Origin: Eubacteriales bacterium
GTDB taxonomy: Bacteria; Bacillota; Clostridia; Tissierellales; GPF-1
DNA: 64,000 nucleotides
Assembly: GCA_030625815.1 (NCBI GenBank)
Contig: DAOUQF010000015.1
Span: 1 to 64,000, forward strand
Direction: 5' to 3'
Below the pieces are notes generated by a model. That model ran no database searches. It was not told where the DNA came from and was given only the letters and a program-made list of their open reading frames with translations. Below, piece after piece: positions 1 through 64,000 of this stretch. Made by a program: the position numbers and the translations under genes. Numbering within the stretch: position 1 is the first letter of the stretch; every line of letters begins with the position of its first letter.

Positions 1-618
1 ATCCGCTTGCAAGCCCTTTGCAATCAATGGAGCAATTGTACTGTCCTCCGGAAGATCGGATAATGCTTTCTCGATGGCATCCACCGGTTGAACGCCATCA
101 ACCACCATCTTCACCACGCTTGCCAAAAATTTCGCCGTTCCAACAACCTTTCTGGTGCGGTGAGTAATGGATGTTTCCTCTTCCACATAGGTCAAATAAT
201 TCGGATCATTGTAATAGTAAAACAGCAAGGGCGCAATTCGCACCGCTCCCGCCAAATCCGTACTCAATGATCCAGCTGGAAATTCTCCAGCCATCATATG
301 ATCATAGGTCTCATGGCTTGCGTGATCATGATACCCCTCATATTTTCCCATCTTCACTTTCCATTCCAGATAAAACCGATCCCGATTCCATCCCTTGTTA
401 TGATCCAAGGAACGCAGCAGCCAAAGGGTTTGATCCCCATAATGGGTAAAATCTCCAGCCACCTTTCCAGGATGATAATGCGTACCTGGCGGCAGCAATT
501 CTTCGACCAGTCCATATTCCTTGCGGATTCGATCTTGATCATAGATCCAATGAACACCCAATGCATGGGAGTCCGCAACAAAACTACCCCATAACATTCC
601 TTGCAGTCGACGATACAT
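1..618 (-). CDS. ADP-ribosylglycohydrolase family protein (partial, C-terminus off left edge)
   Basis: The minus strand is open for 206 codons from ATG at 618 to the window edge. It begins MYRRLQGMLWGSFVADSHAL, which matches the N-terminus of the ADP-ribosylglycohydrolase/crystallin J1 family (PF03747): a G-x-x-x-G-x-x-x-AD segment followed by a conserved WIYD stretch. A GGAGGG ribosome binding site lies 5-6 bases upstream of the ATG. Family members remove ADP-ribose from proteins or act on related ADP-ribosyl compounds in the cytoplasm; the exact substrate cannot be told. The metal-binding residues of the C-terminal part are outside the window. Confidence 0.8.
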   Translation of the reverse strand, partial: MYRRLQGMLWGSFVADSHALGVHWIYDQDRIRKEYGLVEELLPPGTHYHPGKVAGDFTHYGDQTLWLLRSLDHNKGWNRDRFYLEWKVKMGKYEGYHDHASHETYDHMMAGEFPAGSLSTDLAGAVRIAPLLFYYYNDPNYLTYVEEETSITHRTRKVVGTAKFLASVVKMVVDGVQPVDAIEKALSDLPEDSTIAPLIAKGLQAD

Positions 619-649
619 ACGCACCCTCCTCTCTATCCTATACATACCC

Positions 650-690
650 GAAAAAAAAATAAGAAACGGCCCGTCAAGCCGCTTCTTCCA
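650..690 (-). terminator. Rho-independent terminator
   Basis: On the minus strand an AAGAAGCGGC / GCCGTTTCTT stem is followed by a run of nine T residues. It overlaps the stop codon of the lipoprotein gene and closes that unit before the ADP-ribosylglycohydrolase gene. Confidence 0.75.
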
Positions 691-1906
691 ATAAACAACA
701 TTCTTTTCGAATTTGCGTGCGCATTTTCATCAATTCCGGGAACTGATAAAAGAAAATAAGTTTCTCTTCTACCCTGCTCGGCGTTGAATAGGGTTGCTCC
801 CTAAGAACAAATTGCGCAAAGGTTTCAGCGAAATCCTCCGCCGGACTGGTTGCCGCATAATCATTGAGAAATTCCCCTTTATGGGCGAGATAAAAATTAA
901 AATTCGCCTCTTCTGAATCACCATCCGCCTGCATCTCTTCACGCTCAGTCTCATATTCACGCCAGAACCGCTGATAAAATCGATTCAAATAACTGCCGCG
1001 CGCCAGATTCCCTTCTTCAAGCTGTAAGGTGCCAACAGCTTCCGCATCCATTTGCGTTTCATTCAGAGAGAGAATATGCCCGAATTCATGCAAAAGCGTT
1101 TCATCCGCCAAATCGGATGACAATTGCCCCTCCGCATCCAAAAAATCAAGATAATCAATGGTCAATCGCCAGGCGTGCAACGCCTCTACCGGATAGACAT
1201 AGGCCATGGTATTGTCCTCCCCATCCGTAACAGCAGCAAACTCGACAACCCGCGACAAGAGATCCGCTGGAATCAGCGCCTGCACCCGTTTCCAGATTTG
1301 CAGCACAAGTTCCTCCTGATGACTGGATTTCTTCATTGGCGTCAACCACTGCGGATCGCTTGCGATCAATTCGTTGTTTTGCACCCGATAAACCCCCAAT
1401 ACCGCTTCATGATCATTCACCATGCTGACCAAATCGACAAAGCTTAATTCCAGATTTTCAAGGATCTGATCCATTTCAGCTTCAATCGTCAGATTTGCTT
1501 CATCGTCTTCTGGAAGCGCCTTCCATTTCATCACCAAATCCATCGCTTGCTGATACCCCTTATCTCCCAAATCCTTTTTCTCCGTCTCCAGAAAACTCTC
1601 CAGATCCGCATATCCAATCGGAACTGATTGTGTTCTCAACTCTTCCTCAAACTGAATCCAAGTCTTTTGCACCGTCGAATTCCATTCTTCCGATTCCCAC
1701 ACAGGCAATTCCGCAAACTCTTTTGACAGGATCTCTTGCTTTTCCTCGTTAATGGCGCTTTCCATCCCCTGCAAATACACAGCGAAATTTTCCGCATTTC
1801 GTTGCCCGTACTCGTTGCTTTCCTCAAAAAAATCATCGGACAATACTCCGCATCCCGATAAACCCATAATCAATACAAAAATCCCAAGCCATTTTTTCCC
1901 TTTCAT
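674..1906 (-). CDS. Lipoprotein with zinc metallopeptidase signature
   Basis: 410 residues. The N-terminus has a lipoprotein signal (Lys-rich start, hydrophobic stretch, LSGC lipobox with Cys19), so the protein is probably anchored on the outer face of the membrane. Near residue 275 it has HEFGH, an HExxH zinc site, and near residue 370 EDFAETFA, which resembles the third-ligand helix of gluzincin-type peptidases. The rest is helical and charged. The family and substrate are not recognised. It is divergent from the OmpR-type two-component pair starting at 2073 and may be its target, because the shared intergenic region carries phased TTCTTA repeats. Confidence 0.65.
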   Translation of the reverse strand: MKGKKWLGIFVLIMGLSGCGVLSDDFFEESNEYGQRNAENFAVYLQGMESAINEEKQEILSKEFAELPVWESEEWNSTVQKTWIQFEEELRTQSVPIGYADLESFLETEKKDLGDKGYQQAMDLVMKWKALPEDDEANLTIEAEMDQILENLELSFVDLVSMVNDHEAVLGVYRVQNNELIASDPQWLTPMKKSSHQEELVLQIWKRVQALIPADLLSRVVEFAAVTDGEDNTMAYVYPVEALHAWRLTIDYLDFLDAEGQLSSDLADETLLHEFGHILSLNETQMDAEAVGTLQLEEGNLARGSYLNRFYQRFWREYETEREEMQADGDSEEANFNFYLAHKGEFLNDYAATSPAEDFAETFAQFVLREQPYSTPSRVEEKLIFFYQFPELMKMRTQIRKECCLLEEAA

Positions 1907-1956
1907 AACAATCCCCCTTTCTCTTTCCCTTCACTGTCCTTAATCATACCTGATAA

Positions 1957-2049
1957 TTCTTAAGAAACTGCCTGCAATTTCTTAGCATCTTCTTAAAATT
2001 TTATAAAAAGATTCAGAAAATTTATTTCTTCTTTTGAAATCTGTATAAT
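1957..2049 (+). promoter_or_regulatory. Divergent promoter region with phased TTCTTA repeats
   Basis: TTCTTA occurs in the same orientation at 1957, 1979 and 1990, so the starts are 22 and 11 bp apart, as in many OmpR/PhoB-class response regulator sites. A TATAAT box lies at 2044-2049, about 24 bp before the response regulator ATG; no good -35 is seen, consistent with an activated promoter. Binding by the adjacent regulator is inferred. Confidence 0.5.
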
Positions 2050-2072
2050 AGAGGTATTGGGGAGGGATTCAA

Positions 2073-2774
2073 ATGGAAATGAAAATCCTAATAGCGGAAG
2101 ACGATCGAGAAATTCGCGAGCTCGTCCGCATGCATCTGGAAACCGACGGATATACCGTCGTAGAGGCGGAAAATGGACAAGCCGCCATCGATCTATTTCA
2201 TCCAAACAACTTTCAACTGGTCTTGCTGGACCTAATGATGCCGATCAAAAACGGACTCGAAGCACTGCAAGAAATTCGCAGCCGAAGTGAGGTGCCGATC
2301 ATTCTTTTAACCGCAAAGGGAAAAGACGAGGACAAGGTGCTTGGTCTTGGAATGGGCGCCGATGATTACTTGGTCAAGCCTTTCAGCATGGTGGAACTGC
2401 TCTCGCGAGTCAAAGCACAATTGCGCCGTTATACGAAATATACGGCTCAGGCGCCCACGGCTTCATCCATCCTGAATAACGGCAGTCTCTCTTTGAATCA
2501 AAAACGATTTGAATGCAAAAAAAATGATGAATTGATTAAACTCAATCCCATGGAACTGAAACTGCTTACCTTCTTTATGGAAAATGTTGGCATCACCTTC
2601 ACCAAGAAACAATTATTTGAAAACGTCTGGGGCGAACCCTTCTTCGGTGACAACAACACCGTTATGGTTCATATCAATTTCCTGAGAAACAAGATCGAGG
2701 ATGATACAAAAAATCCAATATATATCCGCACCATCCATGGAATCGGATATCGAATGGAATCCCCTGGTGACTAG
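2073..2774 (+). CDS. OmpR-family response regulator
   Basis: 233 residues. The receiver domain (about 1-120) has the acidic pair EDD near residue 10, the phospho-acceptor Asp in LLDLMMP, and the KPF lysine motif. The C-terminal half (about 135-230) is a winged-helix DNA-binding domain ending in the typical RTIHGIGYRM strand. GGAGGG lies 6 bases before the ATG. The stop overlaps the start region of the histidine kinase downstream, so the two form an operon. The signal and regulon are unknown; the divergent lipoprotein peptidase is a plausible target. Confidence 0.93.
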   Translation: MEMKILIAEDDREIRELVRMHLETDGYTVVEAENGQAAIDLFHPNNFQLVLLDLMMPIKNGLEALQEIRSRSEVPIILLTAKGKDEDKVLGLGMGADDYLVKPFSMVELLSRVKAQLRRYTKYTAQAPTASSILNNGSLSLNQKRFECKKNDELIKLNPMELKLLTFFMENVGITFTKKQLFENVWGEPFFGDNNTVMVHINFLRNKIEDDTKNPIYIRTIHGIGYRMESPGD

Positions 2775-4167
2775 AAATTTACAGCGCCAACTCAAATGGG
2801 AATTTATACTCTTTATGATTCTTTTGCTGGTGGAAATCTTTCTGACCGTCCTCTTCAGCATCACCTATACCGCAATCTTTCATGCGGAAGAACTCTTGGA
2901 CTTCGATGAAATCTATCGCGATGTGATCGAAGTCGGTCCCGAGGAAGCCTTTCGCATAAACGACTTGCCCGAGGGTGTCTGGATCGAAATCATCAACGAC
3001 AACAATCAAGTGATCAACCGATTCAACAGTCCGCGGCTTCCCGGATATCAATATACGCAAAAAGAGATCAACATGTTCCTCAACAACCTTTATCTTGACG
3101 TATATGCTTATTATCCCGAGGACAACAACCAAGACTTTGTCCTGTTCTTCATGCCAAATGCGGACGGCGCCATACACTTCGATGTGATTTTAGCCAGCGT
3201 CGGATTCTTTTTGCTCTTGGTTTATATGACAATCCATGTTATCTCACGGCGCCTGGGTTTCAAATTTCTGGATCCGCTCAACGCGTTGATGCAAGGCATT
3301 CGCACCCTTCAAAAGGGCGACTATTCCACCAAGATCGAATTTGTCAGCAACTCTGAATTCGATCAGGTACGCGACGCGATCAATGGCTTGTCGAGTAATC
3401 TCTCTCAAGAGATTTTGAAGCGAAAAGAGGTCGAAGCCTCTCGCAATCAATTGCTTGTCGATGTTTCCCATGATCTGAAGACGCCCTTGACCAATGTCAT
3501 TGGATATAGCGAGGTTCTCTTGCAAAACCTGAGCCAGGTTCCTCATCAAGACGAACAACACCAAAAGATGAAGCGATATCTCGAAATCATCGCAAAGAAC
3601 GGCAAGCAGGCCAATTATCTGCTGCAAGACCTGTCTGAACTGAGTCTGCTTCAGGCGCCAAATCTACAAATCGATTGCAAGCCTGTCGATCTTCCAGAGT
3701 TCTTGCGGGAATTTGTCATTGACTGCATGCCCGAACTGGATGAGGTCGGATTCCTCTACGACTTTGAGATCCCGGAAAAAGAAATTTCCTGCGAAGTCGA
3801 TGAACGGAAACTTCGCCGCGCATTTCAAAATCTGATCGACAATGCCATCAAATATAATCCGATGGGAACCAAACTGAAGATCCGGCTCCGCGACGAAGGA
3901 GAAAACGTACGGCTTGTTTTTCAAGATGACGGAATTGGAATTCCTGAAGAATACCAGGCAGAAATCTTTGATCCCTTTGTTCGAGCCGACAATGATCGCA
4001 ATCGATCAACGGGGGGCAGCGGCCTCGGGTTGGCCATCACCAAAAAGATCATTGAGAAACATGGCGGCACCATCTCCCTGTACTCGGATCCCACCGGTAC
4101 AACCTTTTCCATACTCCTTTGCAAAACCCGCAAATGCGACTTGGAAGAACTCGAAACAGAACAATAA
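2767..4167 (+). CDS. Membrane sensor histidine kinase (HAMP-HisKA-HATPase)
   Basis: About 466 residues from the GTG at 2767. The frame is open from 2701 with ATGs at 2701 and 2737, but those would overlap the regulator gene by 38-74 bp, so the short-overlap start is preferred; this is uncertain. Features in order: a membrane segment near the N-terminus, an extracytoplasmic loop of about 110 residues, a second membrane segment, a HAMP linker, HisKA with VSHDLKTPLT (phospho-His), and a HATPase domain with NAIKYN, DDGIGIP and GSGLGLAI boxes. It partners the response regulator at 2073-2774. The ligand is unknown. Confidence 0.9.
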   Translation: MTRNLQRQLKWEFILFMILLLVEIFLTVLFSITYTAIFHAEELLDFDEIYRDVIEVGPEEAFRINDLPEGVWIEIINDNNQVINRFNSPRLPGYQYTQKEINMFLNNLYLDVYAYYPEDNNQDFVLFFMPNADGAIHFDVILASVGFFLLLVYMTIHVISRRLGFKFLDPLNALMQGIRTLQKGDYSTKIEFVSNSEFDQVRDAINGLSSNLSQEILKRKEVEASRNQLLVDVSHDLKTPLTNVIGYSEVLLQNLSQVPHQDEQHQKMKRYLEIIAKNGKQANYLLQDLSELSLLQAPNLQIDCKPVDLPEFLREFVIDCMPELDEVGFLYDFEIPEKEISCEVDERKLRRAFQNLIDNAIKYNPMGTKLKIRLRDEGENVRLVFQDDGIGIPEEYQAEIFDPFVRADNDRNRSTGGSGLGLAITKKIIEKHGGTISLYSDPTGTTFSILLCKTRKCDLEELETEQ

Positions 4168-4170
4168 AAG

Positions 4171-4212
4171 AAGCTCTCGCCACGGTGTAACACACCGCGC
4201 GAGAGCTTTTTT
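4171..4212. terminator. Bidirectional terminator between convergent genes
   Basis: AAGCTCTCGC pairs with GCGAGAGCTT around a further CGGTGT/ACACCG stem. A T-run follows on the plus side and A residues precede it, so it can end both the kinase operon and recD2. Confidence 0.85.
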
Positions 4213-6435
4213 CTATGCCATCAGATACTCGGCTGCCTTCTGCAACTTTTGCTTCAGTCCTGAATATCGTTTTTCTGTTTGATTGTTTTGAATCATACGC
4301 TGCAAAACCCGGTCCTGTCCGACCAACACCACCAATTGCTTGGCTCGAGTAATCGCCGTGTAAATCAGGTTCCTCGTTTCCAGCATTGGCGGCAGACTCG
4401 ACAAGGGAATCACCACCACAGGAAACTCGCTTCCCTGGCTCTTATGGATCGTAATCGCGTAGGCTAGGGTAATTTCCTCCAACTGATTATACTCGTACAT
4501 CACTTCTTTCTCCTCGTCAAAGAGCACCGTCACCTGCTTTTCCTTTCCATCGATCCCGGTAATCCGGCCGAAATCGCCATTGAAAACGCCCTCGCCTTGA
4601 CCGGAATAGACGCCGTCCACCTTCCGCTTCCACTCGACCTGATAGTTGTTTCTCGTCTGCATCACCCGATCTCCAACTCGAAAGGTAATACTTCCCAACT
4701 CGATCTCCGCCTTATTGGCCGCTGAGGGGTTCATGGCCGCCTGCAGCGCCTCGTTCAAGGGCAATACCCCCACACCGCGTTTCCGCGTTGCCGTCAGCAC
4801 CTGGATCTCTCGGTAGGGATCAAAACCCTTCCATTTCGGCAGGCGTTCCACCACCAGATTAACCACGGTATCCAATACCTGATCATGGTTCTCTCGAATA
4901 AAGAAGAAGTCCTTCTCTTTTTGATTCATTTCCGGTTCCAGTCCCTGATTGATTTTATGTGCATTGACAACAATCATGCTCTCCTGAGCCTGGCGAAACA
5001 CCTCAATCAGCCGCACCACAGGCACAACCCCGCTCTCAATCACATCCCGAAGCACATTGCCTGCGCCAACGGAGGGCAGTTGATCCACATCGCCAACCAG
5101 AACCACCTGCGCTTCCGGCGGCACTGCCCGCAAGAGATAATAAAACAAGAGAATATCAATCATGCTGGCTTCATCAATAATAATCAAATCCGCTTCCAAT
5201 GGATTCTCTTCATCACGGCCAAAGCTCAAACCCTCGCCGCCCTCCGATCGCCCATACTCCAACAATCGATGGATTGTTTTGGATTCCCGCCCTGTCGCTT
5301 CCGCCATCCGTTTTGCCGCCCGCCCCGTCGGCGCCGCCAATAGAACATCCAGGTCACGATCCTCAGCCAGATCCAAAAGTGTGTTGATGGTGGTGGTCTT
5401 TCCCGTACCCGGTCCCCCGGTAATCACCGTTACAGCAGAAGATAAAGCGGTATGAATCGCTTTCTGCTGCGATAAGGCAAGCTCTAGTTTTTTCTGATCC
5501 TGAATCGATTGAATGCGAGCCGTCAACATCTCCTCATCGAGTTCGATGTTTTTTGTCGCGAGATTGATCAAGGCCTGGGCGCTATAGGCTTCCGCGGCAA
5601 AATAAGCCGGCAGATACACCTGATCCTCCTCATTGCCCGCTACCACCTTCACCTCTCGATTTGCAGCCATCTCCAAAATCATATTTTCGATGGGCAGAAT
5701 TTCAGCCCCCAAGAGTCGCTTGGCTTGACGCACCAGCATACCCTTGGGCGCATAGGTATGCCCCTGATTGGTCAGCTGCCCCAGGGAATAGAGAATCCCC
5801 GCGTGGATTCGGAAAGCGGAATTGGGGTCGATCCCCAAGCTCGTTGCAATCCGATCCGCCTTGACGAACCCAATCCCCTGCACATCCTTAGCCAGCATAT
5901 AGGGATTGTTCTTGACCTTCTTTACGGCGTCGTTTCCATAGGCTTTGTAGATCTTCAGGCAATTGGCCATGCCAATCCCGTAATTCTGTAAAAACAGCAT
6001 GATCTCCCGAATTCCCCGCTGCTCCTGAAAAGAGGTCGCAATGGTCTCCGCCTTTTTGTTTCCAATTCCGTCCACCGATTTCAACCGCTCCGGATTGTAT
6101 TGCAAGATATCCAGGGTATCCTCTCCAAAGGCGTCCACGATCCGTTTGGCCGTCTTCGTTCCGATTCCCGGAATCAGACCCGAGCCCAGATATCTGAGGA
6201 TCCCGTCTATATCCGTGGGCGGAACTTCCTCGTAATGATCAACCCGCAATTGTTCCCCGAATTTGGGATGCTTGATCATGTCGCCCGATACTCGAATGGG
6301 CATTTCTTCTTTCAAAAAGGGAAAGGTGCCCACGATCGTAAAATAGGTATTGTCGGTCTCCAAAACAGCAACCGTATACCCCGTCTCCTCGTTTCGATAA
6401 ATGATTTCTATAATTTCTCCTGTACGTTCGATCAT
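4213..6435 (-). CDS. recD2: RecD2-type superfamily 1B DNA helicase
   Basis: 740 residues from the ATG at 6435. The frame extends to an ATG at 6453, but a TATAAT box at 6467-6462 puts the transcript start almost on that codon, and GGGAG sits 8 bases before the second ATG. The N-terminal OB and helix-hairpin-helix region (roughly residues 1-190, with GSGLIPGIGTKTAKRIV) is typical of the long RecD2 form that works without RecBC. The helicase core has Walker A GGPGTGKTTT, Walker B IIDEASM, and the C-terminal motif TIHKSQGSEF. It is a 5'-3' helicase of DNA repair. It is flanked by terminators and is probably monocistronic. Confidence 0.93.
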   Translation of the reverse strand: MIERTGEIIEIIYRNEETGYTVAVLETDNTYFTIVGTFPFLKEEMPIRVSGDMIKHPKFGEQLRVDHYEEVPPTDIDGILRYLGSGLIPGIGTKTAKRIVDAFGEDTLDILQYNPERLKSVDGIGNKKAETIATSFQEQRGIREIMLFLQNYGIGMANCLKIYKAYGNDAVKKVKNNPYMLAKDVQGIGFVKADRIATSLGIDPNSAFRIHAGILYSLGQLTNQGHTYAPKGMLVRQAKRLLGAEILPIENMILEMAANREVKVVAGNEEDQVYLPAYFAAEAYSAQALINLATKNIELDEEMLTARIQSIQDQKKLELALSQQKAIHTALSSAVTVITGGPGTGKTTTINTLLDLAEDRDLDVLLAAPTGRAAKRMAEATGRESKTIHRLLEYGRSEGGEGLSFGRDEENPLEADLIIIDEASMIDILLFYYLLRAVPPEAQVVLVGDVDQLPSVGAGNVLRDVIESGVVPVVRLIEVFRQAQESMIVVNAHKINQGLEPEMNQKEKDFFFIRENHDQVLDTVVNLVVERLPKWKGFDPYREIQVLTATRKRGVGVLPLNEALQAAMNPSAANKAEIELGSITFRVGDRVMQTRNNYQVEWKRKVDGVYSGQGEGVFNGDFGRITGIDGKEKQVTVLFDEEKEVMYEYNQLEEITLAYAITIHKSQGSEFPVVVIPLSSLPPMLETRNLIYTAITRAKQLVVLVGQDRVLQRMIQNNQTEKRYSGLKQKLQKAAEYLMA

Positions 6436-6461
6436 CTGGCCTTCTCCCTTCATCTTTCTCT

Positions 6462-6467
6462 ATTATA
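6462..6467 (-). promoter_or_regulatory. -10 box of the recD2 promoter
   Basis: A perfect TATAAT on the minus strand 27 bp before the chosen recD2 start. The -35 region falls in the T-run of the preceding gene's terminator and is poor. Its position argues against the upstream ATG at 6453. Confidence 0.5.
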
Positions 6468-6483
6468 CCAAAGGAACGCACAA

Positions 6484-6518
6484 AAAAAAGAGCGGGTTAC
6501 AAACCTACTCTTTTTCAT
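6484..6518 (-). terminator. Terminator of the zinc-ribbon gene
   Basis: On the minus strand an AAAGAG...CTCTTT stem with inner GGTT/AACC pairing is followed by eight T residues. It overlaps the stop codon of the zinc-ribbon gene. Confidence 0.6.
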
Positions 6519-7008
6519 CTTCTTTCTCAACACCACCAAGATTCACATAGGTAGACTCGGTTTCCTCTTTCGGTTTTTCCTCCTGGGTGAAGGTCTGCGA
6601 ATAGGTCTGGCGTACAATCTCCAACTTTGCCCCGCAATTCTGGCAGAATTTTGCATCCTCCGGATTCCGGGCGCCGCAGGCGAAGCAATATCCTTCTCCT
6701 TCGACCTCTTCCTGTCCCAAGGAAGCCTTCATGCCCCGAATCTCATCATACAGTTTATCGATTTGTCTGAATTCCGCTTCAAAAGCGACAAGATCAATGT
6801 CCTCTTTCTTGGCCTGCTGATAAAATTTCTTGCCTATATCACGTTCCACCCGTTTAATCTCAGCTTCAAGCTGACGAATCTGATATTTGACTCGCGAATC
6901 GCTCATTTTTTCCTCAGCGACGCGGCCAACATCACCCAATGCATCTCCCGCAGTATCAACGATTTCTTTAATGTTCTGACCTAAACGATCGAAAAATTGT
7001 CTTGCCAT
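6505..7008 (-). CDS. Zinc-ribbon protein with helical N-terminus
   Basis: 167 residues. Residues 1-100 are helical and highly charged, probably coiled coil. A zinc ribbon with two CxxC pairs (CFACGARNPEDAKFCQNCG, near residues 107-125) follows, then an acidic Glu/Lys-rich tail. Ribosome binding site GGAGGG lies before ATG 7008. Such proteins are common in Firmicutes and usually have no assigned function; no membrane segment or enzyme motif is visible. It is a single gene between recD2 and the AEC transporter gene. Confidence 0.8.
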   Translation of the reverse strand: MARQFFDRLGQNIKEIVDTAGDALGDVGRVAEEKMSDSRVKYQIRQLEAEIKRVERDIGKKFYQQAKKEDIDLVAFEAEFRQIDKLYDEIRGMKASLGQEEVEGEGYCFACGARNPEDAKFCQNCGAKLEIVRQTYSQTFTQEEKPKEETESTYVNLGGVEKEDEKE

Positions 7009-7070
7009 GATTTTCCCTCCGAATTATCAAACTTCATCATTATTATACCACAAAAATTCAGAATCGAATC

Positions 7071-7997
7071 CTAATTCAGCAGCAGCACCAGCAATGGAAT
7101 GGTTGCCACAGAAAGCAGGGTCGTTAAAAACACAGTCTGACTCGACAATTGATAATCGGCACCATAGATCTGAGCAAAGATCGCTCCATTGGCCGCCGCC
7201 GGCATCCCGGACATCACCACCGGAATCCCTAGTGTCAAGCCTTCCACGCCAAATTGCTTCAAGACAAAATATGTCACGAGCGGCATCCACACCAAGCGTA
7301 GAAAACTCGTCAGCCACAACCTGCGATTCCTGACCATTTCGCGAATCGACGAGCCATGAAGCATGGCCCCAACCGTCAACATCGCCAAGGGTGTTGTCAA
7401 TCCGCCAATCTGTTCAAACACGAGGTCGATGGGTTCCGGCTTGTCGATGGAAAACAAAAAGCAGATCAAGCCGATCGCCAATGCCACCAGGTTCGGATTG
7501 GCAATCAATTTCTTCAACTGAAAATGATTGCCGTCCTTTTGATGCTTGCTCAACAAGAGAATCCCGACGGTATATAAGAATACATTGAACCAGATATTGT
7601 AAACCGCCGCATAGAAGAGCCCTTCGTTCCCGAAAATCGCCTGGATAACCGGATATCCCATAAATGCCACATTGGCAAAGATTAAAGCGAAACCATATAC
7701 CCCTTCTTGACGCGGCTTGACATGAATCAGCTTCATATACGCGGATGCCATTACGATCGCGGCCAGATAATAGCCTAGTCCGATCAATAAAATCATAGTC
7801 GCATTCTTCATCATCACCGGATCATAAGCAAAATCCATCGCACTGATAATCAAGGCCGGCAGGGTGACATTCACAATAAACACAGACAAGCGACGAACCA
7901 TTCCATCATCAAAAATCCGAATCTGAACAAGGAAGAATCCCAATACAATCTCTAAAAACAATACAAATACCTGATGGAACACATTTGTTAACGCCAT
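7071..7997 (-). CDS. AEC (auxin efflux carrier) family transporter
   Basis: 308 residues and about ten hydrophobic segments, the usual size and topology of the AEC family (PF03547). Characteristic features are the N-terminal VNVTLPALI segment and the C-terminal GMPAAANGAIFA segment, both typical of the family's helix breaks. Members move organic acids such as malate or other anions across the inner membrane, so a carboxylate substrate is likely but not provable here. GGGGAGG precedes the ATG at 7997. It lies downstream of a remnant of a fumarate-reductase-like flavoprotein. Confidence 0.85.
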   Translation of the reverse strand: MALTNVFHQVFVLFLEIVLGFFLVQIRIFDDGMVRRLSVFIVNVTLPALIISAMDFAYDPVMMKNATMILLIGLGYYLAAIVMASAYMKLIHVKPRQEGVYGFALIFANVAFMGYPVIQAIFGNEGLFYAAVYNIWFNVFLYTVGILLLSKHQKDGNHFQLKKLIANPNLVALAIGLICFLFSIDKPEPIDLVFEQIGGLTTPLAMLTVGAMLHGSSIREMVRNRRLWLTSFLRLVWMPLVTYFVLKQFGVEGLTLGIPVVMSGMPAAANGAIFAQIYGADYQLSSQTVFLTTLLSVATIPLLVLLLN

Positions 7998-8058
7998 GAA
8001 TCCTCCCCAAAAATCTAATAGCTACACTTTACCAAGGAAAAGTCATCTCGTCAAACAA

Positions 8059-8083
8059 AAAACCCGATCTCTCGGGTTTTTTC
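8059..8083 (-). terminator. Terminator downstream of the flavoprotein remnant
   Basis: An AACCCGA/TCGGGTT hairpin with a T-run on the minus strand, directly after the TAA of the truncated flavoprotein frame. It survives although the body of the gene is gone. Confidence 0.75.
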
Positions 8084-8084
8084 C

Positions 8085-8270
8085 TTACTGTTGATCCGCC
8101 ACAACCATTTCACCGGCAATCTGCCCAAATACTGAAATATCCGTCAATGCGTTTCCGCCCAATCGGTTATTGCCGTGGATTCCGCCAACAATCTCTCCAA
8201 CCGCATAAATCCCAGAAATAATCTCCCCTTCGGCCGTTTTCACACGAGTTTCCGTATCGATCTGATTGTG
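8085..8270 (-). pseudogene. C-terminal remnant of a flavocytochrome c / fumarate reductase-type flavoprotein
   Basis: About 60 codons on the minus strand end in TAA at 8085-8087. The translation contains IDTETRV, GIYAVGE, GGIHGNNRLGGNAL and DISVFG, which is the conserved C-terminal FAD-contact region of the FAD_binding_2 (PF00890) family of fumarate reductase/flavocytochrome c subunits. The N-terminal 400 or more residues are missing. The frame abuts the terminator of the MarR gene, so a deletion or rearrangement has joined the two. No start codon or ribosome binding site is seen. It is best read as a decayed gene fragment. Confidence 0.75.
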
Positions 8271-8272
8271 CC

Positions 8273-8303
8273 AAAAAAAAGACCTTATCGGTCATCCGAT
8301 AAA
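8273..8303 (-). terminator. Terminator of the MarR gene
   Basis: TTATCGG/CCGATAA stem, then GGTC and eight T residues on the minus strand; it contains the MarR stop codon. Confidence 0.7.
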
Positions 8304-8743
8304 GCCTGATAAAAACTCTTATTCATTTTTTTGAGCAAACGCAACAATTCCAATCGCTCCTCGGGTTCAAATTCGCCATAGGCGATATCGATCAAGTGCG
8401 TGGAAATGCGAAAAAACGGCTCCTTCAGGGCCAGTCCCCGCTCCGTCAATTCTATATATGTAACGCGTCGATCCTCTGTTGATTTAACCTTCTCCACATA
8501 GCCTTCCCGCTCCAGGCGATTGACCAAGGAAGTTATCGTCGATTTGTCGCGGCGAGTCAGTTTTGCAATCTCTTTCATCTGCATAGGACTCTCATTTTCC
8601 AACAAAACAGAAAGAATCGTTCCATGGGAAGGATCAATCCCCTCAACGCCTTCTTTTTCCAAAAGCATTTGAATGACTCGCTGGCTATTTTTTCTGGTTC
8701 GACTGATATAGCCAATAATATAATCCGTAACTTCTCGATGCAA
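8285..8743 (-). CDS. MarR-family transcriptional regulator
   Basis: 152 residues from a TTG at 8743, chosen because AGGGGG lies seven bases upstream; the frame is open to an ATG at 8785 (166 residues) that lacks such a site. The winged helix-turn-helix spans about residues 45-115, with TRRDKSTITSLVNRLEREGY as recognition region and DRRVTYIELT as wing. Flanking helices would form the dimer interface. The target is unknown. Its former neighbour was the flavoprotein remnant and AEC transporter unit downstream. Confidence 0.88.
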   Translation of the reverse strand: MHREVTDYIIGYISRTRKNSQRVIQMLLEKEGVEGIDPSHGTILSVLLENESPMQMKEIAKLTRRDKSTITSLVNRLEREGYVEKVKSTEDRRVTYIELTERGLALKEPFFRISTHLIDIAYGEFEPEERLELLRLLKKMNKSFYQALSDDR

Positions 8744-8799
8744 AACGACGCCCCCTCTCTCTTGCTGAAAGCATACCATACCCATGTTTGAACGTCAAA

Positions 8800-8827
8800 A
8801 AAACAGGGGCAAATTTCGCCCCCGTTT
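8800..8827 (-). terminator. Terminator of metK
   Basis: CGGGGGC/GCCCCTG stem around a short A/T loop, followed by seven T residues on the minus strand just after the metK stop. Confidence 0.8.
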
Positions 8828-8828
8828 C

Positions 8829-10013
8829 CTAAGCCAATCCGGCTTCTTCTCTCAATGTTTCCGCAAGATCGGTCGCTTCCCAAGGAAGATCCAAATCTGT
8901 GCGTCCAAAATGTCCGTATGCCGCGAGCTGCCTGTAGATCGGGCGTCGAAGTTGAAGGGTTTCAATGATCTTCGCCGGGCGCAGATCAAAATGTTTCTTC
9001 ACCAATTCCTCGATCCGTTCTTCCTCTATTTTCGCGGTGCCAAAGGTATCCACAAAAATGGAAACAGGCTGAGCGACTCCAATGGCATAGGCCAATTGCA
9101 CTTCGCATTTCTCTGCCAGGCCTGCCGCAACCACGTTCTTCGCCACATAGCGCGCCGCGTATGCCGCGGAACGGTCAACCTTGGTACAGTCCTTTCCAGA
9201 GAAAGCGCCGCCGCCATGACGCGCATATCCGCCATAAGTGTCAACGATAATTTTCCGCCCCGTCAAACCAGCATCCCCTTGCGGTCCGCCGACAACGAAT
9301 CGACCCGTAGGATTGATCAAGAATCGCGTTTGCTCATCAATCAATTCCGCTGGAACAACCGGTAAAACCACCTTCTCGATCAAGTCTTTTTCAATTTGAT
9401 CATGCTCAACAATCGGTGAATGTTGAGAGGAGATAACAATCGTATCCACCCGCACGGGTGTATTGTCATGATATTCAATCGTAACCTGGGTTTTTCCGTC
9501 GGGACGCAAATACGCCAGGGTTCCATTTTTTCTCACTTCCGATAAACGAAACGCCAATTTATGCGCCAATGAAATCGGCAACGGCATCAATTCTTCCGTT
9601 TCGTTGCAAGCATATCCAAACATCAAGCCCTGATCGCCCGCTCCAAAATCGACTTCCGAAGAACCCGTTTCTTTCTTTTCCAATGAATTGTTCACACCCA
9701 TGGCAATGTCTGAAGATTGCTCGTCAATGGCAACCAAGACTCCGCAGGTATCACAATCAAATCCATATTTCGCACGGTCGTAACCAATCTCTCGAACCGT
9801 TTCACGAACCACTTTTTGCACATCCACATAATGATTGGTTGTAATCTCGCCGCAAACCAATACCAAACCCGTTGTTACAGAAGTCTCGCAGGCCACGCGC
9901 GCCATCGGATCATGCTTCATAATTTCATCCAAAATCGCGTCAGAGATTTGATCACAGATCTTATCTGGATGTCCTTCAGTGACAGACTCTGAAGTAAAGA
10001 ACCATTTTCTCAT
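8829..10013 (-). CDS. metK: S-adenosylmethionine synthetase
   Basis: 394 residues from ATG 10013, which has a perfect AGGAGG seven bases upstream. The frame is open 18 codons further, but that extension lies in the riboswitch leader. It makes S-adenosylmethionine from methionine and ATP in the cytoplasm. Visible signatures are [13 protein letters not shown] at the N-terminus, [12 protein letters not shown] (ATP/methionine loop) and [19 protein letters not shown] (phosphate loop). Length is normal. A SAM-I riboswitch in the leader shows feedback control by the product. The methyl-cycle link to the AI-2 (lsr) locus is only thematic; no luxS is in the window. Confidence 0.97.
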
Positions 10014-10051
10014 TTTTCTACCTCCTGATTGATCTGAACCTATCTGCAGAC

Positions 10052-10205
10052 ACAAAAAAAACCCCATGCGAAAGAGGTGTATTGCCTCTTCTAAGAGGTT
10101 TGCGCCTCCTCATCTTGCAACTTTTCGTTGCGGAATTAGCACCTAAATAAAATAGGTTGCTGGACTTCATCGGGCCGATTCCCTCCATCTCTCTGGATAA
10201 GGTTC
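10052..10205 (-). ncRNA. SAM-I (S-box) riboswitch upstream of metK
   Basis: The minus strand shows the S-box signature in order: CTTATC, AGAGAGATGGAGGGA, GGCCCGATGAAGTCCAGCAACC, then GGTGCTAATTCC, the GCAAC/GTTGC stem, and GATGAG closing P1 with CTTATC. After the aptamer come alternating AAGAGG and CCTCTT segments and a TTTTTTTT run near 10053-10060, which form the expression platform. SAM binding is known to favour the terminator in this class, so metK should be off when SAM is plentiful. Confidence 0.95.
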
Positions 10206-10276
10206 AGTTTCTTTATTTTTCAACGTTCAGTTTATCATTTCTCAAGAACCCTGTCAATCACTCAACCGGATTTATC

Positions 10277-10302
10277 ATAAAAAGGCGCATTACTGCGCCT
10301 AA
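10277..10302 (-). terminator. Terminator of the coiled-coil lipoprotein gene
   Basis: TAGGCGCA/TGCGCCT hairpin followed by five T residues on the minus strand, overlapping the stop codon. Confidence 0.7.
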
Positions 10303-11066
10303 ATTGTCCATTGCCCATGAATAATTCCCACCAACTTCCAATCAGTGCCGAATTTTTGGAAAACCAATCGCAAGGATCGCCAATCCATTCCCGCGTAACT
10401 CGGATTGAATCCGGTATAATAAAATTCGACAGTCTTGGAAAGCGGATAAAAAACTTCGTGGTTGGTGATCATATTTCCCGTTCCCAAGATCCAATTCAAA
10501 CTGACATGGGGTGCATTCAAGAAATCTTCGTCATAGACAAAGCTCAAATAATAATCGGCTTTGGTCAAATCGATGGGATCTCCGCTTCCAGCATAGCTTC
10601 CGAAGCTATAGAGTGCAGTATCCGTAAAAAAATCGCTGATTCCACTGCCCGTAAAAACCAAATCGCTTCCATTTACATATGGATATGGACTAAACCGAAT
10701 CCCTGTACTTGGATCTGAAACCCCTTCCAGGGCGGTAAAATCCTCATCGGCAATCATCTCCATAACCCGAAGCGCCAAACACATCACCTGCTCGTTGTCC
10801 GTATCCGCCACGGTCATGGTGATCCCATCCGCCATTTCATCGATCTTTTCTTGCAAGATCTGCCGATCTTTGATGAATTCTTCCTTAAGACCTTCCGTCA
10901 ATTGCAATTGCTCTTCCAGTGCGAGGGCTTTTTCCTTTGCAATTTCCAACTGCGTTTCAGCTTTAGACAAGGCGTTTTGCACCTCGCCTAAAGAAGCATC
11001 GGTGCATCCCGCAACTATTATAATCAGCAATAAAAAAATCCCTACTAGGGGGAGTCGTCTTTTCAT
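10299..11066 (-). CDS. Lipoprotein with coiled-coil stalk, function unknown
   Basis: 255 residues from the ATG at 11066 (GGAGGGTGCTG spacing; a GTG lies two codons upstream). A signal peptide ends in an AGC lipobox, so the protein is probably membrane-anchored outside. Residues about 25-75 form a Lys/Glu/Leu heptad coiled coil. The C-terminal 150 residues carry YPYVNGSDLVFTGSGI and resemble cell-surface domains of unknown function in Firmicutes; no catalytic motif is visible. It stands alone between the metK leader and the multidrug-efflux-like gene. Confidence 0.6.
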   Translation of the reverse strand: MKRRLPLVGIFLLLIIIVAGCTDASLGEVQNALSKAETQLEIAKEKALALEEQLQLTEGLKEEFIKDRQILQEKIDEMADGITMTVADTDNEQVMCLALRVMEMIADEDFTALEGVSDPSTGIRFSPYPYVNGSDLVFTGSGISDFFTDTALYSFGSYAGSGDPIDLTKADYYLSFVYDEDFLNAPHVSLNWILGTGNMITNHEVFYPLSKTVEFYYTGFNPSYAGMDWRSLRLVFQKFGTDWKLVGIIHGQWTI

Positions 11067-11095
11067 CAGCACCCTCCTTTCGAGATTTATATACC

Positions 11096-11563
11096 CTAAA
11101 CCAATAGGCTTGTCATGATAAATATGGCAAAGGCTCCCACAAGCCCGCCCGCAACAACAATGGGAAGCGCATGACGGAATTTAATATTCATTAGGGATGC
11201 CGCCAAACTGCCTGTCCATACACCGGTTCCCGGCAAAGGCAAGGCCACCAGTAAGAAGAGCCCCATATAAACACCCGTCTTCATCTTCTGGCTCTTTTTT
11301 ACGGTGCGATCCTCAAATCCACGTGCCAAAGGACTCACAACAGGGATATGATGCGTCCGCAAAAATCGACAGATCGGCTGCAAAAACAACAATAAAATAG
11401 GAATCACCAAGAGATTTCCAATCAAACTATACCCTAGACTCTCCCAGGGGGAAAACCCCATGGCAACACCGGCTGGAATTGCGCCCTTCACTTCGATGAT
11501 CGGCACCGCCCCCAATACCATCACATAGATGCGTGCAGGAAGTGCATGTAATAGTTCTAGCAT
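11096..11563 (-). CDS. Small multi-drug export family membrane protein (COG2426/PF06695)
   Basis: 155 residues from ATG 11563, with GGAGAGGAG upstream. The frame is open to 11695, but the extension crosses the tRNA-Pro promoter and gene on the other strand and is rejected. The sequence VPIIEVKGAIPAG, then GNLLVIP and a GTGVWTGSLAA segment, are family hallmarks: two inverted hydrophobic halves with re-entrant loops. The family name reflects early annotation; transport activity is not well established. Confidence 0.8.
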   Translation of the reverse strand: MLELLHALPARIYVMVLGAVPIIEVKGAIPAGVAMGFSPWESLGYSLIGNLLVIPILLLFLQPICRFLRTHHIPVVSPLARGFEDRTVKKSQKMKTGVYMGLFLLVALPLPGTGVWTGSLAASLMNIKFRHALPIVVAGGLVGAFAIFIMTSLLV

Positions 11564-11626
11564 TGCGCGCTCCTCTCCTTTTTTCAAATCTTCGCTATAA
11601 TTATATCGGATTTTCTCTTCTTTCGC

Positions 11627-11655
11627 TTGATTTTTTCTTCCGTACTCGCTATAAT
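11627..11655 (+). promoter_or_regulatory. tRNA-Pro promoter
   Basis: TTGATT at 11627-11632 and TATAAT at 11650-11655 with a 17-bp spacer, 13 bp before the tRNA 5' end. Confidence 0.85.
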
Positions 11656-11667
11656 AGGAACAGTCAT

Positions 11668-11744
11668 CGGGGTGTAGCGCAGTTTGGTAGCGCATCTGGT
11701 TTGGGACCAGAGGGCCGCGGGTTCAAATCCTGCCACCCCGACCA
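11668..11744 (+). tRNA. tRNA-Pro (anticodon TGG)
   Basis: 77 bases including an encoded CCA. The acceptor stem CGGGGTG pairs with CACCCCG; the anticodon stem TCTGG/CCAGA encloses TTTGGGA with anticodon TGG; the T-arm contains GGTTCAAATCC. It has its own promoter upstream and terminator downstream. Confidence 0.97.
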
Positions 11745-11749
11745 TGCGT

Positions 11750-11779
11750 GAGATGGACCTTTGGTTCATCTCATTTTTT
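11750..11779 (+). terminator. tRNA-Pro terminator
   Basis: GAGATGGACC/GGTTCATCTC hairpin with a TTT loop and a following ATTTTTT run. Confidence 0.85.
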
Positions 11780-11794
11780 CGTTAGGAGAAAATA

Positions 11795-13657
11795 ATGAAC
11801 GGATACTTACCCACCACAAAAAACGAAATGAAGTTTCTCGGTTGGGACCAGGCTGATTTTGTCTTGGTTTCAGGCGATGCCTATGTGGATCATCCCAGCT
11901 TCGGGCCAGCCGTCATCGGCCGCGTCCTGGAGAAAATGGGCTATCGCGTTGCAATCCTCGATCAGCCGGAGTGGAAACACTGCCAGGATTTCCAACAATT
12001 TGGCAAGCCGCGGCTTGGCTTTCTGATTACCAGCGGCAATATCGATTCCATGGTGAATCACTACACCGTTGCCAAAAAGAGACGAAGCCAAGATCTCTAC
12101 TCCCCGGGAGGAGAAGCCGGAAAGCGGCCTGACCGGGCGACCATCGTCTATTCGCAGCGGGCGCGGGAAGCCTATCCCGACACGCCAATTATCTTAGGCG
12201 GCATCGAGGCCAGTTTGCGGCGATTCGCTCATTACGACTATTGGTCCGACACCGTTCGCCGATCCATTCTGCTGGATGCAAAGGCCGATCTCTTGGTCTA
12301 TGGCATGGGTGAAAAACCCATTATGGAAATCGCAGAAAATCTCGACAATGGCTTGGATATCGCTTATATCCGCCATATCCCCGGAACCTGCTATCTGGTT
12401 CATTCGGAAGAGGAAGTCTATGACGCCGTTTCCCTGCCGGGATATGACGCCATCAAAATCGATAAAATCGCCTTCAATCAGGCGTTTCAATTGTCCTATG
12501 AAGAACAAGACCCCATTCGGGGCAAGACCTTGATTCAACAGCACGGGACTCGATTCCTTGTACAGAATCCCCCCATGCAGCCCGCAAACGAATCTGAATT
12601 GGATTGGATCTATGCCCTTCCATTTCAGCGGGAGATCCATCCAAAATATCAAAAACAAGGCGTACCCGCCTTTGAAGAAATCCGCTTTTCTTTAACCAGC
12701 AATCGAGGCTGCTTTGGAAATTGCTCCTTTTGCGCCCTGGCTTTTCATCAGGGACGGATCGTTCAATCCCGAAGCCATGACTCCATTATCGAGGAAGCGG
12801 AAGACATGATTGACGACCCCAAATTCAAGGGCTATATCCATGACGTGGGCGGACCGACGGCGAATTTCCGACGCCCATCCTGCGATCGGCAAATGAAGAT
12901 TGGAACCTGCAAGAAAAAGCAATGCCTGTTTCCAAAACCATGTAAAGAACTGGTCGCCGATCATTCCGACTACCTGTCATTATTGCGCAAGCTTCGTCAT
13001 TTGCGCGGTGTGAAAAAGGTTTTTGTCCGTTCGGGAATTCGATACGATTACGTCTTGGCGGATCAGAAAACTAATTTTATCAAAGAACTGTCCGAACATC
13101 ATGTCAGCGGACAATTGCGAATTGCTCCGGAGCATATTTCCGATCGCGTTCTCAATCAGATGGGCAAGCCCGGCAAAGATGTCTATCTTCGCTTTATGAA
13201 GGAATTCGATAAAGTCAACAAGGAACTCGGCATGGATCAATACCTGGTTCCCTATTTGATGAGTTCTCATCCAGGGAGCACTTTAAAGGATGCCATTGCT
13301 TTGGCCGAGTTTCTTAGAGACATTCACCATCAACCGGAACAGGTGCAGGATTTCTATCCGACACCCGGCACGCGCTCCACTGCGATCTACTACACAGAAC
13401 TCGATCCGAATACAGGAAATCCCGTCTATGTGCCAAAAACACAGAAAGAAAAGGCCATGCAGCGCGCCTTGATGCAATATAGAAATCCAAGAAATGCGCG
13501 GCTTGTGCGAAAAGCCCTGCATCTGGCACATCGAGAAAATTTAATAGGGACCGGGCCCCGTGCCTTAGTGGCACCGGAACGGGGACATAAACCCTCCCAC
13601 ACGAATCCATCGTCCCAGCGTTCCGCAGGGAAACGAAACAAACGCAAACGTTCATAA
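11795..13657 (+). CDS. YgiQ-family radical SAM protein
   Basis: 620 residues. An N-terminal B12-binding-like alpha/beta region (about 1-250, with GGIEASLRRFAHYDYWSD) precedes the radical SAM core with CFGNCSFC (Cx3Cx2C, near residue 310), which binds the 4Fe-4S cluster. A basic tail of about 60 residues (RNKRKRS end) follows. The length and order match the YgiQ/UPF0313 family; the reaction of this family is not established. AGGAGA lies before ATG 11795. The polysaccharide deacetylase starts 18 bp after its stop, so the two may be co-transcribed. Confidence 0.9.
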   Translation: MNGYLPTTKNEMKFLGWDQADFVLVSGDAYVDHPSFGPAVIGRVLEKMGYRVAILDQPEWKHCQDFQQFGKPRLGFLITSGNIDSMVNHYTVAKKRRSQDLYSPGGEAGKRPDRATIVYSQRAREAYPDTPIILGGIEASLRRFAHYDYWSDTVRRSILLDAKADLLVYGMGEKPIMEIAENLDNGLDIAYIRHIPGTCYLVHSEEEVYDAVSLPGYDAIKIDKIAFNQAFQLSYEEQDPIRGKTLIQQHGTRFLVQNPPMQPANESELDWIYALPFQREIHPKYQKQGVPAFEEIRFSLTSNRGCFGNCSFCALAFHQGRIVQSRSHDSIIEEAEDMIDDPKFKGYIHDVGGPTANFRRPSCDRQMKIGTCKKKQCLFPKPCKELVADHSDYLSLLRKLRHLRGVKKVFVRSGIRYDYVLADQKTNFIKELSEHHVSGQLRIAPEHISDRVLNQMGKPGKDVYLRFMKEFDKVNKELGMDQYLVPYLMSSHPGSTLKDAIALAEFLRDIHHQPEQVQDFYPTPGTRSTAIYYTELDPNTGNPVYVPKTQKEKAMQRALMQYRNPRNARLVRKALHLAHRENLIGTGPRALVAPERGHKPSHTNPSSQRSAGKRNKRKRS

Positions 13658-13675
13658 TCGTCAGGAGGTTTCCAT

Positions 13676-14596
13676 ATGCTTAAAAAGAGTGTACTGTTTC
13701 TTCTTCTCCTTTTCAGCCTTGCCACCATTGGATTCGGGCTTGAGGATGAAACGGTCATAACAGAAACCATAGAATCAAGCGGTCAAATTCCCGTTTTGAT
13801 GTATCACCATATTTTACCGGAAAATCAAAGGTTGGCGCTGCCCTACAATGCAGCGATCATCTCCTTCGAATCCTTTAAGCGTCAGATGGGTTGGTTGCAT
13901 GATATGGGATGGACGGCACTTTCTTTGGAAGAATTTTACGATGCTTTAACAAGTGATACGCCTGTGCCGGAAAAATCCTTTGTGATTACCTTCGACGACG
14001 GATACGCCAGCAATCTCTTCTTCGCCTTCCCAACCCTTAATCGGTACAACTTCCCGGCAACGGAGTTTATCATCACCGCCAACCTGGAAGAGGAAACGCG
14101 GAAATGGGATGGAAAAAAATTGTCGTGGAAAGACGTCGAGGCCATCTCCTCCGTCTTTAGCATCCAGTCGCACAGCCACACTTTCCATCAAATGCAAGAA
14201 GGCAAGCCATTGCTTGCGGTGAAAACGCAAGAAGAAATCCAAGAAGACCTTGATTTCGCCTGGAAAGAGATCGATCGACATATCGAACCGGGATTTCGCG
14301 CCTTTTCCTATCCCTACGGCGTCGCGAGCGAAACAGCCATGGAAGTTTTAAACAATCAGAATGTACGACTTGCTTTTACGACAACAGAAGGCTACGTGAC
14401 CAAAGAATCGGATCCCTTGCTGATCCCACGGTTTTCCATTACGCCTTCCGTGTCTCTGGATAATTTTAAAACCATCTTTATTCAAAATCTGCCAGAATCG
14501 CAAGATCTTGAATCTGAATATAATCTCGAAACCGAACCGGATCAAACAATGGATTCCGAAATCGATCCAGAAGACAACAAGGACCCTCGCGAATAA
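13676..14596 (+). CDS. Secreted polysaccharide deacetylase (NodB domain)
   Basis: 306 residues. A signal peptide (about 1-20) is followed by the NodB/CE4 fold: VLMYHHI, then motif 1 TFDDGY with the catalytic base and metal Asp, motif 2 HSHTFH with two metal His, and motif 3 FSYPYG. An acidic, Glu/Asp-rich tail (about 275-306) closes the protein. It probably removes acetyl groups from peptidoglycan or another exported polysaccharide. AGGAGG precedes the ATG. Confidence 0.9.
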   Translation: MLKKSVLFLLLLFSLATIGFGLEDETVITETIESSGQIPVLMYHHILPENQRLALPYNAAIISFESFKRQMGWLHDMGWTALSLEEFYDALTSDTPVPEKSFVITFDDGYASNLFFAFPTLNRYNFPATEFIITANLEEETRKWDGKKLSWKDVEAISSVFSIQSHSHTFHQMQEGKPLLAVKTQEEIQEDLDFAWKEIDRHIEPGFRAFSYPYGVASETAMEVLNNQNVRLAFTTTEGYVTKESDPLLIPRFSITPSVSLDNFKTIFIQNLPESQDLESEYNLETEPDQTMDSEIDPEDNKDPRE

Positions 14597-14612
14597 ATCG
14601 CGAGGGCCTTTT
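14584..14612 (+). terminator. Terminator of the deacetylase gene
   Basis: CCCTCGCGA/TCGCGAGGG perfect stem with an ATAAA loop, then CCTTTTC; the deacetylase stop codon lies in the loop. Confidence 0.85.
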
Positions 14613-15263
14613 CTATTCAAAGAAGTCCATGATTTCACAGGTGAAATCCCCAAAATCCTGAATGTCTTTTTTCAGTGAAATCAATAATTTTTCCGTGTCC
14701 CGCTCCCGGATGCAAGCAATAATTTCCTGATGGTAGCGCGTATCATTGTGAACCACATTCTCCCATCGATTCCAATACAATTGCGCATAGGCGCGCTTCA
14801 GTCGATTCATAATCCGCTCCAACTCACCATAAGCGCATTCATTCCGTGTAAACGCCATCAATTGCAGATGGAAACTCGCATTGTTCTCCCAATGGGTCCA
14901 AACATCCTGATCCGCCGCATGGCTCTTCTTTTCATGCTCTTCCAGTTTTTTAATTTGCGCCTCATAGAATTTGTCCATATTTGCCTTGATCAAACCGCCT
15001 TCCAACAGGTATCGAAATTGAAGCATGTCTTCGATATCCTCTCGGGTAAGCCGGATCACCTCATACCCATACCGCGGTATATTTCGCAAGACTCCATCAT
15101 TGCATAAGGACAACAGCGCTTCACGAACTGGTGATTTGCTGCAATGATACTTTTCCATCAACTCTTTTTCATTGATAATTTGATTCGGCTTAAATTCGTA
15201 ATTCAATATATCTTTAAAAACAGAATCGTAAATCATCTCTTTCAAACTTATTTTTGCAGCCAT
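14613..15263 (-). CDS. GntR-family regulator, FadR subfamily
   Basis: 216 residues. The N-terminal winged helix has LMEKYHCSKSPVREALLSLC, the GntR recognition helix signature. The C-terminal FCD domain (about 80-210) is all helical and has His residues spaced as in metal/ligand-binding FCD proteins (HLQL, YHQEI). It is divergent from the cysteine-desulfidase-family gene, whose promoter carries an 18-bp palindrome of the FadR-operator type, so it is probably that gene's local repressor. The effector is unknown. Confidence 0.88.
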   Translation of the reverse strand: MAAKISLKEMIYDSVFKDILNYEFKPNQIINEKELMEKYHCSKSPVREALLSLCNDGVLRNIPRYGYEVIRLTREDIEDMLQFRYLLEGGLIKANMDKFYEAQIKKLEEHEKKSHAADQDVWTHWENNASFHLQLMAFTRNECAYGELERIMNRLKRAYAQLYWNRWENVVHNDTRYHQEIIACIRERDTEKLLISLKKDIQDFGDFTCEIMDFFE

Positions 15264-15463
15264 GCTTTCAGTCCTCCAACACTGGATTTGTCTTTATTAA
15301 TTATATATATTCCACTTGCCTCTGTAAAGTATTCCACTCCTCTGCTTTCCCTAATATTCCTATAATTTGCGCACGATACACAGAAAGGAAAACCTCAGTT
15401 AGTATCACTTTACCCATTACAACTCATGCGAGAATTGAACTTGCGTTAATTTTCTGAAAAAGG

Positions 15464-15517
15464 TTGACTCGGGAATTGTAATTAGATATACTATTGGTGT
15501 GATCAGTAAACGTATCA
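15464..15517 (+). promoter_or_regulatory. Promoter and palindromic operator of the cysteine-desulfidase-family gene
   Basis: TTGACT (15464-15469), 17-bp spacer, TATACT (15487-15492). Immediately downstream, covering the expected transcription start, is TGATCAGTAAACGTATCA (15500-15517), which reads as TGAT-nn-GT-nn-AC-nn-ATCA, a symmetric site with the GT...AC core usual for FadR-type GntR proteins. Repression by the divergent GntR protein is inferred. Confidence 0.7.
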
Positions 15518-15551
15518 ATGATGTTTTTTGATGGAAAAAGAGGAGATTCTT

Positions 15552-16838
15552 ATGAAAAAGGAAATTACTACTGCCTATCTTCAGATGCTCAAACAAGAGC
15601 TGATCCCCGCTTTAGGCTGCACCGAACCGATTGCAATCGCTCTGGCTGCGGCAAAAGCGCGTGAAATACTGGGACAATTTCCCGAATCATTGGAAATTCG
15701 TTGCAGTGGAAACATCATCAAGAACGTAAAAAGTGTTGTTGTTCCCTATTCCGGTGGACTAAAAGGAATTGAAGCAGCCGCTACCCTCGGCATGATCGGC
15801 GGCAATCCCAATGGCGACTTAGAGGTGCTTTCCGACATAACGGATCAGCACCGCCAACAAACCCAAGAACTGCTGGCTGCCGACTTCACCACTTGCAAAC
15901 TGCAAGAAAACGTAGACAACCTATATGTCGTTGCCACCGTACGCCTCAACGCGGAATTTGCCGAGGTAACGATCATCAACCGACATACCCTTATTTCAAA
16001 AATCGTAAAGAATGGAGAGGTTCTCTTCGAACTTCCTGCACATACTGCTGCAAGCAACAATTCCAATAAAGACTCGCTGTTATCGGTAAAAAGCATTTTG
16101 AAATTTGCAAATACCGTTGAGATCAAAGCTGTTAAAGAGGTTCTTGATCGACAAGTCAAACTAAATTCAGAAATCGCAACCTGCGGACTTGACCATGACT
16201 ACGGCGCGCAAGTTGGAAAGACCCTGATTCAAAATTACGGCAATGACACACCGACTCGCGCAAAAGCAATCGCAGCGGCAGGTTCCGACGCCCGAATGAG
16301 CGGATGCCCAAAACCAGTCGTTATCAATTCCGGAAGCGGAAACCAAGGCCTTGCGGTATCCTTGCCTGTGATTGAATACGCCAATTCCCTGGGTGTTGGA
16401 GAAGAGAAGCTATACAGAGCGCTTTGCATCAGCAACCTGGTCGCCATTCATTTGAAAAAGAATATTGGAAACCTCTCCGCTTTTTGTGGAGCTGTATCAG
16501 CGGCAAGCGCTGCCGGCGCCGCCATCACTTACCTGCATGACGGAACCTACGAACAAATCTCCAATACCATTATCAATACGATGGCAAACATCGGCGGCAT
16601 TGTCTGCGATGGAGCCAAACCTTCCTGTGCGGCGAAAATCGCTTCCTCTGTTGATGCGGCGATTCTGGGACATGTCATGAGCATGAAGGGACACACCTTC
16701 CTTCGCGGCGAGGGAATTGTGCAGGATGATATTGAATCGACCATCAAGAGCATCGGATATGTCGGACGCGTCGGCATGAAAAACACGGATCTGGAAATCC
16801 TCAATATCATGACGAACCAAGTTCGCTTTTGTTCCTAA
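15552..16838 (+). CDS. L-cysteine desulfidase / UPF0597 (YhaM) family protein
   Basis: 428 residues from ATG 15552 (GAGGAG six bases upstream; the frame opens at 15528 without a site). The N-terminal LGCTEPIAIALAAAKA is the hallmark of the family, and further conserved Cys occur in SGCPKP, in SAFCGAVSAASAAGAA and in GAKPSCAAK; these hold the Fe-S cluster in the related serine-dehydratase fold. Characterised members break L-cysteine into pyruvate, ammonia and sulfide; other substrates are possible. It is monocistronic, with its own promoter, operator and terminator. Confidence 0.85.
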   Translation: MKKEITTAYLQMLKQELIPALGCTEPIAIALAAAKAREILGQFPESLEIRCSGNIIKNVKSVVVPYSGGLKGIEAAATLGMIGGNPNGDLEVLSDITDQHRQQTQELLAADFTTCKLQENVDNLYVVATVRLNAEFAEVTIINRHTLISKIVKNGEVLFELPAHTAASNNSNKDSLLSVKSILKFANTVEIKAVKEVLDRQVKLNSEIATCGLDHDYGAQVGKTLIQNYGNDTPTRAKAIAAAGSDARMSGCPKPVVINSGSGNQGLAVSLPVIEYANSLGVGEEKLYRALCISNLVAIHLKKNIGNLSAFCGAVSAASAAGAAITYLHDGTYEQISNTIINTMANIGGIVCDGAKPSCAAKIASSVDAAILGHVMSMKGHTFLRGEGIVQDDIESTIKSIGYVGRVGMKNTDLEILNIMTNQVRFCS

Positions 16839-16847
16839 CGCGCACGC

Positions 16848-16887
16848 AAAACCCCCTCTCCGCCACGATTGGCGGAAAGGGGGTTTT
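16848..16887. terminator. Bidirectional terminator
   Basis: AAAACCCCCT pairs with AGGGGGTTTT around an inner CCGCCA/TGGCGG stem. It lies between the converging desulfidase gene and lsrB. Confidence 0.85.
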
Positions 16888-16900
16888 TGTTCGTTTCGTA

Positions 16901-18004
16901 TTAGAAATTATAATTATCAATATTGTTAATGTCAAAGATGGTTCTCTCTGGCAACAATACAACGCCAGAATCATCCGCCACATAATCAGAACCCAAAACT
17001 GAGTTCGGAAGAATTTCAACTTCGCCGATTGTTGGGATGTCAATGGTATCGCCCACAACAAATTCGTTGCCTGCGCCTAACCAATATGCGATATACGCGC
17101 CCATTGCGCCTTGAATGCCGCAATCCCACAAACCGAACTGAGTTAAAGTACCATCTTTAATAAAGTCTCTCATCGAGCTTGGCGTTGCAAATCCTGTGAT
17201 GATAACATCTTCAGAATCTTTGCCCAGGTTTTTGGCTGCCTGTGCCATTCCTGGCAATGCAGTTGAATCCGGACAAATGATCGCGTCAATCTCTGGATAT
17301 GTATTCAAGATTGATTCACCCACTTGGATTGATTTTTGAGCATTGGACTCGCCATACTCGGTAGTCAGCAAGTTCCATCCTGGGAATTCTGCTTCTACGT
17401 ATTTTTTCGCTTCTTCAACCCATGAGTTTTGGTCGGTTACAGTTGGGCTGGAATAGAAGAATGCAAAATCGATTTCCGCATTTTTCGCATCATCCATTTG
17501 CTCTGCTACCATATCAACCAACATTTTGCCCAATTGCTCTGGCGTTCCTTGGCTGACCATCAATGATCGGTATTCAGCGTTAACATCCGAGTCCCAAGTT
17601 ACGATTTTCATGCCTTCTTCTAATGCCGATTTCAACGCTTCATTCAAGCCGTCAGGCGAGTTTGAAGAAACCGCGATCGCCGTGTATCCTTGATTGACCG
17701 CACTGTTGATAACCTGCACTTGATCCGCTACCGTTGCATTTGGCGTTCCATCATATTTGCATTCAAATCCAACTTCTTCCGCAATCGCTTGCGCCCCAAC
17801 ATTGGCAGATTCAAAGAACATGTTTCCTGTCAATTTTGGAATAAAAACAACCGATACATCAGACGGATCCAAAATCTCTGTTGCTGATTCCGCCGCTGGT
17901 TCTGCTGCCGCTGGTTCTGCCGCAGTCTCAGAAGCCGCACACCCTGTTACGAGAGTTAACAACATCATCAATACAAGTACAAGTGATAAACCTTTTTTGT
18001 TCAT
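16901..18004 (-). CDS. lsrB: AI-2 ABC transporter substrate-binding lipoprotein
   Basis: 367 residues. Lipoprotein signal with TGCAA lipobox, an Ala/Glu-rich linker (about 25-45), then a periplasmic-binding-protein fold. It matches remembered enteric LsrB closely: FIPKL, TWDSD, FFYSSPTVTDQN, GFATP and a C-terminal LLPERTIF. The AI-2 ligands Lys (in IPKL), Asp (WDSD), Asp-Gln (TDQ) and Pro (ALP) are present. Two residues after that Pro the enteric Ala is Met here. It is the last gene of lsrACDB, 44 bp after lsrD. Confidence 0.9.
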   Translation of the reverse strand: MNKKGLSLVLVLMMLLTLVTGCAASETAAEPAAAEPAAESATEILDPSDVSVVFIPKLTGNMFFESANVGAQAIAEEVGFECKYDGTPNATVADQVQVINSAVNQGYTAIAVSSNSPDGLNEALKSALEEGMKIVTWDSDVNAEYRSLMVSQGTPEQLGKMLVDMVAEQMDDAKNAEIDFAFFYSSPTVTDQNSWVEEAKKYVEAEFPGWNLLTTEYGESNAQKSIQVGESILNTYPEIDAIICPDSTALPGMAQAAKNLGKDSEDVIITGFATPSSMRDFIKDGTLTQFGLWDCGIQGAMGAYIAYWLGAGNEFVVGDTIDIPTIGEVEILPNSVLGSDYVADDSGVVLLPERTIFDINNIDNYNF

Positions 18005-18048
18005 TGCTTATTCCTCCCTTTTATAATAATAGCCATATGTTTCGACCA

Positions 18049-19053
18049 TCATTTACTCTCCTTTTGAAACTTCCGTTTCAAATCTGAAATCAAGTTGCCC
18101 TCACCCATAGAACTCTTAATGGATACGGCAACAACTAAAAGCAAACCAATTCCGATGCCCGTAAACTGAGTCGGCATGCCCGCCATCTGCAATCCAAGCG
18201 TCATCAATCCAATAATGATGCTGGCCAAAAACGTCCCGATAATCGAGCCTTCCCCGCCGGTAATGGAGGTCCCCCCCAAAACAACGGCTGTAATGACCGA
18301 CAGGATGATCGTCGCGCCATGGTCCGCTCGTGAAGAACTGAGATAGGAAGTAATATAAATGCCGGCAATCGCCGCGCCCGTGCCCACCAACATATGGGTG
18401 GAGAGAATGATCAATTTTGTTTTAATGCCCGAAAACTCAGCCGCCGCTCGATTGATTCCCGTTAAAAACACCCGGCGCCCGTAGGTTGTGCGGTGCAACA
18501 GGATATAGGCAATAACCGCCAGGGCCACAAAGAGAATGATCGAGCTGGGAAGCCCCATAAATTCCCCGTGTCCAATCGCTCGGAAACTGTCAGGAAAACC
18601 CGTAATGCCCTCCGCCGCGCTGATTCCAGAAAATCCGATAATCACCAGAGAGATCCCGGCGTAGAGAAAACTGGTGCCGAGGGTGGCCACCATCGCCTGT
18701 ACCCCGACAAAGGCAACCAAAAATCCATTAAATGCCCCGCAAAGGGTGCCGACAAGAATCGCGCAAAATACGGCGGTCCAAATACCAAACCCAAGTTCCT
18801 GCCACAAAAGTCCCATCACCACCGAGGACAGCCCCACAACGGAACCCATGGAGATATCAATTCCGCCGGTGATAATAACAAAGGTCATAAACAGCGCGAT
18901 CATCGCTACGGTAACAAAATCGTTGGCGCTGTTCAACAATACATGAATCCGCAAGAACCGCGGATTGATCCATCCAAAAATCAATATCTCGGTAATCAAT
19001 AAAACAACCAGTGAGAGATCCCACTTTCCTTTAAAATTCTTCAATCGTTCCAT
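18049..19053 (-). CDS. lsrD: AI-2 ABC transporter permease
   Basis: 334 residues with about nine or ten membrane segments; it belongs to the ribose/AI-2 branched permease family (BPD_transp_2). FVIITGGIDISMGSVVGLS and GGTSITGGEGSIIGTFL are the conserved coupling and pore segments. It starts directly after the lsrC stop, so it pairs with LsrC in the membrane. Assignment as LsrD rather than LsrC follows its position before lsrB. Confidence 0.85.
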   Translation of the reverse strand: MERLKNFKGKWDLSLVVLLITEILIFGWINPRFLRIHVLLNSANDFVTVAMIALFMTFVIITGGIDISMGSVVGLSSVVMGLLWQELGFGIWTAVFCAILVGTLCGAFNGFLVAFVGVQAMVATLGTSFLYAGISLVIIGFSGISAAEGITGFPDSFRAIGHGEFMGLPSSIILFVALAVIAYILLHRTTYGRRVFLTGINRAAAEFSGIKTKLIILSTHMLVGTGAAIAGIYITSYLSSSRADHGATIILSVITAVVLGGTSITGGEGSIIGTFLASIIIGLMTLGLQMAGMPTQFTGIGIGLLLVVAVSIKSSMGEGNLISDLKRKFQKESK

Positions 19054-20058
19054 CTACTCGGCACCTCCCAAAACAGATGTGCGAGCAGACAGTCGTCGCT
19101 TCCTCGCTTGTTCTTCCAAATAGCGGTGTATCAACACATCCGATACCACAATCACAATCAAGAGCATCCCTTGAATCGACTTGTTCCAGAATGAAGGAAC
19201 CTTCAAGTAGATCAAGGCTGAATTGATAGCCGTCATAATCACAGCGCCGATACAAGAACCCGTCACAGATCCAAGACCGCCCGACAGACTAACGCCACCC
19301 AAAACACAAGCGGCAATGGCGATCATTTCAATATCAACACCGGTGTTGCTGGTTACAAAACCAACCTGTGAAGCAAAAACCACCCCAGCGATGCCTGCGC
19401 AAATGCCTGAAATCACATAGGCGGCAATCATCACTTTTTTTGCAGAGATACCGACAAGGCGAGCGCCTTCCAAGTTGTCTCCAATAGCCGCGAAATAACG
19501 GCCGGACCGTGCTTTCATAAAATACAATTGCACCAAGGCCGCGAAGATCATCACAATCAAGAAATAGACATTCAATCCGCCTAGGATCTTCACCTGTGAA
19601 GCCAGCTTAAATGAATCTGGCAAATTTTCAATCCACCTGCCGCCCGTATACACAACCATAACGCCTCGTGTTATTCCCATTACGCCAAGAGTCATAATAA
19701 TCGAAGGCACCTTGACGATGGCAACCCCGAACCCATTGATCAATCCAATAACAATGCCGATCACGATGGCAACCACCATCGCCGCAACAACACTGGAACC
19801 ATCCCGGATCATGGTTCCCGCAACCGCGGCCGCCATTCCCAGCGTAGCGCCTACGGAGATATCAATTCCTCCGGTCAAAAGCACAAAGGTCATCCCAATC
19901 GCCAACAATATGTACATGACACTGCCCTTTAACACAGTCGAAATGCTCTGGGCATTCATAAAATCCGGATTCCTCAAGCCTACTCCTACAAATAAAAGAA
20001 CCAAGAATATCAGTGCCGTCATTTCCCTCATCTTTGCTAATTTTTTGATTGCAATCAT
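19054..20058 (-). CDS. lsrC: AI-2 ABC transporter permease
   Basis: 334 residues, same permease family and length as its neighbour; VLLTGGIDISVGATLGMAAA and GGVSLSGGLGSVTGS mark the conserved segments. It follows lsrA by 47 bp. The two permeases differ enough to be paralogues forming a heterodimer, as in enteric Lsr systems. Confidence 0.85.
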   Translation of the reverse strand: MIAIKKLAKMREMTALIFLVLLFVGVGLRNPDFMNAQSISTVLKGSVMYILLAIGMTFVLLTGGIDISVGATLGMAAAVAGTMIRDGSSVVAAMVVAIVIGIVIGLINGFGVAIVKVPSIIMTLGVMGITRGVMVVYTGGRWIENLPDSFKLASQVKILGGLNVYFLIVMIFAALVQLYFMKARSGRYFAAIGDNLEGARLVGISAKKVMIAAYVISGICAGIAGVVFASQVGFVTSNTGVDIEMIAIAACVLGGVSLSGGLGSVTGSCIGAVIMTAINSALIYLKVPSFWNKSIQGMLLIVIVVSDVLIHRYLEEQARKRRLSARTSVLGGAE

Positions 20059-20105
20059 AAAGACTCAGCCTACCTTCCTACCTGTTAGTTTTGTCGTCTC
20101 GCCGC

Positions 20106-21584
20106 TTATGCCCCAAATGATGCATGCGTCAATGCGTCCATGGTAATCTCTTCTTTCGCCAATTGAACGGTATTGGTTCCGTGACACATCACTTCCGCCC
20201 GGTCAGCAAGCTCAAAGATTTCCTCAAAATCCGAGGAGATCAACAGAATAGCCAAACCTTGTTTTTTCAGTTGGTGAATAATCTTGTACACATCACCCCG
20301 CGCTCCGGCATCAATCCCGCGCGTCGGTTCATCCAATACAACCACCTTCGGATCGGATGACAAGATCCTGCCAATCACGACCTTTTGCTGATTCCCACCG
20401 GATAGGGAGCGCAACTCCTGCCCTTGCCCCGTCACCTTGATGCGGAAATCATCGATAAATTTCTTGGTAATCTCCGTCTCCTTCTTCTTATTGATAAAAA
20501 ACTTGCTCACCCGCGACAGAATCGCTGAAGTGGTATTCATCCGCACATCCGCCATATGAAAAATTCCATGGAGATGACGATCTTCCGGCACATAGTTCAA
20601 GCCTTCCTCAATAATCTCCATTGTTGAAAGCCCTTTCAGGCTCTTGTCTTCCAATAAGACATCGCCCCTGATGATCTCTCCGACGCCAAAAATCGCTTCG
20701 GCCAATTCGGTTCGACCCGATCCAACAACCCCGGCCAATCCCAAGATCTCTCCCTTATGCACGTCAAAAGAAACATCCCGGAATCCGTATCCAGTCAATC
20801 CATCCACTTTCAGGATCGGGGCTTGCGAATAATCAATCGCCTCGCGCTCTCCCTCCGCCTTCGCCATTTCCGTATTTTCCGGCATCAATCCTTTAATCAA
20901 AATCTCCCGATCAAACTCTTCAACCGGACCGCTCACCGTAATCGTTCCATCCCGGAGAATCACCACATCCGTGGCCATCTCAAAGACTTCGGACAATCGA
21001 TGAGTAATATAAAACATCCCAATCCCCTTCGCCTGAAGATCTTTCATCAATTGAAAGAAGGATTGAACTTCATTAAAGGTCAAGGCAGAAGTTGGTTCGT
21101 CCAAAATTAAAATCTTGGCTTCCCGCAGCAATCCCCTTAAAATCTCCACCAATTGCTGTTCCGCAATCGACAAGGTGTTCGCCTTTCGTGTGAGAGCGAT
21201 TTCCCAACCCAGCTGCTCAATCAACTCATGCAGCCTTGCACTCAATTCTGACTTGTTCTGCCGAAACCCGATCAAAATATTCTCTTCAACTGTCATATTC
21301 GGAAACAACAAAGGCTCTTGGGGAACCAAATAGATTCCTTTGTCTAATGCAACTGAAGGGGAACTCATATGCACCTTTTCCTCATTGATATAAATCTCTC
21401 CGCGATCCTTCGTATAGATTCCCATTAAAATTTTCATCAAGGTGCTTTTCCCGGCGCCATTTCCGCCGATGATTGCCACAATCTCTCCCTCGGAAAGATG
21501 AAGCGACACGCCTTTGAGAACCTGGTTGTCCGCGAAGGACTTCCAAATCCCCTCTAATCTGATTAGCGATTTCTTCTTGCTCAT
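20106..21584 (-). CDS. lsrA: AI-2 ABC transporter ATPase (two nucleotide-binding domains)
   Basis: 492 residues from ATG 21584 (GGGAG upstream; the frame opens at 21623). Domain 1 has Walker A GGNGAGKSTL, signature LSIAEQQLVEI and Walker B ILILDEPTSAL. Domain 2 has GVVGSGRTELAEAIFG and the signature LSGGNQQKVVIGR with VVLDEPTRGID. This double-domain form is typical of sugar/AI-2 transporters. It energises import of AI-2 together with LsrB, LsrC and LsrD. It is first in its operon, downstream of four phased repeats. Confidence 0.9.
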   Translation of the reverse strand: MSKKKSLIRLEGIWKSFADNQVLKGVSLHLSEGEIVAIIGGNGAGKSTLMKILMGIYTKDRGEIYINEEKVHMSSPSVALDKGIYLVPQEPLLFPNMTVEENILIGFRQNKSELSARLHELIEQLGWEIALTRKANTLSIAEQQLVEILRGLLREAKILILDEPTSALTFNEVQSFFQLMKDLQAKGIGMFYITHRLSEVFEMATDVVILRDGTITVSGPVEEFDREILIKGLMPENTEMAKAEGEREAIDYSQAPILKVDGLTGYGFRDVSFDVHKGEILGLAGVVGSGRTELAEAIFGVGEIIRGDVLLEDKSLKGLSTMEIIEEGLNYVPEDRHLHGIFHMADVRMNTTSAILSRVSKFFINKKKETEITKKFIDDFRIKVTGQGQELRSLSGGNQQKVVIGRILSSDPKVVVLDEPTRGIDAGARGDVYKIIHQLKKQGLAILLISSDFEEIFELADRAEVMCHGTNTVQLAKEEITMDALTHASFGA

Positions 21585-21629
21585 CTGATCATTCTCCCTA
21601 TCATTCAAAGTCAGTATTACCACTCAAGC

Positions 21630-21697
21630 AATCATTTGTGTGAGTCCAAAACATTCGTTGCGTTCCAAATCATTTGTGTTCGTTCGAATCATTTGTT
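21630..21697 (-). repeat. Four 19-bp phased direct repeats upstream of lsrA (putative LsrR operator)
   Basis: The core CATTTGT (one copy CATTCGT) begins at 21633, 21652, 21671 and 21690, exactly 19 bp apart, each preceded by AAT or AAA. Further single copies begin at 21723 and 21828. They lie between a likely lsrA -35 (TTGACA, 21732-21727 on the minus strand) and the lsrA start, and the last lies just after the lsrR transcription start. Recognition by LsrR is inferred. Confidence 0.6.
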
Positions 21698-21765
21698 AGT
21701 CTCAAGTTAATATAAAAAACGCCATTTGTCAATCGATTTTTCACAAAAAGTGGTTTTCTTGCCCC

Positions 21766-21794
21766 TTGACACGGTTTTCTCCCATTGATATAAT
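21766..21794 (+). promoter_or_regulatory. lsrR promoter
   Basis: TTGACA (21766-21771), 17-bp spacer, TATAAT (21789-21794): a perfect consensus promoter. A CATTTGT motif at 21828-21834 lies about 25 bp after the expected start, suited to autorepression. Confidence 0.85.
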
Positions 21795-21881
21795 CGGATT
21801 GAAAGTATCATAAATTTAATTCCAAAACATTTGTTCAATGTGATGCGTATTTATTAATCTCTTATATAAAGGAGAAAAACC

Positions 21882-22814
21882 ATGTACGAAGAAAACCTGC
21901 TCTATAAAACAACCTGGTATTATTATGTCGACAATATGACTCAAAAAGAGATCGCGGAGCAATTGGGCATTTCCCGCATGCGGGTCGTCAAGCTCCTCAG
22001 TAGAGCCAAGGATGAAGGTATTGTTCAATTTAAAATCAATCGAAATGCCGAGGTGCGAGTGGGCTTGGAAGAGGCGCTCATGAATCGCTTCCAATTAAAA
22101 GATGTTTTTATCGTGCCCTCCACAAAAGAAAACACCAATGACAATATCGCAAAAGGCGCCGCACAATATCTAGAGGACAAGATCGAAGAAAACGCCTTGA
22201 TCAACTTTGGATACGGAGATACCATTTCAAGAACAATCAATCATTTGATCTATAGCTTAGACAAGCCGATTTCTTTGGTCACCCTGTCAGGCGGAGTTTC
22301 CCATTATACCAACTCCATTAAATTAGGCACCCATTCAAGACCGACATCCAGCATCAACCCCACTTTTCACGTTTTACCGGCACCCCTTCTCGCTTCCACC
22401 CCCGATGTGGCCGAGATTCTGATGAATGAGAAGAGTGTGAAGAATATCCTGCAGATGACAAAGGTGTCGAAAATGTCCATTGTTGGAATTGGCGCCGTCA
22501 CCGACAATGCGACAATCTTCAAATATAATATTGCCAACGATAGCGATCTGACCCTCTTGCAGATGCAGGGTGCTGTCGGTGATATTCTCAGTCAGTTTTA
22601 CGACAAGGACGGCAAAATCATCGAATCAGAGATTCACAATAAATTGGTGAGCGTCACCCTGGATTCTCTCCGCGACAGCCAAGAAACCATCGGAGTTGCC
22701 GGCGGGAAAGAAAAACTCCAAGCAATTTATTCCGCCCTCGTGGGCGGGTACCTCAACATCTTGATTACAGATGAAGATACCGCTCAAGGGTTGCTTGAAC
22801 TTGATAAACAATAA
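21882..22814 (+). CDS. lsrR: SorC/DeoR-type AI-2 regulator
   Basis: 310 residues. The N-terminal helix-turn-helix (about 17-50, MTQKEIAEQLGISRMRVVKLL) and the C-terminal sugar-phosphate-binding SorC domain match LsrR. In characterised systems LsrR represses the lsr operons until phospho-AI-2 binds. It is divergent from lsrA and leads lsrK-cupin-lsrF. AAAGGAG precedes the ATG. Confidence 0.88.
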   Translation: MYEENLLYKTTWYYYVDNMTQKEIAEQLGISRMRVVKLLSRAKDEGIVQFKINRNAEVRVGLEEALMNRFQLKDVFIVPSTKENTNDNIAKGAAQYLEDKIEENALINFGYGDTISRTINHLIYSLDKPISLVTLSGGVSHYTNSIKLGTHSRPTSSINPTFHVLPAPLLASTPDVAEILMNEKSVKNILQMTKVSKMSIVGIGAVTDNATIFKYNIANDSDLTLLQMQGAVGDILSQFYDKDGKIIESEIHNKLVSVTLDSLRDSQETIGVAGGKEKLQAIYSALVGGYLNILITDEDTAQGLLELDKQ

Positions 22815-22834
22815 AATGGAAAGCAGGTGAACGT

Positions 22835-24397
22835 ATGAAGAAGTATCTGATGGCGATTGATGCCGGAACAGGCAGTGTTCGTTCCGTGATCTTCGATGAA
22901 TCCTTTCAGCAGATTGCCGTCGCGCAACATGAATGGACACATCCGGAAGATCCCCGATACGACGGTGCCATTGACTTTGATGTCAAAACCAACACCGCCC
23001 TTCTTTTGGATACCATCCAAAACGTCATTCAAAAAGCAGGTATTGATCCAAAGGCCATTGTAGGAATTTCCGCGACCAGCATGCGAGAAGGATTTGTGCT
23101 CTACAACCAATCCGGGAAAGAAATTTGGGCTGTGTCCAACGTTGATGCCCGCGCATCGCAAGAGGTCTTCGATCTAAAGGCAATTGCAGAAGACATGGAA
23201 GAGAAGATCTATATGGCATCGGGACAAACCTTCGCCTTGGGCGCGATTCCACGTCTGCTATGGGTGAAAAATCACCTGCCGGAAATTTATGAAGAAGCAA
23301 CCGCTATCACCATGTTCAACGATTGGATCATTTACCAATTGACTGGCATCCTTTCCTTAGAACCCTCCAATGGTTCCACCACCGGGATGGTTAACGCCAA
23401 AACCCGGGACTGGGACCCCGCCATTATTCAAGAGTGCGGACTGAAGGATGGGATGTATCCTCCGATCTACAAAAGCGGCACCCGCGTGGGCACTGTCTCA
23501 AAGAAAATGGCTGAGCTGACCGGGCTAAGCGAGAATTGCATCGTTTCCACAGGCGGCGGCGATGTGCAAATGGGCTGCGTTGGCGTTGGCGCCATCGAAG
23601 AAGGCTCCGCAGCTTTGTTAGGCGGAAGCTTCTGGCAATTGGAGTACAACACGGCGACACCCAATATTAGTGCCGACTGCAAAATCCGTGTCAATTGCCA
23701 CGCCGTTCCAGGACTGTGGCAACAGGAATTGATCGCCTTCTTCCCCGGACTGGTTATGCGCTGGTTTCGAGATGCCTTCTGCGAGGCGGAAAAAGAAAAG
23801 GCAAAGACATTGGGCATCGATCCCTATGATCTACTGAATGAACAGGCCAAAGAGGTGCCTATCGGTTCCCATGGCGTTTTCTGTTCCTTCTCAAGCGTAA
23901 TGGACTATAAAGGTTGGAAGCATCCAGCCCCATGTTTTACGAATTTCGGCATTGATCCAAGCATTTACAACAAAGCAACCTTTTATCGCTCCCTGTTGGA
24001 AAATGCTGCCTTGGTCACTCTGGGACATAAAAAGATGGTAGAAGAGCTGGTGGGTTCCTTTCCAAGTTCCATCACCTTCGCTTCCGGCGCTTCCAAGAGC
24101 AACCTCTGGTGCCAGATTGTATCCGACACCCTCGGCGTGGAAGTCCGAGTGCCTAAGGTGCGAGAAGCAACTGCCCTCGGTGCTGCCTTTTGCGCGGCAT
24201 TGGGCGCCGAAATGATTCCCGATCTTCAAACTGCCGTCTCCCAATACGTCGAGTTCGAAAAAATCTATACACCTAATAAAGAAAATCATCAAGCGTATGA
24301 ATTGATTTATCAACAATGGCTAGAAGTTTCAGAAGCACAAATGAATCTTAGCGATGCAGGACCCCTGCAACATATGTGGCGAGCTCCAGGAATATAA
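22835..24397 (+). CDS. lsrK: AI-2 (DPD) kinase
   Basis: 520 residues, FGGY carbohydrate kinase family, close to the enteric LsrK length of about 530. DAGTGSVRSVIFD is the first phosphate loop, STGGGDVQMGCVG the second, and ASGASKSNLW lies in the C-terminal domain. It phosphorylates imported AI-2, which traps it in the cell and yields the LsrR inducer. It starts 20 bp after lsrR. Confidence 0.9.
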   Translation: MKKYLMAIDAGTGSVRSVIFDESFQQIAVAQHEWTHPEDPRYDGAIDFDVKTNTALLLDTIQNVIQKAGIDPKAIVGISATSMREGFVLYNQSGKEIWAVSNVDARASQEVFDLKAIAEDMEEKIYMASGQTFALGAIPRLLWVKNHLPEIYEEATAITMFNDWIIYQLTGILSLEPSNGSTTGMVNAKTRDWDPAIIQECGLKDGMYPPIYKSGTRVGTVSKKMAELTGLSENCIVSTGGGDVQMGCVGVGAIEEGSAALLGGSFWQLEYNTATPNISADCKIRVNCHAVPGLWQQELIAFFPGLVMRWFRDAFCEAEKEKAKTLGIDPYDLLNEQAKEVPIGSHGVFCSFSSVMDYKGWKHPAPCFTNFGIDPSIYNKATFYRSLLENAALVTLGHKKMVEELVGSFPSSITFASGASKSNLWCQIVSDTLGVEVRVPKVREATALGAAFCAALGAEMIPDLQTAVSQYVEFEKIYTPNKENHQAYELIYQQWLEVSEAQMNLSDAGPLQHMWRAPGI

Positions 24398-24415
24398 AAA
24401 ATACGAGGTGAAAAA

Positions 24416-24760
24416 ATGGTAAAAGTTCATGAATCAGAAAGAGAATATCGATTTGGCGACAGCGGTCCAAAATATCTTCGCAAAGGTCCTTTCCTAGGCT
24501 CTGGCGTTGTTGCATTCAAACCAGGCCAAGATTTTCAAGGTCATCATCATCAAATTATGGAAGAAAGCTTCTTTATCTTGGAAGGCAAATTGGATTTCTA
24601 CATCAATGATGTTTTGGTTCCTTGTGTTGCGGGTGATCTGATCACTGCAGAACCAGGTGAAACTCACTATATTATCAACAATAGCGATGAATGGGCAAAA
24701 GCAATCTTTATGCTGGCGCCTTATCAATTATCCGACAAAGTTGTCGACGACAAGGAATAA
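24416..24760 (+). CDS. Small cupin protein of the lsr operon (possible phospho-AI-2 processing enzyme)
   Basis: 114 residues, a single cupin barrel. Motif 1 is GHHHQIMEESFFILEG and motif 2 is GDLITAEPGETHYI, giving the His/Glu/His metal ligands. It sits between lsrK and lsrF, where enteric operons carry lsrG, an unrelated alpha+beta-barrel isomerase. The position suggests it replaces LsrG in isomerising phospho-DPD, but a sensing or other role is possible. The spacing of 18 bp from lsrK and 11 bp to lsrF supports co-transcription. Confidence 0.75.
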   Translation: MVKVHESEREYRFGDSGPKYLRKGPFLGSGVVAFKPGQDFQGHHHQIMEESFFILEGKLDFYINDVLVPCVAGDLITAEPGETHYIINNSDEWAKAIFMLAPYQLSDKVVDDKE

Positions 24761-24771
24761 GGAGGAACACA

Positions 24772-25656
24772 ATGGCAGATAAAGACGGTATCAAAGCAAC
24801 CAAGGATTATGGGATCGGAATCCCGCAAGAAACTAGAGGCTTCCACGTTAAAGGCTGCAACGACTACGGCTGGGGCATGAAATCCCGCTTGAGCAAAATT
24901 TTCAATCCAGAAAGCGGCAAAGCCTTGATGCTTGCATTTGATCACGGATATTTCTTGGGACCAACCTCTGGTCTCGAACGACTTGACCTAGTAATTCCAC
25001 CTCTAGCGGAATATATCGATTGCTATATGGGCACACGCGGCGGCATGACCACTTGCATCGACCCGGCAATGACGGCAAACAAAGCGATTGCCTTGCGCGT
25101 ATCTGCAGGCTCATCGATTCTGGATGACGACTTGAGCAATGAATTGATTTCCGTAAGCATTGAAGAAGCAATCCGAATGAACGCGGACATTATGGCGACT
25201 CAAGTATTTATTGGTGCGCCAAACCAAAGACAATCAATTGCGAATCTTTCTAAAGTTATCAATACCGGAAATGCCTACGGAATTCCAACGATGGGTGTTG
25301 TAGCCGTTGGAAAAGACATGGAACGCACACCGAAATACTTCCGTTTGGCAACCCGAATCATCGCGGAATTGGGCGCGCATGTTGTAAAATGCTACTATAC
25401 CGATGATTTCGAAAGCGTCATCGCTTCTTGCCCGGTACCGATCGTAATCGCTGGCGGTAAAAAACAACCAGAAAAAGACGCGCTGGAAATGTGTTACAAT
25501 GCCATCTCCAAGGGCGCTGCCGGTGTCGATATGGGACGAAACATCTTACAAGCAGAAGATCCCCTTGCCATGGTGCAAGCCGTTCGCGCCATCGTTCACC
25601 AAGGCATCGACAACAAAGAAGCGTATGACATGTATCTTGAGTTAAAAGCAAAATAA
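24772..25656 (+). CDS. lsrF: 3-hydroxy-5-phosphonooxypentane-2,4-dione thiolase
   Basis: 294 residues from ATG 24772 (AAGGAGG seven bases upstream); the frame opens at 24691 inside the cupin gene, which is rejected. DeoC/FbaB class I aldolase fold: LAFDHGYFLGP, then GIPTMGVVAVGKD, VVKCYYTDDF with the Schiff-base Lys, and GGKKQPEKDAL plus GAAGVDMGRNI for phosphate binding. LsrF transfers an acetyl group from the isomerised phospho-AI-2 to CoA, ending the pathway. Confidence 0.9.
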   Translation: MADKDGIKATKDYGIGIPQETRGFHVKGCNDYGWGMKSRLSKIFNPESGKALMLAFDHGYFLGPTSGLERLDLVIPPLAEYIDCYMGTRGGMTTCIDPAMTANKAIALRVSAGSSILDDDLSNELISVSIEEAIRMNADIMATQVFIGAPNQRQSIANLSKVINTGNAYGIPTMGVVAVGKDMERTPKYFRLATRIIAELGAHVVKCYYTDDFESVIASCPVPIVIAGGKKQPEKDALEMCYNAISKGAAGVDMGRNILQAEDPLAMVQAVRAIVHQGIDNKEAYDMYLELKAK

Positions 25657-25687
25657 TTCATTCTCCCCCATCTTAATAGTAGCAACA

Positions 25688-25722
25688 AAAAAATGGTTTC
25701 CGCTTAAGCGGAAACCATTTTC
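25688..25722. terminator. Bidirectional terminator
   Basis: AAAATGGTTTCCGC/GCGGAAACCATTTT perfect stem with a TTAA loop between the converging lsrF and ferredoxin genes. Confidence 0.9.
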
Positions 25723-25729
25723 TATGTAC

Positions 25730-25906
25730 TTATACCTCAGAAATACACTCGACAGGACATTCTCCTGCACAGGCGCCGCAACTGATGCAAGCATCTTCAT
25801 CAATTAAACGTATGCCTCCCTCAATCTCAGAAATACAGGTTACCGGACAAACCGTTTCGCATGCCCCGCATCCAATGCAATCATCCGCATGAATTCGATA
25901 CGCCAT
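25730..25906 (-). CDS. Two-cluster 4Fe-4S ferredoxin
   Basis: 58 residues from ATG 25906, which has AAAGGAGG upstream (the frame opens at 25945 without one). Two CxxCxxCxxxCP motifs, CIGCGACETVCP and CISCGACAGECP, bind two 4Fe-4S clusters. This is the typical clostridial low-potential electron carrier. It is monocistronic, so its partners cannot be told. Confidence 0.93.
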   Translation of the reverse strand: MAYRIHADDCIGCGACETVCPVTCISEIEGGIRLIDEDACISCGACAGECPVECISEV

Positions 25907-25993
25907 CTTCGCCCTCCTTTCATTTATTACACATATGATACCCAAAATTTCTCGCTACTTTCCTTCTGAAAATTCAATTATTTCATTTTCTTA

Positions 25994-26038
25994 ATTAGTA
26001 TAATATCGACAGTAATGTGTGTCGCACAGTATACTAAT
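25994..26038. promoter_or_regulatory. 45-bp dyad upstream of the PadR gene (putative operator)
   Basis: Perfect outer arms ATTAGTATA (25994-26002) and TATACTAAT (26030-26038) flank inner arms CGACA and TGTCG. A TATAAT at 25999-26004 overlaps the left arm, so a bound repressor would block the PadR promoter. Binding by PadR is inferred from position. Confidence 0.5.
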
Positions 26039-26058
26039 TATGAAAAGGAAGTGATGCA

Positions 26059-26421
26059 ATGGAAAACCTTGAATCCTTAAAACAAAATCTAAGTTCAGAA
26101 TTGCGCAGAGGTACCCTGCTCCTCATGGTTCTCAGCTCATTGAACGAGCCGCAATACGGATATTCTCTGATCCAGCATCTTGCTGCCATTGGAATGAAGG
26201 TGGAACAAAACACCCTGTGTCCCCTCTTGCGGCGTCTGGAGAAACAAGGCCTTGTCGACAGCGAATGGATGGTGGGAGAATCCCGACCAAGACGATATTA
26301 CAAAATCAATCAAAACGGAATTGCTATTCGTTCCCATCTTCTGAAAGAATGGGAAAACATCAATCAAATTTTGATCCAGCAGGATCAAAGATTAGAGGAA
26401 CAAAATGAAAAATTGGATTGA
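26059..26421 (+). CDS. PadR-family transcriptional regulator
   Basis: 120 residues. A winged helix with GTLLLMVLSSL, YGYSLIQHL and LCPLLRRLEKQGLVDS, then RRYYKIN in the wing, is characteristic of PadR. It overlaps the next gene by 17 bp. PadR-HAAS pairs are usually a regulator and its membrane partner, so this one probably controls its own operon. Confidence 0.9.
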   Translation: MENLESLKQNLSSELRRGTLLLMVLSSLNEPQYGYSLIQHLAAIGMKVEQNTLCPLLRRLEKQGLVDSEWMVGESRPRRYYKINQNGIAIRSHLLKEWENINQILIQQDQRLEEQNEKLD

Positions 26422-27361
26422 ACGATATCTCTATCAAATTGAAAAAAAACTGCCGCAGAAAAACCGCGCTGATCTAGTCGAAGAACTCAAATCGAATCTG
26501 TATGATGAAATCGAAGGAAAATACGGAACCCATGAACCGACTGAAAAAGAAATCCTGCAATTTCTTCAAGAAAACGGCTCCCCAAGCGAAATCGCCTCGT
26601 CGTACCGTGGATCGCAGCAGGCCTTGATCGGCGGAACCCTCTATCCCATCTATCTCTTGGTCATCAAGATCACCTTGCTTGCAAGCATGATCGGGCTATT
26701 TGTTGCCACCAGCATCGCCATTGGATTTGGCAACCAAACTTTCTGGACTGGCATCGGTAGCCTATTGTCCACAATGTTTCAAACCGCGATTACCGCCGTG
26801 GGCATGGTAACCATTATCTTCGCCCTGATCGAACGATTTGTCGATCCGGATGAATTGAAGCAAAAACCCCAGGAGGATTCATGGAATCCCAAAAATCTGG
26901 CCGCGCTTCCTACGAAAAAGACTATGCTGAAACGCTGGGAGTCTATTGTTGCCATTGTCTTTTTGACCTTGCTGCTGATCGGATTTAATTTCTTCTCCGA
27001 TTCGATGGTCTGGCTATATTCGGCCAATCAAGCGCGGGTTGTATTGCCGATCTTCAATCAGGAGATCCTAACTCAATACCTGCCATGGCTCAACACATTT
27101 TGGATTGCAGCCCTGGTCTTTCATGTCATCCTCTTGATCCGAAACCGCTGGAACACCGGATTCCGATTGGTCAAGATTGGATTCGATTGGGCGGGGCTCG
27201 TCCTGTTCCTTTGGATCATATCCAATCCGACCCTCTTCACCCTGCAAGAAGGTCCGCTTCATGACCTATTTGCTTCCATGGCTCGAATCGGCATCGCTTT
27301 TATCATCGGCATCACCCTTCTAGAAACGGGCAGCACCCTATACAAGATCTTGAAACCATAA
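26405..27361 (+). CDS. HAAS-domain membrane protein
   Basis: 318 residues. The N-terminal 75 residues (IERYLYQIEKKLPQKNRADL and the EKEILQFLQENGSPSEIA segment) form the HAAS/DUF1700 helical domain found next to PadR regulators. At least six hydrophobic segments follow, in two groups separated by a charged loop. The function is unknown; it may sense envelope state and signal to the overlapping PadR protein. Confidence 0.8.
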   Translation: MKNWIERYLYQIEKKLPQKNRADLVEELKSNLYDEIEGKYGTHEPTEKEILQFLQENGSPSEIASSYRGSQQALIGGTLYPIYLLVIKITLLASMIGLFVATSIAIGFGNQTFWTGIGSLLSTMFQTAITAVGMVTIIFALIERFVDPDELKQKPQEDSWNPKNLAALPTKKTMLKRWESIVAIVFLTLLLIGFNFFSDSMVWLYSANQARVVLPIFNQEILTQYLPWLNTFWIAALVFHVILLIRNRWNTGFRLVKIGFDWAGLVLFLWIISNPTLFTLQEGPLHDLFASMARIGIAFIIGITLLETGSTLYKILKP

Positions 27362-27421
27362 AAAAAGCAGACACCATGAACTGTCTCCTGCAAGGGAAGC
27401 ATATCATCGTGTCTGCTTTTC
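27360..27421. terminator. Terminator between convergent genes
   Basis: AAAAGCAGACAC pairs with GTGTCTGCTTTT across a long internal loop. Confidence 0.7.
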
Positions 27422-27441
27422 TGATTTTTCTTTTGATCTTT

Positions 27442-28083
27442 TTACAATCGCTCAATGGCGTCTAAAAACATCTCAAGGGGCTGATCGCCAACCAACTCTT
27501 CCGTTCCATTAATCACAATCTTCGGCACTCCGGATACATTGTATTGATCCGACAATTCCGAGAAGGTTTGCGCTTCAATCATTTCAGCGCGGACATTTAG
27601 ATTTTCCAGCGCCAATTTATGCGCCTTGGAAACCGCACCAGGGCAATGCGGGCAACCCAGGGTAACAAATACCTTGATATCAATCGGCTTGTCGATCTTC
27701 GCTACACGCTCGGCAAAAACCTCCGGCAATTTCTCTCCGGAACCCGATACTTCCAAAAGTCCCGAAATAAAAGAGTTGATTTCATGACCGCCAGGAAGTC
27801 CATTAAACTGAATACCGTAATCCTTTCGGCCTTCTCCAAGAAGTACGATTGCCGGTGCACGTTTTACCTGAAGGGTTTCCGCAAGCTCCGCATCGTCCTT
27901 TAGATCGTATACTTCCAGCTTGATCTTCTCATTGATCCCAGACATCTCCGCCATAAAGCTTTTTGTGTCTTCACAGGTTTCGCACATTTCCTTTGTGGCA
28001 AACAAGGCGACAATCACCTCTTTTTTCATCGGCTCAAAAACCTCTTCCAGTTGCTTTTTAATTTCCTCATTCAAAAATGTCAT
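27442..28083 (-). CDS. Protein disulfide oxidoreductase with two thioredoxin folds
   Basis: 213 residues, two tandem thioredoxin-like domains, as in the PDO/AhpF-N group. The first domain has CETC (near residue 34) and the second has CPHC (near residue 144); GVPKIVING in domain 2 is the cis-Pro loop. It is overlapped by the thioredoxin reductase stop codon (TAATG), so the pair is translationally coupled: the reductase is the likely electron donor for disulfide reduction in the cytoplasm. Confidence 0.85.
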   Translation of the reverse strand: MTFLNEEIKKQLEEVFEPMKKEVIVALFATKEMCETCEDTKSFMAEMSGINEKIKLEVYDLKDDAELAETLQVKRAPAIVLLGEGRKDYGIQFNGLPGGHEINSFISGLLEVSGSGEKLPEVFAERVAKIDKPIDIKVFVTLGCPHCPGAVSKAHKLALENLNVRAEMIEAQTFSELSDQYNVSGVPKIVINGTEELVGDQPLEMFLDAIERL

Positions 28084-29054
28084 TATTCTTCCTCCTTTAA
28101 GGTATTGATATATTCATTCGCAGTCAAAGCCGCCTTTGCGCCTTCTCCTGCGGATATTACAATCTGCTTATACGGCATGTCAGTCACATCGCCCGCCGCG
28201 AAAATACCGGCTTGACTGGTTTCACAACGCGCATTCACTCCAATCTCTCCACGCCCATTTTGTTTCACCAAATCTTCAAAGACGCCCGAATTTGGCAAAT
28301 AGCCAATCTCGACAAAAAGTCCATTGCCAGGAATCTTGACAACCTCTTCCGATTCCTTGTCCAAAGCGTTGATATGGCTGACAAGGCCCTCGCCTTCCAC
28401 CGATTGAATCTGTGTATTGAGGTGGATGCTCACATTTTCTTTCTTCCTTAACTGATCCACAAGGATCTGATCCGCCCGAAATTGACTGCGGTGGACCAAT
28501 GCAACGTGATTCGCAATTTTCGCCAAATCAATCGCCGCCTCGACTGCGCTATTGCCGCCGCCGGCAACAATCACATCCATTCCTGCAAACAACGGACCGT
28601 CGCAAATGGCGCAATAGGCAACTCCGCGTCCCAAGAATTCCTTCTCGCCGGGAACATTCAACATTCGAGGCTTGCTTCCCGTTGCAAGGATCACGGCTTT
28701 TGCCTGGAAGACCTCACCGATATTGGTGTGTATCTTCTTGATCCTTCCCGTTTCAATCCCCGTGATCTGCAAATGCTCCTTCACAGGCACCTTCAATTCT
28801 TCCACATGGGCTTGGAATTTTTTCATCAATCCCTCGCCGGTTTCCGAAGGGAATCCCAAATAGTTTTCAACACTGGATGTATCGAGAACTTGACCCCCCA
28901 GACGCTCCGCCAAGATGCCGACCGACAAGCCTTTTCGCTTCGCGTACAGGGCTGCATTCAATCCAGCCGGTCCTCCGCCAACGATCAGCACATCGTAAAT
29001 TGTTTCTGGCGTCACCACCGGCGCCTTTGGTTTTGTTTGTAAATTAAACTCCAT
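28083..29054 (-). CDS. trxB: Thioredoxin reductase-type flavoprotein
   Basis: 323 residues. FAD-binding GGGPAGLNAALYAKRKG, the redox-active CAIC (near residue 150), NAD(P)-binding GGGNSAVEAAIDLA and a C-terminal GIFAAGDVTD. It passes electrons from NAD(P)H to the coupled PDO-type protein downstream. AGGAGG lies before the ATG; an inverted repeat of the transposase element begins only 14 bp upstream of the start, so the promoter must lie in or beyond that element. Confidence 0.93.
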   Translation of the reverse strand: MEFNLQTKPKAPVVTPETIYDVLIVGGGPAGLNAALYAKRKGLSVGILAERLGGQVLDTSSVENYLGFPSETGEGLMKKFQAHVEELKVPVKEHLQITGIETGRIKKIHTNIGEVFQAKAVILATGSKPRMLNVPGEKEFLGRGVAYCAICDGPLFAGMDVIVAGGGNSAVEAAIDLAKIANHVALVHRSQFRADQILVDQLRKKENVSIHLNTQIQSVEGEGLVSHINALDKESEEVVKIPGNGLFVEIGYLPNSGVFEDLVKQNGRGEIGVNARCETSQAGIFAAGDVTDMPYKQIVISAGEGAKAALTANEYINTLKEEE

Positions 29055-29099
29055 GTCTTCCTCCTTAGGGACGTTACTTGAATATCATTTCAAAAGAAT

Positions 29100-29837
29100 C
29101 TAGCGATTGATAATCTTGCACACCGCCGACTCGCTAAGTCCAAATATCTCGCCAATGGCACGCAGCGAAAGGGTCGATTCTCTTCGAATCTTAAGAATCA
29201 TTTCATTGCGCAATTCCTTTTCAGCAATCAAGGCATCCAATGAGATTCCACTTTTCTCCGCTCGCAGGCGAAGTGCAGCTTCCACTTCTTTCCGTGTGCG
29301 ATGGCAGGTTCCGCCGCGTTCACAAAGCGGAAGATTCCGATCGCATACCGCATCGCTTTCCTTTTCGTTTATCAGGTAAGGGCGGTAGGTGTCCTGATTG
29401 GGAATCGGATCCAAAAGTTCGGACAACCGCTCGCCTTTGAGCAGTACCGAAAACTGATTCCACGCACAATGCTTTTCTTTCCCATATACCGATTGTGCCG
29501 TTTCAAGCAATCCGCGATAATCCTGAATCAATTGACTCTTGTATCGATCCTTATATAGTTTTCCCTCACATTTGGCATACATCGCATATCGAATATTTAA
29601 CGCCTTCATCACCTTGGAGAGATCGGATCCATTGTCATAGATCAACAGCCGATACCCGTCGGCAGCAAGCAGGCAATATCCGTACAGGTGAAAATCGAAT
29701 TTTTCTTTCACCTTCTTGACGATTGCCAAAAAGGCGGTTCGGTCCCGATCATCTCGAAACAGGGGCTGAATAGTGCCGCTGGTTTGAGTAATCAAATAGG
29801 TTCCATACAATATCTTTTCTCTCGCTTTTCTCGCCAT
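29100..29837 (-). CDS. REP-associated transposase (RAYT/Y1_Tnp) relative lacking the HUH motif
   Basis: 245 residues. The general layout follows IS200-like REP-associated transposases: YGTYLITQ start, a YGYCLL strand, SKVMKALNIRYAMYAK, and LYKDRYKSQLI. The strand that normally reads NHVHLL reads ADGYRLLI, so both metal-binding His are missing. The C-terminus carries SLRAIGEIFGLSESAVCKII, a helix-turn-helix. The protein is therefore either inactive or turned to DNA binding. It lies inside 14-bp inverted repeats. Confidence 0.7.
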   Translation of the reverse strand: MARKAREKILYGTYLITQTSGTIQPLFRDDRDRTAFLAIVKKVKEKFDFHLYGYCLLAADGYRLLIYDNGSDLSKVMKALNIRYAMYAKCEGKLYKDRYKSQLIQDYRGLLETAQSVYGKEKHCAWNQFSVLLKGERLSELLDPIPNQDTYRPYLINEKESDAVCDRNLPLCERGGTCHRTRKEVEAALRLRAEKSGISLDALIAEKELRNEMILKIRRESTLSLRAIGEIFGLSESAVCKIINR

Positions 29838-29865
29838 ATTCGCCTCCCGTGTCCATAGTATAGCA

Positions 29866-29896
29866 GGGACGGTACTTTCCTGTCAAGTAACGTCCC
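29866..29896. repeat. REP-like hairpin at the element's right end
   Basis: GGGACG-G-TACTT pairs with AAGTA-A-CGTCCC across a TCCTGTC-type loop, one mismatch. It resembles the palindromes recognised by REP-type transposases. Confidence 0.6.
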
Positions 29897-29988
29897 CAAC
29901 TTTTTTTCCTAATCCTCTGAATTCTTTCCTTGCGTTTGTTATACTAAAGAGGTTATCATGAATTTTTAGATGATTTGGAGTGAATATC

Positions 29989-32900
29989 ATGAATACAGAG
30001 TGGACAAATCTGCTTATACAAGGCTTGGCCGGTGGAATCACCGGATACGTCACAAACAACTATGCACTGAATATGTTGTTTCACGAATACACCCCCTTGA
30101 AACTTGGGGGCGTTATCAAAAAAACAAAAACTGAATTTATCGCTGCGATCAGTGAATTGGTGGAGAAGGATCTTTTAAGTCCCTCCCATCTAAAATCCGA
30201 GATCTTGAAGGACGAATCCCTCGAGGAATGGAATCATCTGTTCGCTTCCCTTTGGGACGAATTTTTTCAGGCCGAATTCCAAAAGAAACCGATTCAAGAG
30301 ATTCCAGGGGTGCAAAAGGCGTTGCCGATTTGGATCAATTCCCTTGTGGAGGATGGACTTCGTCCCCTGCAAAACGGCAGCTTATCCATACCGGAAACAA
30401 AACTCGGATCCCTTTTATCCAAGGGCGCTTTTTCTTTTCTCTTTAAGCGCTTGATCACACAATCCATTGCCGAAGCGCAACAGGGCAATATGCTCGATTC
30501 ATTCGTTGTTTCCCTCACCTCTCCCCTGAACGGAAAATCGCTCTCTGATTTTCTTTCAACGGACGAGATTGAGACCCTTGAAAATACCCTGCAAGGGATT
30601 TTAGCGAAGGGAACGAGCGCGATCCAAGAGGATCCATCCCTGCTGACAGCCGCTCTGGCGCAACTGAGCGATTCAGAAGAGATTCCAGCACTTCTCGCAC
30701 ACTGGGAAGCCGCATGGGGCAATCAGCCTCTATCAGCCCGACTCTTGCCGGAACAACGGGATGAATGGGCGAATCTTCTTCATCGGTTACTTATCTTTAA
30801 CTTGGAGCCGAATGCACTTGACGCTTTTGCAACGCAAATACGCGAGTCTCTGGCTTCCTCAGCCCTGCTTAACCAACCGATTACAGACTGGTTTGAGGAG
30901 GAAACACAAGGTTCCATGGAAAATTTCTTCCATATAAGCTATGAAAACGCCTTTGATCAATTCCAGGGTTTTCTTGCAGATCATGAGGATGATCTTCGAG
31001 AAAGACTGAAGCGCGCAGCTCAAACCGAATTAAATCAGCAATCCGGCATGCTGGCCTCCATGATTCAAGGACCGCTCTTCTCCTATCTGGATAAGATGAA
31101 GATCCCAGAACTCGTTGAAGGATTCAGAGCCGCAGGAGAAACGCAAATCAAAGACTACCTGTCCACCCATCCTGTCTCCGACTGGATGCCGCTGCCGTCT
31201 CAGAAGGCCGTTGTTTCCATCCTTCAAGCCGGACTGATTGGCATTGACGAGCAATTGGAAGACCTGATTGAAAAAGGACTCTCGAAAACACCGATCCAAC
31301 TTCTGGGCTCCGACTGGGCGACGCACTACAATCAAAAGGGGAAATACAAGCTTGTAGAGCTCGCTTCCGCTATTGGCATCGAAAAGCTTTCGGATCAAGA
31401 AGCACAAGACAGGTTTTTATCCACCACCCTTCGCCGCCTGATCGATCAACCGTGGAGCGAGAAAGCCTGCATCGAACTATTGAGCACTATGAAAAAATTG
31501 AACCTTCAGCCTGTGCAGCAGGCTATCATCTCTCTTGATGACAATCTCTATGACACGATCAAGGAGAAGTCGATTCCAAGCGAAATCTGGCAGTCCATCC
31601 TGAAAAATCCAAACCTGCAAGCCTCTTTGGAAAAGCAGGGGATCGATCTGATGGATCGCCAGATTCAACAACCCCTCGATCACTTTCTCTCGCGATTCAA
31701 CCAGATTGAATCACGGGATGCTTTCGGAGACCGATTGATCGGAATGATTGAATCCCATGGTGAAACCTTTCTGGAAGGAAAGGTTCAGGAATTGGTAAAA
31801 ACAAATCTGCAATCGCGTGACGAAGAAGAAATTGTAGAACTTGCTCACGACTTCATTGGACGGGAACTGCAACCCATCACAAAATTCGGTTTCCTTCTTG
31901 GGGTGATCGCAGGAATCGCGATGGCGCTCTTCCCCTTGCCGCGCACCCTGATGATTGGACCTGTCGATCTCTTCCCCATCGGCGTTTTCGCCTGCGTTGG
32001 AGTAATCACAAACTGGATTGCCTTGCAAATGATCTTCAAACCGTACAAGGAGATTCGCTGGCTGAAAAAAGTTCCGTTTTTTAGGCATTTCGCCCATGGC
32101 TATCTGCTGAAAAATCAACGAGTGTTTGCCGAAAATTTGGCTCAATTCGTCGACGAGTCCCTGTTGAACCGTAATATGATTCAACAGCTATTCTCCGATC
32201 AGAAGAAGAATCTCAAGCAACGCTGGATGGATTGGCTTCCCACACGGATTTCTTCCTGGTTACAATCCGGAGTTGAAAAGGGACATGGGGAATTGGCTTC
32301 CGCCTTTACCGATCAAATTCAAACGACCCTGACCGCTCACGCAGCGGATTGGAGCACTTCCATCACCGAAGGCTTGAGGGAACGGCCGATCCCCTTGGAT
32401 AACAAGAACCTGCAACTCTGGTTTGAGGATAACGGCACCCCATTGATTCAAAAGGGATGGAGCAAATGGCAGGAAACCCATCGGGACGAACCCTTGTCCT
32501 CATTGATTTCGACCGAGGTCATTTCCGCCACACTCCAGCCCCTCTTGCAAAAACAAGTAGGCACGGTCCCCGTGCATTTGCTTTGGGAGAACAGCGAGCA
32601 GATCCTTGAACACATCCTAGTCTCCCAACTCACCCTGAAAAGGAATGATTGCCTGGGAAACTTCCTATTCGGAATTCCTGCCAATCTCCTTCGAGATCGG
32701 CAAAAACAACTGATGAATTCACTGCTTGTTCGCGGGCAAAACAGCTTGCAAGATCAAGAGCAGACCATCGCCAACCGCTTGAATCAATCCGTTCAAGGGC
32801 AATTAAATTTCTTGCAACGGGGCGGCTTTGTCTTAATGGGCGGACCCGCCTTGCTCGAAAAAATTCTTCACCGCGCCTTGTTTGTTGAATTGCCGGATTT

Positions 32901-33786
32901 TCTTAATGAAAACGCCGATTCCTTGACCCACGCCTTCGACCCGGTCATCGAAGACAGTCTCACAAGACAGCCGTCCGCGGATTGGAGACTGACAAAACCC
33001 GCAGAGAAATCCATTGGAGACATGGGAAAATCCATTTTTCATCAAATGCCTTCCCTTCAAGAAGCACTTCCTTTAACCGAGGAAAGGCTGAGTGATTTCG
33101 TCCGCGCCCTGATCCAAAAAGAAGAAACTTGGTTGGTGCCCGCATTGGCACGGGGGTTCAGTACCTTGTCTCAACCCGTGTTGGAACCGATCACGATTCA
33201 TGATTTGCTGACAATTCTGCCGATTGAGGGAAATGCAGCTATTCTGAAAATCCTCTCTTCATCGCCGGATTACCAGGCAAATATCAAAGAAGGCTGGCGT
33301 CAGATTACCCATACCCTGGGTAGAAATACAGTGATCGGCGATTGGATCCCCGCATCCCTTATGGCAGAGCAATTGAAGTCCCTGCTTACCCTTATGGGAT
33401 CGGATCCAGCCTACACTGCACTTTTTCAAGAAATGATTGAAACAGCAATTCCCGGACTCACCCGTCACCTTGGCGCAAATGCCAATTTAATGGAATGGTT
33501 GTCCGAGAATAGCTTCGATCCGCTATACCGTGCGACTCACGCGCATTTGCCGGCATTGCTGTCAACCTTGTCCTTTCAGGAACATATCGTGCATGAAGTG
33601 GATGCCCTTTCTCCACAGGGGATTCACCAACTATTTCTTTCCTTCGCCGGAAAATACTTCTTGCGTTTGGAAATCTATGGACTGTTTGGCGCCGTTTTCG
33701 GCTTGCACCCAGTCCTTCCCGCCCTTGCCCTTGTCTCGGAAGGCTGGGAAACCATCAAACGAAAACAAAAAAAAGGAGTTTCCTAA
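29989..33786 (+). CDS. Giant DUF445 membrane protein with two DUF445 units
   Basis: 1265 residues from ATG 29989 (TTGGAG eight bases upstream; a GTG lies three codons before). DUF445 proteins usually have 200-450 residues. Here GGITGYVTNNYALNMLFHEY occurs at residues 15-40, and a second, full copy with two membrane segments and GVITNWIALQMIFKPYKEI occurs near 660-700. Long helical, Gln/Leu-rich stretches fill the rest, and the C-terminus has another hydrophobic hairpin. It is probably an envelope scaffold; the family function is unknown. The methyltransferase gene starts 4 bp after its stop. Confidence 0.8.
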   Translation: MNTEWTNLLIQGLAGGITGYVTNNYALNMLFHEYTPLKLGGVIKKTKTEFIAAISELVEKDLLSPSHLKSEILKDESLEEWNHLFASLWDEFFQAEFQKKPIQEIPGVQKALPIWINSLVEDGLRPLQNGSLSIPETKLGSLLSKGAFSFLFKRLITQSIAEAQQGNMLDSFVVSLTSPLNGKSLSDFLSTDEIETLENTLQGILAKGTSAIQEDPSLLTAALAQLSDSEEIPALLAHWEAAWGNQPLSARLLPEQRDEWANLLHRLLIFNLEPNALDAFATQIRESLASSALLNQPITDWFEEETQGSMENFFHISYENAFDQFQGFLADHEDDLRERLKRAAQTELNQQSGMLASMIQGPLFSYLDKMKIPELVEGFRAAGETQIKDYLSTHPVSDWMPLPSQKAVVSILQAGLIGIDEQLEDLIEKGLSKTPIQLLGSDWATHYNQKGKYKLVELASAIGIEKLSDQEAQDRFLSTTLRRLIDQPWSEKACIELLSTMKKLNLQPVQQAIISLDDNLYDTIKEKSIPSEIWQSILKNPNLQASLEKQGIDLMDRQIQQPLDHFLSRFNQIESRDAFGDRLIGMIESHGETFLEGKVQELVKTNLQSRDEEEIVELAHDFIGRELQPITKFGFLLGVIAGIAMALFPLPRTLMIGPVDLFPIGVFACVGVITNWIALQMIFKPYKEIRWLKKVPFFRHFAHGYLLKNQRVFAENLAQFVDESLLNRNMIQQLFSDQKKNLKQRWMDWLPTRISSWLQSGVEKGHGELASAFTDQIQTTLTAHAADWSTSITEGLRERPIPLDNKNLQLWFEDNGTPLIQKGWSKWQETHRDEPLSSLISTEVISATLQPLLQKQVGTVPVHLLWENSEQILEHILVSQLTLKRNDCLGNFLFGIPANLLRDRQKQLMNSLLVRGQNSLQDQEQTIANRLNQSVQGQLNFLQRGGFVLMGGPALLEKILHRALFVELPDFLNENADSLTHAFDPVIEDSLTRQPSADWRLTKPAEKSIGDMGKSIFHQMPSLQEALPLTEERLSDFVRALIQKEETWLVPALARGFSTLSQPVLEPITIHDLLTILPIEGNAAILKILSSSPDYQANIKEGWRQITHTLGRNTVIGDWIPASLMAEQLKSLLTLMGSDPAYTALFQEMIETAIPGLTRHLGANANLMEWLSENSFDPLYRATHAHLPALLSTLSFQEHIVHEVDALSPQGIHQLFLSFAGKYFLRLEIYGLFGAVFGLHPVLPALALVSEGWETIKRKQKKGVS

Positions 33787-33790
33787 ATCT

Positions 33791-34978
33791 ATGGAAAAAA
33801 ATTGCCAAGTAAAGAAAAATCACGAAACCAAATTTCGTCAAGGATATCCGCTACTCTTTCCGGAAGCGGTACGCACAACAGCCCCCCTTCAAAAAGAAGG
33901 TGAGATCTTTCGATTGACCAACAAGGCTGGAGAATTTCTTGCGAGAGGCTACTACGGCAAACAAAATAAAGGCCTTGGCTGGATTCTTACGCAAAAGGAA
34001 GAGGAGCAAATTGATTTCACCTTTTTCCTCCGCAAACTTTCCGCCGCTCTGGCACGCCGGCAAAAATTCTATTTTTCCGAAGAAACGACTGCCTTTCGCG
34101 TCTTTAACGGCGAAGGTGACGGAATCGGCGGACTGACCATCGATCATTACAACGGCTACTACCTGTTCCAATGGTACAGCAAGGGGATTTACGCCTTTCA
34201 CGAAGAGATCTATCGCGCTTTTTCTCAAATCACGGTTTCCAAGGGGATCTATCAAAAGCGACGATATCAAATTGGCGGCAAGGTAATCGAAGAGGATTCC
34301 TTTGTATCCGGTGAGCGTTTTGACCAAACATTTCCCGTACAAGAAAGTGGCGTTTCTCTAAACACAAACCTCAACGACGGTGCCATGACCGGCTTCTTCT
34401 TCGATCAACGCAATGTTCGAAAAAGAATCATGGAAATCTATGCCAGGAATCGACGCGTACTCAACACCTTTTCCTATACAGGCGCCTTTTCTGTATTTGC
34501 GGCTAAGGGCGGTGCGGTCAGTACAACCAGCATTGATCTGGCAAAGCGCAGCCTGGAAAAAACCAAGGATAATTTTATCCTTAACGGTCTCGACCTTGAC
34601 TCCAATGAAATCATTGTCGATGAAATTTCCGCTTATTTTGCCAGCGCCAAAGAAGAAGGGAAGCGCTTTGACTTGATTATTCTCGACCCGCCAAGCTACT
34701 CGCGGTCAAAGAATTTCAGTTTTAGCGCCCAAAAGGATTACACCGCCTTGGTCGAACAAGCCCTGCCAATCCTTGATACCAATGGGATCCTCATGGCTTC
34801 CACCAATTGCTCCCTGTTCGACATGAAAGAATTTCAGGAGATGGTGAAAAAGGGATTCCGCAAATTCAATCGGCGATATCGCGTATTGGAGAGTTTCCAG
34901 CTCCCAGCCGATTTTTCGGTTCACCCCCAGTTTCCAGAAGGAAACTACCTAAAGGTGATCTTTATTCAACATGTATAA
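33791..34978 (+). CDS. Class I rRNA methyltransferase (RlmI-like)
   Basis: 395 residues from ATG 33791; the frame opens at 33530 inside the DUF445 gene, which is rejected. N-terminal PUA-like region (about 1-80), then the central RFDQTFPVQESGVSLNTNLN segment, the SAM site LNTFSYTGAFSVFAAKGGA and catalytic-region DPPSYSRS. It resembles RlmI/YccW, which makes 5-methylcytosine in 23S rRNA; the specific base is not certain. GGAG lies 12 bases before the ATG, a long spacing. Confidence 0.85.
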   Translation: MEKNCQVKKNHETKFRQGYPLLFPEAVRTTAPLQKEGEIFRLTNKAGEFLARGYYGKQNKGLGWILTQKEEEQIDFTFFLRKLSAALARRQKFYFSEETTAFRVFNGEGDGIGGLTIDHYNGYYLFQWYSKGIYAFHEEIYRAFSQITVSKGIYQKRRYQIGGKVIEEDSFVSGERFDQTFPVQESGVSLNTNLNDGAMTGFFFDQRNVRKRIMEIYARNRRVLNTFSYTGAFSVFAAKGGAVSTTSIDLAKRSLEKTKDNFILNGLDLDSNEIIVDEISAYFASAKEEGKRFDLIILDPPSYSRSKNFSFSAQKDYTALVEQALPILDTNGILMASTNCSLFDMKEFQEMVKKGFRKFNRRYRVLESFQLPADFSVHPQFPEGNYLKVIFIQHV

Positions 34979-34992
34979 TAAAAAATCATATG

Positions 34993-35034
34993 AAAAGACG
35001 AAGCCAAGGGGAACATATCAAGGCTTCGTCTTTC
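34993..35034. terminator. Bidirectional terminator
   Basis: AAAGACGAAGCC pairs with GGCTTCGTCTTT between the convergent methyltransferase and hydrolase genes. Confidence 0.85.
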
Positions 35035-36156
35035 TTATTGGAACCATCTCTGAACACCCTCTACCCACTGTGTCCAAAGTCCCTGCGCGGATGTCTTTAC
35101 ACCCTGTGGTTCATCCATATTCTGTTCATTCTCTCCCTCCGAATCCAAGCGTTCCAATCGGCATGGATCCGGATAAATAATCAAATCATGAATATAATTT
35201 TCAGAATGGAAAGCGCCCATTTTCAGATAATTGACGCTGATATCCACTAAAAATGCCTGCTCGTCCGCGCTCAGGGTTTGAAAATCTCCAGTCCCCGTCT
35301 CAAGCACCGTCATCGGCAGCGCCAACCCGTTGTCCTCAAAGACTTCCTTTAACAATTTTCCCTGAACGTCCGGCGCCGCATCTCCCCCAGTTGCGCAAAT
35401 CACATAGGTTGCCGGCACATCCGGGGCAACATAGGTAAGTGGACTGTGAAAGATGGCTGTCTGAATTGCAATCTCTCGCTGATTCATGCTTCGAATCGAT
35501 AGGCGCATCAGGGTATAAATCTGCTTCACCCGTTTTTGATAGGTTGCATCATCCAGATCATGAATCTCATCCAATTGATATCGCTTCACCAAATCTGTGG
35601 TGGCGTTGTAAGCCAATATATATTTGACTCCTGCGGAATAGGGCGCCAGGACTTTAATTCCCTGATAGGCGCGCTCTCCCGTATACGCCGCAAGCAGCGA
35701 AATCTGGGCTCCGCGGTCAATGCCCCACAGCCCAATATTTCCTGAATCCAATCGATAGTTTTCAGCTTCCGACTTCAACCATCGGATCGCATCCTTGGTG
35801 TCAATCACCCCGGAGGAAAACCCTGATCGCAAACTGATTGTGCGATAATCAATGCCGGCGACAACAAAACCTTCCGAGAGAAACTTCTCCGTAACCTCTC
35901 GCAATTCTCCTTGCGCCAAATCTTGTCTCGAGCCAAAGCACCGCTCCCCGCCGTGCACAAAAAGCACAACGGGATAACCGCCATAAGATTCCTCTTCCGG
36001 ATAGTACAAGTCCATCTTGAGTTTATCGTGATTAAGCTCTTTGTATAAAATTCCACCTATCGTAGGCGGCAGTTCTTCCTTAGGCGTAAATCCCGTCAGA
36101 ATCATGCCGAAGCAAACAGCAAACAAAATCACAAATAATATGCGACCTCTTTTCAT
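35035..36156 (-). CDS. Secreted alpha/beta-hydrolase-fold protein lacking the catalytic Ser
   Basis: 373 residues from ATG 36156 (AAGGAGG upstream; the frame opens at 36189). Signal peptide, then the esterase/lipase fold with VVLFVHGGE (oxyanion strand) and an elbow at GLWGIDRGAQ, where carboxylesterases have G-x-S-x-G. Asp replaces Ser, and no His is seen in the usual late position (GTGDFQTL instead of a GxxHxF-like loop). It may be a binding pseudoenzyme or use Asp as nucleophile. It is 14 bp after the radical SAM gene. Confidence 0.7.
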   Translation of the reverse strand: MKRGRILFVILFAVCFGMILTGFTPKEELPPTIGGILYKELNHDKLKMDLYYPEEESYGGYPVVLFVHGGERCFGSRQDLAQGELREVTEKFLSEGFVVAGIDYRTISLRSGFSSGVIDTKDAIRWLKSEAENYRLDSGNIGLWGIDRGAQISLLAAYTGERAYQGIKVLAPYSAGVKYILAYNATTDLVKRYQLDEIHDLDDATYQKRVKQIYTLMRLSIRSMNQREIAIQTAIFHSPLTYVAPDVPATYVICATGGDAAPDVQGKLLKEVFEDNGLALPMTVLETGTGDFQTLSADEQAFLVDISVNYLKMGAFHSENYIHDLIIYPDPCRLERLDSEGENEQNMDEPQGVKTSAQGLWTQWVEGVQRWFQ

Positions 36157-36170
36157 GGAACCTCCTTGTA

Positions 36171-37148
36171 TCATACATCCATTTTCCAATAATACTTTTC
36201 AAATAGCATTTGGGGTGTCAACATTTGCTCGGAGTAGGGATTCGCGAATTTCTCAGCCATCGCCGGCAATGAGACCTGCATCCCTCGCCGGAAGGACTCC
36301 GGCATTGCAACTTCCCCGCGCAATCGATCCAGCAGCAAAAATTTTCCCTCTTTATAATTCCCAATAACCGCTTGTTCCTCGATTTGATTCAAGGGGTATA
36401 CATTGAATTCGCGGTCCACATACAGTCGGTTGAGATCCATGCAACGAATTTTGCTATCTCTGAGAATTTCAGGATCCTCTGCATATTCCCGTTCCGGACG
36501 AGCACCAACAAGCTCAAAGGGAACGCCCAAAGCGTGCAGCGTTTCAATGGTTCTGCCCGTTGGGATATTTTCATAGGCGTTTCTCATTTCGCCAGCCATG
36601 ATATAACGCCCCGTTACTTTGAGCTCATGGATCGACAATTCCTTTCCCCTTTGATAGATTGAAGCAACTTCTTTCTCATTTCCCTTGGTGGCTAGAATAC
36701 GCCAGACAACCTGAAATCCTTGATCCATGGCTCGCGCAGTCGCCTCATCGATCCGACGATACGCCCCCGTTCTCCCCGCCAGCGCATCATGCATCATCTC
36801 GGTTCCGTAAAGGGTAAACACGATCCTTGGCAATATCGGGAAAAGCTCAGACAGCATCGTCTCCGATAGGTTCTCCCCATTGGTGTACAAGCTGCGTTCC
36901 TCATGCTTGCTTCCCAGCCATCCTTCTTCTTTCGCCCGTTTCAACAATTGTATAAGTTCAGGATATAGGGTTGGCTCCCTAAAGATCCCAATCGATAGTT
37001 CTTCATTCAATTGCTCCTGAAGAGTTCTGGTCATATCCATAATCTGATCCGGATTCATCATAACTCGACCTCTGCTCCCCGCAGGGCAATAGCAATGAAA
37101 ACACTGATTTCGGCAATTGGTTGCCTCATAGAATATTTGTCTTGGCAT
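36171..37148 (-). CDS. Radical SAM protein, function unknown
   Basis: 325 residues. The N-terminal CRNQCFHCYC gives the Cx3Cx2C cluster motif at about residues 12-19, unusually early. IFREPTLYPE corresponds to the strand 2 GGEP region and SLYTNG to the next core motif. One later Cys (IRCMDL) lies in the C-terminal part, so a full SPASM domain is not evident. The substrate is unknown. The gene is next to the Ser-less hydrolase, in the same direction with a 14-bp gap, so they may share a transcript. Confidence 0.75.
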   Translation of the reverse strand: MPRQIFYEATNCRNQCFHCYCPAGSRGRVMMNPDQIMDMTRTLQEQLNEELSIGIFREPTLYPELIQLLKRAKEEGWLGSKHEERSLYTNGENLSETMLSELFPILPRIVFTLYGTEMMHDALAGRTGAYRRIDEATARAMDQGFQVVWRILATKGNEKEVASIYQRGKELSIHELKVTGRYIMAGEMRNAYENIPTGRTIETLHALGVPFELVGARPEREYAEDPEILRDSKIRCMDLNRLYVDREFNVYPLNQIEEQAVIGNYKEGKFLLLDRLRGEVAMPESFRRGMQVSLPAMAEKFANPYSEQMLTPQMLFEKYYWKMDV

Positions 37149-37498
37149 ATTCCTCGCCTCCTATGTTTCCATTATAACCCATGTGTTTTTCTGTGTATCT
37201 TAAATATCAAAGACAAAATTCAAAAAAAAGAAACCCTAAATCGCAAAAATAAGTTGAAACAATCGAAATTATCAAGGTGCCCTAAGTCTTGAACCTGAAG
37301 TCAATGTTCTTGAAACCATTGAAAGCATGTATAATTTAAAAAAAATTACCCAAAATTTCTTATAAGTTGATTGCTTGAGCATCCTTATTGGATTAAATGA
37401 AAAACATCAAAAAGCACCGCGGAACATAAAATGTTCCGCGGTGCTTTCTTACATAATTGAGACTGTCATACAATTTCAAAAAATCCAATCTTTCCTTA
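37149..37498. other. 350-bp intergenic region
   Basis: Apart from the terminator at 37411-37447 and a TATAAT on the minus strand at 37176-37171 (possible -10 of the radical SAM gene, no good -35), nothing is recognised. A TTGAAA and a TATAAT on the plus strand are only 14 bp apart and have no gene behind them. Confidence 0.5.
37411..37447. terminator. Strong terminator downstream of the GGDEF pair
   Basis: AAAGCACCGCGGAACA pairs perfectly with TGTTCCGCGGTGCTTT around a short A/T loop; T-runs on both strands. Confidence 0.85.
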
Positions 37499-38413
37499 TT
37501 AATCCAACATCACCTGGCTCTTTCCTTTCGCCTTCGCCATATACAAAAGATCATCCACTCGACGAATCAAATAATCAATGGATTCTCCATGGTATTCCAC
37601 CACCCCGGCACTAAATTGCAGGGTCACGGCAATATCGCCCTTCCGGAAATCATTGACCTGAAGCATTGCCTCGATCCGATCTAGAATCTCAACGGCATCG
37701 CCGATTTTTGTTCCCGGAAAGAGCAGAAGGAATTCTTCTCCTCCATATCGGCCCACATAGTCCATGGTGCGCACTTGATCCACCAATGCTTTGGAAAACT
37801 CCTTCAATACAAAATCTCCAAACTGATGGCCGTGTTCATCATTCACCGATTTAAAATAATCGATATCAATCAAGGCAATGGTTAAAAATTCAAGCCCCCG
37901 TTCCGCCCGGGCCGTTTCCTTCTTCAACAACTCCATAATATGTTTTCGATTAAACAAACCCGTCATTTCATCGGTGATGGATTCACGATACAAGCGATCG
38001 TTCAAGTGCTCCAATTCCTCTTGGCTATCCTTCATCTCTCTACGCAATCTGATCAGCTCTGTAATATCGTGGAGCAATAAAATCAACTCGCTATCGTTCA
38101 CTGCAATCGCAGAAACCTGAAAATTCCGTCCATTGCAGGCGACTTCTTGCTCATAGGTCTGCGGTTTTCCTTCATTGCACACCCGCTCACAGAATCCATG
38201 CAAGCCACAATCGGTTTCCAGAGAATCAGATAGAATTTCATGAAAGGTCTTCCCGATTATCATGGTTCTATCGAGCCCCACGATCAATTCGAATAACGGA
38301 TTGATTTCCAAGAAGCGAAAATGAAACCCTTGATCATCATCGCCTCGTTCAATCAGCAGTTTTGCAAATCCGATTGGCATTCGGTCAACCCAACTTTCAT
38401 TTGTAGTTCCCAT
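37499..38413 (-). CDS. PAS-GGDEF diguanylate cyclase (second of tandem pair)
   Basis: 304 residues. N-terminal PAS domain (about 10-125, with a short Cys-containing insert CGLHGFCERVC), a coiled-coil linker, then GGDEF with active-site GGEEF and an upstream RTMD inhibitory site five residues before it. It should make cyclic di-GMP from two GTP and be feedback-inhibited. No membrane segment, so it is cytoplasmic. It starts 3 bp after its paralogue ends. Confidence 0.9.
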   Translation of the reverse strand: MGTTNESWVDRMPIGFAKLLIERGDDDQGFHFRFLEINPLFELIVGLDRTMIIGKTFHEILSDSLETDCGLHGFCERVCNEGKPQTYEQEVACNGRNFQVSAIAVNDSELILLLHDITELIRLRREMKDSQEELEHLNDRLYRESITDEMTGLFNRKHIMELLKKETARAERGLEFLTIALIDIDYFKSVNDEHGHQFGDFVLKEFSKALVDQVRTMDYVGRYGGEEFLLLFPGTKIGDAVEILDRIEAMLQVNDFRKGDIAVTLQFSAGVVEYHGESIDYLIRRVDDLLYMAKAKGKSQVMLD

Positions 38414-38416
38414 CGT

Positions 38417-39349
38417 TCACTCCTCCTTCTCCATCATGATCCACACGACTCGATTGCGGCCCGTTCGCTTTGCGGTATACAGCCTCTCGTCAACCCGCAT
38501 CAACAATTGATGAATCGCATCCCCCTGATAATCAGCAACTCCAGCACTAAAGGTAATCTGCAGATTTGCTTCTCCCAATCGAAAAGGCAGAGATTCCATT
38601 TGCCACCGAATCCGTTCCAAAACCTGTACAGCGATTTCCGGTGCGGTCTCTGGAAAGATCAATAAAAATTCTTCTCCGCCATATCGCCCCACATAATCCA
38701 TTTCCCGAGTCCACTGCTGCAGTCGTTTTGAAAACTGCTCTAAAACAAGATCCCCCGCCTGATGCCCATAGGTGTCATTGACCCTCTTAAAGAAATCAAT
38801 ATCCAATAACGCAATGCTTAACGGCTTCTTGTTCCGATTTGTCCGTGAAACTTCCTTACTCAACAACTCCAAAATATATCTTCGATTGAACAGCTTGGTT
38901 CCAGGATCGGTGATGCTCTCCTTATAGAGTGCTAAATTTAACTCTTCCAGCTCCCGCTGTTTCTCACCCATGCGTTCCCGAAGCGCTGTCATCTCGGAAA
39001 TATCGATAAAGATTGTTGCAAATTCGTCCTCAAAAACCGGAAAAGCAGTAACATGAAAGGTTCGATGAAGCACGCGGGAATATCGTTCAAAGGTGCGTGC
39101 CTTCTGAAGTTCCACCACTTCTGAGAAAATTTTAATCCACGGAATGGAATCCTCTTGAATATGAGGGATCGCTTCTGTTACCGTTTTCCCAATCAAATCC
39201 TCTCGATTCAATCCCGTAATTTTCTCATAGGCATGATTTGTCAATAAGAAGACATAGTCTACCACTTGCCCGTTCTGATCTCGAACCGCGCGACGATATG
39301 CAAATCCGACCGGCATATTTTCAATCAAGACTTCCCAAGGTAGATCCAT
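38417..39349 (-). CDS. PAS-GGDEF diguanylate cyclase (first of tandem pair)
   Basis: 310 residues from ATG 39349 (AAAGGGG upstream; frame opens at 39376). Same layout as the next gene: NMPVGFAYRRA start, PAS domain with YEKITGLNREDLIGKT, coiled-coil linker, GGDEF domain with GGEEF and REMD inhibitory site. The two share long identical blocks around DYVGRYGGEEF, so they come from a tandem duplication. The PAS domains differ more than the catalytic parts, suggesting different signals. Confidence 0.9.
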   Translation of the reverse strand: MDLPWEVLIENMPVGFAYRRAVRDQNGQVVDYVFLLTNHAYEKITGLNREDLIGKTVTEAIPHIQEDSIPWIKIFSEVVELQKARTFERYSRVLHRTFHVTAFPVFEDEFATIFIDISEMTALRERMGEKQRELEELNLALYKESITDPGTKLFNRRYILELLSKEVSRTNRNKKPLSIALLDIDFFKRVNDTYGHQAGDLVLEQFSKRLQQWTREMDYVGRYGGEEFLLIFPETAPEIAVQVLERIRWQMESLPFRLGEANLQITFSAGVADYQGDAIHQLLMRVDERLYTAKRTGRNRVVWIMMEKEE

Positions 39350-39402
39350 CTTTTCATCCCCTTTCAACCTATGCATTTAATACCCGATTCTGAAAGAAAT
39401 CC

Positions 39403-39434
39403 AAAAAAAGAAAACCACAAAGTGGTTTTCTTTC
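39403..39434 (-). terminator. Terminator of the polyol PTS operon
   Basis: AGAAAACCAC/GTGGTTTTCT stem followed by TTTTTTT on the minus strand, downstream of the IIA gene. Confidence 0.85.
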
Positions 39435-39461
39435 AATTTATTGCTTTATCTGTACTTTTGC

Positions 39462-39821
39462 TCAGGCTTTCGATATAATAATCTCATCGCCAACGCTTAT
39501 GACGGGAAGAGCACTGCCTTTCAGTTCAATCTGTCCTGGAAGATCAGCTTGTGATTTCCCTGAAAACTTAAAGGAGCAATGTCCCAGTAATTTCAAGGTA
39601 TGATTTGCTTCGCCGCCGACGGCAGTTACGATATACGTGCTCTCGCCAAATTGCACGATATCGCCAACTTCAACCTCGTGCTCCATTTCTTCTATGGAAT
39701 GGAGCACACTTATCTCTGCCAATTCCTTTGGCGCATTGTTATTAAAAATAATCAGCATATCCATCTCCAAAAACTCCAATGCCATTTCGCCGATTTCCGT
39801 TACTTCTGCCTGATATTTCAT
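39462..39821 (-). CDS. srlB: Glucitol-family PTS component IIA
   Basis: 119 residues, full length for the glucitol/sorbitol IIA family (PF03829). The conserved NNAPKELAEISVLH segment holds the phosphorylated His. It passes phosphate from HPr to the IIB domain of the preceding gene product. Last gene of the operon. Confidence 0.9.
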   Translation of the reverse strand: MKYQAEVTEIGEMALEFLEMDMLIIFNNNAPKELAEISVLHSIEEMEHEVEVGDIVQFGESTYIVTAVGGEANHTLKLLGHCSFKFSGKSQADLPGQIELKGSALPVISVGDEIIISKA

Positions 39822-39838
39822 GCTATTCCCTCCACCTC

Positions 39839-40804
39839 TTAATACATTCCGATGCTAAATGCGTATGCGATAACAACTGATAATGGTCCAGTGATCAAAC
39901 GAGAAAACAAGACTGCCGGTACACCGACATTTACTGTTTCTGGTTCCGCTTCTCCCAAACTCAAACCAACTGGAACAAAGTCACAACCAACTTGCGGGTC
40001 AATCGCAAACAATGCAGGGAGTGCCAACTGAACTGGGATATTTCCTTTTCCAATTTCTACACCGACCAAAACTCCGACGACCTGTGCAATAACCGCGCCT
40101 GGTCCCAAGACTGGTGAAAGGAATGGAATGGAACAAACAATCGAGATCATGAACAATCCTGGTAAGGTTCCCGCAAATGGTGTAATTGTGTTTGCGATCC
40201 AATCACCAATTCCCGATGCAGAAATAATACCGATCATCATGGAGATAAATGCCATAAACGGTAGTACGTTTCGGATGACTTGATCAATTGTATCACGGCC
40301 TGCTTGGTAGAACTTGCCGACGATCCCGCCAACTCCCTTGCCCATTCGTACGAGCAAGCTTTGTTTTCCAGTGCTAGCTGCTGGTTTTTCAACTGTTGTA
40401 CCGTTCACTTTCACAGTTTCAACCGGCACTGCAGTCTCATCCGTCAATGAAATTTGCTTAACTCCAACATCGGAAACATACAGTTCTTTGGTAATGAATT
40501 GTGCCAAAGGACCTGCTTGTCCAACTGGGTTTAAGTTGATCGTAAGTAAGTTTTTCTTTGGATATACGCCACATCGTGCCGTACCGCCGCAATCTACAAT
40601 TGCTACGGCAATCTTTTCATCAGACACGCCTGTTGAAAATCCATCAATCGCTTCTCCACCAGTTAATTCGGCTATTCTTTGTGCAACAGGATGAATGCCG
40701 CCGCCTGTGACTGACAAAATAACATTTCTATCTTCCGTCGGCAAGATGACCAATGGTCCACCCCAACCGCCATTTCCCTTTACTACTTTTACAGAACGAT
40801 ACAT
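39839..40804 (-). CDS. srlE: Glucitol-family PTS component IIBC
   Basis: 321 residues. The IIB domain (about 1-125) carries [14 protein letters not shown] with the phosphocysteine; the C-terminal half has four to five membrane segments with [13 protein letters not shown] and [20 protein letters not shown]. With the IIC protein upstream it forms the transport channel and phosphorylates a polyol during import. The substrate is probably a polyol, not necessarily sorbitol. Confidence 0.92.
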
Positions 40805-40816
40805 CGCATTCCCTCC

Positions 40817-41335
40817 TTACGCGTGATTTTTCATCATGGCAATAGTAATTCTTTCAGTCAATACTCCACGGATTAAGATAACTACCATACCGCATAGGAA
40901 ATATCGAACCGCTAGCTCTCCCAAAGGATAGCCCATCGCTTGAACTCCTGTTGCAATGCCCATATAAACGAAAAGCTCGCCTGCATTGGCATGAGGGAAA
41001 AGACCTAAGATTGGATGAACCAGTGAAACGGCAGCATCGTAATATGCTGGCTTGTATTTCTCTGGCAAAAATTTTCCGAAAGTATAACACATAGGGTTCG
41101 TTAAGAAAAAGACCGCAAGCAATGGTAAAATTGTATAGCGAGTGATAATGTTTTTGCCCATTATTTTCGCAAAACCCTCTACCCGTTCTTCCCCAACAAT
41201 TTTGATAACCGCATTGACAGCTGTGATCAATACAACCAACATTGGAATAATTCCTGTGACCAACCCCATAAAGGTATTTCCACCGGCTCGGAATAAGTTA
41301 ATAAATCCGTCTGCAAAATTTGCTAATACTTCCAT
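40817..41335 (-). CDS. srlA: Glucitol-family PTS component IIC
   Basis: 172 residues with four to five membrane segments; GNTFMGLVTGIIPMLV and FLTNPMCYTFGKFLPEKYKPAYYD are family hallmarks. It starts 22 bp after gutM and ends 13 bp before the IIBC gene. Confidence 0.92.
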   Translation of the reverse strand: MEVLANFADGFINLFRAGGNTFMGLVTGIIPMLVVLITAVNAVIKIVGEERVEGFAKIMGKNIITRYTILPLLAVFFLTNPMCYTFGKFLPEKYKPAYYDAAVSLVHPILGLFPHANAGELFVYMGIATGVQAMGYPLGELAVRYFLCGMVVILIRGVLTERITIAMMKNHA

Positions 41336-41356
41336 CTATTCTCCTCCTTTAATTGT

Positions 41357-41767
41357 TTATTCAAATCCATTTGCGAGTTCTTGGTTTTTTTCCCCCCTCT
41401 TTCTTCGTTGCAATTCAACTTGTTGAATCGCCATCGCTACAGATTTAATAATATCTTCGTGTACCTTTTTTTCTTTTAGATAACTTTCAGCCTCTCCAAT
41501 CGTTTTCCCATTGAGGACACGCAACGGCTTAAACTTAGCAAAAAAGGTGATTCCCCTCATCAATTGAACTTCTACGATTCGGTCCGCTTCATCGACGGCC
41601 ATAACCAAAATATTACCAGGGCGCAGTTTTCCTCTTGTCTGTCCGATTCCAAAATCTCCGAGTTTTCGTACCTCGACCATTTTCATTTGAATTTTTTTCG
41701 ATTGATAGTATGTCAATCCCGCTTGAATGATCATAAAGAAAAAAGCAACGATAAATATTTTCAGCAT
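41357..41767 (-). CDS. gutM: GutM/SrlM-type glucitol operon accessory protein
   Basis: 136 residues. A single N-terminal membrane segment (about 2-16) followed by QSKKIQ and a basic cytoplasmic domain with LGDFGIGQTRGKL, typical of GutM (PF06923). GutM was described as an activator in the sorbitol operon; it is membrane-tethered in many Firmicutes. It starts 1 bp after the SorC regulator stop. Confidence 0.88.
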   Translation of the reverse strand: MLKIFIVAFFFMIIQAGLTYYQSKKIQMKMVEVRKLGDFGIGQTRGKLRPGNILVMAVDEADRIVEVQLMRGITFFAKFKPLRVLNGKTIGEAESYLKEKKVHEDIIKSVAMAIQQVELQRRKRGEKNQELANGFE

Positions 41768-41768
41768 C

Positions 41769-42728
41769 TTATCCCTCCGTTTCCTTCAAGATCCGAATCG
41801 CGCATGCAGTATTCATTACGACCACATTCACAAATCCGCCTCGAATGGCGCCAATCATCGCTTCTGACTTCGCCGCACTAGCAACAGCACCCACTACAAT
41901 CGGAATTCGTTTCAATTGCTTAATTGGAAGTCCAAACACGTTTTGATTGCAGATAAAGGGTTCCGTGTTTCCTTCCTCATCAAAAAACTGTAAACAAATA
42001 TCTCCAACTGCGTGAAACTTGCCAAGGCTCTTCAGCTTGGTTTCGTCAAAATAACCCGTGGCCATCATCGTGGACTTTGAATCCATGGGACTTCCAACTC
42101 CGACCAAGGCGATATTGATCCGATCCATCTCTTCAAAAACCTCTTGCATCCCTTCATCCTGCCGCAAATGCTGAATCAATGCCGGGTCTTGCATCATGGC
42201 TGGAGCATGAAGCAACTTTACTCCACCGGAAAATGCGGAAGCCAAATCCATGGCAATCTGATTGGGATGAATATCCGAGGCAATCTGGCCAACGCCCCCG
42301 ATCAAAGGAACAAAAATAGCCTTTACGGGCCGCGTTACATCTACATACCTCGCTGCATGCTTGATCGTCGTTCCCATGGAGACCCCAACTCGATCTCCCT
42401 TTTTTACGATACGCATCAAGTAATTGGCAATCGCATACCCGATCTCATTCTTCTGATTAAATTCGTCTGCCTTATCATGCACCACAATCGCTTCCCGCAA
42501 ATCAAATCGCTGCTCGAGCGCTTTTTCCAAATCACGGAACTCCTTATCGGAATAATTGTGGATCTTCACTTCAATGATTCCACTCTCTCGTCCCGCCTTC
42601 AATAATCTGGATACGGTTGGTCGAGAGATTTTTAAAATATCTGCAATTTCCTTCTGACCCAAATTTTCGTCATAATACAAAGAACAACATTTTACAATTA
42701 ACCGTTCATCATCTACGATTTTTTTCAT
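41769..42728 (-). CDS. SorC-family transcriptional regulator of the PTS operon
   Basis: 319 residues from ATG 42728 (AAAGGGG eight bases upstream; GTG three codons earlier). Helix-turn-helix LGQKEIADILKISRPTVSRLLKAG, then the SorC sugar-phosphate-binding domain. It is co-directional with the PTS genes and probably controls them in response to a phosphorylated polyol. A near palindrome lies 90 bp upstream. Confidence 0.88.
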   Translation of the reverse strand: MKKIVDDERLIVKCCSLYYDENLGQKEIADILKISRPTVSRLLKAGRESGIIEVKIHNYSDKEFRDLEKALEQRFDLREAIVVHDKADEFNQKNEIGYAIANYLMRIVKKGDRVGVSMGTTIKHAARYVDVTRPVKAIFVPLIGGVGQIASDIHPNQIAMDLASAFSGGVKLLHAPAMMQDPALIQHLRQDEGMQEVFEEMDRINIALVGVGSPMDSKSTMMATGYFDETKLKSLGKFHAVGDICLQFFDEEGNTEPFICNQNVFGLPIKQLKRIPIVVGAVASAAKSEAMIGAIRGGFVNVVVMNTACAIRILKETEG

Positions 42729-42817
42729 CCCGGACACCCCTTTATTTTTACTTTTGTTCTAACTCAATACCTAATTTCATACTTAGTATAGAGGGTGAGG
42801 GAAAACCTTGTCAATAA

Positions 42818-42835
42818 TTGATATTAATATATCAA
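42818..42835. promoter_or_regulatory. Inverted repeat upstream of the SorC gene (putative operator)
   Basis: TTGATAT and ATATCAA, perfect arms with a 4-bp centre. It is well placed for autoregulation by the SorC protein. Confidence 0.45.
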
Positions 42836-42848
42836 TACCAGTATTCTA

Positions 42849-42878
42849 CGAGAGTCCGAATATACATTCGGACTCTCG
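42849..42878. other. 13-bp perfect stem-loop without T-run
   Basis: CGAGAGTCCGAAT and ATTCGGACTCTCG around ATAC, 38 bp after the SAF gene stop. Neither strand has a T-run, so it is not a standard terminator. It may stabilise the 3' end of the SAF mRNA or act as a processing site between it and the PTS cistrons. Confidence 0.55.
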
Positions 42879-42915
42879 CAAAACCATGAGGATTATGGAA
42901 TTTTAACAGGATCTT

Positions 42916-44205
42916 CTAAAATAGTTGATCCTGCAGCTGACGCAATTGCACGATAAATGAATCCGTATCAAGCTCGATATCATTATAGGTAACTAATTCG
43001 CCTTTTTTCACATCACGAATCAATTTCGTTTTTCTATTGATCAATCCTAGCGGCACTGCTTTTTCCTGCTTCGCCACTTCTGCGATTTCAATGGTTCCGT
43101 AAACAGTATATCCGCCGATTCCATCCAGCATTTGTCCCGCTTTCAAATCGATCTTCGCTACGGTAACACATTCAGAAATTGGTGCGCCCAAAGGAACGAT
43201 TGTTGGTTCGCGATCCAATACGGCACGCGCAACTGTCAATGGTGTTTCCAGGCTGCAAAGATGGTATGGTCGATATAGAACGTAGTTTGGTCCGTCACCC
43301 ATGCTCAAATAATGCATTTCACGATGCACTTCCTTCAATGGGCTTGAAACGATTACGAATACACCAGGTGCTACACCGTTTACGAAATCAACTTTCCCGT
43401 ATCCATTCAAGATGCCGCCCTCTTCTTTCAATTGGAAGATTGAGGGCAATTCGTCTACCGTTCCGGCAGGACCATGAGCACCGCGAACATCAGGCAAGAA
43501 GCCAGTTGCGTTGGACATCGCAGTCATCTCTACCATCGTTTTTGTTCCATCCTTGAAACAAGCCAACATCTTTGGGCTCACGCCTCTTCGAGTCGCTTCT
43601 TCCAATACGCTGTCTGGATTCGCGTTGAAATCCAATTTATTGTTTTTGCCTTTTCCAACGACACGGACATCATAACCCAAAGCTGTCGCAAAATCATAAA
43701 GTTCCATGACTGCTCCCGGCTCATCACCGTGAGAACCCGTATAAACGATTCCTGCGTTGTCCGCCAATTTTTTCAATAGCGGTCCAATGGTAACATCAGC
43801 TTCTACGTTCATCATGATAATATTCTTTTTCTCAAAAATACAATCCATCGCAACATGCGCACCAACATCAGGCACACCTGTCGCTTCAACGACCGCGTCA
43901 ATTTGCGTAATTTTCGGTGCAAGCATCGCATTGTTTGTAATGACAAATTTTCCATCTTCAATTGCTTGAATTCCTTCTTCTGCTGTTTCGATCGCTACAA
44001 TTTGATCCTCGAAAATTCCAGCATGCAGATATGCTTTTCTTGCAGATTCAATATTAATATCAGCAACAACCGCTGGACGCATCCCCTTCATCGCCAGCAT
44101 TTGACTTACCATTCCTGTTCCCATCTGTCCTGCTCCGATAATCGCCGCAAGAATTGGGGTGCCATTCTCTTCCAGTTCTACCAGTCTTCGATTCATTCCT
44201 AACAT
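42916..44205 (-). CDS. NAD(P)-binding oxidoreductase with C-terminal SAF domain
   Basis: 429 residues. An N-terminal Rossmann fold with AAIIGAGQMGTGMV (about 18-31) and DAVVEATGVPDVGAHVAMD resembles homoserine dehydrogenase; residues about 170-310 would be the catalytic part (GSHGDEPGAVMEL, GKGKNNKL). The C-terminal 90 residues form a SAF domain (ECVTVAKIDLKAGQMLDGIG, VKKGELVTYNDIEL). GGAGGAG lies before ATG 44205. It leads the glucitol-type PTS operon, so it probably oxidises the incoming polyol phosphate or a derived acid; no reaction is established from sequence. Confidence 0.75.
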   Translation of the reverse strand: MLGMNRRLVELEENGTPILAAIIGAGQMGTGMVSQMLAMKGMRPAVVADINIESARKAYLHAGIFEDQIVAIETAEEGIQAIEDGKFVITNNAMLAPKITQIDAVVEATGVPDVGAHVAMDCIFEKKNIIMMNVEADVTIGPLLKKLADNAGIVYTGSHGDEPGAVMELYDFATALGYDVRVVGKGKNNKLDFNANPDSVLEEATRRGVSPKMLACFKDGTKTMVEMTAMSNATGFLPDVRGAHGPAGTVDELPSIFQLKEEGGILNGYGKVDFVNGVAPGVFVIVSSPLKEVHREMHYLSMGDGPNYVLYRPYHLCSLETPLTVARAVLDREPTIVPLGAPISECVTVAKIDLKAGQMLDGIGGYTVYGTIEIAEVAKQEKAVPLGLINRKTKLIRDVKKGELVTYNDIELDTDSFIVQLRQLQDQLF

Positions 44206-44232
44206 GCTAACTCCTCCTGTATTTTTACATAT

Positions 44233-44247
44233 GTTCTAAATGAGAAC
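44233..44247. promoter_or_regulatory. Inverted repeat upstream of the SAF gene (putative operator)
   Basis: GTTCT-AAATG-AGAAC, 5-bp arms, 28 bp before the SAF gene start. A half copy (TTTGTTCT) lies upstream of the SorC gene at about 42754. Confidence 0.35.
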
Positions 44248-44418
44248 TTAAATTCACGTCATTATAAACAGGAGCAACCGAAAGTGTCAATGGGATTTGT
44301 TTCACTTTTACGAAATTTCTAATTTGTTAATTTGATCACATTTTTTTATCATAAAAACGATATTTTTTACCAAAAAAAACACTTGTTACTGAAAATCAGA
44401 GGGAATCAAGGAAAAAGC

Positions 44419-44447
44419 TTGTCACCTTCGCTTCTTCGTCATATAAT
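44419..44447 (+). promoter_or_regulatory. Promoter of the ABC-F gene
   Basis: TTGTCA (44419-44424), 17-bp spacer, TATAAT (44442-44447). The rest of the 314-bp gap (44206-44519) is A/T-rich with no gene recognised. Confidence 0.8.
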
Positions 44448-44484
44448 GAAGACCATTGTCAATAGGAAAAGAAACTGAGCCATT

Positions 44485-44519
44485 AAAGGAGGAATAGGGG
44501 GAACTTCCCCCGTATCCAT
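44485..44519 (+). promoter_or_regulatory. Distant ribosome binding site with intervening hairpin
   Basis: AAAGGAGG (44485-44492) lies 27 bases before the ATG, too far for normal use. GGGGG (44497-44501) and CCCCC (44507-44511) can form a hairpin between them, which would bring the site to about 12 bases. No closer site is seen. Confidence 0.45.
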
Positions 44520-46139
44520 ATGATTACTGTATCCAATCTAAGTCTGAACTTCTCGGACAAAAAATTATTTGAAGATGTGAATATGAAATTCACCCCCGGC
44601 AATTGCTATGGCGTCATCGGCGCCAACGGAGCCGGAAAATCGACATTTCTGCGTATCCTTTCTGGAGAACTTGATCCCAGTTCGGGAGATGTTTTTATCT
44701 CAAAGGGCCAACGAATGGCCGTCCTGAAACAGGATCATTTTGAATTTGACGCCCATACCGTTTTGAATACGGTGGTGATGGGTCACAAGCGCCTCTACGA
44801 TATTATGGTAGAAAAAGATGCTTTGTATATGAAAGAAGATTTCAGCACGGAAGATGGCATGCATGCTTCCGAATTGGAAGGCGAGTTTGCCGAACTTGAC
44901 GGCTGGGAAGCCGAAACCACTGCCGAAAAATTATTGATGGGACTGAACATCAAAAAACACCTCCATCAAAAACTGATGAGCGAACTGTCCGGCGACGAAA
45001 AGGTCAAGGTTCTCTTGGCGCAAGCCCTCTTTGGCAATCCGCAGATCTTGATCCTGGATGAGCCGACCAACCACTTGGACATCCGTGCCATTGCCTGGTT
45101 GGAAAACTTCTTGATCAACTATGAGAACATGGTTATTGTTGTCTCGCATGACCGCCATTTTCTCAATAAAGTCTGTACCCACATGGTCGATATCGATTTC
45201 GGGAAAGCAAAAATGTTCCCCGGCAACTATGATTTTTGGTACGAGTCGAGCCAACTCGCGCTTCAATTGTCGAAGGATCAAAACAAAAAACAAGAAGAAA
45301 AGATCAAGCGATTACAAACTTTTATCGCGCGGTTTAGCGCCAATGCATCCAAATCGAAGCAAGCAACCGCACGAAAGAAGATGCTCGACTCTCTGGATGT
45401 CAATGATATTCAGCCCTCATCCCGCCGTTATCCCTTCGTTGGATTTACGCCGGAACGGGAAGCCGGCAAGGACATTCTCTTTGCTGAAAACATCAGCAAG
45501 AGCGTTGGCGGTGTCAAGCTTTTAAACGATGTTTCCTTTACCGTCAACAAGGGCGACAAGATTTGCTTCACTGCGCGAAACCCCGTGGCGAAAACCCTGC
45601 TCTTTCAGATCCTGATGGGAGAAATCGAGCCGGACGAAGGATCTTTCCGCTGGGGCGTAACCACGTCGCAAGGATACTTGCCAAACGACAATGCCAAGTT
45701 TTTTGACACCGCTGACCGCACCTTGGTGGAGTGGCTGCGTCAATACTCGACGGAAAAGGATGAAACCTTTATTCGGGGCTTCCTGGGGAAAATGCTATTT
45801 GCCGGCGAGGAAACACAAAAAAATCCCGCGGTTTTATCCGGGGGCGAAAAAGTGCGCTGCATGCTGTCCAGACTGATGCTGTCTAGCACCAATGTACTGG
45901 TTCTGGATGAACCAACCAACCATTTGGACCTGGAGTCGATTCAAGCGCTAAACAACGGGCTTGTAACCTTCAAGGGCACCATGCTCTTCACCTCCCATGA
46001 CCACAAGTTCAATCAGACAATCGCCAACCGTGTGATCGCGCTGACACCTAATGGTATTGTGGATCAAGCCAGCACTTTTGACGATTTCTTTGAAAACGAA
46101 AATATTCAAAAAAAAATCTCTGATTTAAACGAAGCATAA
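44520..46139 (+). CDS. ABC-F ATPase (YkpA/YbiT-like)
   Basis: 539 residues, two ABC domains without membrane segments. Domain 1: Walker A GANGAGKSTF, signature LSGDEKVKV, Walker B ILILDEPTNHLD. Then the linker with SKSKQATARKKML. Domain 2: a degenerate P-loop (ARNPVAKTLLF) but intact LSGGEKVRC and VLVLDEPTNHLD; such a P-loop is usual for the YkpA branch. ABC-F proteins act on ribosomes in the cytoplasm, in translation or antibiotic protection. Its start region has an unusual distant ribosome binding site. Confidence 0.88.
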   Translation: MITVSNLSLNFSDKKLFEDVNMKFTPGNCYGVIGANGAGKSTFLRILSGELDPSSGDVFISKGQRMAVLKQDHFEFDAHTVLNTVVMGHKRLYDIMVEKDALYMKEDFSTEDGMHASELEGEFAELDGWEAETTAEKLLMGLNIKKHLHQKLMSELSGDEKVKVLLAQALFGNPQILILDEPTNHLDIRAIAWLENFLINYENMVIVVSHDRHFLNKVCTHMVDIDFGKAKMFPGNYDFWYESSQLALQLSKDQNKKQEEKIKRLQTFIARFSANASKSKQATARKKMLDSLDVNDIQPSSRRYPFVGFTPEREAGKDILFAENISKSVGGVKLLNDVSFTVNKGDKICFTARNPVAKTLLFQILMGEIEPDEGSFRWGVTTSQGYLPNDNAKFFDTADRTLVEWLRQYSTEKDETFIRGFLGKMLFAGEETQKNPAVLSGGEKVRCMLSRLMLSSTNVLVLDEPTNHLDLESIQALNNGLVTFKGTMLFTSHDHKFNQTIANRVIALTPNGIVDQASTFDDFFENENIQKKISDLNEA

Positions 46140-46156
46140 ATTTAAACGAAGCAAAA

Positions 46157-46196
46157 AAAGCCTGAGAAAGGTCAAACTTTCTCAGGCTTTTTCTAT
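46157..46196. terminator. Bidirectional terminator
   Basis: AAAAGCCTGAGAAAG/CTTTCTCAGGCTTTTT stem between the convergent ABC-F gene and BMC operon. Confidence 0.9.
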
Positions 46197-46233
46197 GCAC
46201 TTTCATAGATTCAGAAATTCAAATCAATGATTT

Positions 46234-46776
46234 CTACATTTGCTCCAGGAGCGCCTTGCTCGGTTTTGAGATCACATATGCCGATACCCCAAATTCCTGA
46301 TAGAGCGCATGTTGTCGAATCGAATCCACCGCTTGTTTCACCGCCGCCGTTTCACCCGTAAAGGTCAACAGGACTTTGCCTGCGTTTCCGACGTTTCTTC
46401 TCAGTTTCATCAGATCCACGCAGCCTCCCTTGACGGCCAAATCCGCCAATCGAACACCGGCAACCAAGTTTTTGGTTTCCACGATTCCCAGGCTCTTTAC
46501 GTTTCGTTCAACGGGGTTTATCCCCATCGCCTCAATCACTTGCTCAGACAGCTTATAAATTTCATCTTTCGCGATCAATCGATCTCCCGCAATCTGCGCC
46601 CCCGTCGTAGCCGCGCTTTTCACAGCGGCAGCTTCCCCGGCGAAGAGGATAAAAAACCATCCCGGACAAATCGGCTTTGCTTCCAACAAATCGACGGGCG
46701 CAGCCTTTGCAATTGCATCCGCCACCACAAAACCCAGTCCCATATCCTTTAGTTCCATCAATCCGATTGCCTTCAT
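46234..46776 (-). CDS. Second PduT-type Fe-S shell protein (BMC-T)
   Basis: 180 residues from ATG 46776 (AAAGGAG upstream; a TTG lies one codon before). Two BMC domains (about 1-90 and 95-175), with LGIVETKNL starting the second. The motif ICPGWF places a Cys at the position that in Salmonella PduT (Cys38) coordinates a 4Fe-4S cluster at the trimer pore. It is a paralogue of the preceding pduT and the last gene of the operon. Heterotrimers or a second pore type are possible. Confidence 0.85.
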   Translation of the reverse strand: MKAIGLMELKDMGLGFVVADAIAKAAPVDLLEAKPICPGWFFILFAGEAAAVKSAATTGAQIAGDRLIAKDEIYKLSEQVIEAMGINPVERNVKSLGIVETKNLVAGVRLADLAVKGGCVDLMKLRRNVGNAGKVLLTFTGETAAVKQAVDSIRQHALYQEFGVSAYVISKPSKALLEQM

Positions 46777-46794
46777 CAAATCTCCTTTCCGCCC

Positions 46795-47343
46795 CTATAA
46801 CAAGGAGTCAATCATTTCTTTGCTCGGCGAGGAGATGGTAGTCGCATAGATAATCTCACCCGTCATTTGATACTTGTCCAAGCAGGCTTTCACCGCCGCC
46901 TTGACCGCCGCAATTTCTCCCGAGAAAAGAACAAATCCTTTCCCCCCAAGTCCGCGTGCGATCCGAATCTCGATCAAATCAACCTTCGATGCTTTGGCTG
47001 CCGTATCCCCCACCATAACAGAGGTGACGGCCGACATGGTCTCAACCACGCCGATGGCGGAAAGCGAACCGATCTCGCAGGTCGCCGTCAATGCGCTCAT
47101 CACGCTTTTATGGACATTGGACAACACATAGGCGTCGATCAAAAAGAAATCTCCAATCCGCTCGCCCACGGCAATCGCCGTTTTTACAGCGGAAAGTTCG
47201 CCGGTAATCATACTGATATATTTTCCAGGACAGAGGGCTGTCGCTAGAATCAATTCCACATTGGCCGATTTTAAGATCGCATCGGTTGTCTCCATTCCTT
47301 TAGCGATACTCTTGAATTCCAATAATCCGATGGTTGGTTTCAT
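46795..47343 (-). CDS. pduT: PduT Fe-S shell protein (BMC-T)
   Basis: 182 residues, two BMC domains. LCPGKY places Cys at residue 38, the cluster ligand of Salmonella PduT. PduT trimers are thought to pass electrons, or exchange clusters, across the shell for PduS. The ATG overlaps the pduS stop, so the two are translationally coupled. Confidence 0.9.
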   Translation of the reverse strand: MKPTIGLLEFKSIAKGMETTDAILKSANVELILATALCPGKYISMITGELSAVKTAIAVGERIGDFFLIDAYVLSNVHKSVMSALTATCEIGSLSAIGVVETMSAVTSVMVGDTAAKASKVDLIEIRIARGLGGKGFVLFSGEIAAVKAAVKACLDKYQMTGEIIYATTISSPSKEMIDSLL

Positions 47344-48692
47344 TGATCCATCCCCCCTTGCCTTTCATTTCGAATCAAAACCGAATCCTCGCCGAGGGCG
47401 ATCACTTTTCCACTAATGCTGGCGTGAACATTCGATCCCAATTTTCCTTCCGGAATCTTGGCAATCAAATCTCCCTTTTCCACCTGATCACCCGTTGCAA
47501 TAACGGGAACCGACGGTGCGCCAATCCCTTGAGATAAGGAAATTCGGACTTCTTCCACCGCCTCGGGATTTTCTCGAATCGGAGCCGGTACATCATAGAT
47601 TCTGAGTCCCAAATTCGCGATCAATCGATGGGTCGGATAATTGCGATACTCCTTAAACGCTCTCGCCTCTTCCGGTGCTTTGTGATGAGAATTTTCAATT
47701 CCCATTTCCCGCAATTGATCCTTCAGAGAGATATTGAGTTTCCATGGCTGCAAATTCATGATGCATGCGATCTCGCAAAGCCCGCATTCGCAGCACAGAT
47801 ACGCCTCATCCAAGCTGGCGCTAGCATCCCCAAGGGATTGATAACTTGCCATTCGCATCAATTTTGCCGGGTGCAAATCATGCCCCAATTGATAGCGCGG
47901 ACAAATATCCGTACAGAGATTGCAATGACAGCAAGCCGTCTTCGCTTCCTTCAGCATCTGAGAAATCTTCTTTTTCTTCGCTTGAATGCGCATGTGATCG
48001 ACCGGCAAAACGATATAGCCCTTGGAGGCTTTTTTTACCATTACCTGCCGTGGATCTTCGATGAGTTTCCCCATCATGGGACCCCCGTCAATCACCGCAT
48101 ATGGCTCTACCGTTACGCCGCCCGCCCATCTAATCAGGGTTGGAAGCGCCGTGCCCACCGGCACCGCGTAGGTTCCCGGATTTTTCACTTCTCCGGTAAT
48201 CGTCACATAGGTTTCTGTAACAGGTTCTCCCTCAAATGCTTTCGAAAGATTCAAAAGGGTTTCCACATTGACTACTATCACACCCACTTGGAGAGGAATT
48301 CCACCCTCGGGCACAACTTTGCCAACGGTCTCGTAAACTAGAAATTGCTCGTCCCCCGCCGGATAGACATTTGGCATGGCGTAGACACTAATCCGTGGAA
48401 ACGCTTGAACCGCAGCATTCAAGGCGTCAATCGCTCCATGATATTTCTCTTTCAAACCAAAGATTCCCTGCTTCGCGCCAATGACTTCCACCCATTGATC
48501 CAATGTTTTCACTAGAACGATTGCGTCTCGTTCCATCAATTGCTGATCCACCCGCAAGAGGGGTTCGCATTCCGCGCCATTGACCACAAGGGTTTCCGCT
48601 TCCGCGTTCAGTTTGACATGCGTAGGAAAGCCGGCGCCTCCAGCACCGACAATCCCCGCATCTTGAACTTGTTGAATCCAGTCATTCTTCAT
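47340..48692 (-). CDS. pduS: PduS cobalamin reductase (RnfC-like)
   Basis: 450 residues. The N-terminal GAGGAGFPTHVKL and VNGAECEPLL are the flavin/NADH site shared with RnfC and the Nqo1 family. Two 4Fe-4S motifs follow: CCHCNLCTDICP (near 258) and CCECGLCEIAC (near 302). A C-terminal barrel with SNVHASISGKV closes the protein. It supplies electrons for cob(III)alamin reduction inside the compartment. It lies 9 bp after pduP. Confidence 0.9.
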   Translation of the reverse strand: MKNDWIQQVQDAGIVGAGGAGFPTHVKLNAEAETLVVNGAECEPLLRVDQQLMERDAIVLVKTLDQWVEVIGAKQGIFGLKEKYHGAIDALNAAVQAFPRISVYAMPNVYPAGDEQFLVYETVGKVVPEGGIPLQVGVIVVNVETLLNLSKAFEGEPVTETYVTITGEVKNPGTYAVPVGTALPTLIRWAGGVTVEPYAVIDGGPMMGKLIEDPRQVMVKKASKGYIVLPVDHMRIQAKKKKISQMLKEAKTACCHCNLCTDICPRYQLGHDLHPAKLMRMASYQSLGDASASLDEAYLCCECGLCEIACIMNLQPWKLNISLKDQLREMGIENSHHKAPEEARAFKEYRNYPTHRLIANLGLRIYDVPAPIRENPEAVEEVRISLSQGIGAPSVPVIATGDQVEKGDLIAKIPEGKLGSNVHASISGKVIALGEDSVLIRNERQGGMDQ

Positions 48693-48701
48693 GGTTGCCC
48701 C

Positions 48702-50105
48702 CTATCGGATGGCAAAGCCATCAACCAAGACACATCGTCGTTTCCGTGTAAAGGCACTGGCACTTGTCAATCCTTCACCCGTTGGTCCTGCAATGGTAAA
48801 CGTGGTGTATCCTTCTCCGCCAACACCGATTCCCGCATAGGAAGGGCCGTTTTTCACGAAGATGGTGGTTTGAATCACCCGTGCAAATTCTGTCAAGGTA
48901 TCGATGTTTTTCGAGTGAATCATGGCGGTATGACGTAGGCCATGCTCTAATTTTACCCCAAGATCCATTGCTTCCTGCACCGTCTTCACCCGAATAACAG
49001 GCAAAATCGGCATCATCAATTCCTCTTCCGCAAAGACATGGTTTCCCGGTGTCTCGCAGATAATCGCCCGAATCTCTTCTCCCGCGTCAATCCCGATTGC
49101 CTTCAGAATCATCTGGGCGCCTTTCCCGATAAACGCCTTGTTCGGCGCACCGGTTTCCGTAACAACCAAATCACGCAAGCGTGTAATTGTTTCTCGATCC
49201 TCGATCAAATAAGCGCCGTATTTTTGCATCTGAAAAATAAGATAATCCGCGACTTGCTCCACCACAATGCATTCCTTTTCCGAAATACACGGCAGATTGT
49301 TGTCGAAGCTGCAGCCATCGATAATATCTTTTGCCGCTTTCTCAATGTCCGCCGTTTCATCCACAATCACCGGTGGATTCCCCGCGCCCGCTCCAATGGC
49401 CTTTTTCCCGGAGGAAAGCACGGCACGAACAACACCAGGGCCGCCCGTCGCGCAAAGCATAGAGACAAGCGGGTGCTTCATCATGCGACCGACCGCTTCC
49501 ATGCTTGGTTCCGCCACCGTAACGACCAGATTATCCGGAGCCCCGACTTCTTTCAAGGCCTCGTTGATCCAGACAACAGTATCGATACTGATATCTTTTG
49601 CTCCGGGATGCGGACTGAAAACCACAGAATTTCCTGCCGCCAGCATGCCGATGCTATTGCACATAATCGTCTCAGTTGGATTGGTTGAAGGGGTGATTGC
49701 ACCGATGACGCCAAAGGGAGCAAACTCCAAAAGGGTCAATCCGCGATCCCCGGTAAAAACGCCCGATTGCAAATCTTCCACTCCCGGTGTCTTATCCAAT
49801 ACCAATTGATTCTTAATCACCTTATGAGGAAAATTTCCCATCCCCGTCTCTTCCGTAACCCGTCGAGCCATCTCCTCAACCTTCGGTTGCAGATAGGCTC
49901 GAACCGCGTCTATATATCGCTGTCGATCCGCCAGGCTATGCTCGAAATACTTCTTCTGCGCCTTGTATGCGGCTTCAACGGCTTCATCCATGTTCTCAAA
50001 AATTCCAGGCCGGTGAATCGGTTGACATGTTTGGGCGGGTGCCTGATCCAATTGCTGAATCACCATTCGGGTGATCTGTTCAATCTCTTTTAAGGTTGGT
50101 TCCAT
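48702..50105 (-). CDS. pduP: CoA-acylating propionaldehyde dehydrogenase
   Basis: 467 residues from ATG 50105 (AAAGGAG upstream; frame opens at 50159). An N-terminal amphipathic helix (about 1-22) is a cargo-targeting peptide as known for PduP. The aldehyde dehydrogenase fold has SFDNNLPCISEKE with the catalytic Cys, and GPSYAGIGVGG. It makes acyl-CoA and NADH from the aldehyde that the dehydratase produces. Substrate propionaldehyde is inferred from the cluster. Confidence 0.92.
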   Translation of the reverse strand: MEPTLKEIEQITRMVIQQLDQAPAQTCQPIHRPGIFENMDEAVEAAYKAQKKYFEHSLADRQRYIDAVRAYLQPKVEEMARRVTEETGMGNFPHKVIKNQLVLDKTPGVEDLQSGVFTGDRGLTLLEFAPFGVIGAITPSTNPTETIMCNSIGMLAAGNSVVFSPHPGAKDISIDTVVWINEALKEVGAPDNLVVTVAEPSMEAVGRMMKHPLVSMLCATGGPGVVRAVLSSGKKAIGAGAGNPPVIVDETADIEKAAKDIIDGCSFDNNLPCISEKECIVVEQVADYLIFQMQKYGAYLIEDRETITRLRDLVVTETGAPNKAFIGKGAQMILKAIGIDAGEEIRAIICETPGNHVFAEEELMMPILPVIRVKTVQEAMDLGVKLEHGLRHTAMIHSKNIDTLTEFARVIQTTIFVKNGPSYAGIGVGGEGYTTFTIAGPTGEGLTSASAFTRKRRCVLVDGFAIR

Positions 50106-51090
50106 CTTTTTTACTCCTTTCCCCCAAAATACGCGAAAGCGCTGTTTTTGCAATCGCAATGTCCTCTTCTACGGTTCCACCGCTGACACCCAAGGCGCCG
50201 ATCACACGATCATTGTGAAAGATCGGGATACCGCCTCCGAAGAGAACCAATTTCCCTGGGTGAGTGTTTTCAATGCCATATAACATCGCTCCCGGTTGCG
50301 CCAGCTCGCCTACCGTTTCTGTCGGCAGTCGAAACGCTGCAGCCGTAAACGCCTTTCCGCGCGCAATGGCAATACTGCCCAACAAGGCTTGATCCATTCG
50401 CGCCTCTGCAACAGGGTTTCCACCCTCATCGCAAACCGATAAAACAAATTCTACTTGTCCCTCTCTCGCCGCTTCAATCCCGGCGGCAATGATTTCCTGG
50501 GCAAATGCCAGGGTCATCCGCTCGGGCACCCAAAGCCCGGTAGCAAGGGCTTTTGCCGCAATCATTTCAATCTGGTCCCATTGATCCACCATCCTAGCCA
50601 AGGTAAAACAATAATCCGAGACTCGGTTAAAGTATTGCAATAAGATCGGCCGAATCGACTGTTTTTCCGACAAAGCGATCAACCGTCGCTCGCATCTGCG
50701 TAAAATCGTTCGCGCTTGATGAAGGTAGGCGGATGAAAGATTTTCACCTGGATGCACAAATGCCCGAAGGGGCGCCAAGTATCGATCATACTCGTCAATC
50801 CATCCCTCCAGCCGTTTCACATCCTTGTCTTCAATTTTCTGGATCAGCCGATTTCTTCCCTTTTCATCACTGGCAACCTCTGCGCCTGCCAAGAAAAGAT
50901 CTTCTTGAATCGTTTCCAACTGTGCTTTCATCGACAATTGTATTATCGATGCCTTCGCGATTCCCAAGACCGAGCTGCCTTCATCGATTGTCCCATAGGT
51001 TTCAACCAACAAATCCGCTTTCCCAATCCGAGAGCCGCCAAACAAGCCAGTAGTACCGGCATCCCCGGTTTTTGTATACACTTTTGACAT
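50080..51090 (-). CDS. pduO: PduO corrinoid adenosyltransferase fused to a GlcG/HbpS domain
   Basis: 336 residues from ATG 51090. The N-terminal domain (about 1-180) has TKTGDAGTTGLFGG and RRCERRLIAL, the PduO-type ATP:cob(I)alamin adenosyltransferase sites. The C-terminal domain (about 190-330) is GlcG/HbpS-like (AEARMDQALLGSIAIARGKA, GGGIPI), which binds heme or cobalamin-like ligands in relatives. It provides adenosylcobalamin for the dehydratase. Its end overlaps pduP by 26 bp. Confidence 0.92.
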   Translation of the reverse strand: MSKVYTKTGDAGTTGLFGGSRIGKADLLVETYGTIDEGSSVLGIAKASIIQLSMKAQLETIQEDLFLAGAEVASDEKGRNRLIQKIEDKDVKRLEGWIDEYDRYLAPLRAFVHPGENLSSAYLHQARTILRRCERRLIALSEKQSIRPILLQYFNRVSDYCFTLARMVDQWDQIEMIAAKALATGLWVPERMTLAFAQEIIAAGIEAAREGQVEFVLSVCDEGGNPVAEARMDQALLGSIAIARGKAFTAAAFRLPTETVGELAQPGAMLYGIENTHPGKLVLFGGGIPIFHNDRVIGALGVSGGTVEEDIAIAKTALSRILGERSKKDGTNLKRD

Positions 51091-51094
51091 GTCA

Positions 51095-51367
51095 TCACCT
51101 ACCGTATACTTTGACTTCATCCACTATCGCAACAATCGCATAATCCACCGGTGAGTTCTCATGGTTCGCTACCAATCGAGCCGCACCTCCTCGACAAGCC
51201 AACACAACTTCTCCATTGCCCGCCCCAAGGCTGTCGATCGCGACAATCGTCTCACCCTTTGGATTTCCTTCCGGCGTAAGCGGCGTCAGAATGAGCAGTT
51301 TTTCTCCCACCAAACGATCATCTTTTGTTGTTGCAACAACATTGCCAATCACTTTTGCTAGAATCAT
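51095..51367 (-). CDS. pduN: BMC vertex protein (PduN/EutN family)
   Basis: 90 residues from ATG 51367, which overlaps the flavoprotein stop (ATGA). Begins MILAKVIGNVVATTKDDRLV and contains DSLGAGNGEVVLACRGGAAR, the EutN/CcmL signature. Pentamers close the vertices of the shell. Confidence 0.93.
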   Translation of the reverse strand: MILAKVIGNVVATTKDDRLVGEKLLILTPLTPEGNPKGETIVAIDSLGAGNGEVVLACRGGAARLVANHENSPVDYAIVAIVDEVKVYGR

Positions 51368-52152
51368 TTCATCCCTCCGTCCACCCAAATCCATTGGATT
51401 CGGTGTTTTTTAAGTTCCTCATCCGCCAGGGCGGTGAGGATCGTTCCCCGTGGAATCTGAATTTGCTCCACTCCGGATAAATAAGGAATCACATCTCCCC
51501 GGGTAATCACACGCTTGTCAATCCGCGCGATTCGGCATAATTCCGGCAAAGTTTTCACACCATCCGGCTGCGCCGATACATACGCTTGTTCCGGATTAGC
51601 CGCCTTCGCGAAAATAAGATCACGATACAGTTCATCGCTCTTACACCAACGAACCCCGAAGGATTCCAACGTATTGATTACACGATGGCTCATTTCCTTC
51701 ATAGCCATAGGCGATTTTTCCCGCAAAGAAAAATCACATGCATCCTTTGCTGCCCAGACTTCCTTGCCTTGCGACAGGGCCGAACCAATCAAATAGGCCG
51801 CCGGAGTGTCCCAAATCATTTTTGCGATCTTGCTCGCAGTCGTGATGGTCATTACCGGAACCAGAATTCGATTGTGCTCCATCGCCAAGAGCTTGGCTGA
51901 TCCAAAATTGCTATCCAAAGCTTCTGCGCTCATCGGCAGAAAATCCAGTGTTCCAATTTGCCGCGCAGCTTCTGTCACCACGGTTTCTGTCATCCAGCCA
52001 CCGCGCTTCAAATTTTCCGCCACACGAATGCCAGCCGAACGTCCCATGGTACCACCTGTATAAACCAAAAGGACTTTCTTATCCGACACGTCTTTCTGAT
52101 CGATGCGCACCAGCACTTCCTCTACGATGCGATCAATCAACATTTCCGTCAT
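51364..52152 (-). CDS. BMC-associated flavoprotein of unknown function
   Basis: 262 residues from ATG 52152 (GAGGAGG upstream; frame opens at 52179). The N-terminus MTEMLIDRIVEEVLVRIDQK is an amphipathic helix like those of the compartment cargo proteins. The body has a flavodoxin-like fold of the flavoprotein (PF02441) type: LLVYTGGTMGRSAG at the first strand, then SALSQGKEVWAAKDA. It is not the adenosyltransferase, dehydratase or any named Pdu enzyme of Salmonella. It overlaps eutJ and pduN by 4 bp each. A flavin-dependent reduction inside the compartment, for instance of cobalamin, is possible. Confidence 0.75.
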   Translation of the reverse strand: MTEMLIDRIVEEVLVRIDQKDVSDKKVLLVYTGGTMGRSAGIRVAENLKRGGWMTETVVTEAARQIGTLDFLPMSAEALDSNFGSAKLLAMEHNRILVPVMTITTASKIAKMIWDTPAAYLIGSALSQGKEVWAAKDACDFSLREKSPMAMKEMSHRVINTLESFGVRWCKSDELYRDLIFAKAANPEQAYVSAQPDGVKTLPELCRIARIDKRVITRGDVIPYLSGVEQIQIPRGTILTALADEELKKHRIQWIWVDGGMK

Positions 52153-52991
52153 GGCGCCACCTCCTCGTCCATCCCCCAAGCGATCCCAATGGGTGTCACA
52201 AGCAGGGGATAATTCGGTTTTACCACTGGAATTCCCAATATCTTTTCAAAATCTTTTTCAAATTCTTCAAAAGTGGCAGCTCCACCAACCACATAGACCT
52301 CCGATACCCCGTGTCCATCGATGGCTCGTTTTACAATGGTCGCCATCTTCTCAACAACGGGTCGAACCAGCGGATACAACTCAGTCTCCTGTTCGCCGGA
52401 GCGCTTTCGCACTTCCGCCTCTTCAAAAGAGATTCCGTAATTTCCAGCAATCACCAGACTCATATGAGTGCCGCCAGTGGGTTCATCTTCCACTGCTACA
52501 ACTTTCCCATCATGAAGAATGCTGATTCCCGTCGTTCCGCCGCCCACATCAACGACCGCGCCTTCGGTAATTCCCAAGACCACGGCTGCCGCTGTCGGTT
52601 CATCCAATACCCGAATCACCTCAAATCCCGCCGATTCTACCACATTGGTGATCGCCCGGGTATCTCCCGGGGCTATTCCAGGCGGAATCGCAGTTGCCGC
52701 TTCCATCAGTTGAATACCCAGCTGATGCTCCACCTCTGCCTTTAATCGTTTCACAATGCGTACCGCGCCAATATAGTCGACGACAATTCCATCCTTCACA
52801 ACCGAAGCAGCTTCCGCCGCTCCAGCAATGGGATTATTGTTTTCATCTACCACGGTAATCACAATATTTGCGGTTCCCAAGTCGACTCCAACTTTGATTT
52901 TTTTTGGCGCTTCTTTTGCCTCTCCTGATTGAATTAACTCATGAAAAGAGGCAAGATATTCATTGATCCGTGTTAAGTCCATCGGTTTCAT
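52149..52991 (-). CDS. eutJ: EutJ-like actin/Hsp70-fold protein
   Basis: 280 residues. VGVDLGTANIVITVVDENN (phosphate 1), VVDVGGGTTGISI (phosphate 2) and VYVVGGAATFEEF (adenosine loop) are those of the EutJ/Hsp70 ATPase fold, without the Hsp70 substrate domain. In ethanolamine loci it is thought to act as a chaperone. Salmonella pdu lacks it, but Clostridia use it with various compartments. It overlaps pduL and the flavoprotein gene by 4 bp each. Confidence 0.88.
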   Translation of the reverse strand: MKPMDLTRINEYLASFHELIQSGEAKEAPKKIKVGVDLGTANIVITVVDENNNPIAGAAEAASVVKDGIVVDYIGAVRIVKRLKAEVEHQLGIQLMEAATAIPPGIAPGDTRAITNVVESAGFEVIRVLDEPTAAAVVLGITEGAVVDVGGGTTGISILHDGKVVAVEDEPTGGTHMSLVIAGNYGISFEEAEVRKRSGEQETELYPLVRPVVEKMATIVKRAIDGHGVSEVYVVGGAATFEEFEKDFEKILGIPVVKPNYPLLVTPIGIAWGMDEEVAP

Positions 52992-53617
52992 CCTCTTTTT
53001 ATAATCTTCACATACGATCCAGTCGTCAGTGAGAATCCATTGGCTTCATCAACGTCCACATGCATTTCCATAGCAAAATCCGGCGATACGCGAAGAAGCA
53101 CGTGATCCAGTCGGCCGCCGCGATCCCCCGGAACAACCACAGAGACAATCTCGCGATCGATAAATCCGTGACGATCCGCGAATTCCTTCGGCATATGAAT
53201 ATGTCTGAGTGCCGCGATGGCGCCTTGTGGAATCTGAACCCTACCGACAGGACCCACCAAGGTCAATCCCGGCGATGCATCTAAAATTCCAGATTCCCGC
53301 ACGGGCGGTTTCACGCCAATGCGAAATCCATCAGTCACCGAGAGTTCCAATTGTGTCGCGCTTCTAAGGGGTCCTAGAATCCGAACCTTGTCGAATCGTC
53401 CTTTGGGTCCCTCTACCGCGATACATTCTTTGGCCGCATATTGCCCCGGTTGCTTTAAATCTTTCAGTTTTGTTAATGTCGCACCACGTCCAAAAAGCTG
53501 AAAAAAGTCCGCTTCACTGAGATGGATATGGTGGTTGGAAACTCCAACCTCCACATATCCCAGTTCATTCATGACTCGATCCACGCATTCTTTGACGAAA
53601 GCTTCTTCTCTCGTCAT
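52988..53617 (-). CDS. pduL: PduL phosphotransacylase
   Basis: 209 residues, normal size. The N-terminal helix EAFVKECVDRVMNELGY is the likely encapsulation peptide. VSNHHIHLS, RHIHMP and EMHVDVDE carry the zinc ligands of the two half-barrels. It converts acyl-CoA and phosphate to acyl-phosphate and recycles CoA in the compartment. AAAGTAGGG before ATG. Confidence 0.93.
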   Translation of the reverse strand: MTREEAFVKECVDRVMNELGYVEVGVSNHHIHLSEADFFQLFGRGATLTKLKDLKQPGQYAAKECIAVEGPKGRFDKVRILGPLRSATQLELSVTDGFRIGVKPPVRESGILDASPGLTLVGPVGRVQIPQGAIAALRHIHMPKEFADRHGFIDREIVSVVVPGDRGGRLDHVLLRVSPDFAMEMHVDVDEANGFSLTTGSYVKIIKRG

Positions 53618-53625
53618 CGTTTACC

Positions 53626-53901
53626 CTACTTTCTTTGCGGTAAGATTTTTTCCGTATCCGCATGCGGACGAGGAATAACGTGTACAGATACCACTTTGCC
53701 TACTCGCTCAGCTGCCGCTTTACCGGCATCCACTGCGGCCTTTACGGCACCTACATCACCGCGCACCATAACTGTTACCAGTCCGGAACCAATCTTTTCG
53801 TATCCCATCAATTGGACATTTGCCGCCTTTGTCATTGCGTCGGCTGCTTCAATCGCTCCAACCAATCCTTGTGTTTCTACCATGCCTAATGCTTCACCCA
53901 T
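53626..53901 (-). CDS. pduJ: BMC-H shell protein (PduJ/PduA-like)
   Basis: 91 residues from ATG 53901 (GGAGAGG upstream; frame opens at 53931). Single BMC domain: [38 protein letters not shown] and the VIPRPH end. Nearly the same as the first gene of the operon. Hexamers tile the shell facets; the pore loop is between the second and third strands. Confidence 0.92.
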
Positions 53902-53903
53902 GA

Positions 53904-54563
53904 TTACACTTCCTCTCCATAATGTATGCAATTTTTACGTGGATCGCCTTTTTTTCTTGGACAAGCAGGATCATTGCAAAGATTACAAGTTGGTTCCGTC
54001 GCCGGCCCCTCCTCTTCCTGCAAGTCTTCAGCTTCCGCCTTCATCGCGGCCGCTAAATCCAGCTTCTCCTTTTTCGGCTTTTCCGGTTTTGCTTTCCCCT
54101 CCGATTGATCAACCGATTCTGGCTGTTCAACCGCTTCCAACTGCTCAGTTGGTTCAGACTGCTCGTCCGATTCGCTTACAGGGGCTTTTTCTGGTTTGCT
54201 TTCAGGTTCTTCTTGAGTGACTGTCACTTTTTTCTTTTGTTTCTTTGGAAAATCTTCGCCAACGGTATCCGGTGAAAATATCAGCATGTCGAGGGCTTTC
54301 GACGGTCGTGCAATTACCTTTACACTAACCACTTGGTTCACCCGCTCCGCCGCTGCTTTTGCCGAACTAACCGCGGCCTTTACAGCCCCGACATCTCCGG
54401 CAATCTTTACGGTTACCATACCAAATCCTTTGCTTAACTCGATCCCAATCAGTTTGACATTAGCAGATTTCACTGCCGCATCCGCTGCCTCAACGGCAGC
54501 CGCCATTCCTATGGTTTCGATCAATCCCAGCGATTTTTTCAGAAGGATCCCCTCCTTTCTCAT
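53904..54563 (-). CDS. pduK: PduK-like shell protein with C-terminal Cys motif
   Basis: 219 residues. BMC domain (about 8-95; [20 protein letters not shown]), a long Glu/Pro/Ser-rich low-complexity linker (about 110-195), and a C-terminal CNLCNDPAC...C cluster-type motif, as in Salmonella PduK. The ATG overlaps the pduH stop. A strong AAAGGAGGGG lies within the first codons, followed by CTG, so a shorter start is conceivable. It is a minor facet protein with a possible Fe-S site. Confidence 0.88.
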
Positions 54564-54904
54564 TCATCCCGCAAGGGCATTCGTTTAACAAGCCTTGCGC
54601 TGTTGTTTCCAAAAATCCTGGCCCGTTCATCCGAACTTCGTTTCGGAAGCCGCATATACGGACTATGGATTTCAAGTTTTTTATGATGGAGCGCAAAATT
54701 GCCCGCCGCATCCATGCCAATTCCCACTTCCAATTTTGAACGTTCGGCCGCTTCATAGGCCATAGTTGCAACCGATTCATCGTCTGTTTCCGTAATCGAC
54801 ACCGGCACCTGTTCTTCTTCAATGCCATACAGGACCTGCATCAGACTCGGATGGTGCGCGTTGCCCCGCGCAACCAGCACTTCAATTTTCGATCGATTAT
54901 CCAT
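54560..54904 (-). CDS. pduH: Diol dehydratase reactivase, small subunit
   Basis: 114 residues; VLVARGNAHHPSLMQVLYGIEEE and GIGMDAAGNFALHHKK match the small subunit family. It works with PduG to release damaged cobalamin from the dehydratase. Overlaps pduG by 8 bp and pduK by 4 bp. Confidence 0.92.
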   Translation of the reverse strand: MDNRSKIEVLVARGNAHHPSLMQVLYGIEEEQVPVSITETDDESVATMAYEAAERSKLEVGIGMDAAGNFALHHKKLEIHSPYMRLPKRSSDERARIFGNNSARLVKRMPLRDE

Positions 54905-56720
54905 GGCTTTCTTCCTCCTTCGCGAGGATCAATCCCGTTGCTACCGCATTCCTCGGTCCTTCCGAACCGCGAATATTTCCTCGGCCGGCCACCACGCCGA
55001 ATTTCGACAAGGCGTCCGTTACCAGTTGCGGCACTTCAAAATCGAGAGCCGATCCACCCACGAGCACCACATATTCAATGTCTCGCAAATTTCCCGTCAA
55101 ACTCACGGATTTCAAGGCGCGAAGTGCATTGACAACAAATACTTTCCGCTTGGCGTCCCGACGAACCTCCCGGATCCTTTCCATGGAAAGATCTCCAGGC
55201 AACGGCAACATCATGCCGTCTTTCAAAATCGCCACCCGAGCATAGACCTTCGGATCGATGGGCATGTCAAAGAATTGCACGCTTCCCCCTTCATGGCGAA
55301 TATGAAACAGGCTTTCCCCTTTTGCCAATGGATACTTTTTGATATCCTCGGCAAGTTCAGGGCCTTCCAGTCCCAATTCCGTCTGAATCAAGAGGGTTAC
55401 CATATTCCCGGCACCCGCCAAGTGAATCGATTGAATCTCACCATCCCGATTGATAATAGAGGCATCCGTTGAACCAGCTCCCATATCCAAAATCGCCAAT
55501 GGCGCCTTGGTTCCAGGCGTTGTCAGCGCGCCGCGAATCGCCATATCGGCTTCTACGCCGCCTACGGCGACGGGAACCTTTAAATCACCGCTTAATCCAT
55601 CGGCAATGGTCTGCATCTGCAGCTTGTCCGCCTTTACCATGGCAGCCACGCCAACGGCGTTCTCCATGGCAAATTCCCCTGCCAATCCACCTTTTACCGC
55701 TTGTGGCACAAAGGTATCTACAGCCAATAAATCTTGAATCTGAATCTGTGTAGCGACTTGACTCGTCAGATTTGCCATGACTTGGCGAACCCGTTCAAGC
55801 ATGCCACCGGCATTGGTGCCCGGTTCTCCCTTAATATCTGTGATCGGCATGCAACTGCTCACGCAACTCATCATCTCTTCCGCGCCCGCTTCCACATCCA
55901 CTTCAGATCGCTTGTTTTGCCCGATGATTCGAATTTTTCCAGCCGGAATATGCTTCGCTCGCACATCCCCCGCCGGGGTTTTGATCACAACAGCTGAACG
56001 ATTGCCGATCAACGCTCTCGCAATGGGCACGATCGACTTGGTTTCTTCCGCGGTTAACCCGAATACCGTCGCAATCCCATAGGGATTGGAAAGGACTTCA
56101 ATTACACGTCCTGGTCCCGCCACCTCAATGGATGTCAACATCCGTTGTGGGATCTTCTCGAAAAGAGTAACCTCATCAATAATCGGCATCTTTTCATTCA
56201 GGCGATTATGAATCAACACCGCATCATCGTATTGGGCAATCACACCTTGAACCTGAAATCCGTTCGCCATCAGACGATTGATCTCAGAAGCCGCCTCTTC
56301 AAAATCAATGGCGCGATCCACCAGGGCGATAATCGATTGCTCCCGGTCGCTCGATCCAATTTCCTTTAAGGGAATGGAAATGCCCACACCGACACCGATC
56401 CCGCCTGGGGTCGATGGATTATGGCCGATCATGGTTGATTCGGTAATAATCGTTTCCGTGATGGTTTCCATGGCGACATCACCAATAACAGGTGCCGCCT
56501 CATTGATGCGAATCTCCGAAATCGAGGAAACAGGAATGTTTGCGTTGTTTGCCGCCATCTTTAAAGACGCGTAAACCCCCCGCAGATTATCCTTGGTTCC
56601 CTTGATCCCGGTCGTATTCACAATGCCCGTTGCCTCAAAACTAAGGATTTCACCCTCGATTTTCGCAAGGGCGGTTTCAGTTGTCGCATTTCCAATATCA
56701 ATTCCAGCAATCCATGCCAT
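54897..56720 (-). CDS. pduG: Diol dehydratase reactivase, large subunit
   Basis: 607 residues, typical length. WIAGIDIGNATTETALAKI (phosphate 1 of an actin/Hsp70 ATPase) and LDMGAGSTDASIINR (phosphate 2). It exchanges inactive for fresh adenosylcobalamin on the dehydratase using ATP. AAAGGAGG lies before the ATG. Confidence 0.95.
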   Translation of the reverse strand: MAWIAGIDIGNATTETALAKIEGEILSFEATGIVNTTGIKGTKDNLRGVYASLKMAANNANIPVSSISEIRINEAAPVIGDVAMETITETIITESTMIGHNPSTPGGIGVGVGISIPLKEIGSSDREQSIIALVDRAIDFEEAASEINRLMANGFQVQGVIAQYDDAVLIHNRLNEKMPIIDEVTLFEKIPQRMLTSIEVAGPGRVIEVLSNPYGIATVFGLTAEETKSIVPIARALIGNRSAVVIKTPAGDVRAKHIPAGKIRIIGQNKRSEVDVEAGAEEMMSCVSSCMPITDIKGEPGTNAGGMLERVRQVMANLTSQVATQIQIQDLLAVDTFVPQAVKGGLAGEFAMENAVGVAAMVKADKLQMQTIADGLSGDLKVPVAVGGVEADMAIRGALTTPGTKAPLAILDMGAGSTDASIINRDGEIQSIHLAGAGNMVTLLIQTELGLEGPELAEDIKKYPLAKGESLFHIRHEGGSVQFFDMPIDPKVYARVAILKDGMMLPLPGDLSMERIREVRRDAKRKVFVVNALRALKSVSLTGNLRDIEYVVLVGGSALDFEVPQLVTDALSKFGVVAGRGNIRGSEGPRNAVATGLILAKEEESHG

Positions 56721-56737
56721 GAGATTGCCTCCTTTGC

Positions 56738-57244
56738 TTAAACTCGCAATCGTCCCCGTTGCTCATACAATTCTGCCGCTTCGCGAATAAACGCTCCGTT
56801 GATTTTTGCATTGTATTGGTTTTCCAATTCGTCTGCAATCGCAATCATTTCGCCTTTTGTTGATCGATACGGACGAAGCGCATTATAAATTTCCAATAAA
56901 CGGTCATCCGGAACTGCAATCAATTCTGCTGCCCGTCGAAGGTTGCGCGCAAAAGCGGCCCGGCCGACAGATTCAGCGATCTGCGCTTGCATTTCAAGGG
57001 TTTCCGGTCGAATCTTGCAATCATCCGCCGTAACCGATCCGTTCATTACACCCTCCAGGGTAATCTCATTCAAAGATTTTCCTGTTGGCGACTTAATCTG
57101 GTCTGCTCGTCGTTCACTCAATGGATAGTCTTGATCCGCTGTCGCGGTATTGCCGTTAGCCGCTGGTGCAGCCGGCGCGCCGCCGCTCATCTGTTTCATC
57201 ACTTCTTGAACGATGCTCTCTAACATATCTTTTTGATTCATCAT
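56738..57244 (-). CDS. pduE: Propanediol dehydratase small subunit
   Basis: 168 residues. The N-terminal 20 residues (DMLESIVQEVMKQM) are amphipathic, then an Ala/Pro/Gly linker, then the conserved YPLSERRADQIKSPTGKSLNEI start of the small subunit. SD AGGGGGTGAA. Part of the C2D2E2 enzyme. It ends 17 bp before pduG. Confidence 0.93.
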   Translation of the reverse strand: MMNQKDMLESIVQEVMKQMSGGAPAAPAANGNTATADQDYPLSERRADQIKSPTGKSLNEITLEGVMNGSVTADDCKIRPETLEMQAQIAESVGRAAFARNLRRAAELIAVPDDRLLEIYNALRPYRSTKGEMIAIADELENQYNAKINGAFIREAAELYEQRGRLRV

Positions 57245-57252
57245 TTCACCCC

Positions 57253-57915
57253 CTATGAAAACTTCACATCAAGTGTCACGGGCTTCGCATGTGGAACCAC
57301 ATGCTCCGTTTCCTTGATATGCAACAAAGCCGCGATCGCCTGATACTTTGGTCGAGCCATTTGATCGTTCATTGTTGGAACCGGTGCTGGAGATTCGCCT
57401 TTTGCGTATTTTGCGGCATTCTTACCGATTGCACGAAATACTTTCGCATCCAACAATGGCGCTTGCGGGAATAATTCCAGGTTGCTCAATTGCATCAAGT
57501 CTTTTTGATGAATAACCGTGGTTCCCTTTGATTGGATGCCAATGCCAATGCCGGATCCGCTCAATTTTGCCGCGCGATGGGCGATCATGGCAACATCAGA
57601 GGTATGGGTTACGCGAATGACTCTCGCCTTCAAGCCCTCTTCTTCAATGCCCGCAATCACTTGGCGAAGCACTTCACGATGCGGCATTTTAATAATCGTC
57701 GTCTTTTGGAATTTACCGAAAGCCGGTGCTACAGCGATAACAACTTCATCACTCTTTCGACCTTCTTCAGCAATGGCGCCTTCCGTCAATGTCAAACCGC
57801 CGGTTTCCGGAACGGGTGTTGACGTTTGAGCAACGGCATTTCCATTATTTTCGAACTGATAGTTTTTCAGTACTTCTTCAATTACGCTGCGAACTAGGTT
57901 CTCATTAATTGTCAT
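57253..57915 (-). CDS. pduD: Propanediol dehydratase medium subunit
   Basis: 220 residues. An N-terminal amphipathic helix ([14 protein letters not shown]) as in the targeting peptide of Salmonella PduD, a linker, then the medium subunit with [31 protein letters not shown]. It helps bind cobalamin between it and PduC. AAGGGGGG precedes the ATG. Confidence 0.94.
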
Positions 57916-57927
57916 CTCGATCCCCCC

Positions 57928-59592
57928 TTACTCAAAGTCCGTCGCATCGATCGCGTTCGGAATGTTCTTGATCTGATCCCATCGTTCTGGGCTGATTTGG
58001 TATCCAGTGCCCGGACCGTTGTAGTCGTTGCAGTCGTTGACCGCAGAGATTACATGGAAGTTTTCATCGATAATCGCTGAAGTATGTAGATGGTCGCCAG
58101 AGACGCGCATCTTCATCATATTCAAAAGATTGCCCGCTACATCTTCGAATCCGCCGTTATGAAGCGCTTTGATTACATCGACACCGGTGATTTTTCTTTC
58201 CATCATCTCCTGTGCCGCTTTCAAGTCTTCAACCACGTTTCGGTCCGGCATATCTTTTGAGCCGTGGGCATAAGTAGCTGCTTCCACTTCCGCATCGGTG
58301 ATCTCCGGCAAGTCCAGATTTTTAAAGACTACTTGCAAGGCTTTTGCAGCTCTGTTTCGAATCTTAACAACTTCATCTTCCGTAACAGGACGCAAGCCGC
58401 CATCAACTTTCAGATCGCGTTGAAGAACATTGTAATCATCATAATCTTCCGCATCGAAGTTTGAACCGGCAAACATATTGTCGTAGTTCGGCACTGCCGA
58501 GTATCCAGAGAAGATAAAGTCCGTTCCTGGAATCATTTGCATCAAGGTTCTTGCCGTACGTCGAATCGGCGAATGTGAGAAGGTTTGATCGTTGCCTGAT
58601 GCAACTTCCATATCCAACATGGTTGTAATCACGTTCTCTGCCAATACCGCACGGATTCCTGAAGGAACCGCACCCGGAACACCAATACAGCTGATGGAAC
58701 CGTTTTGCAAACCTTGTACGCCGGCTGCTTTCGTAATGAAAACACAACGGGCTTCCAGATAAAGCATGGATTTGCCTTCCGCATAACCCATCTGAACTTC
58801 TGAGCCTGTACCCGATGTAAAGCGCATCTTCAATCCGCGTGATGCATAAGCGGAAGCCAAGAATGCTTTTGACCAAGGCGTGTCATCGCCATCGACAAAT
58901 ACCTGCTCTGTGCCGTATACGGATACCGTTTCCGCATAGGCTGTCAAACCGCGCATGCCGAGTTGCAATTCAGTTGCTTCCTCAACAGCACATTGAGTCA
59001 AGACGCCTGGACGTCCAACTTGAGAACCAACCAACAATGACAATGCATTGAAAGGCGCGTATCGAACAACGCCGACAGTGGTCTCATGCTCATCAAATCC
59101 ACGAAGAGAAGCCTCTGCCGAGTCTGCTGCGATCTGAACCGGATGATCCTTCACATTGGTAACATGACATTGATTTGACGGGGTCTTTCGAGGTCGCATC
59201 TTTGTCAAGGCCATCATCATCTCGAGGACATTCATTTTCCCCAAAACTTGAGCTGCTTTTGCCGGTGTCATGGCGATGGTGTACTTCACCATCTCGCTGC
59301 GCGGCACATTAACGTCTACCAGCATCTTCGCCAAATCTACGGAAGGAATTGCCATAACTTCTTCCGCTCGGGACAATTCAATCCCGTATTCCGCGATAAA
59401 GCTGTCGATCAAGTCAAAATCTTCTCGTTTCTTCCCATCCAATTCCACAACCTTGCCGTTTTGAATCTTGATGCTCGGTGTGGGGTCATTGGGACCGTCC
59501 ATGGCAATCAAGCCTACTTCTGGCCACTCCTTAATAAATCCATCCTTATTAACATCGCGTTCTGCTAGTACTTGAAAACGTTTTGATTTCAT
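57928..59592 (-). CDS. pduC: Propanediol dehydratase large subunit (B12-dependent)
   Basis: 554 residues, normal length. KSKRFQVLAERDVNKDGFI start, MRPRKTPSNQCHVTN and GSQVGRPGVLTQCAVEEATELQLGM match the catalytic TIM barrel. With adenosylcobalamin it turns 1,2-propanediol into propionaldehyde by a radical path. Glycerol dehydratases are close relatives; the Pdu shell, PduP and PduL favour propanediol. AAAGGAGG before ATG. Confidence 0.95.
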   Translation of the reverse strand: MKSKRFQVLAERDVNKDGFIKEWPEVGLIAMDGPNDPTPSIKIQNGKVVELDGKKREDFDLIDSFIAEYGIELSRAEEVMAIPSVDLAKMLVDVNVPRSEMVKYTIAMTPAKAAQVLGKMNVLEMMMALTKMRPRKTPSNQCHVTNVKDHPVQIAADSAEASLRGFDEHETTVGVVRYAPFNALSLLVGSQVGRPGVLTQCAVEEATELQLGMRGLTAYAETVSVYGTEQVFVDGDDTPWSKAFLASAYASRGLKMRFTSGTGSEVQMGYAEGKSMLYLEARCVFITKAAGVQGLQNGSISCIGVPGAVPSGIRAVLAENVITTMLDMEVASGNDQTFSHSPIRRTARTLMQMIPGTDFIFSGYSAVPNYDNMFAGSNFDAEDYDDYNVLQRDLKVDGGLRPVTEDEVVKIRNRAAKALQVVFKNLDLPEITDAEVEAATYAHGSKDMPDRNVVEDLKAAQEMMERKITGVDVIKALHNGGFEDVAGNLLNMMKMRVSGDHLHTSAIIDENFHVISAVNDCNDYNGPGTGYQISPERWDQIKNIPNAIDATDFE

Positions 59593-59611
59593 CTTCTTCC
59601 TCCTTTATTGC

Positions 59612-60400
59612 TTAAATATATGGAGTGGTAGCGGATTTACATTCCTCACCCATCGTCTCAAGAAGCTTGACGCCAACTTCTTTCGCCGTAAGAACCGCTT
59701 GTCGAACCGCCCCTGAATCGCCCGTGATAAAGAGAATCACTTCGTTCGTGAAGCTGGTTGTTGAAGGAGATGCATAACTCAAAACTTCTACATTGGCCGC
59801 CTTGATCGCCGCATCGGCAGTAACCACACCAATGGCTGCCGGCGCACCTACAATTAAACCAAACGCCTTGCCGATTGGAGCGCCAAAGGCCTTGTTGCAA
59901 GCGTAGCTTGCGCGAGCTGTATATTGAAGTTCCATATAACCTACCTCATTGCCCCAAACATCGCCAAAGGTTCTTTCGATTTCTTTCAATGTTACTTCAA
60001 CAGCACGTCGTACGTCAGATACGTCTTCCGCGCCAAAAATAATCAAGTTGCCATGACCTGCTCCGCCTTTGGTATCGCGAGGCAATTCAACCGAAACGAT
60101 TTCTGTGTTGGTCGCTTTAACCGCTTCGTCAGCCGCCATAATGTGAGGACCTGCTCCGGAACGCGCGCCGATAATACCGATGGATCGATATTTCTTGTCT
60201 AGTTTCATCGCTTCTGCCAATTGATCGTCCACATTGGCAATAACCAAACCGATGGTATCACCGATTTTCGATGCGCCTACAAATTCAGTCAAGTTGCAAC
60301 CGATTTTCGTTGGTGCAGCCTTCGGTGCTGCTGGTGAGTCCGCGCCACCGAGTTTTTTCATAACTTCTTCTACCATTTTTTCCATTAATTGATCTGACAT
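59612..60400 (-). CDS. pduB: BMC-T shell protein PduB
   Basis: 262 residues. The N-terminus (LMEKMVEEVMKKLGG) is an amphipathic helix followed by a Pro/Ala linker, then two BMC domains (GLVIANVDDQLAEAM, then KAFGLIVGAPAAIGVVTADA). In Salmonella the PduB N-terminus links the shell to cargo. Trimers with a gated pore. TAGGAGGA upstream. Confidence 0.93.
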   Translation of the reverse strand: MSDQLMEKMVEEVMKKLGGADSPAAPKAAPTKIGCNLTEFVGASKIGDTIGLVIANVDDQLAEAMKLDKKYRSIGIIGARSGAGPHIMAADEAVKATNTEIVSVELPRDTKGGAGHGNLIIFGAEDVSDVRRAVEVTLKEIERTFGDVWGNEVGYMELQYTARASYACNKAFGAPIGKAFGLIVGAPAAIGVVTADAAIKAANVEVLSYASPSTTSFTNEVILFITGDSGAVRQAVLTAKEVGVKLLETMGEECKSATTPYI

Positions 60401-60421
60401 ATTCTTCCTCCTATTCCCAAC

Positions 60422-60700
60422 CTATTCTGCCTTTGGCAGGATCATTTCCACATCTGTATGGGGACGTGGAATTACGTGAACAGAAACAACTTCGCCAACA
60501 CGATCAGCCGCTGCAGCGCCTGCATCAGTGGCAGCCTTTACCGCGCCAACATCACCGCGAACCATCACTGTTACCAAACCGGATCCAATCTTCTCGTATC
60601 CGACCAAAGTAACATTGGCTGCCTTGACCATGGCATCCGCTGCTTCCACTGCGCCGACGAGACCTTTCGTTTCTATCATGCCTAGTGCTTCTTTAACCAT
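60422..60700 (-). CDS. pduA: BMC-H shell protein PduA
   Basis: 92 residues from the ATG at 60700: AAAGGAGG is only one base from the ATG at 60704-60706, but seven from the second. [41 protein letters not shown] and VIPRPH are those of the major hexameric shell protein that passes propanediol. First gene of the operon. Confidence 0.94.
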
Positions 60701-60706
60701 TACCAT

Positions 60707-60852
60707 TCCTCCTTTACGATTTGGCTTCTACGCCATTCTTCTATATGCTACCAAAAAACGCTTTCCCTACCCACATAAGGAGCGGCTCTCTTCCTGTACT
60801 ATTTGACAATTCACCCCGACGATTTTACTCTTCCCTAGCACTTTTTTGCATC
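60707..60852 (-). promoter_or_regulatory. Promoter region of the BMC operon
   Basis: The gap between the regulator terminator and pduA. No perfect promoter is seen, as expected for an activated one. CTCTTCC (plus strand) occurs at 60788-60794 and 60828-60834, 40 bp apart; these may be half-sites for the AraC-type regulator, but this is speculative. Confidence 0.35.
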
Positions 60853-60876
60853 AAAAAAAGACCCTCATCGAGGGTC
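60853..60876 (-). terminator. Terminator between the regulator genes and pduA
   Basis: GACCCT/AGGGTC stem followed by seven T residues on the minus strand; contains the response regulator stop codon. It separates regulation from the structural operon. Confidence 0.75.
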
Positions 60877-61899
60877 TGCTTTTCTCCGTACGCGATTGCG
60901 ATATTGCGAAGGGGTTACCCCTTCAATTTTCTTGAAAACGCGGGAAAAATAGTTTGGTTCATTGAAGCCCAACTCATAGGCGATGGCAATCAGATTTTCA
61001 TCCGTATACTTGATTCGATCCTTCGCTTCTTCCATCCGGCAGCGCGTTAAATAGGTAGAAAAATTTTCACCAGTCTCCCGCTTAAACAATTTACTCATAT
61101 AATGGGCGCTTAAATTCATATAATCCGCAACCCGTTGCAGGGATGGATTCTCCTTGTAATAACGATTGATATAATTGACCGCATATTCAATCTCCGTATC
61201 GAAGCAAGAGATTTTTTTCTCAATAATCCAGTCGAAAATCACTTTGAGCACCGCTTCCATATACTGAACCGTCGCCATCTTGTCCCGCTGATAAAAGGAA
61301 GCTTCGAATCCTTCCAGATCCATTCCCGCCATCTGGACGTCCAATTCATGACCCTGTTCGATCAGGCTCATAAACAGGCTGCGAAGATGGCTTCTTTCCG
61401 ATTCCCGATCCTCATGGGCAAGCCGATGATACTGTAAAAAAGCTTCCCTCGCCTTTTGATAATCCCCCAAGATAATCTGCTGATTCATAGCATGCAGCAC
61501 TTTCTTCAGGCTCGCCTCAAAACTCAGATGATTCTCCTGCAGGGAGCGCTGAATCACCTCGACCACTTCATTGGGTTTCGGCGGCTTTAAAATATAATCC
61601 TTAACCCCCAGCTTGACGGCGCGCTGCGCAAAGCTAAAATCCGCATAGGCCGTCAAAAACACGACCGCGGGATCCCGCGTTCCATCTAAAATAAGAGAGG
61701 CCGCTTCCAATCCGTCCATAATGGGCATCTTGATGGCGAGAATGATCAAATCCGGAAAATGTTCCTCGTACATTTCCACTGCTTCTTTTCCATTTTTCGC
61801 TTCGAGAATATCAACCAATCCAGGAAACTTTCTGAGAATAATCATCTTCATGGATTGGCGAACAAGGACCTCGTCATCAACGATCAAAATCTTCCACAT
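60865..61899 (-). CDS. AraC-type response regulator of the BMC operon
   Basis: 344 residues from ATG 61899 (GTG one codon before). Receiver domain (about 1-120; ILIVDDE, Asp in PDLIILAIKMP, KPPKP). The C-terminal AraC domain (about 245-340) has two helix-turn-helix units, the second GVTPSQYRNRVRRK. The start overlaps the kinase gene by 23 bp, so the two form a two-component pair. It probably activates pduA onward. Confidence 0.9.
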   Translation of the reverse strand: MWKILIVDDEVLVRQSMKMIILRKFPGLVDILEAKNGKEAVEMYEEHFPDLIILAIKMPIMDGLEAASLILDGTRDPAVVFLTAYADFSFAQRAVKLGVKDYILKPPKPNEVVEVIQRSLQENHLSFEASLKKVLHAMNQQIILGDYQKAREAFLQYHRLAHEDRESERSHLRSLFMSLIEQGHELDVQMAGMDLEGFEASFYQRDKMATVQYMEAVLKVIFDWIIEKKISCFDTEIEYAVNYINRYYKENPSLQRVADYMNLSAHYMSKLFKRETGENFSTYLTRCRMEEAKDRIKYTDENLIAIAYELGFNEPNYFSRVFKKIEGVTPSQYRNRVRRKADPR

Positions 61900-63130
61900 C
61901 ACTTAACTCCTTATTCTTCGGTATTTTCAAGACAATGGTTGTGCCTTTATCTTGCATGCTCTTGACCATCAAATCCGCATCCGGTCCAAATAAATGCTGC
62001 AATCGCTTATAGGTGTTCCAAATTCCAATCGACTCTATCGTTTGTCCCTTTTTCTTCTTCATCTGTTGAATCTCTTTCAGCCGTGACTTGGTCATCCCAA
62101 TCCCGTCATCGGTGACAGAGACCTCCACCCGGTTTGTAAAATCGATGGCGCGAATCCGAATCATGCCGCCTTCTTCTTTCGGAAAAATCCCATGGTTTAC
62201 TGCATTGCTCACCAAGGGCTGAATGCTCATAAAGGGCACCCTTGTATCCATCAAGGCGTCGTCAACTTCCCATTTCACCTTGATTCCATCATTCAGGCGT
62301 ATATTTTGGATCTTTAAATACTTCTCCGTATAATCCAGTTCCTCCTTGAGCATCACCGTCTGTTTCATATTCCGCTTCAAGGTGTATCGCAGCATCTCTG
62401 AAAGGGCATAGACCATCTCCGAAGTCTTCGGCGCATCCTCAATCAAGGCAAGAGAGTTGATCGAACTCAATACATTAAAGAGAAAATGAGGATTGACCTG
62501 ATTTTCCAATGCCTTCAATTCCGCATCTTTCAACGCCTTTTCCAATTCCATCCGCGCTTCCATTTCCTCAATCAGCTTGACGTTCTTCTCGTTAAGTCTT
62601 TCCTGGCTCAAAGTCAGCACGCTTTGCTCCACAATATAATTGGTAATGACGAACATCAATTCCGCCGCCGCCTTGATCTTTCGAACGGAAATCGATTTGC
62701 ACTCCGATTGCAATTGAACCAACTCAGGCTCAGACTTCCATTCCTCCGAACGCGTCCCTTGGTCTTTCAGCCAGGAAGGCTGATCTCCCTTCACCCGTAC
62801 CTGTCCCGCCAAGAGGGCGCCGATAAATTGACCTTCAAACAAAATAGGAGCCGCAAAATCAACCAACCCCGTATGGCAATAATAGATATACGGCTTATGG
62901 ATCCGGGCCGCTTCCAATCCCCCATGGGCATCGGAATGAAAACACCGGAAACACTCTTCCCGCTCACGCATGGCAGCGCAAAAAGGAGAAAAATTGCTGT
63001 ACGCCGTAATCGGTGCCCCCGTGTAATCGACCGTCACTGCAGCCAACCCTGTCACCTCACAAAAGCGATCTTGAATCTCTTGGAGTTTTGGTATATCGAC
63101 AATCTCTTCAAGACGAAATCCATTGTTCAT
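61877..63130 (-). CDS. PocR-domain histidine kinase (LytS type)
   Basis: 417 residues from ATG 63130 (AGGGAG upstream; frame opens at 63265). N-terminal PocR sensory domain (about 1-170: FCEVTGLAAVTVDYTG, FCAAMREREECFRCFHSD, GLVDFAAPILFEGQFIGALLAGQ), then a coiled coil, His_kinase with NPHFLFNVLSSINSL (phospho-His), and a HATPase with DDGIGM. No membrane segment. PocR domains are thought to bind propanediol or related small molecules; in Salmonella the domain is fused directly to AraC. Confidence 0.88.
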   Translation of the reverse strand: MNNGFRLEEIVDIPKLQEIQDRFCEVTGLAAVTVDYTGAPITAYSNFSPFCAAMREREECFRCFHSDAHGGLEAARIHKPYIYYCHTGLVDFAAPILFEGQFIGALLAGQVRVKGDQPSWLKDQGTRSEEWKSEPELVQLQSECKSISVRKIKAAAELMFVITNYIVEQSVLTLSQERLNEKNVKLIEEMEARMELEKALKDAELKALENQVNPHFLFNVLSSINSLALIEDAPKTSEMVYALSEMLRYTLKRNMKQTVMLKEELDYTEKYLKIQNIRLNDGIKVKWEVDDALMDTRVPFMSIQPLVSNAVNHGIFPKEEGGMIRIRAIDFTNRVEVSVTDDGIGMTKSRLKEIQQMKKKKGQTIESIGIWNTYKRLQHLFGPDADLMVKSMQDKGTTIVLKIPKNKELSDVEDFDR

Positions 63131-63322
63131 TGTTTCTCCCTTCATTTCTGATGATTCCCATTTTGTTTTGGTCTGCAATAAAATCTTATCAGATTTGTTC
63201 GCGAAATCATACTGGAAAACGCTCCCAAAATGACAAAATGACAAAATATTGTTCGTTTCAGGCAAGAACCTTTCCTATTATTCTCCATTTATTTGCTATC
63301 ATTAGAACAAGGAGGAACGATT

Positions 63323-64000
63323 ATGACGGTCATCGCGATCTACAATCGAAAAGGAGGTGTCGCCAAAACAACGACAGCTATCAACTTAGCTGCTGCCTTG
63401 GCGAACAATCAAAAACGTGTGCTCTTAATCGACAACGCCCCTCAAGCAAATGCAACCGCCGGGGTCGGTGTCAACCCATCTGCTCAGCCGGGAATCGCCG
63501 CCTGGTTGACAGACAGCATACCGGTAGAGAAGGTTTTGATCCATGATGTCTACCAAAATCTGGATCTTATTCCGAGTGATTATTCCAAAAATGATCACTC
63601 ACCATTTTTGGATCGCTTTCGCTTATCGAATCATATATCGTCCCTTGCTACTCGCTATGATTTCATTATTATTGATAATGATCCCACTCTCGACCTTCTC
63701 ACCGAGAATGCGCTTTACGCGGCGGACACCGTCTTGATCCCCTTGCGGATCGACAAGTTCGCCCTTGATGGCTATCGAGAGCTCCGGCGACATCTGCGTG
63801 AGTTTGAAAAGGAAACCCATTCCCATCTAGAGATTCTCGGGATCCTTTTGACGCAATATGAATCTCGAACCCGCGTCATGAAAGGCATGCGCAAAGAATT
63901 ACAAACCACCCTCGGCAATTTGGTCTTCCAAACGACTATACGAAAAAATATTCAATTGGTTGAAGCCCCCTTCCTGGGGCGGCCCATTTATGACTACGCC
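63323..64000 (+). CDS. ParA-family ATPase (partial, C-terminus off right edge)
   Basis: 226 codons. AAGGAGG lies before ATG 63323. Deviant Walker A KGGVAKTTTAINLA (usually KGGVGKTT), then LLIDNAPQANAT where DxDPQ is usual, and IIIDNDPTL at Walker B. It belongs to the ParA/Soj group that positions DNA or large cargo by ATP-driven dimer cycling. No ParB can be seen. It is divergent from the BMC kinase, so a role in BMC positioning cannot be excluded but is only a guess. Confidence 0.8.
   Translation, partial: MTVIAIYNRKGGVAKTTTAINLAAALANNQKRVLLIDNAPQANATAGVGVNPSAQPGIAAWLTDSIPVEKVLIHDVYQNLDLIPSDYSKNDHSPFLDRFRLSNHISSLATRYDFIIIDNDPTLDLLTENALYAADTVLIPLRIDKFALDGYRELRRHLREFEKETHSHLEILGILLTQYESRTRVMKGMRKELQTTLGNLVFQTTIRKNIQLVEAPFLGRPIYDYA

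Follow-up and report, generated by a model that had tools for sequence, protein, structure and literature searches.

Gene order at the locus

The window, which is the whole 64,000-nucleotide stretch of DNA that was analysed, contains an operon in the order PduB-C-D-E-G-H-K-J-L, EutJ, the gene under study and PduN-O-P-S-T, together with a BMC-T gene. The gene under study is an open reading frame at 51364-52152 on the minus strand, with an ATG at 52152, encoding a PduM-like flavoprotein of 262 aa (P0001). The stop of EutJ and the start of P0001 overlap in a 4-bp ATGA at 52149-52152, and the stop of P0001 and the start of PduN overlap in another at 51364-51367, bearing out a preliminary description of this DNA that had placed a reading frame between eutJ and pduN with 4-bp overlaps. 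The adjacency to PduO given in the same description does not hold, since PduN lies between the two genes. Neighbours were identified by curated models as EutJ, PduL, an EutN/CcmL-type vertex protein, PduO, a PduP-type aldehyde dehydrogenase and diol dehydratase subunits. The features of the locus are as follows.

51364..52152, minus strand: PduM-like flavoprotein gene (P0001), 262 aa, ATGA overlap at each end
52093..52152, minus strand: predicted N-terminal amphipathic helix, residues 1-20 (MTEMLIDRIVEEVLVRIDQK), of core-targeting type by leave-one-out and family profiles
51613..52080, minus strand: HFCD-type (PF02441) flavoprotein domain, residues ~25-180, assigned from PDB profile matches, Pfam and motif counts
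51379..51531, minus strand: C-terminal PduM/EutQ-type module, residues ~208-258, predicted E-H-E-H-E, assigned by hhalign and a module HMM
51095..51367, minus strand: PduN/EutN vertex (BMC-P) gene, directly downstream, a conserved neighbour
52149..52991, minus strand: EutJ gene, directly upstream, the upstream neighbour in 33 of 45 homologue loci
52988..53617, minus strand: PduL gene; in enterics PduM directly follows PduL

A contig scan with P0001 as the single query returned one relative, from a Clostridiales MAG with a near-identical operon and 93% protein identity. Scans of viral contigs gave no match.

The N-terminal helix and the central domain

Profile comparisons support the assignment of residues 1-20 of P0001 as a predicted amphipathic helix of the core-targeting type. 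When a leave-one-out profile was made from the first ~20 residues of the homologues and searched against the 278 open reading frames of the window, P0001 ranked third (E 0.0048) after PduD (0.0024) and PduE (0.0036) and before PduB (0.0058), with the next reading frame at E 1.3. In shuffle tests of the P0001 N-terminus, the likeness to PduB was reached in 0/5000 shuffles, that to PduD in 13/5000, and those to PduE, PduL and PduP in about 5% each. The likeness to PduB, PduD, PduE, PduL and PduP put forward in the preliminary description is upheld by the profile rank for the first three, and for PduL and PduP it is weak because shuffles match it at that rate. When the family N-terminal profile was run against 45 E. 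coli proteins of the eut and pdu regions, PduB, PduM, PduD, PduE and EutC came out on top, none being individually significant. Compared directly, residues 1-20 of P0001 and of E. coli PduM are 45% identical (E 0.002; reached in 0/5000 shuffles). EpiD has no such N-terminal helix and its domain begins at chain residue ~5, indicating that the helix of P0001 is an extension.

The central domain, residues ~25-180, is by comparison of the family profile probably a member of the HFCD flavoprotein superfamily, and it is not flavodoxin-like as first described. A Pfam scan extended to E 10 listed only PF02441 Flavoprotein, which is sub-threshold (18.2 bits against a threshold of 22.7), and the B12-trafficking family MMACHC (E 0.018; 15 bits against 27), which is absent from the family tally; no flavodoxin family was matched. 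PF02441 is matched by 31 of 35 homologues at E <= 0.01. The family profile A1 found the EpiD-like structures 3qjg (4.8e-9), 3mcu (3.9e-8) and 1g63 (7.7e-7) in the PDB, and also matched structures of dipicolinate synthase B, Hal3/PPC decarboxylase and UbiX; a PDB sequence search with P0001 alone gave no match. The TGG loop is kept in P0001 at residues 32-34, and the PASANT-like motif reads TITTASK (residues 102-108), with Thr104 in place of the motif Asn that is present in 30 of the 35 homologues. Both the TGG loop and the xNT motif are conserved in most of the 35. The HFCD domain appears to be retained in P0001, possibly in degenerate form. An AlphaFold prediction of the whole of P0001 with two sequences reached a mean pLDDT of 43.5, the C-terminus being its best part, and no other fold claim is drawn from it.

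HFCD proteins such as EpiD are trimers of FMN-binding subunits, and the HFCD decarboxylases use an active-site His. The matched HFCD flavoproteins (EpiD, Hal3/PPC decarboxylase, dipicolinate synthase B and UbiX) resemble P0001 in the central domain by profile and share the TGG loop and PASANT-like motif with most of its relatives, whereas those matched lack the N-terminal helix and C-terminal module, the motif Asn is missing from P0001, and its family shows no conserved His column, the most His-rich one reaching 6/35. The absence of such a column, together with the reduction of the domain in members from eut loci, makes it highly improbable that P0001 is an HFCD-type enzyme, whether decarboxylase or prenyltransferase-like, acting on some lumenal substrate, despite the profile-level homology to EpiD, PPC decarboxylase and UbiX that would favour an enzymatic role.

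The C-terminal module and its relation to PduM and EutQ

Residues ~208-258 form a module of ~45 residues, overlooked in the preliminary description, that profile alignment shows to be homologous both to EutQ residues ~1-49 and to the C-terminal end of PduM from enterics. Alignment of profile A1 with the PduM alignment by hhalign gave E 6.5e-7 over 44 C-terminal columns, and alignment with EutQ gave E 3e-10 over EutQ residues 1-49, improving to 9.5e-14 with the C-terminal part alone. An HMM built solely from flavoprotein C-termini and run against the same 45 E. coli proteins, with E-values scaled to a 4300-protein proteome, recovered PduM (1.5e-6), EutQ (1.3e-5) and, weakly, EutT (0.065), with no match in the other proteins of that set. 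The module of P0001 is the only one among the 278 reading frames of the window. A direct profile comparison of PduM with EutQ was weak (E 0.006), so that these two are linked through the flavoproteins, which serve as intermediates, and through the module HMM.

Modelled alone, the module reached a pLDDT of 80.7 with one of five models confident. The model had no Foldseek match below E 0.03, and in VIA-align it scored a Z of at most 6.4, mostly to the Cas1 N-terminal domain and below the level at which that tool is meaningful. Weak matches to E3_binding (PF02817; E 0.004-0.04) were rejected as motif resemblance only.

P0001 scores far below the cut-offs of the curated PduM models TIGR04493 and NF011957 (scores of 16.3 bits against 50 and 23.1 against 179) and has no match to PF15953 in the Pfam scan. 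PduM was found above the curated cut-off in none of 199 Bacillota genomes. Thirteen sub-threshold PduM matches were obtained in Bacillota, among them C-termini of these flavoproteins: four fell in the same reading frames as flavoproteins already found, and further ones turned out to belong to this family. Compared with PduM of Salmonella, E. coli and Klebsiella (TIGR04493/PF15953), P0001 has in common the slot before PduN, an N-terminal helix of core-targeting type and the homologous C-terminal ~45 residues, and the two differ in what lies between: PduM has 163 aa with a middle of ~80 residues without detectable HFCD relation, giving no significant alignment with the flavoprotein domain, whereas P0001 has 262 aa with a full-size HFCD-type domain. 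The enteric order is PduL-PduM-PduN, which a Kosakonia plasmid also shows within a glycyl-radical locus. The P0001 gene, like PduM, directly precedes PduN, and EutJ intervenes between it and PduL. Occupation of the PduM slot and likeness to PduM at both ends argue against the earlier placement of the protein outside the classical Pdu set.

In EutQ, an Eut linker, it is the N-terminal domain (residues 1-99) that carries the homologous segment, in residues 1-49. Each of the two also has a helical stretch with a presumed contact to the core. They differ in arrangement, the module of EutQ being N-terminal and followed by the cargo-binding H3/H4 and a cupin acetate kinase domain, and that of P0001 being C-terminal; no cupin was found in P0001 by the Pfam scan. 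The best-scoring NCBIfam model for P0001 was TIGR02536 'eut_hyp', an unnamed protein of Firmicutes eut operons, whose model spans the second half of the HFCD domain and the module, as found in P0001. This model is matched by 33 of 35 homologues; the score of P0001 (43.9 bits against a cut-off of 152.6) places it outside the equivalog.

The module was detected in 68 of 80 BMC-P-positive genomes, as compared with 2 of 59 BMC-P-negative genomes, each of the latter with one match in a ~155-aa protein (152-160 aa). Within 15 kb of a BMC-P gene lay 101 of 111 matches, two of the remaining ten shared a contig with BMC-H, PduL, PduS and PduT (L170), and 77 of 93 BMC-P loci held at least one. Microcompartment loci are thus strongly enriched in the module, which nevertheless occurs elsewhere too. 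EutT and some PduL proteins likewise carry the module, which is fused to the start of the PduL phosphotransacylase in L147, L151 and L152 and to its end in L170. Its presence in BMC-P-negative genomes, on EutT and on PduL indicates that the module need not bind shell in every context.

Two kinds of small module protein were seen. In the genomes without BMC-P (L177:8274-8744 and L178:3491-3949) the module is at the N-terminus of the ~155-aa proteins, the second half of which is ACT-like by eye, and the L177 gene adjoins an ileS-like gene. In L154, L155, L157, L158, L150 and L153, proteins of about 94-206 aa carry the module near the start and are often encoded directly before a BMC-H gene; those scanned from this group gave no Pfam family above the cut-off.

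The conserved slot and the proposed linker function

A single-sequence search found a homologue in 15 of 391 genomes of a class sample and 28 of 398 of a phylum sample, counted raw at one genome per species and without correction for phylogeny. Among 45 homologue loci, which include the window locus and its 93% relative, PduN/EutN is directly downstream in 44, the 45th being at a contig end. An example is a 281-aa member located between EutJ and PduN in L070 (genome G090). More divergent unfused members directly precede the vertex gene in 13 of 16 cases; in the divergent loci L147, L151 and L152 PduS is next instead. Consistent with the earlier proposal of a microcompartment protein, all full-length homologues examined are in BMC loci and the helix is of the predicted core-targeting type.

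The homologues occur in pdu, eut and glycyl-radical loci, with PduC in 28 of the 45, EutB in 4, a glycyl-radical enzyme in one (L095) and no signature enzyme seen in 12, the windows being about +/-8 kb so that the enzymes of these 12 may lie farther off. The preliminary description had taken a role in cobalamin or flavin redox chemistry as a fair hypothesis, by which P0001 could be a flavin reductase of the lumen that acts on cob(II)alamin and feeds PduO. A B12-dependent enzyme is indeed present in most sampled loci. The distribution of the family over pdu, eut and glycyl-radical loci nevertheless indicates that such a role is not general, and it is weakened by the L095 locus, by the loci without a B12 enzyme within about 8 kb and by short forms with half a domain. 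In addition, no corrin reductase family match was found for P0001, and PduS is described as the Pdu corrin reductase (PMC2982820). Cobalamin reduction by P0001 is accordingly regarded as very unlikely.

PduS and PduT are downstream in most homologue loci, and P0001 could be an FMN-bearing lumenal electron carrier acting with them, the helix and module serving only to localise it. Proteins of PF02441 were observed in BMC loci by Axen et al., who proposed that one of them, the flavoprotein of the GRM3 loci, might act as an electron shuttle (PMC4207490). Such a function fits the FMN binding of HFCD relatives, the matches of most homologues to PF02441 and their conserved TGG loop and xNT motif. 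It is less easily reconciled with the Thr of P0001 at the motif Asn and its sub-threshold PF02441 score, with the short forms in the same slot that lack the first half of the domain, and with L072, L076 and L108, which have no PduS within the fetched stretch. Electron transfer as the function of P0001 is considered unlikely, though it deserves more weight than either enzymatic alternative.

The short forms in question are from eut loci (L158, 231 aa; L160, 245 aa; L162, 221 aa). The first part of the HFCD domain is missing from each, and the second half and the module remain; the N-terminal helix region is detected in L158, weak in L160 and not significant in L162, and all three have a degenerate flavin motif. 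Since this slot retains the module even where the flavin site is decaying, what the family has in common is more likely a structural role than a flavin-dependent one. The comparison also hints, short of proof, that PduM arose from the flavoprotein by still further reduction.

Enlarged relatives were observed as well. These are fusions of 480-575 aa with the N-terminal helix, a flavoprotein-like region and another domain, encoded downstream of tandem BMC-P genes; the partner, where scanned (L154, L155 and L166), is a DeoC/LacD aldolase domain (PF01791).

L154:8335-9969, L155:8475-10034 and L156:5756-7393: fusion proteins, 480-575 aa
L157:7957-9684, L161:8472-10112 and L166:8006-9448: fusion proteins, 480-575 aa

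GFP is directed to the core by residues 1-23 of PduM, and core and shell become partly separated when PduM is lost (PMC12108088, PMC9132943). Experiments on EutQ showed shell association for its H1/H2 segment (residues 9-41) and association with cargo peptides for H3/H4 (PMC12487888), in a paper that does not mention PduM. With a core-type helix and an EutQ-H1/H2-type module at opposite ends of P0001, a linker role is the best-supported reading, and P0001 is probably the Bacillota counterpart of PduM, a two-ended linker between core and shell in assembly of the Pdu microcompartment. The N-terminal helix would bind the enzyme core in the manner of PduM residues 1-23, and the C-terminal module would dock on the shell like the homologous EutQ segment. 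Judged from HFCD relatives, the domain between the ends would be an oligomeric body that may still bind FMN.

A broader proposal is offered tentatively, at somewhat less than even confidence, in which a single shell-docking module is common to PduM, EutQ and the BMC flavoproteins. In Pdu, Eut and glycyl-radical compartments alike, the flavoproteins would then be the ancestral or least reduced form of the linker encoded before the vertex gene, with PduM and the short eut forms as descendants without the flavin domain, and flavin binding could couple redox state to assembly.

One paper states that PduM has no known homologue beyond Pdu compartments (PMC12108088), and another that the pdu cluster of Acetobacterium woodii apparently lacks pduM (PMC7593272). 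A gene in the slot of P0001 has already been called pduM in a table for C. perfringens (PMC11992839) and in L. reuteri (PMC9320016). A search of the open-access literature, with subscription papers outside its range, found no paper joining PduM, the BMC flavoprotein and EutQ.

PduM is needed for normal Pdu compartments and is little understood. If the flavoprotein is its counterpart, the compartments of Bacillota would have PduM function after all. One short module would then explain how the linkers of both compartments, PduM in Pdu and EutQ in Eut, make contact with the shell, and there would be a lead to the function of the PF02441 proteins, whose presence in BMC loci has long been on record (PMC4207490).
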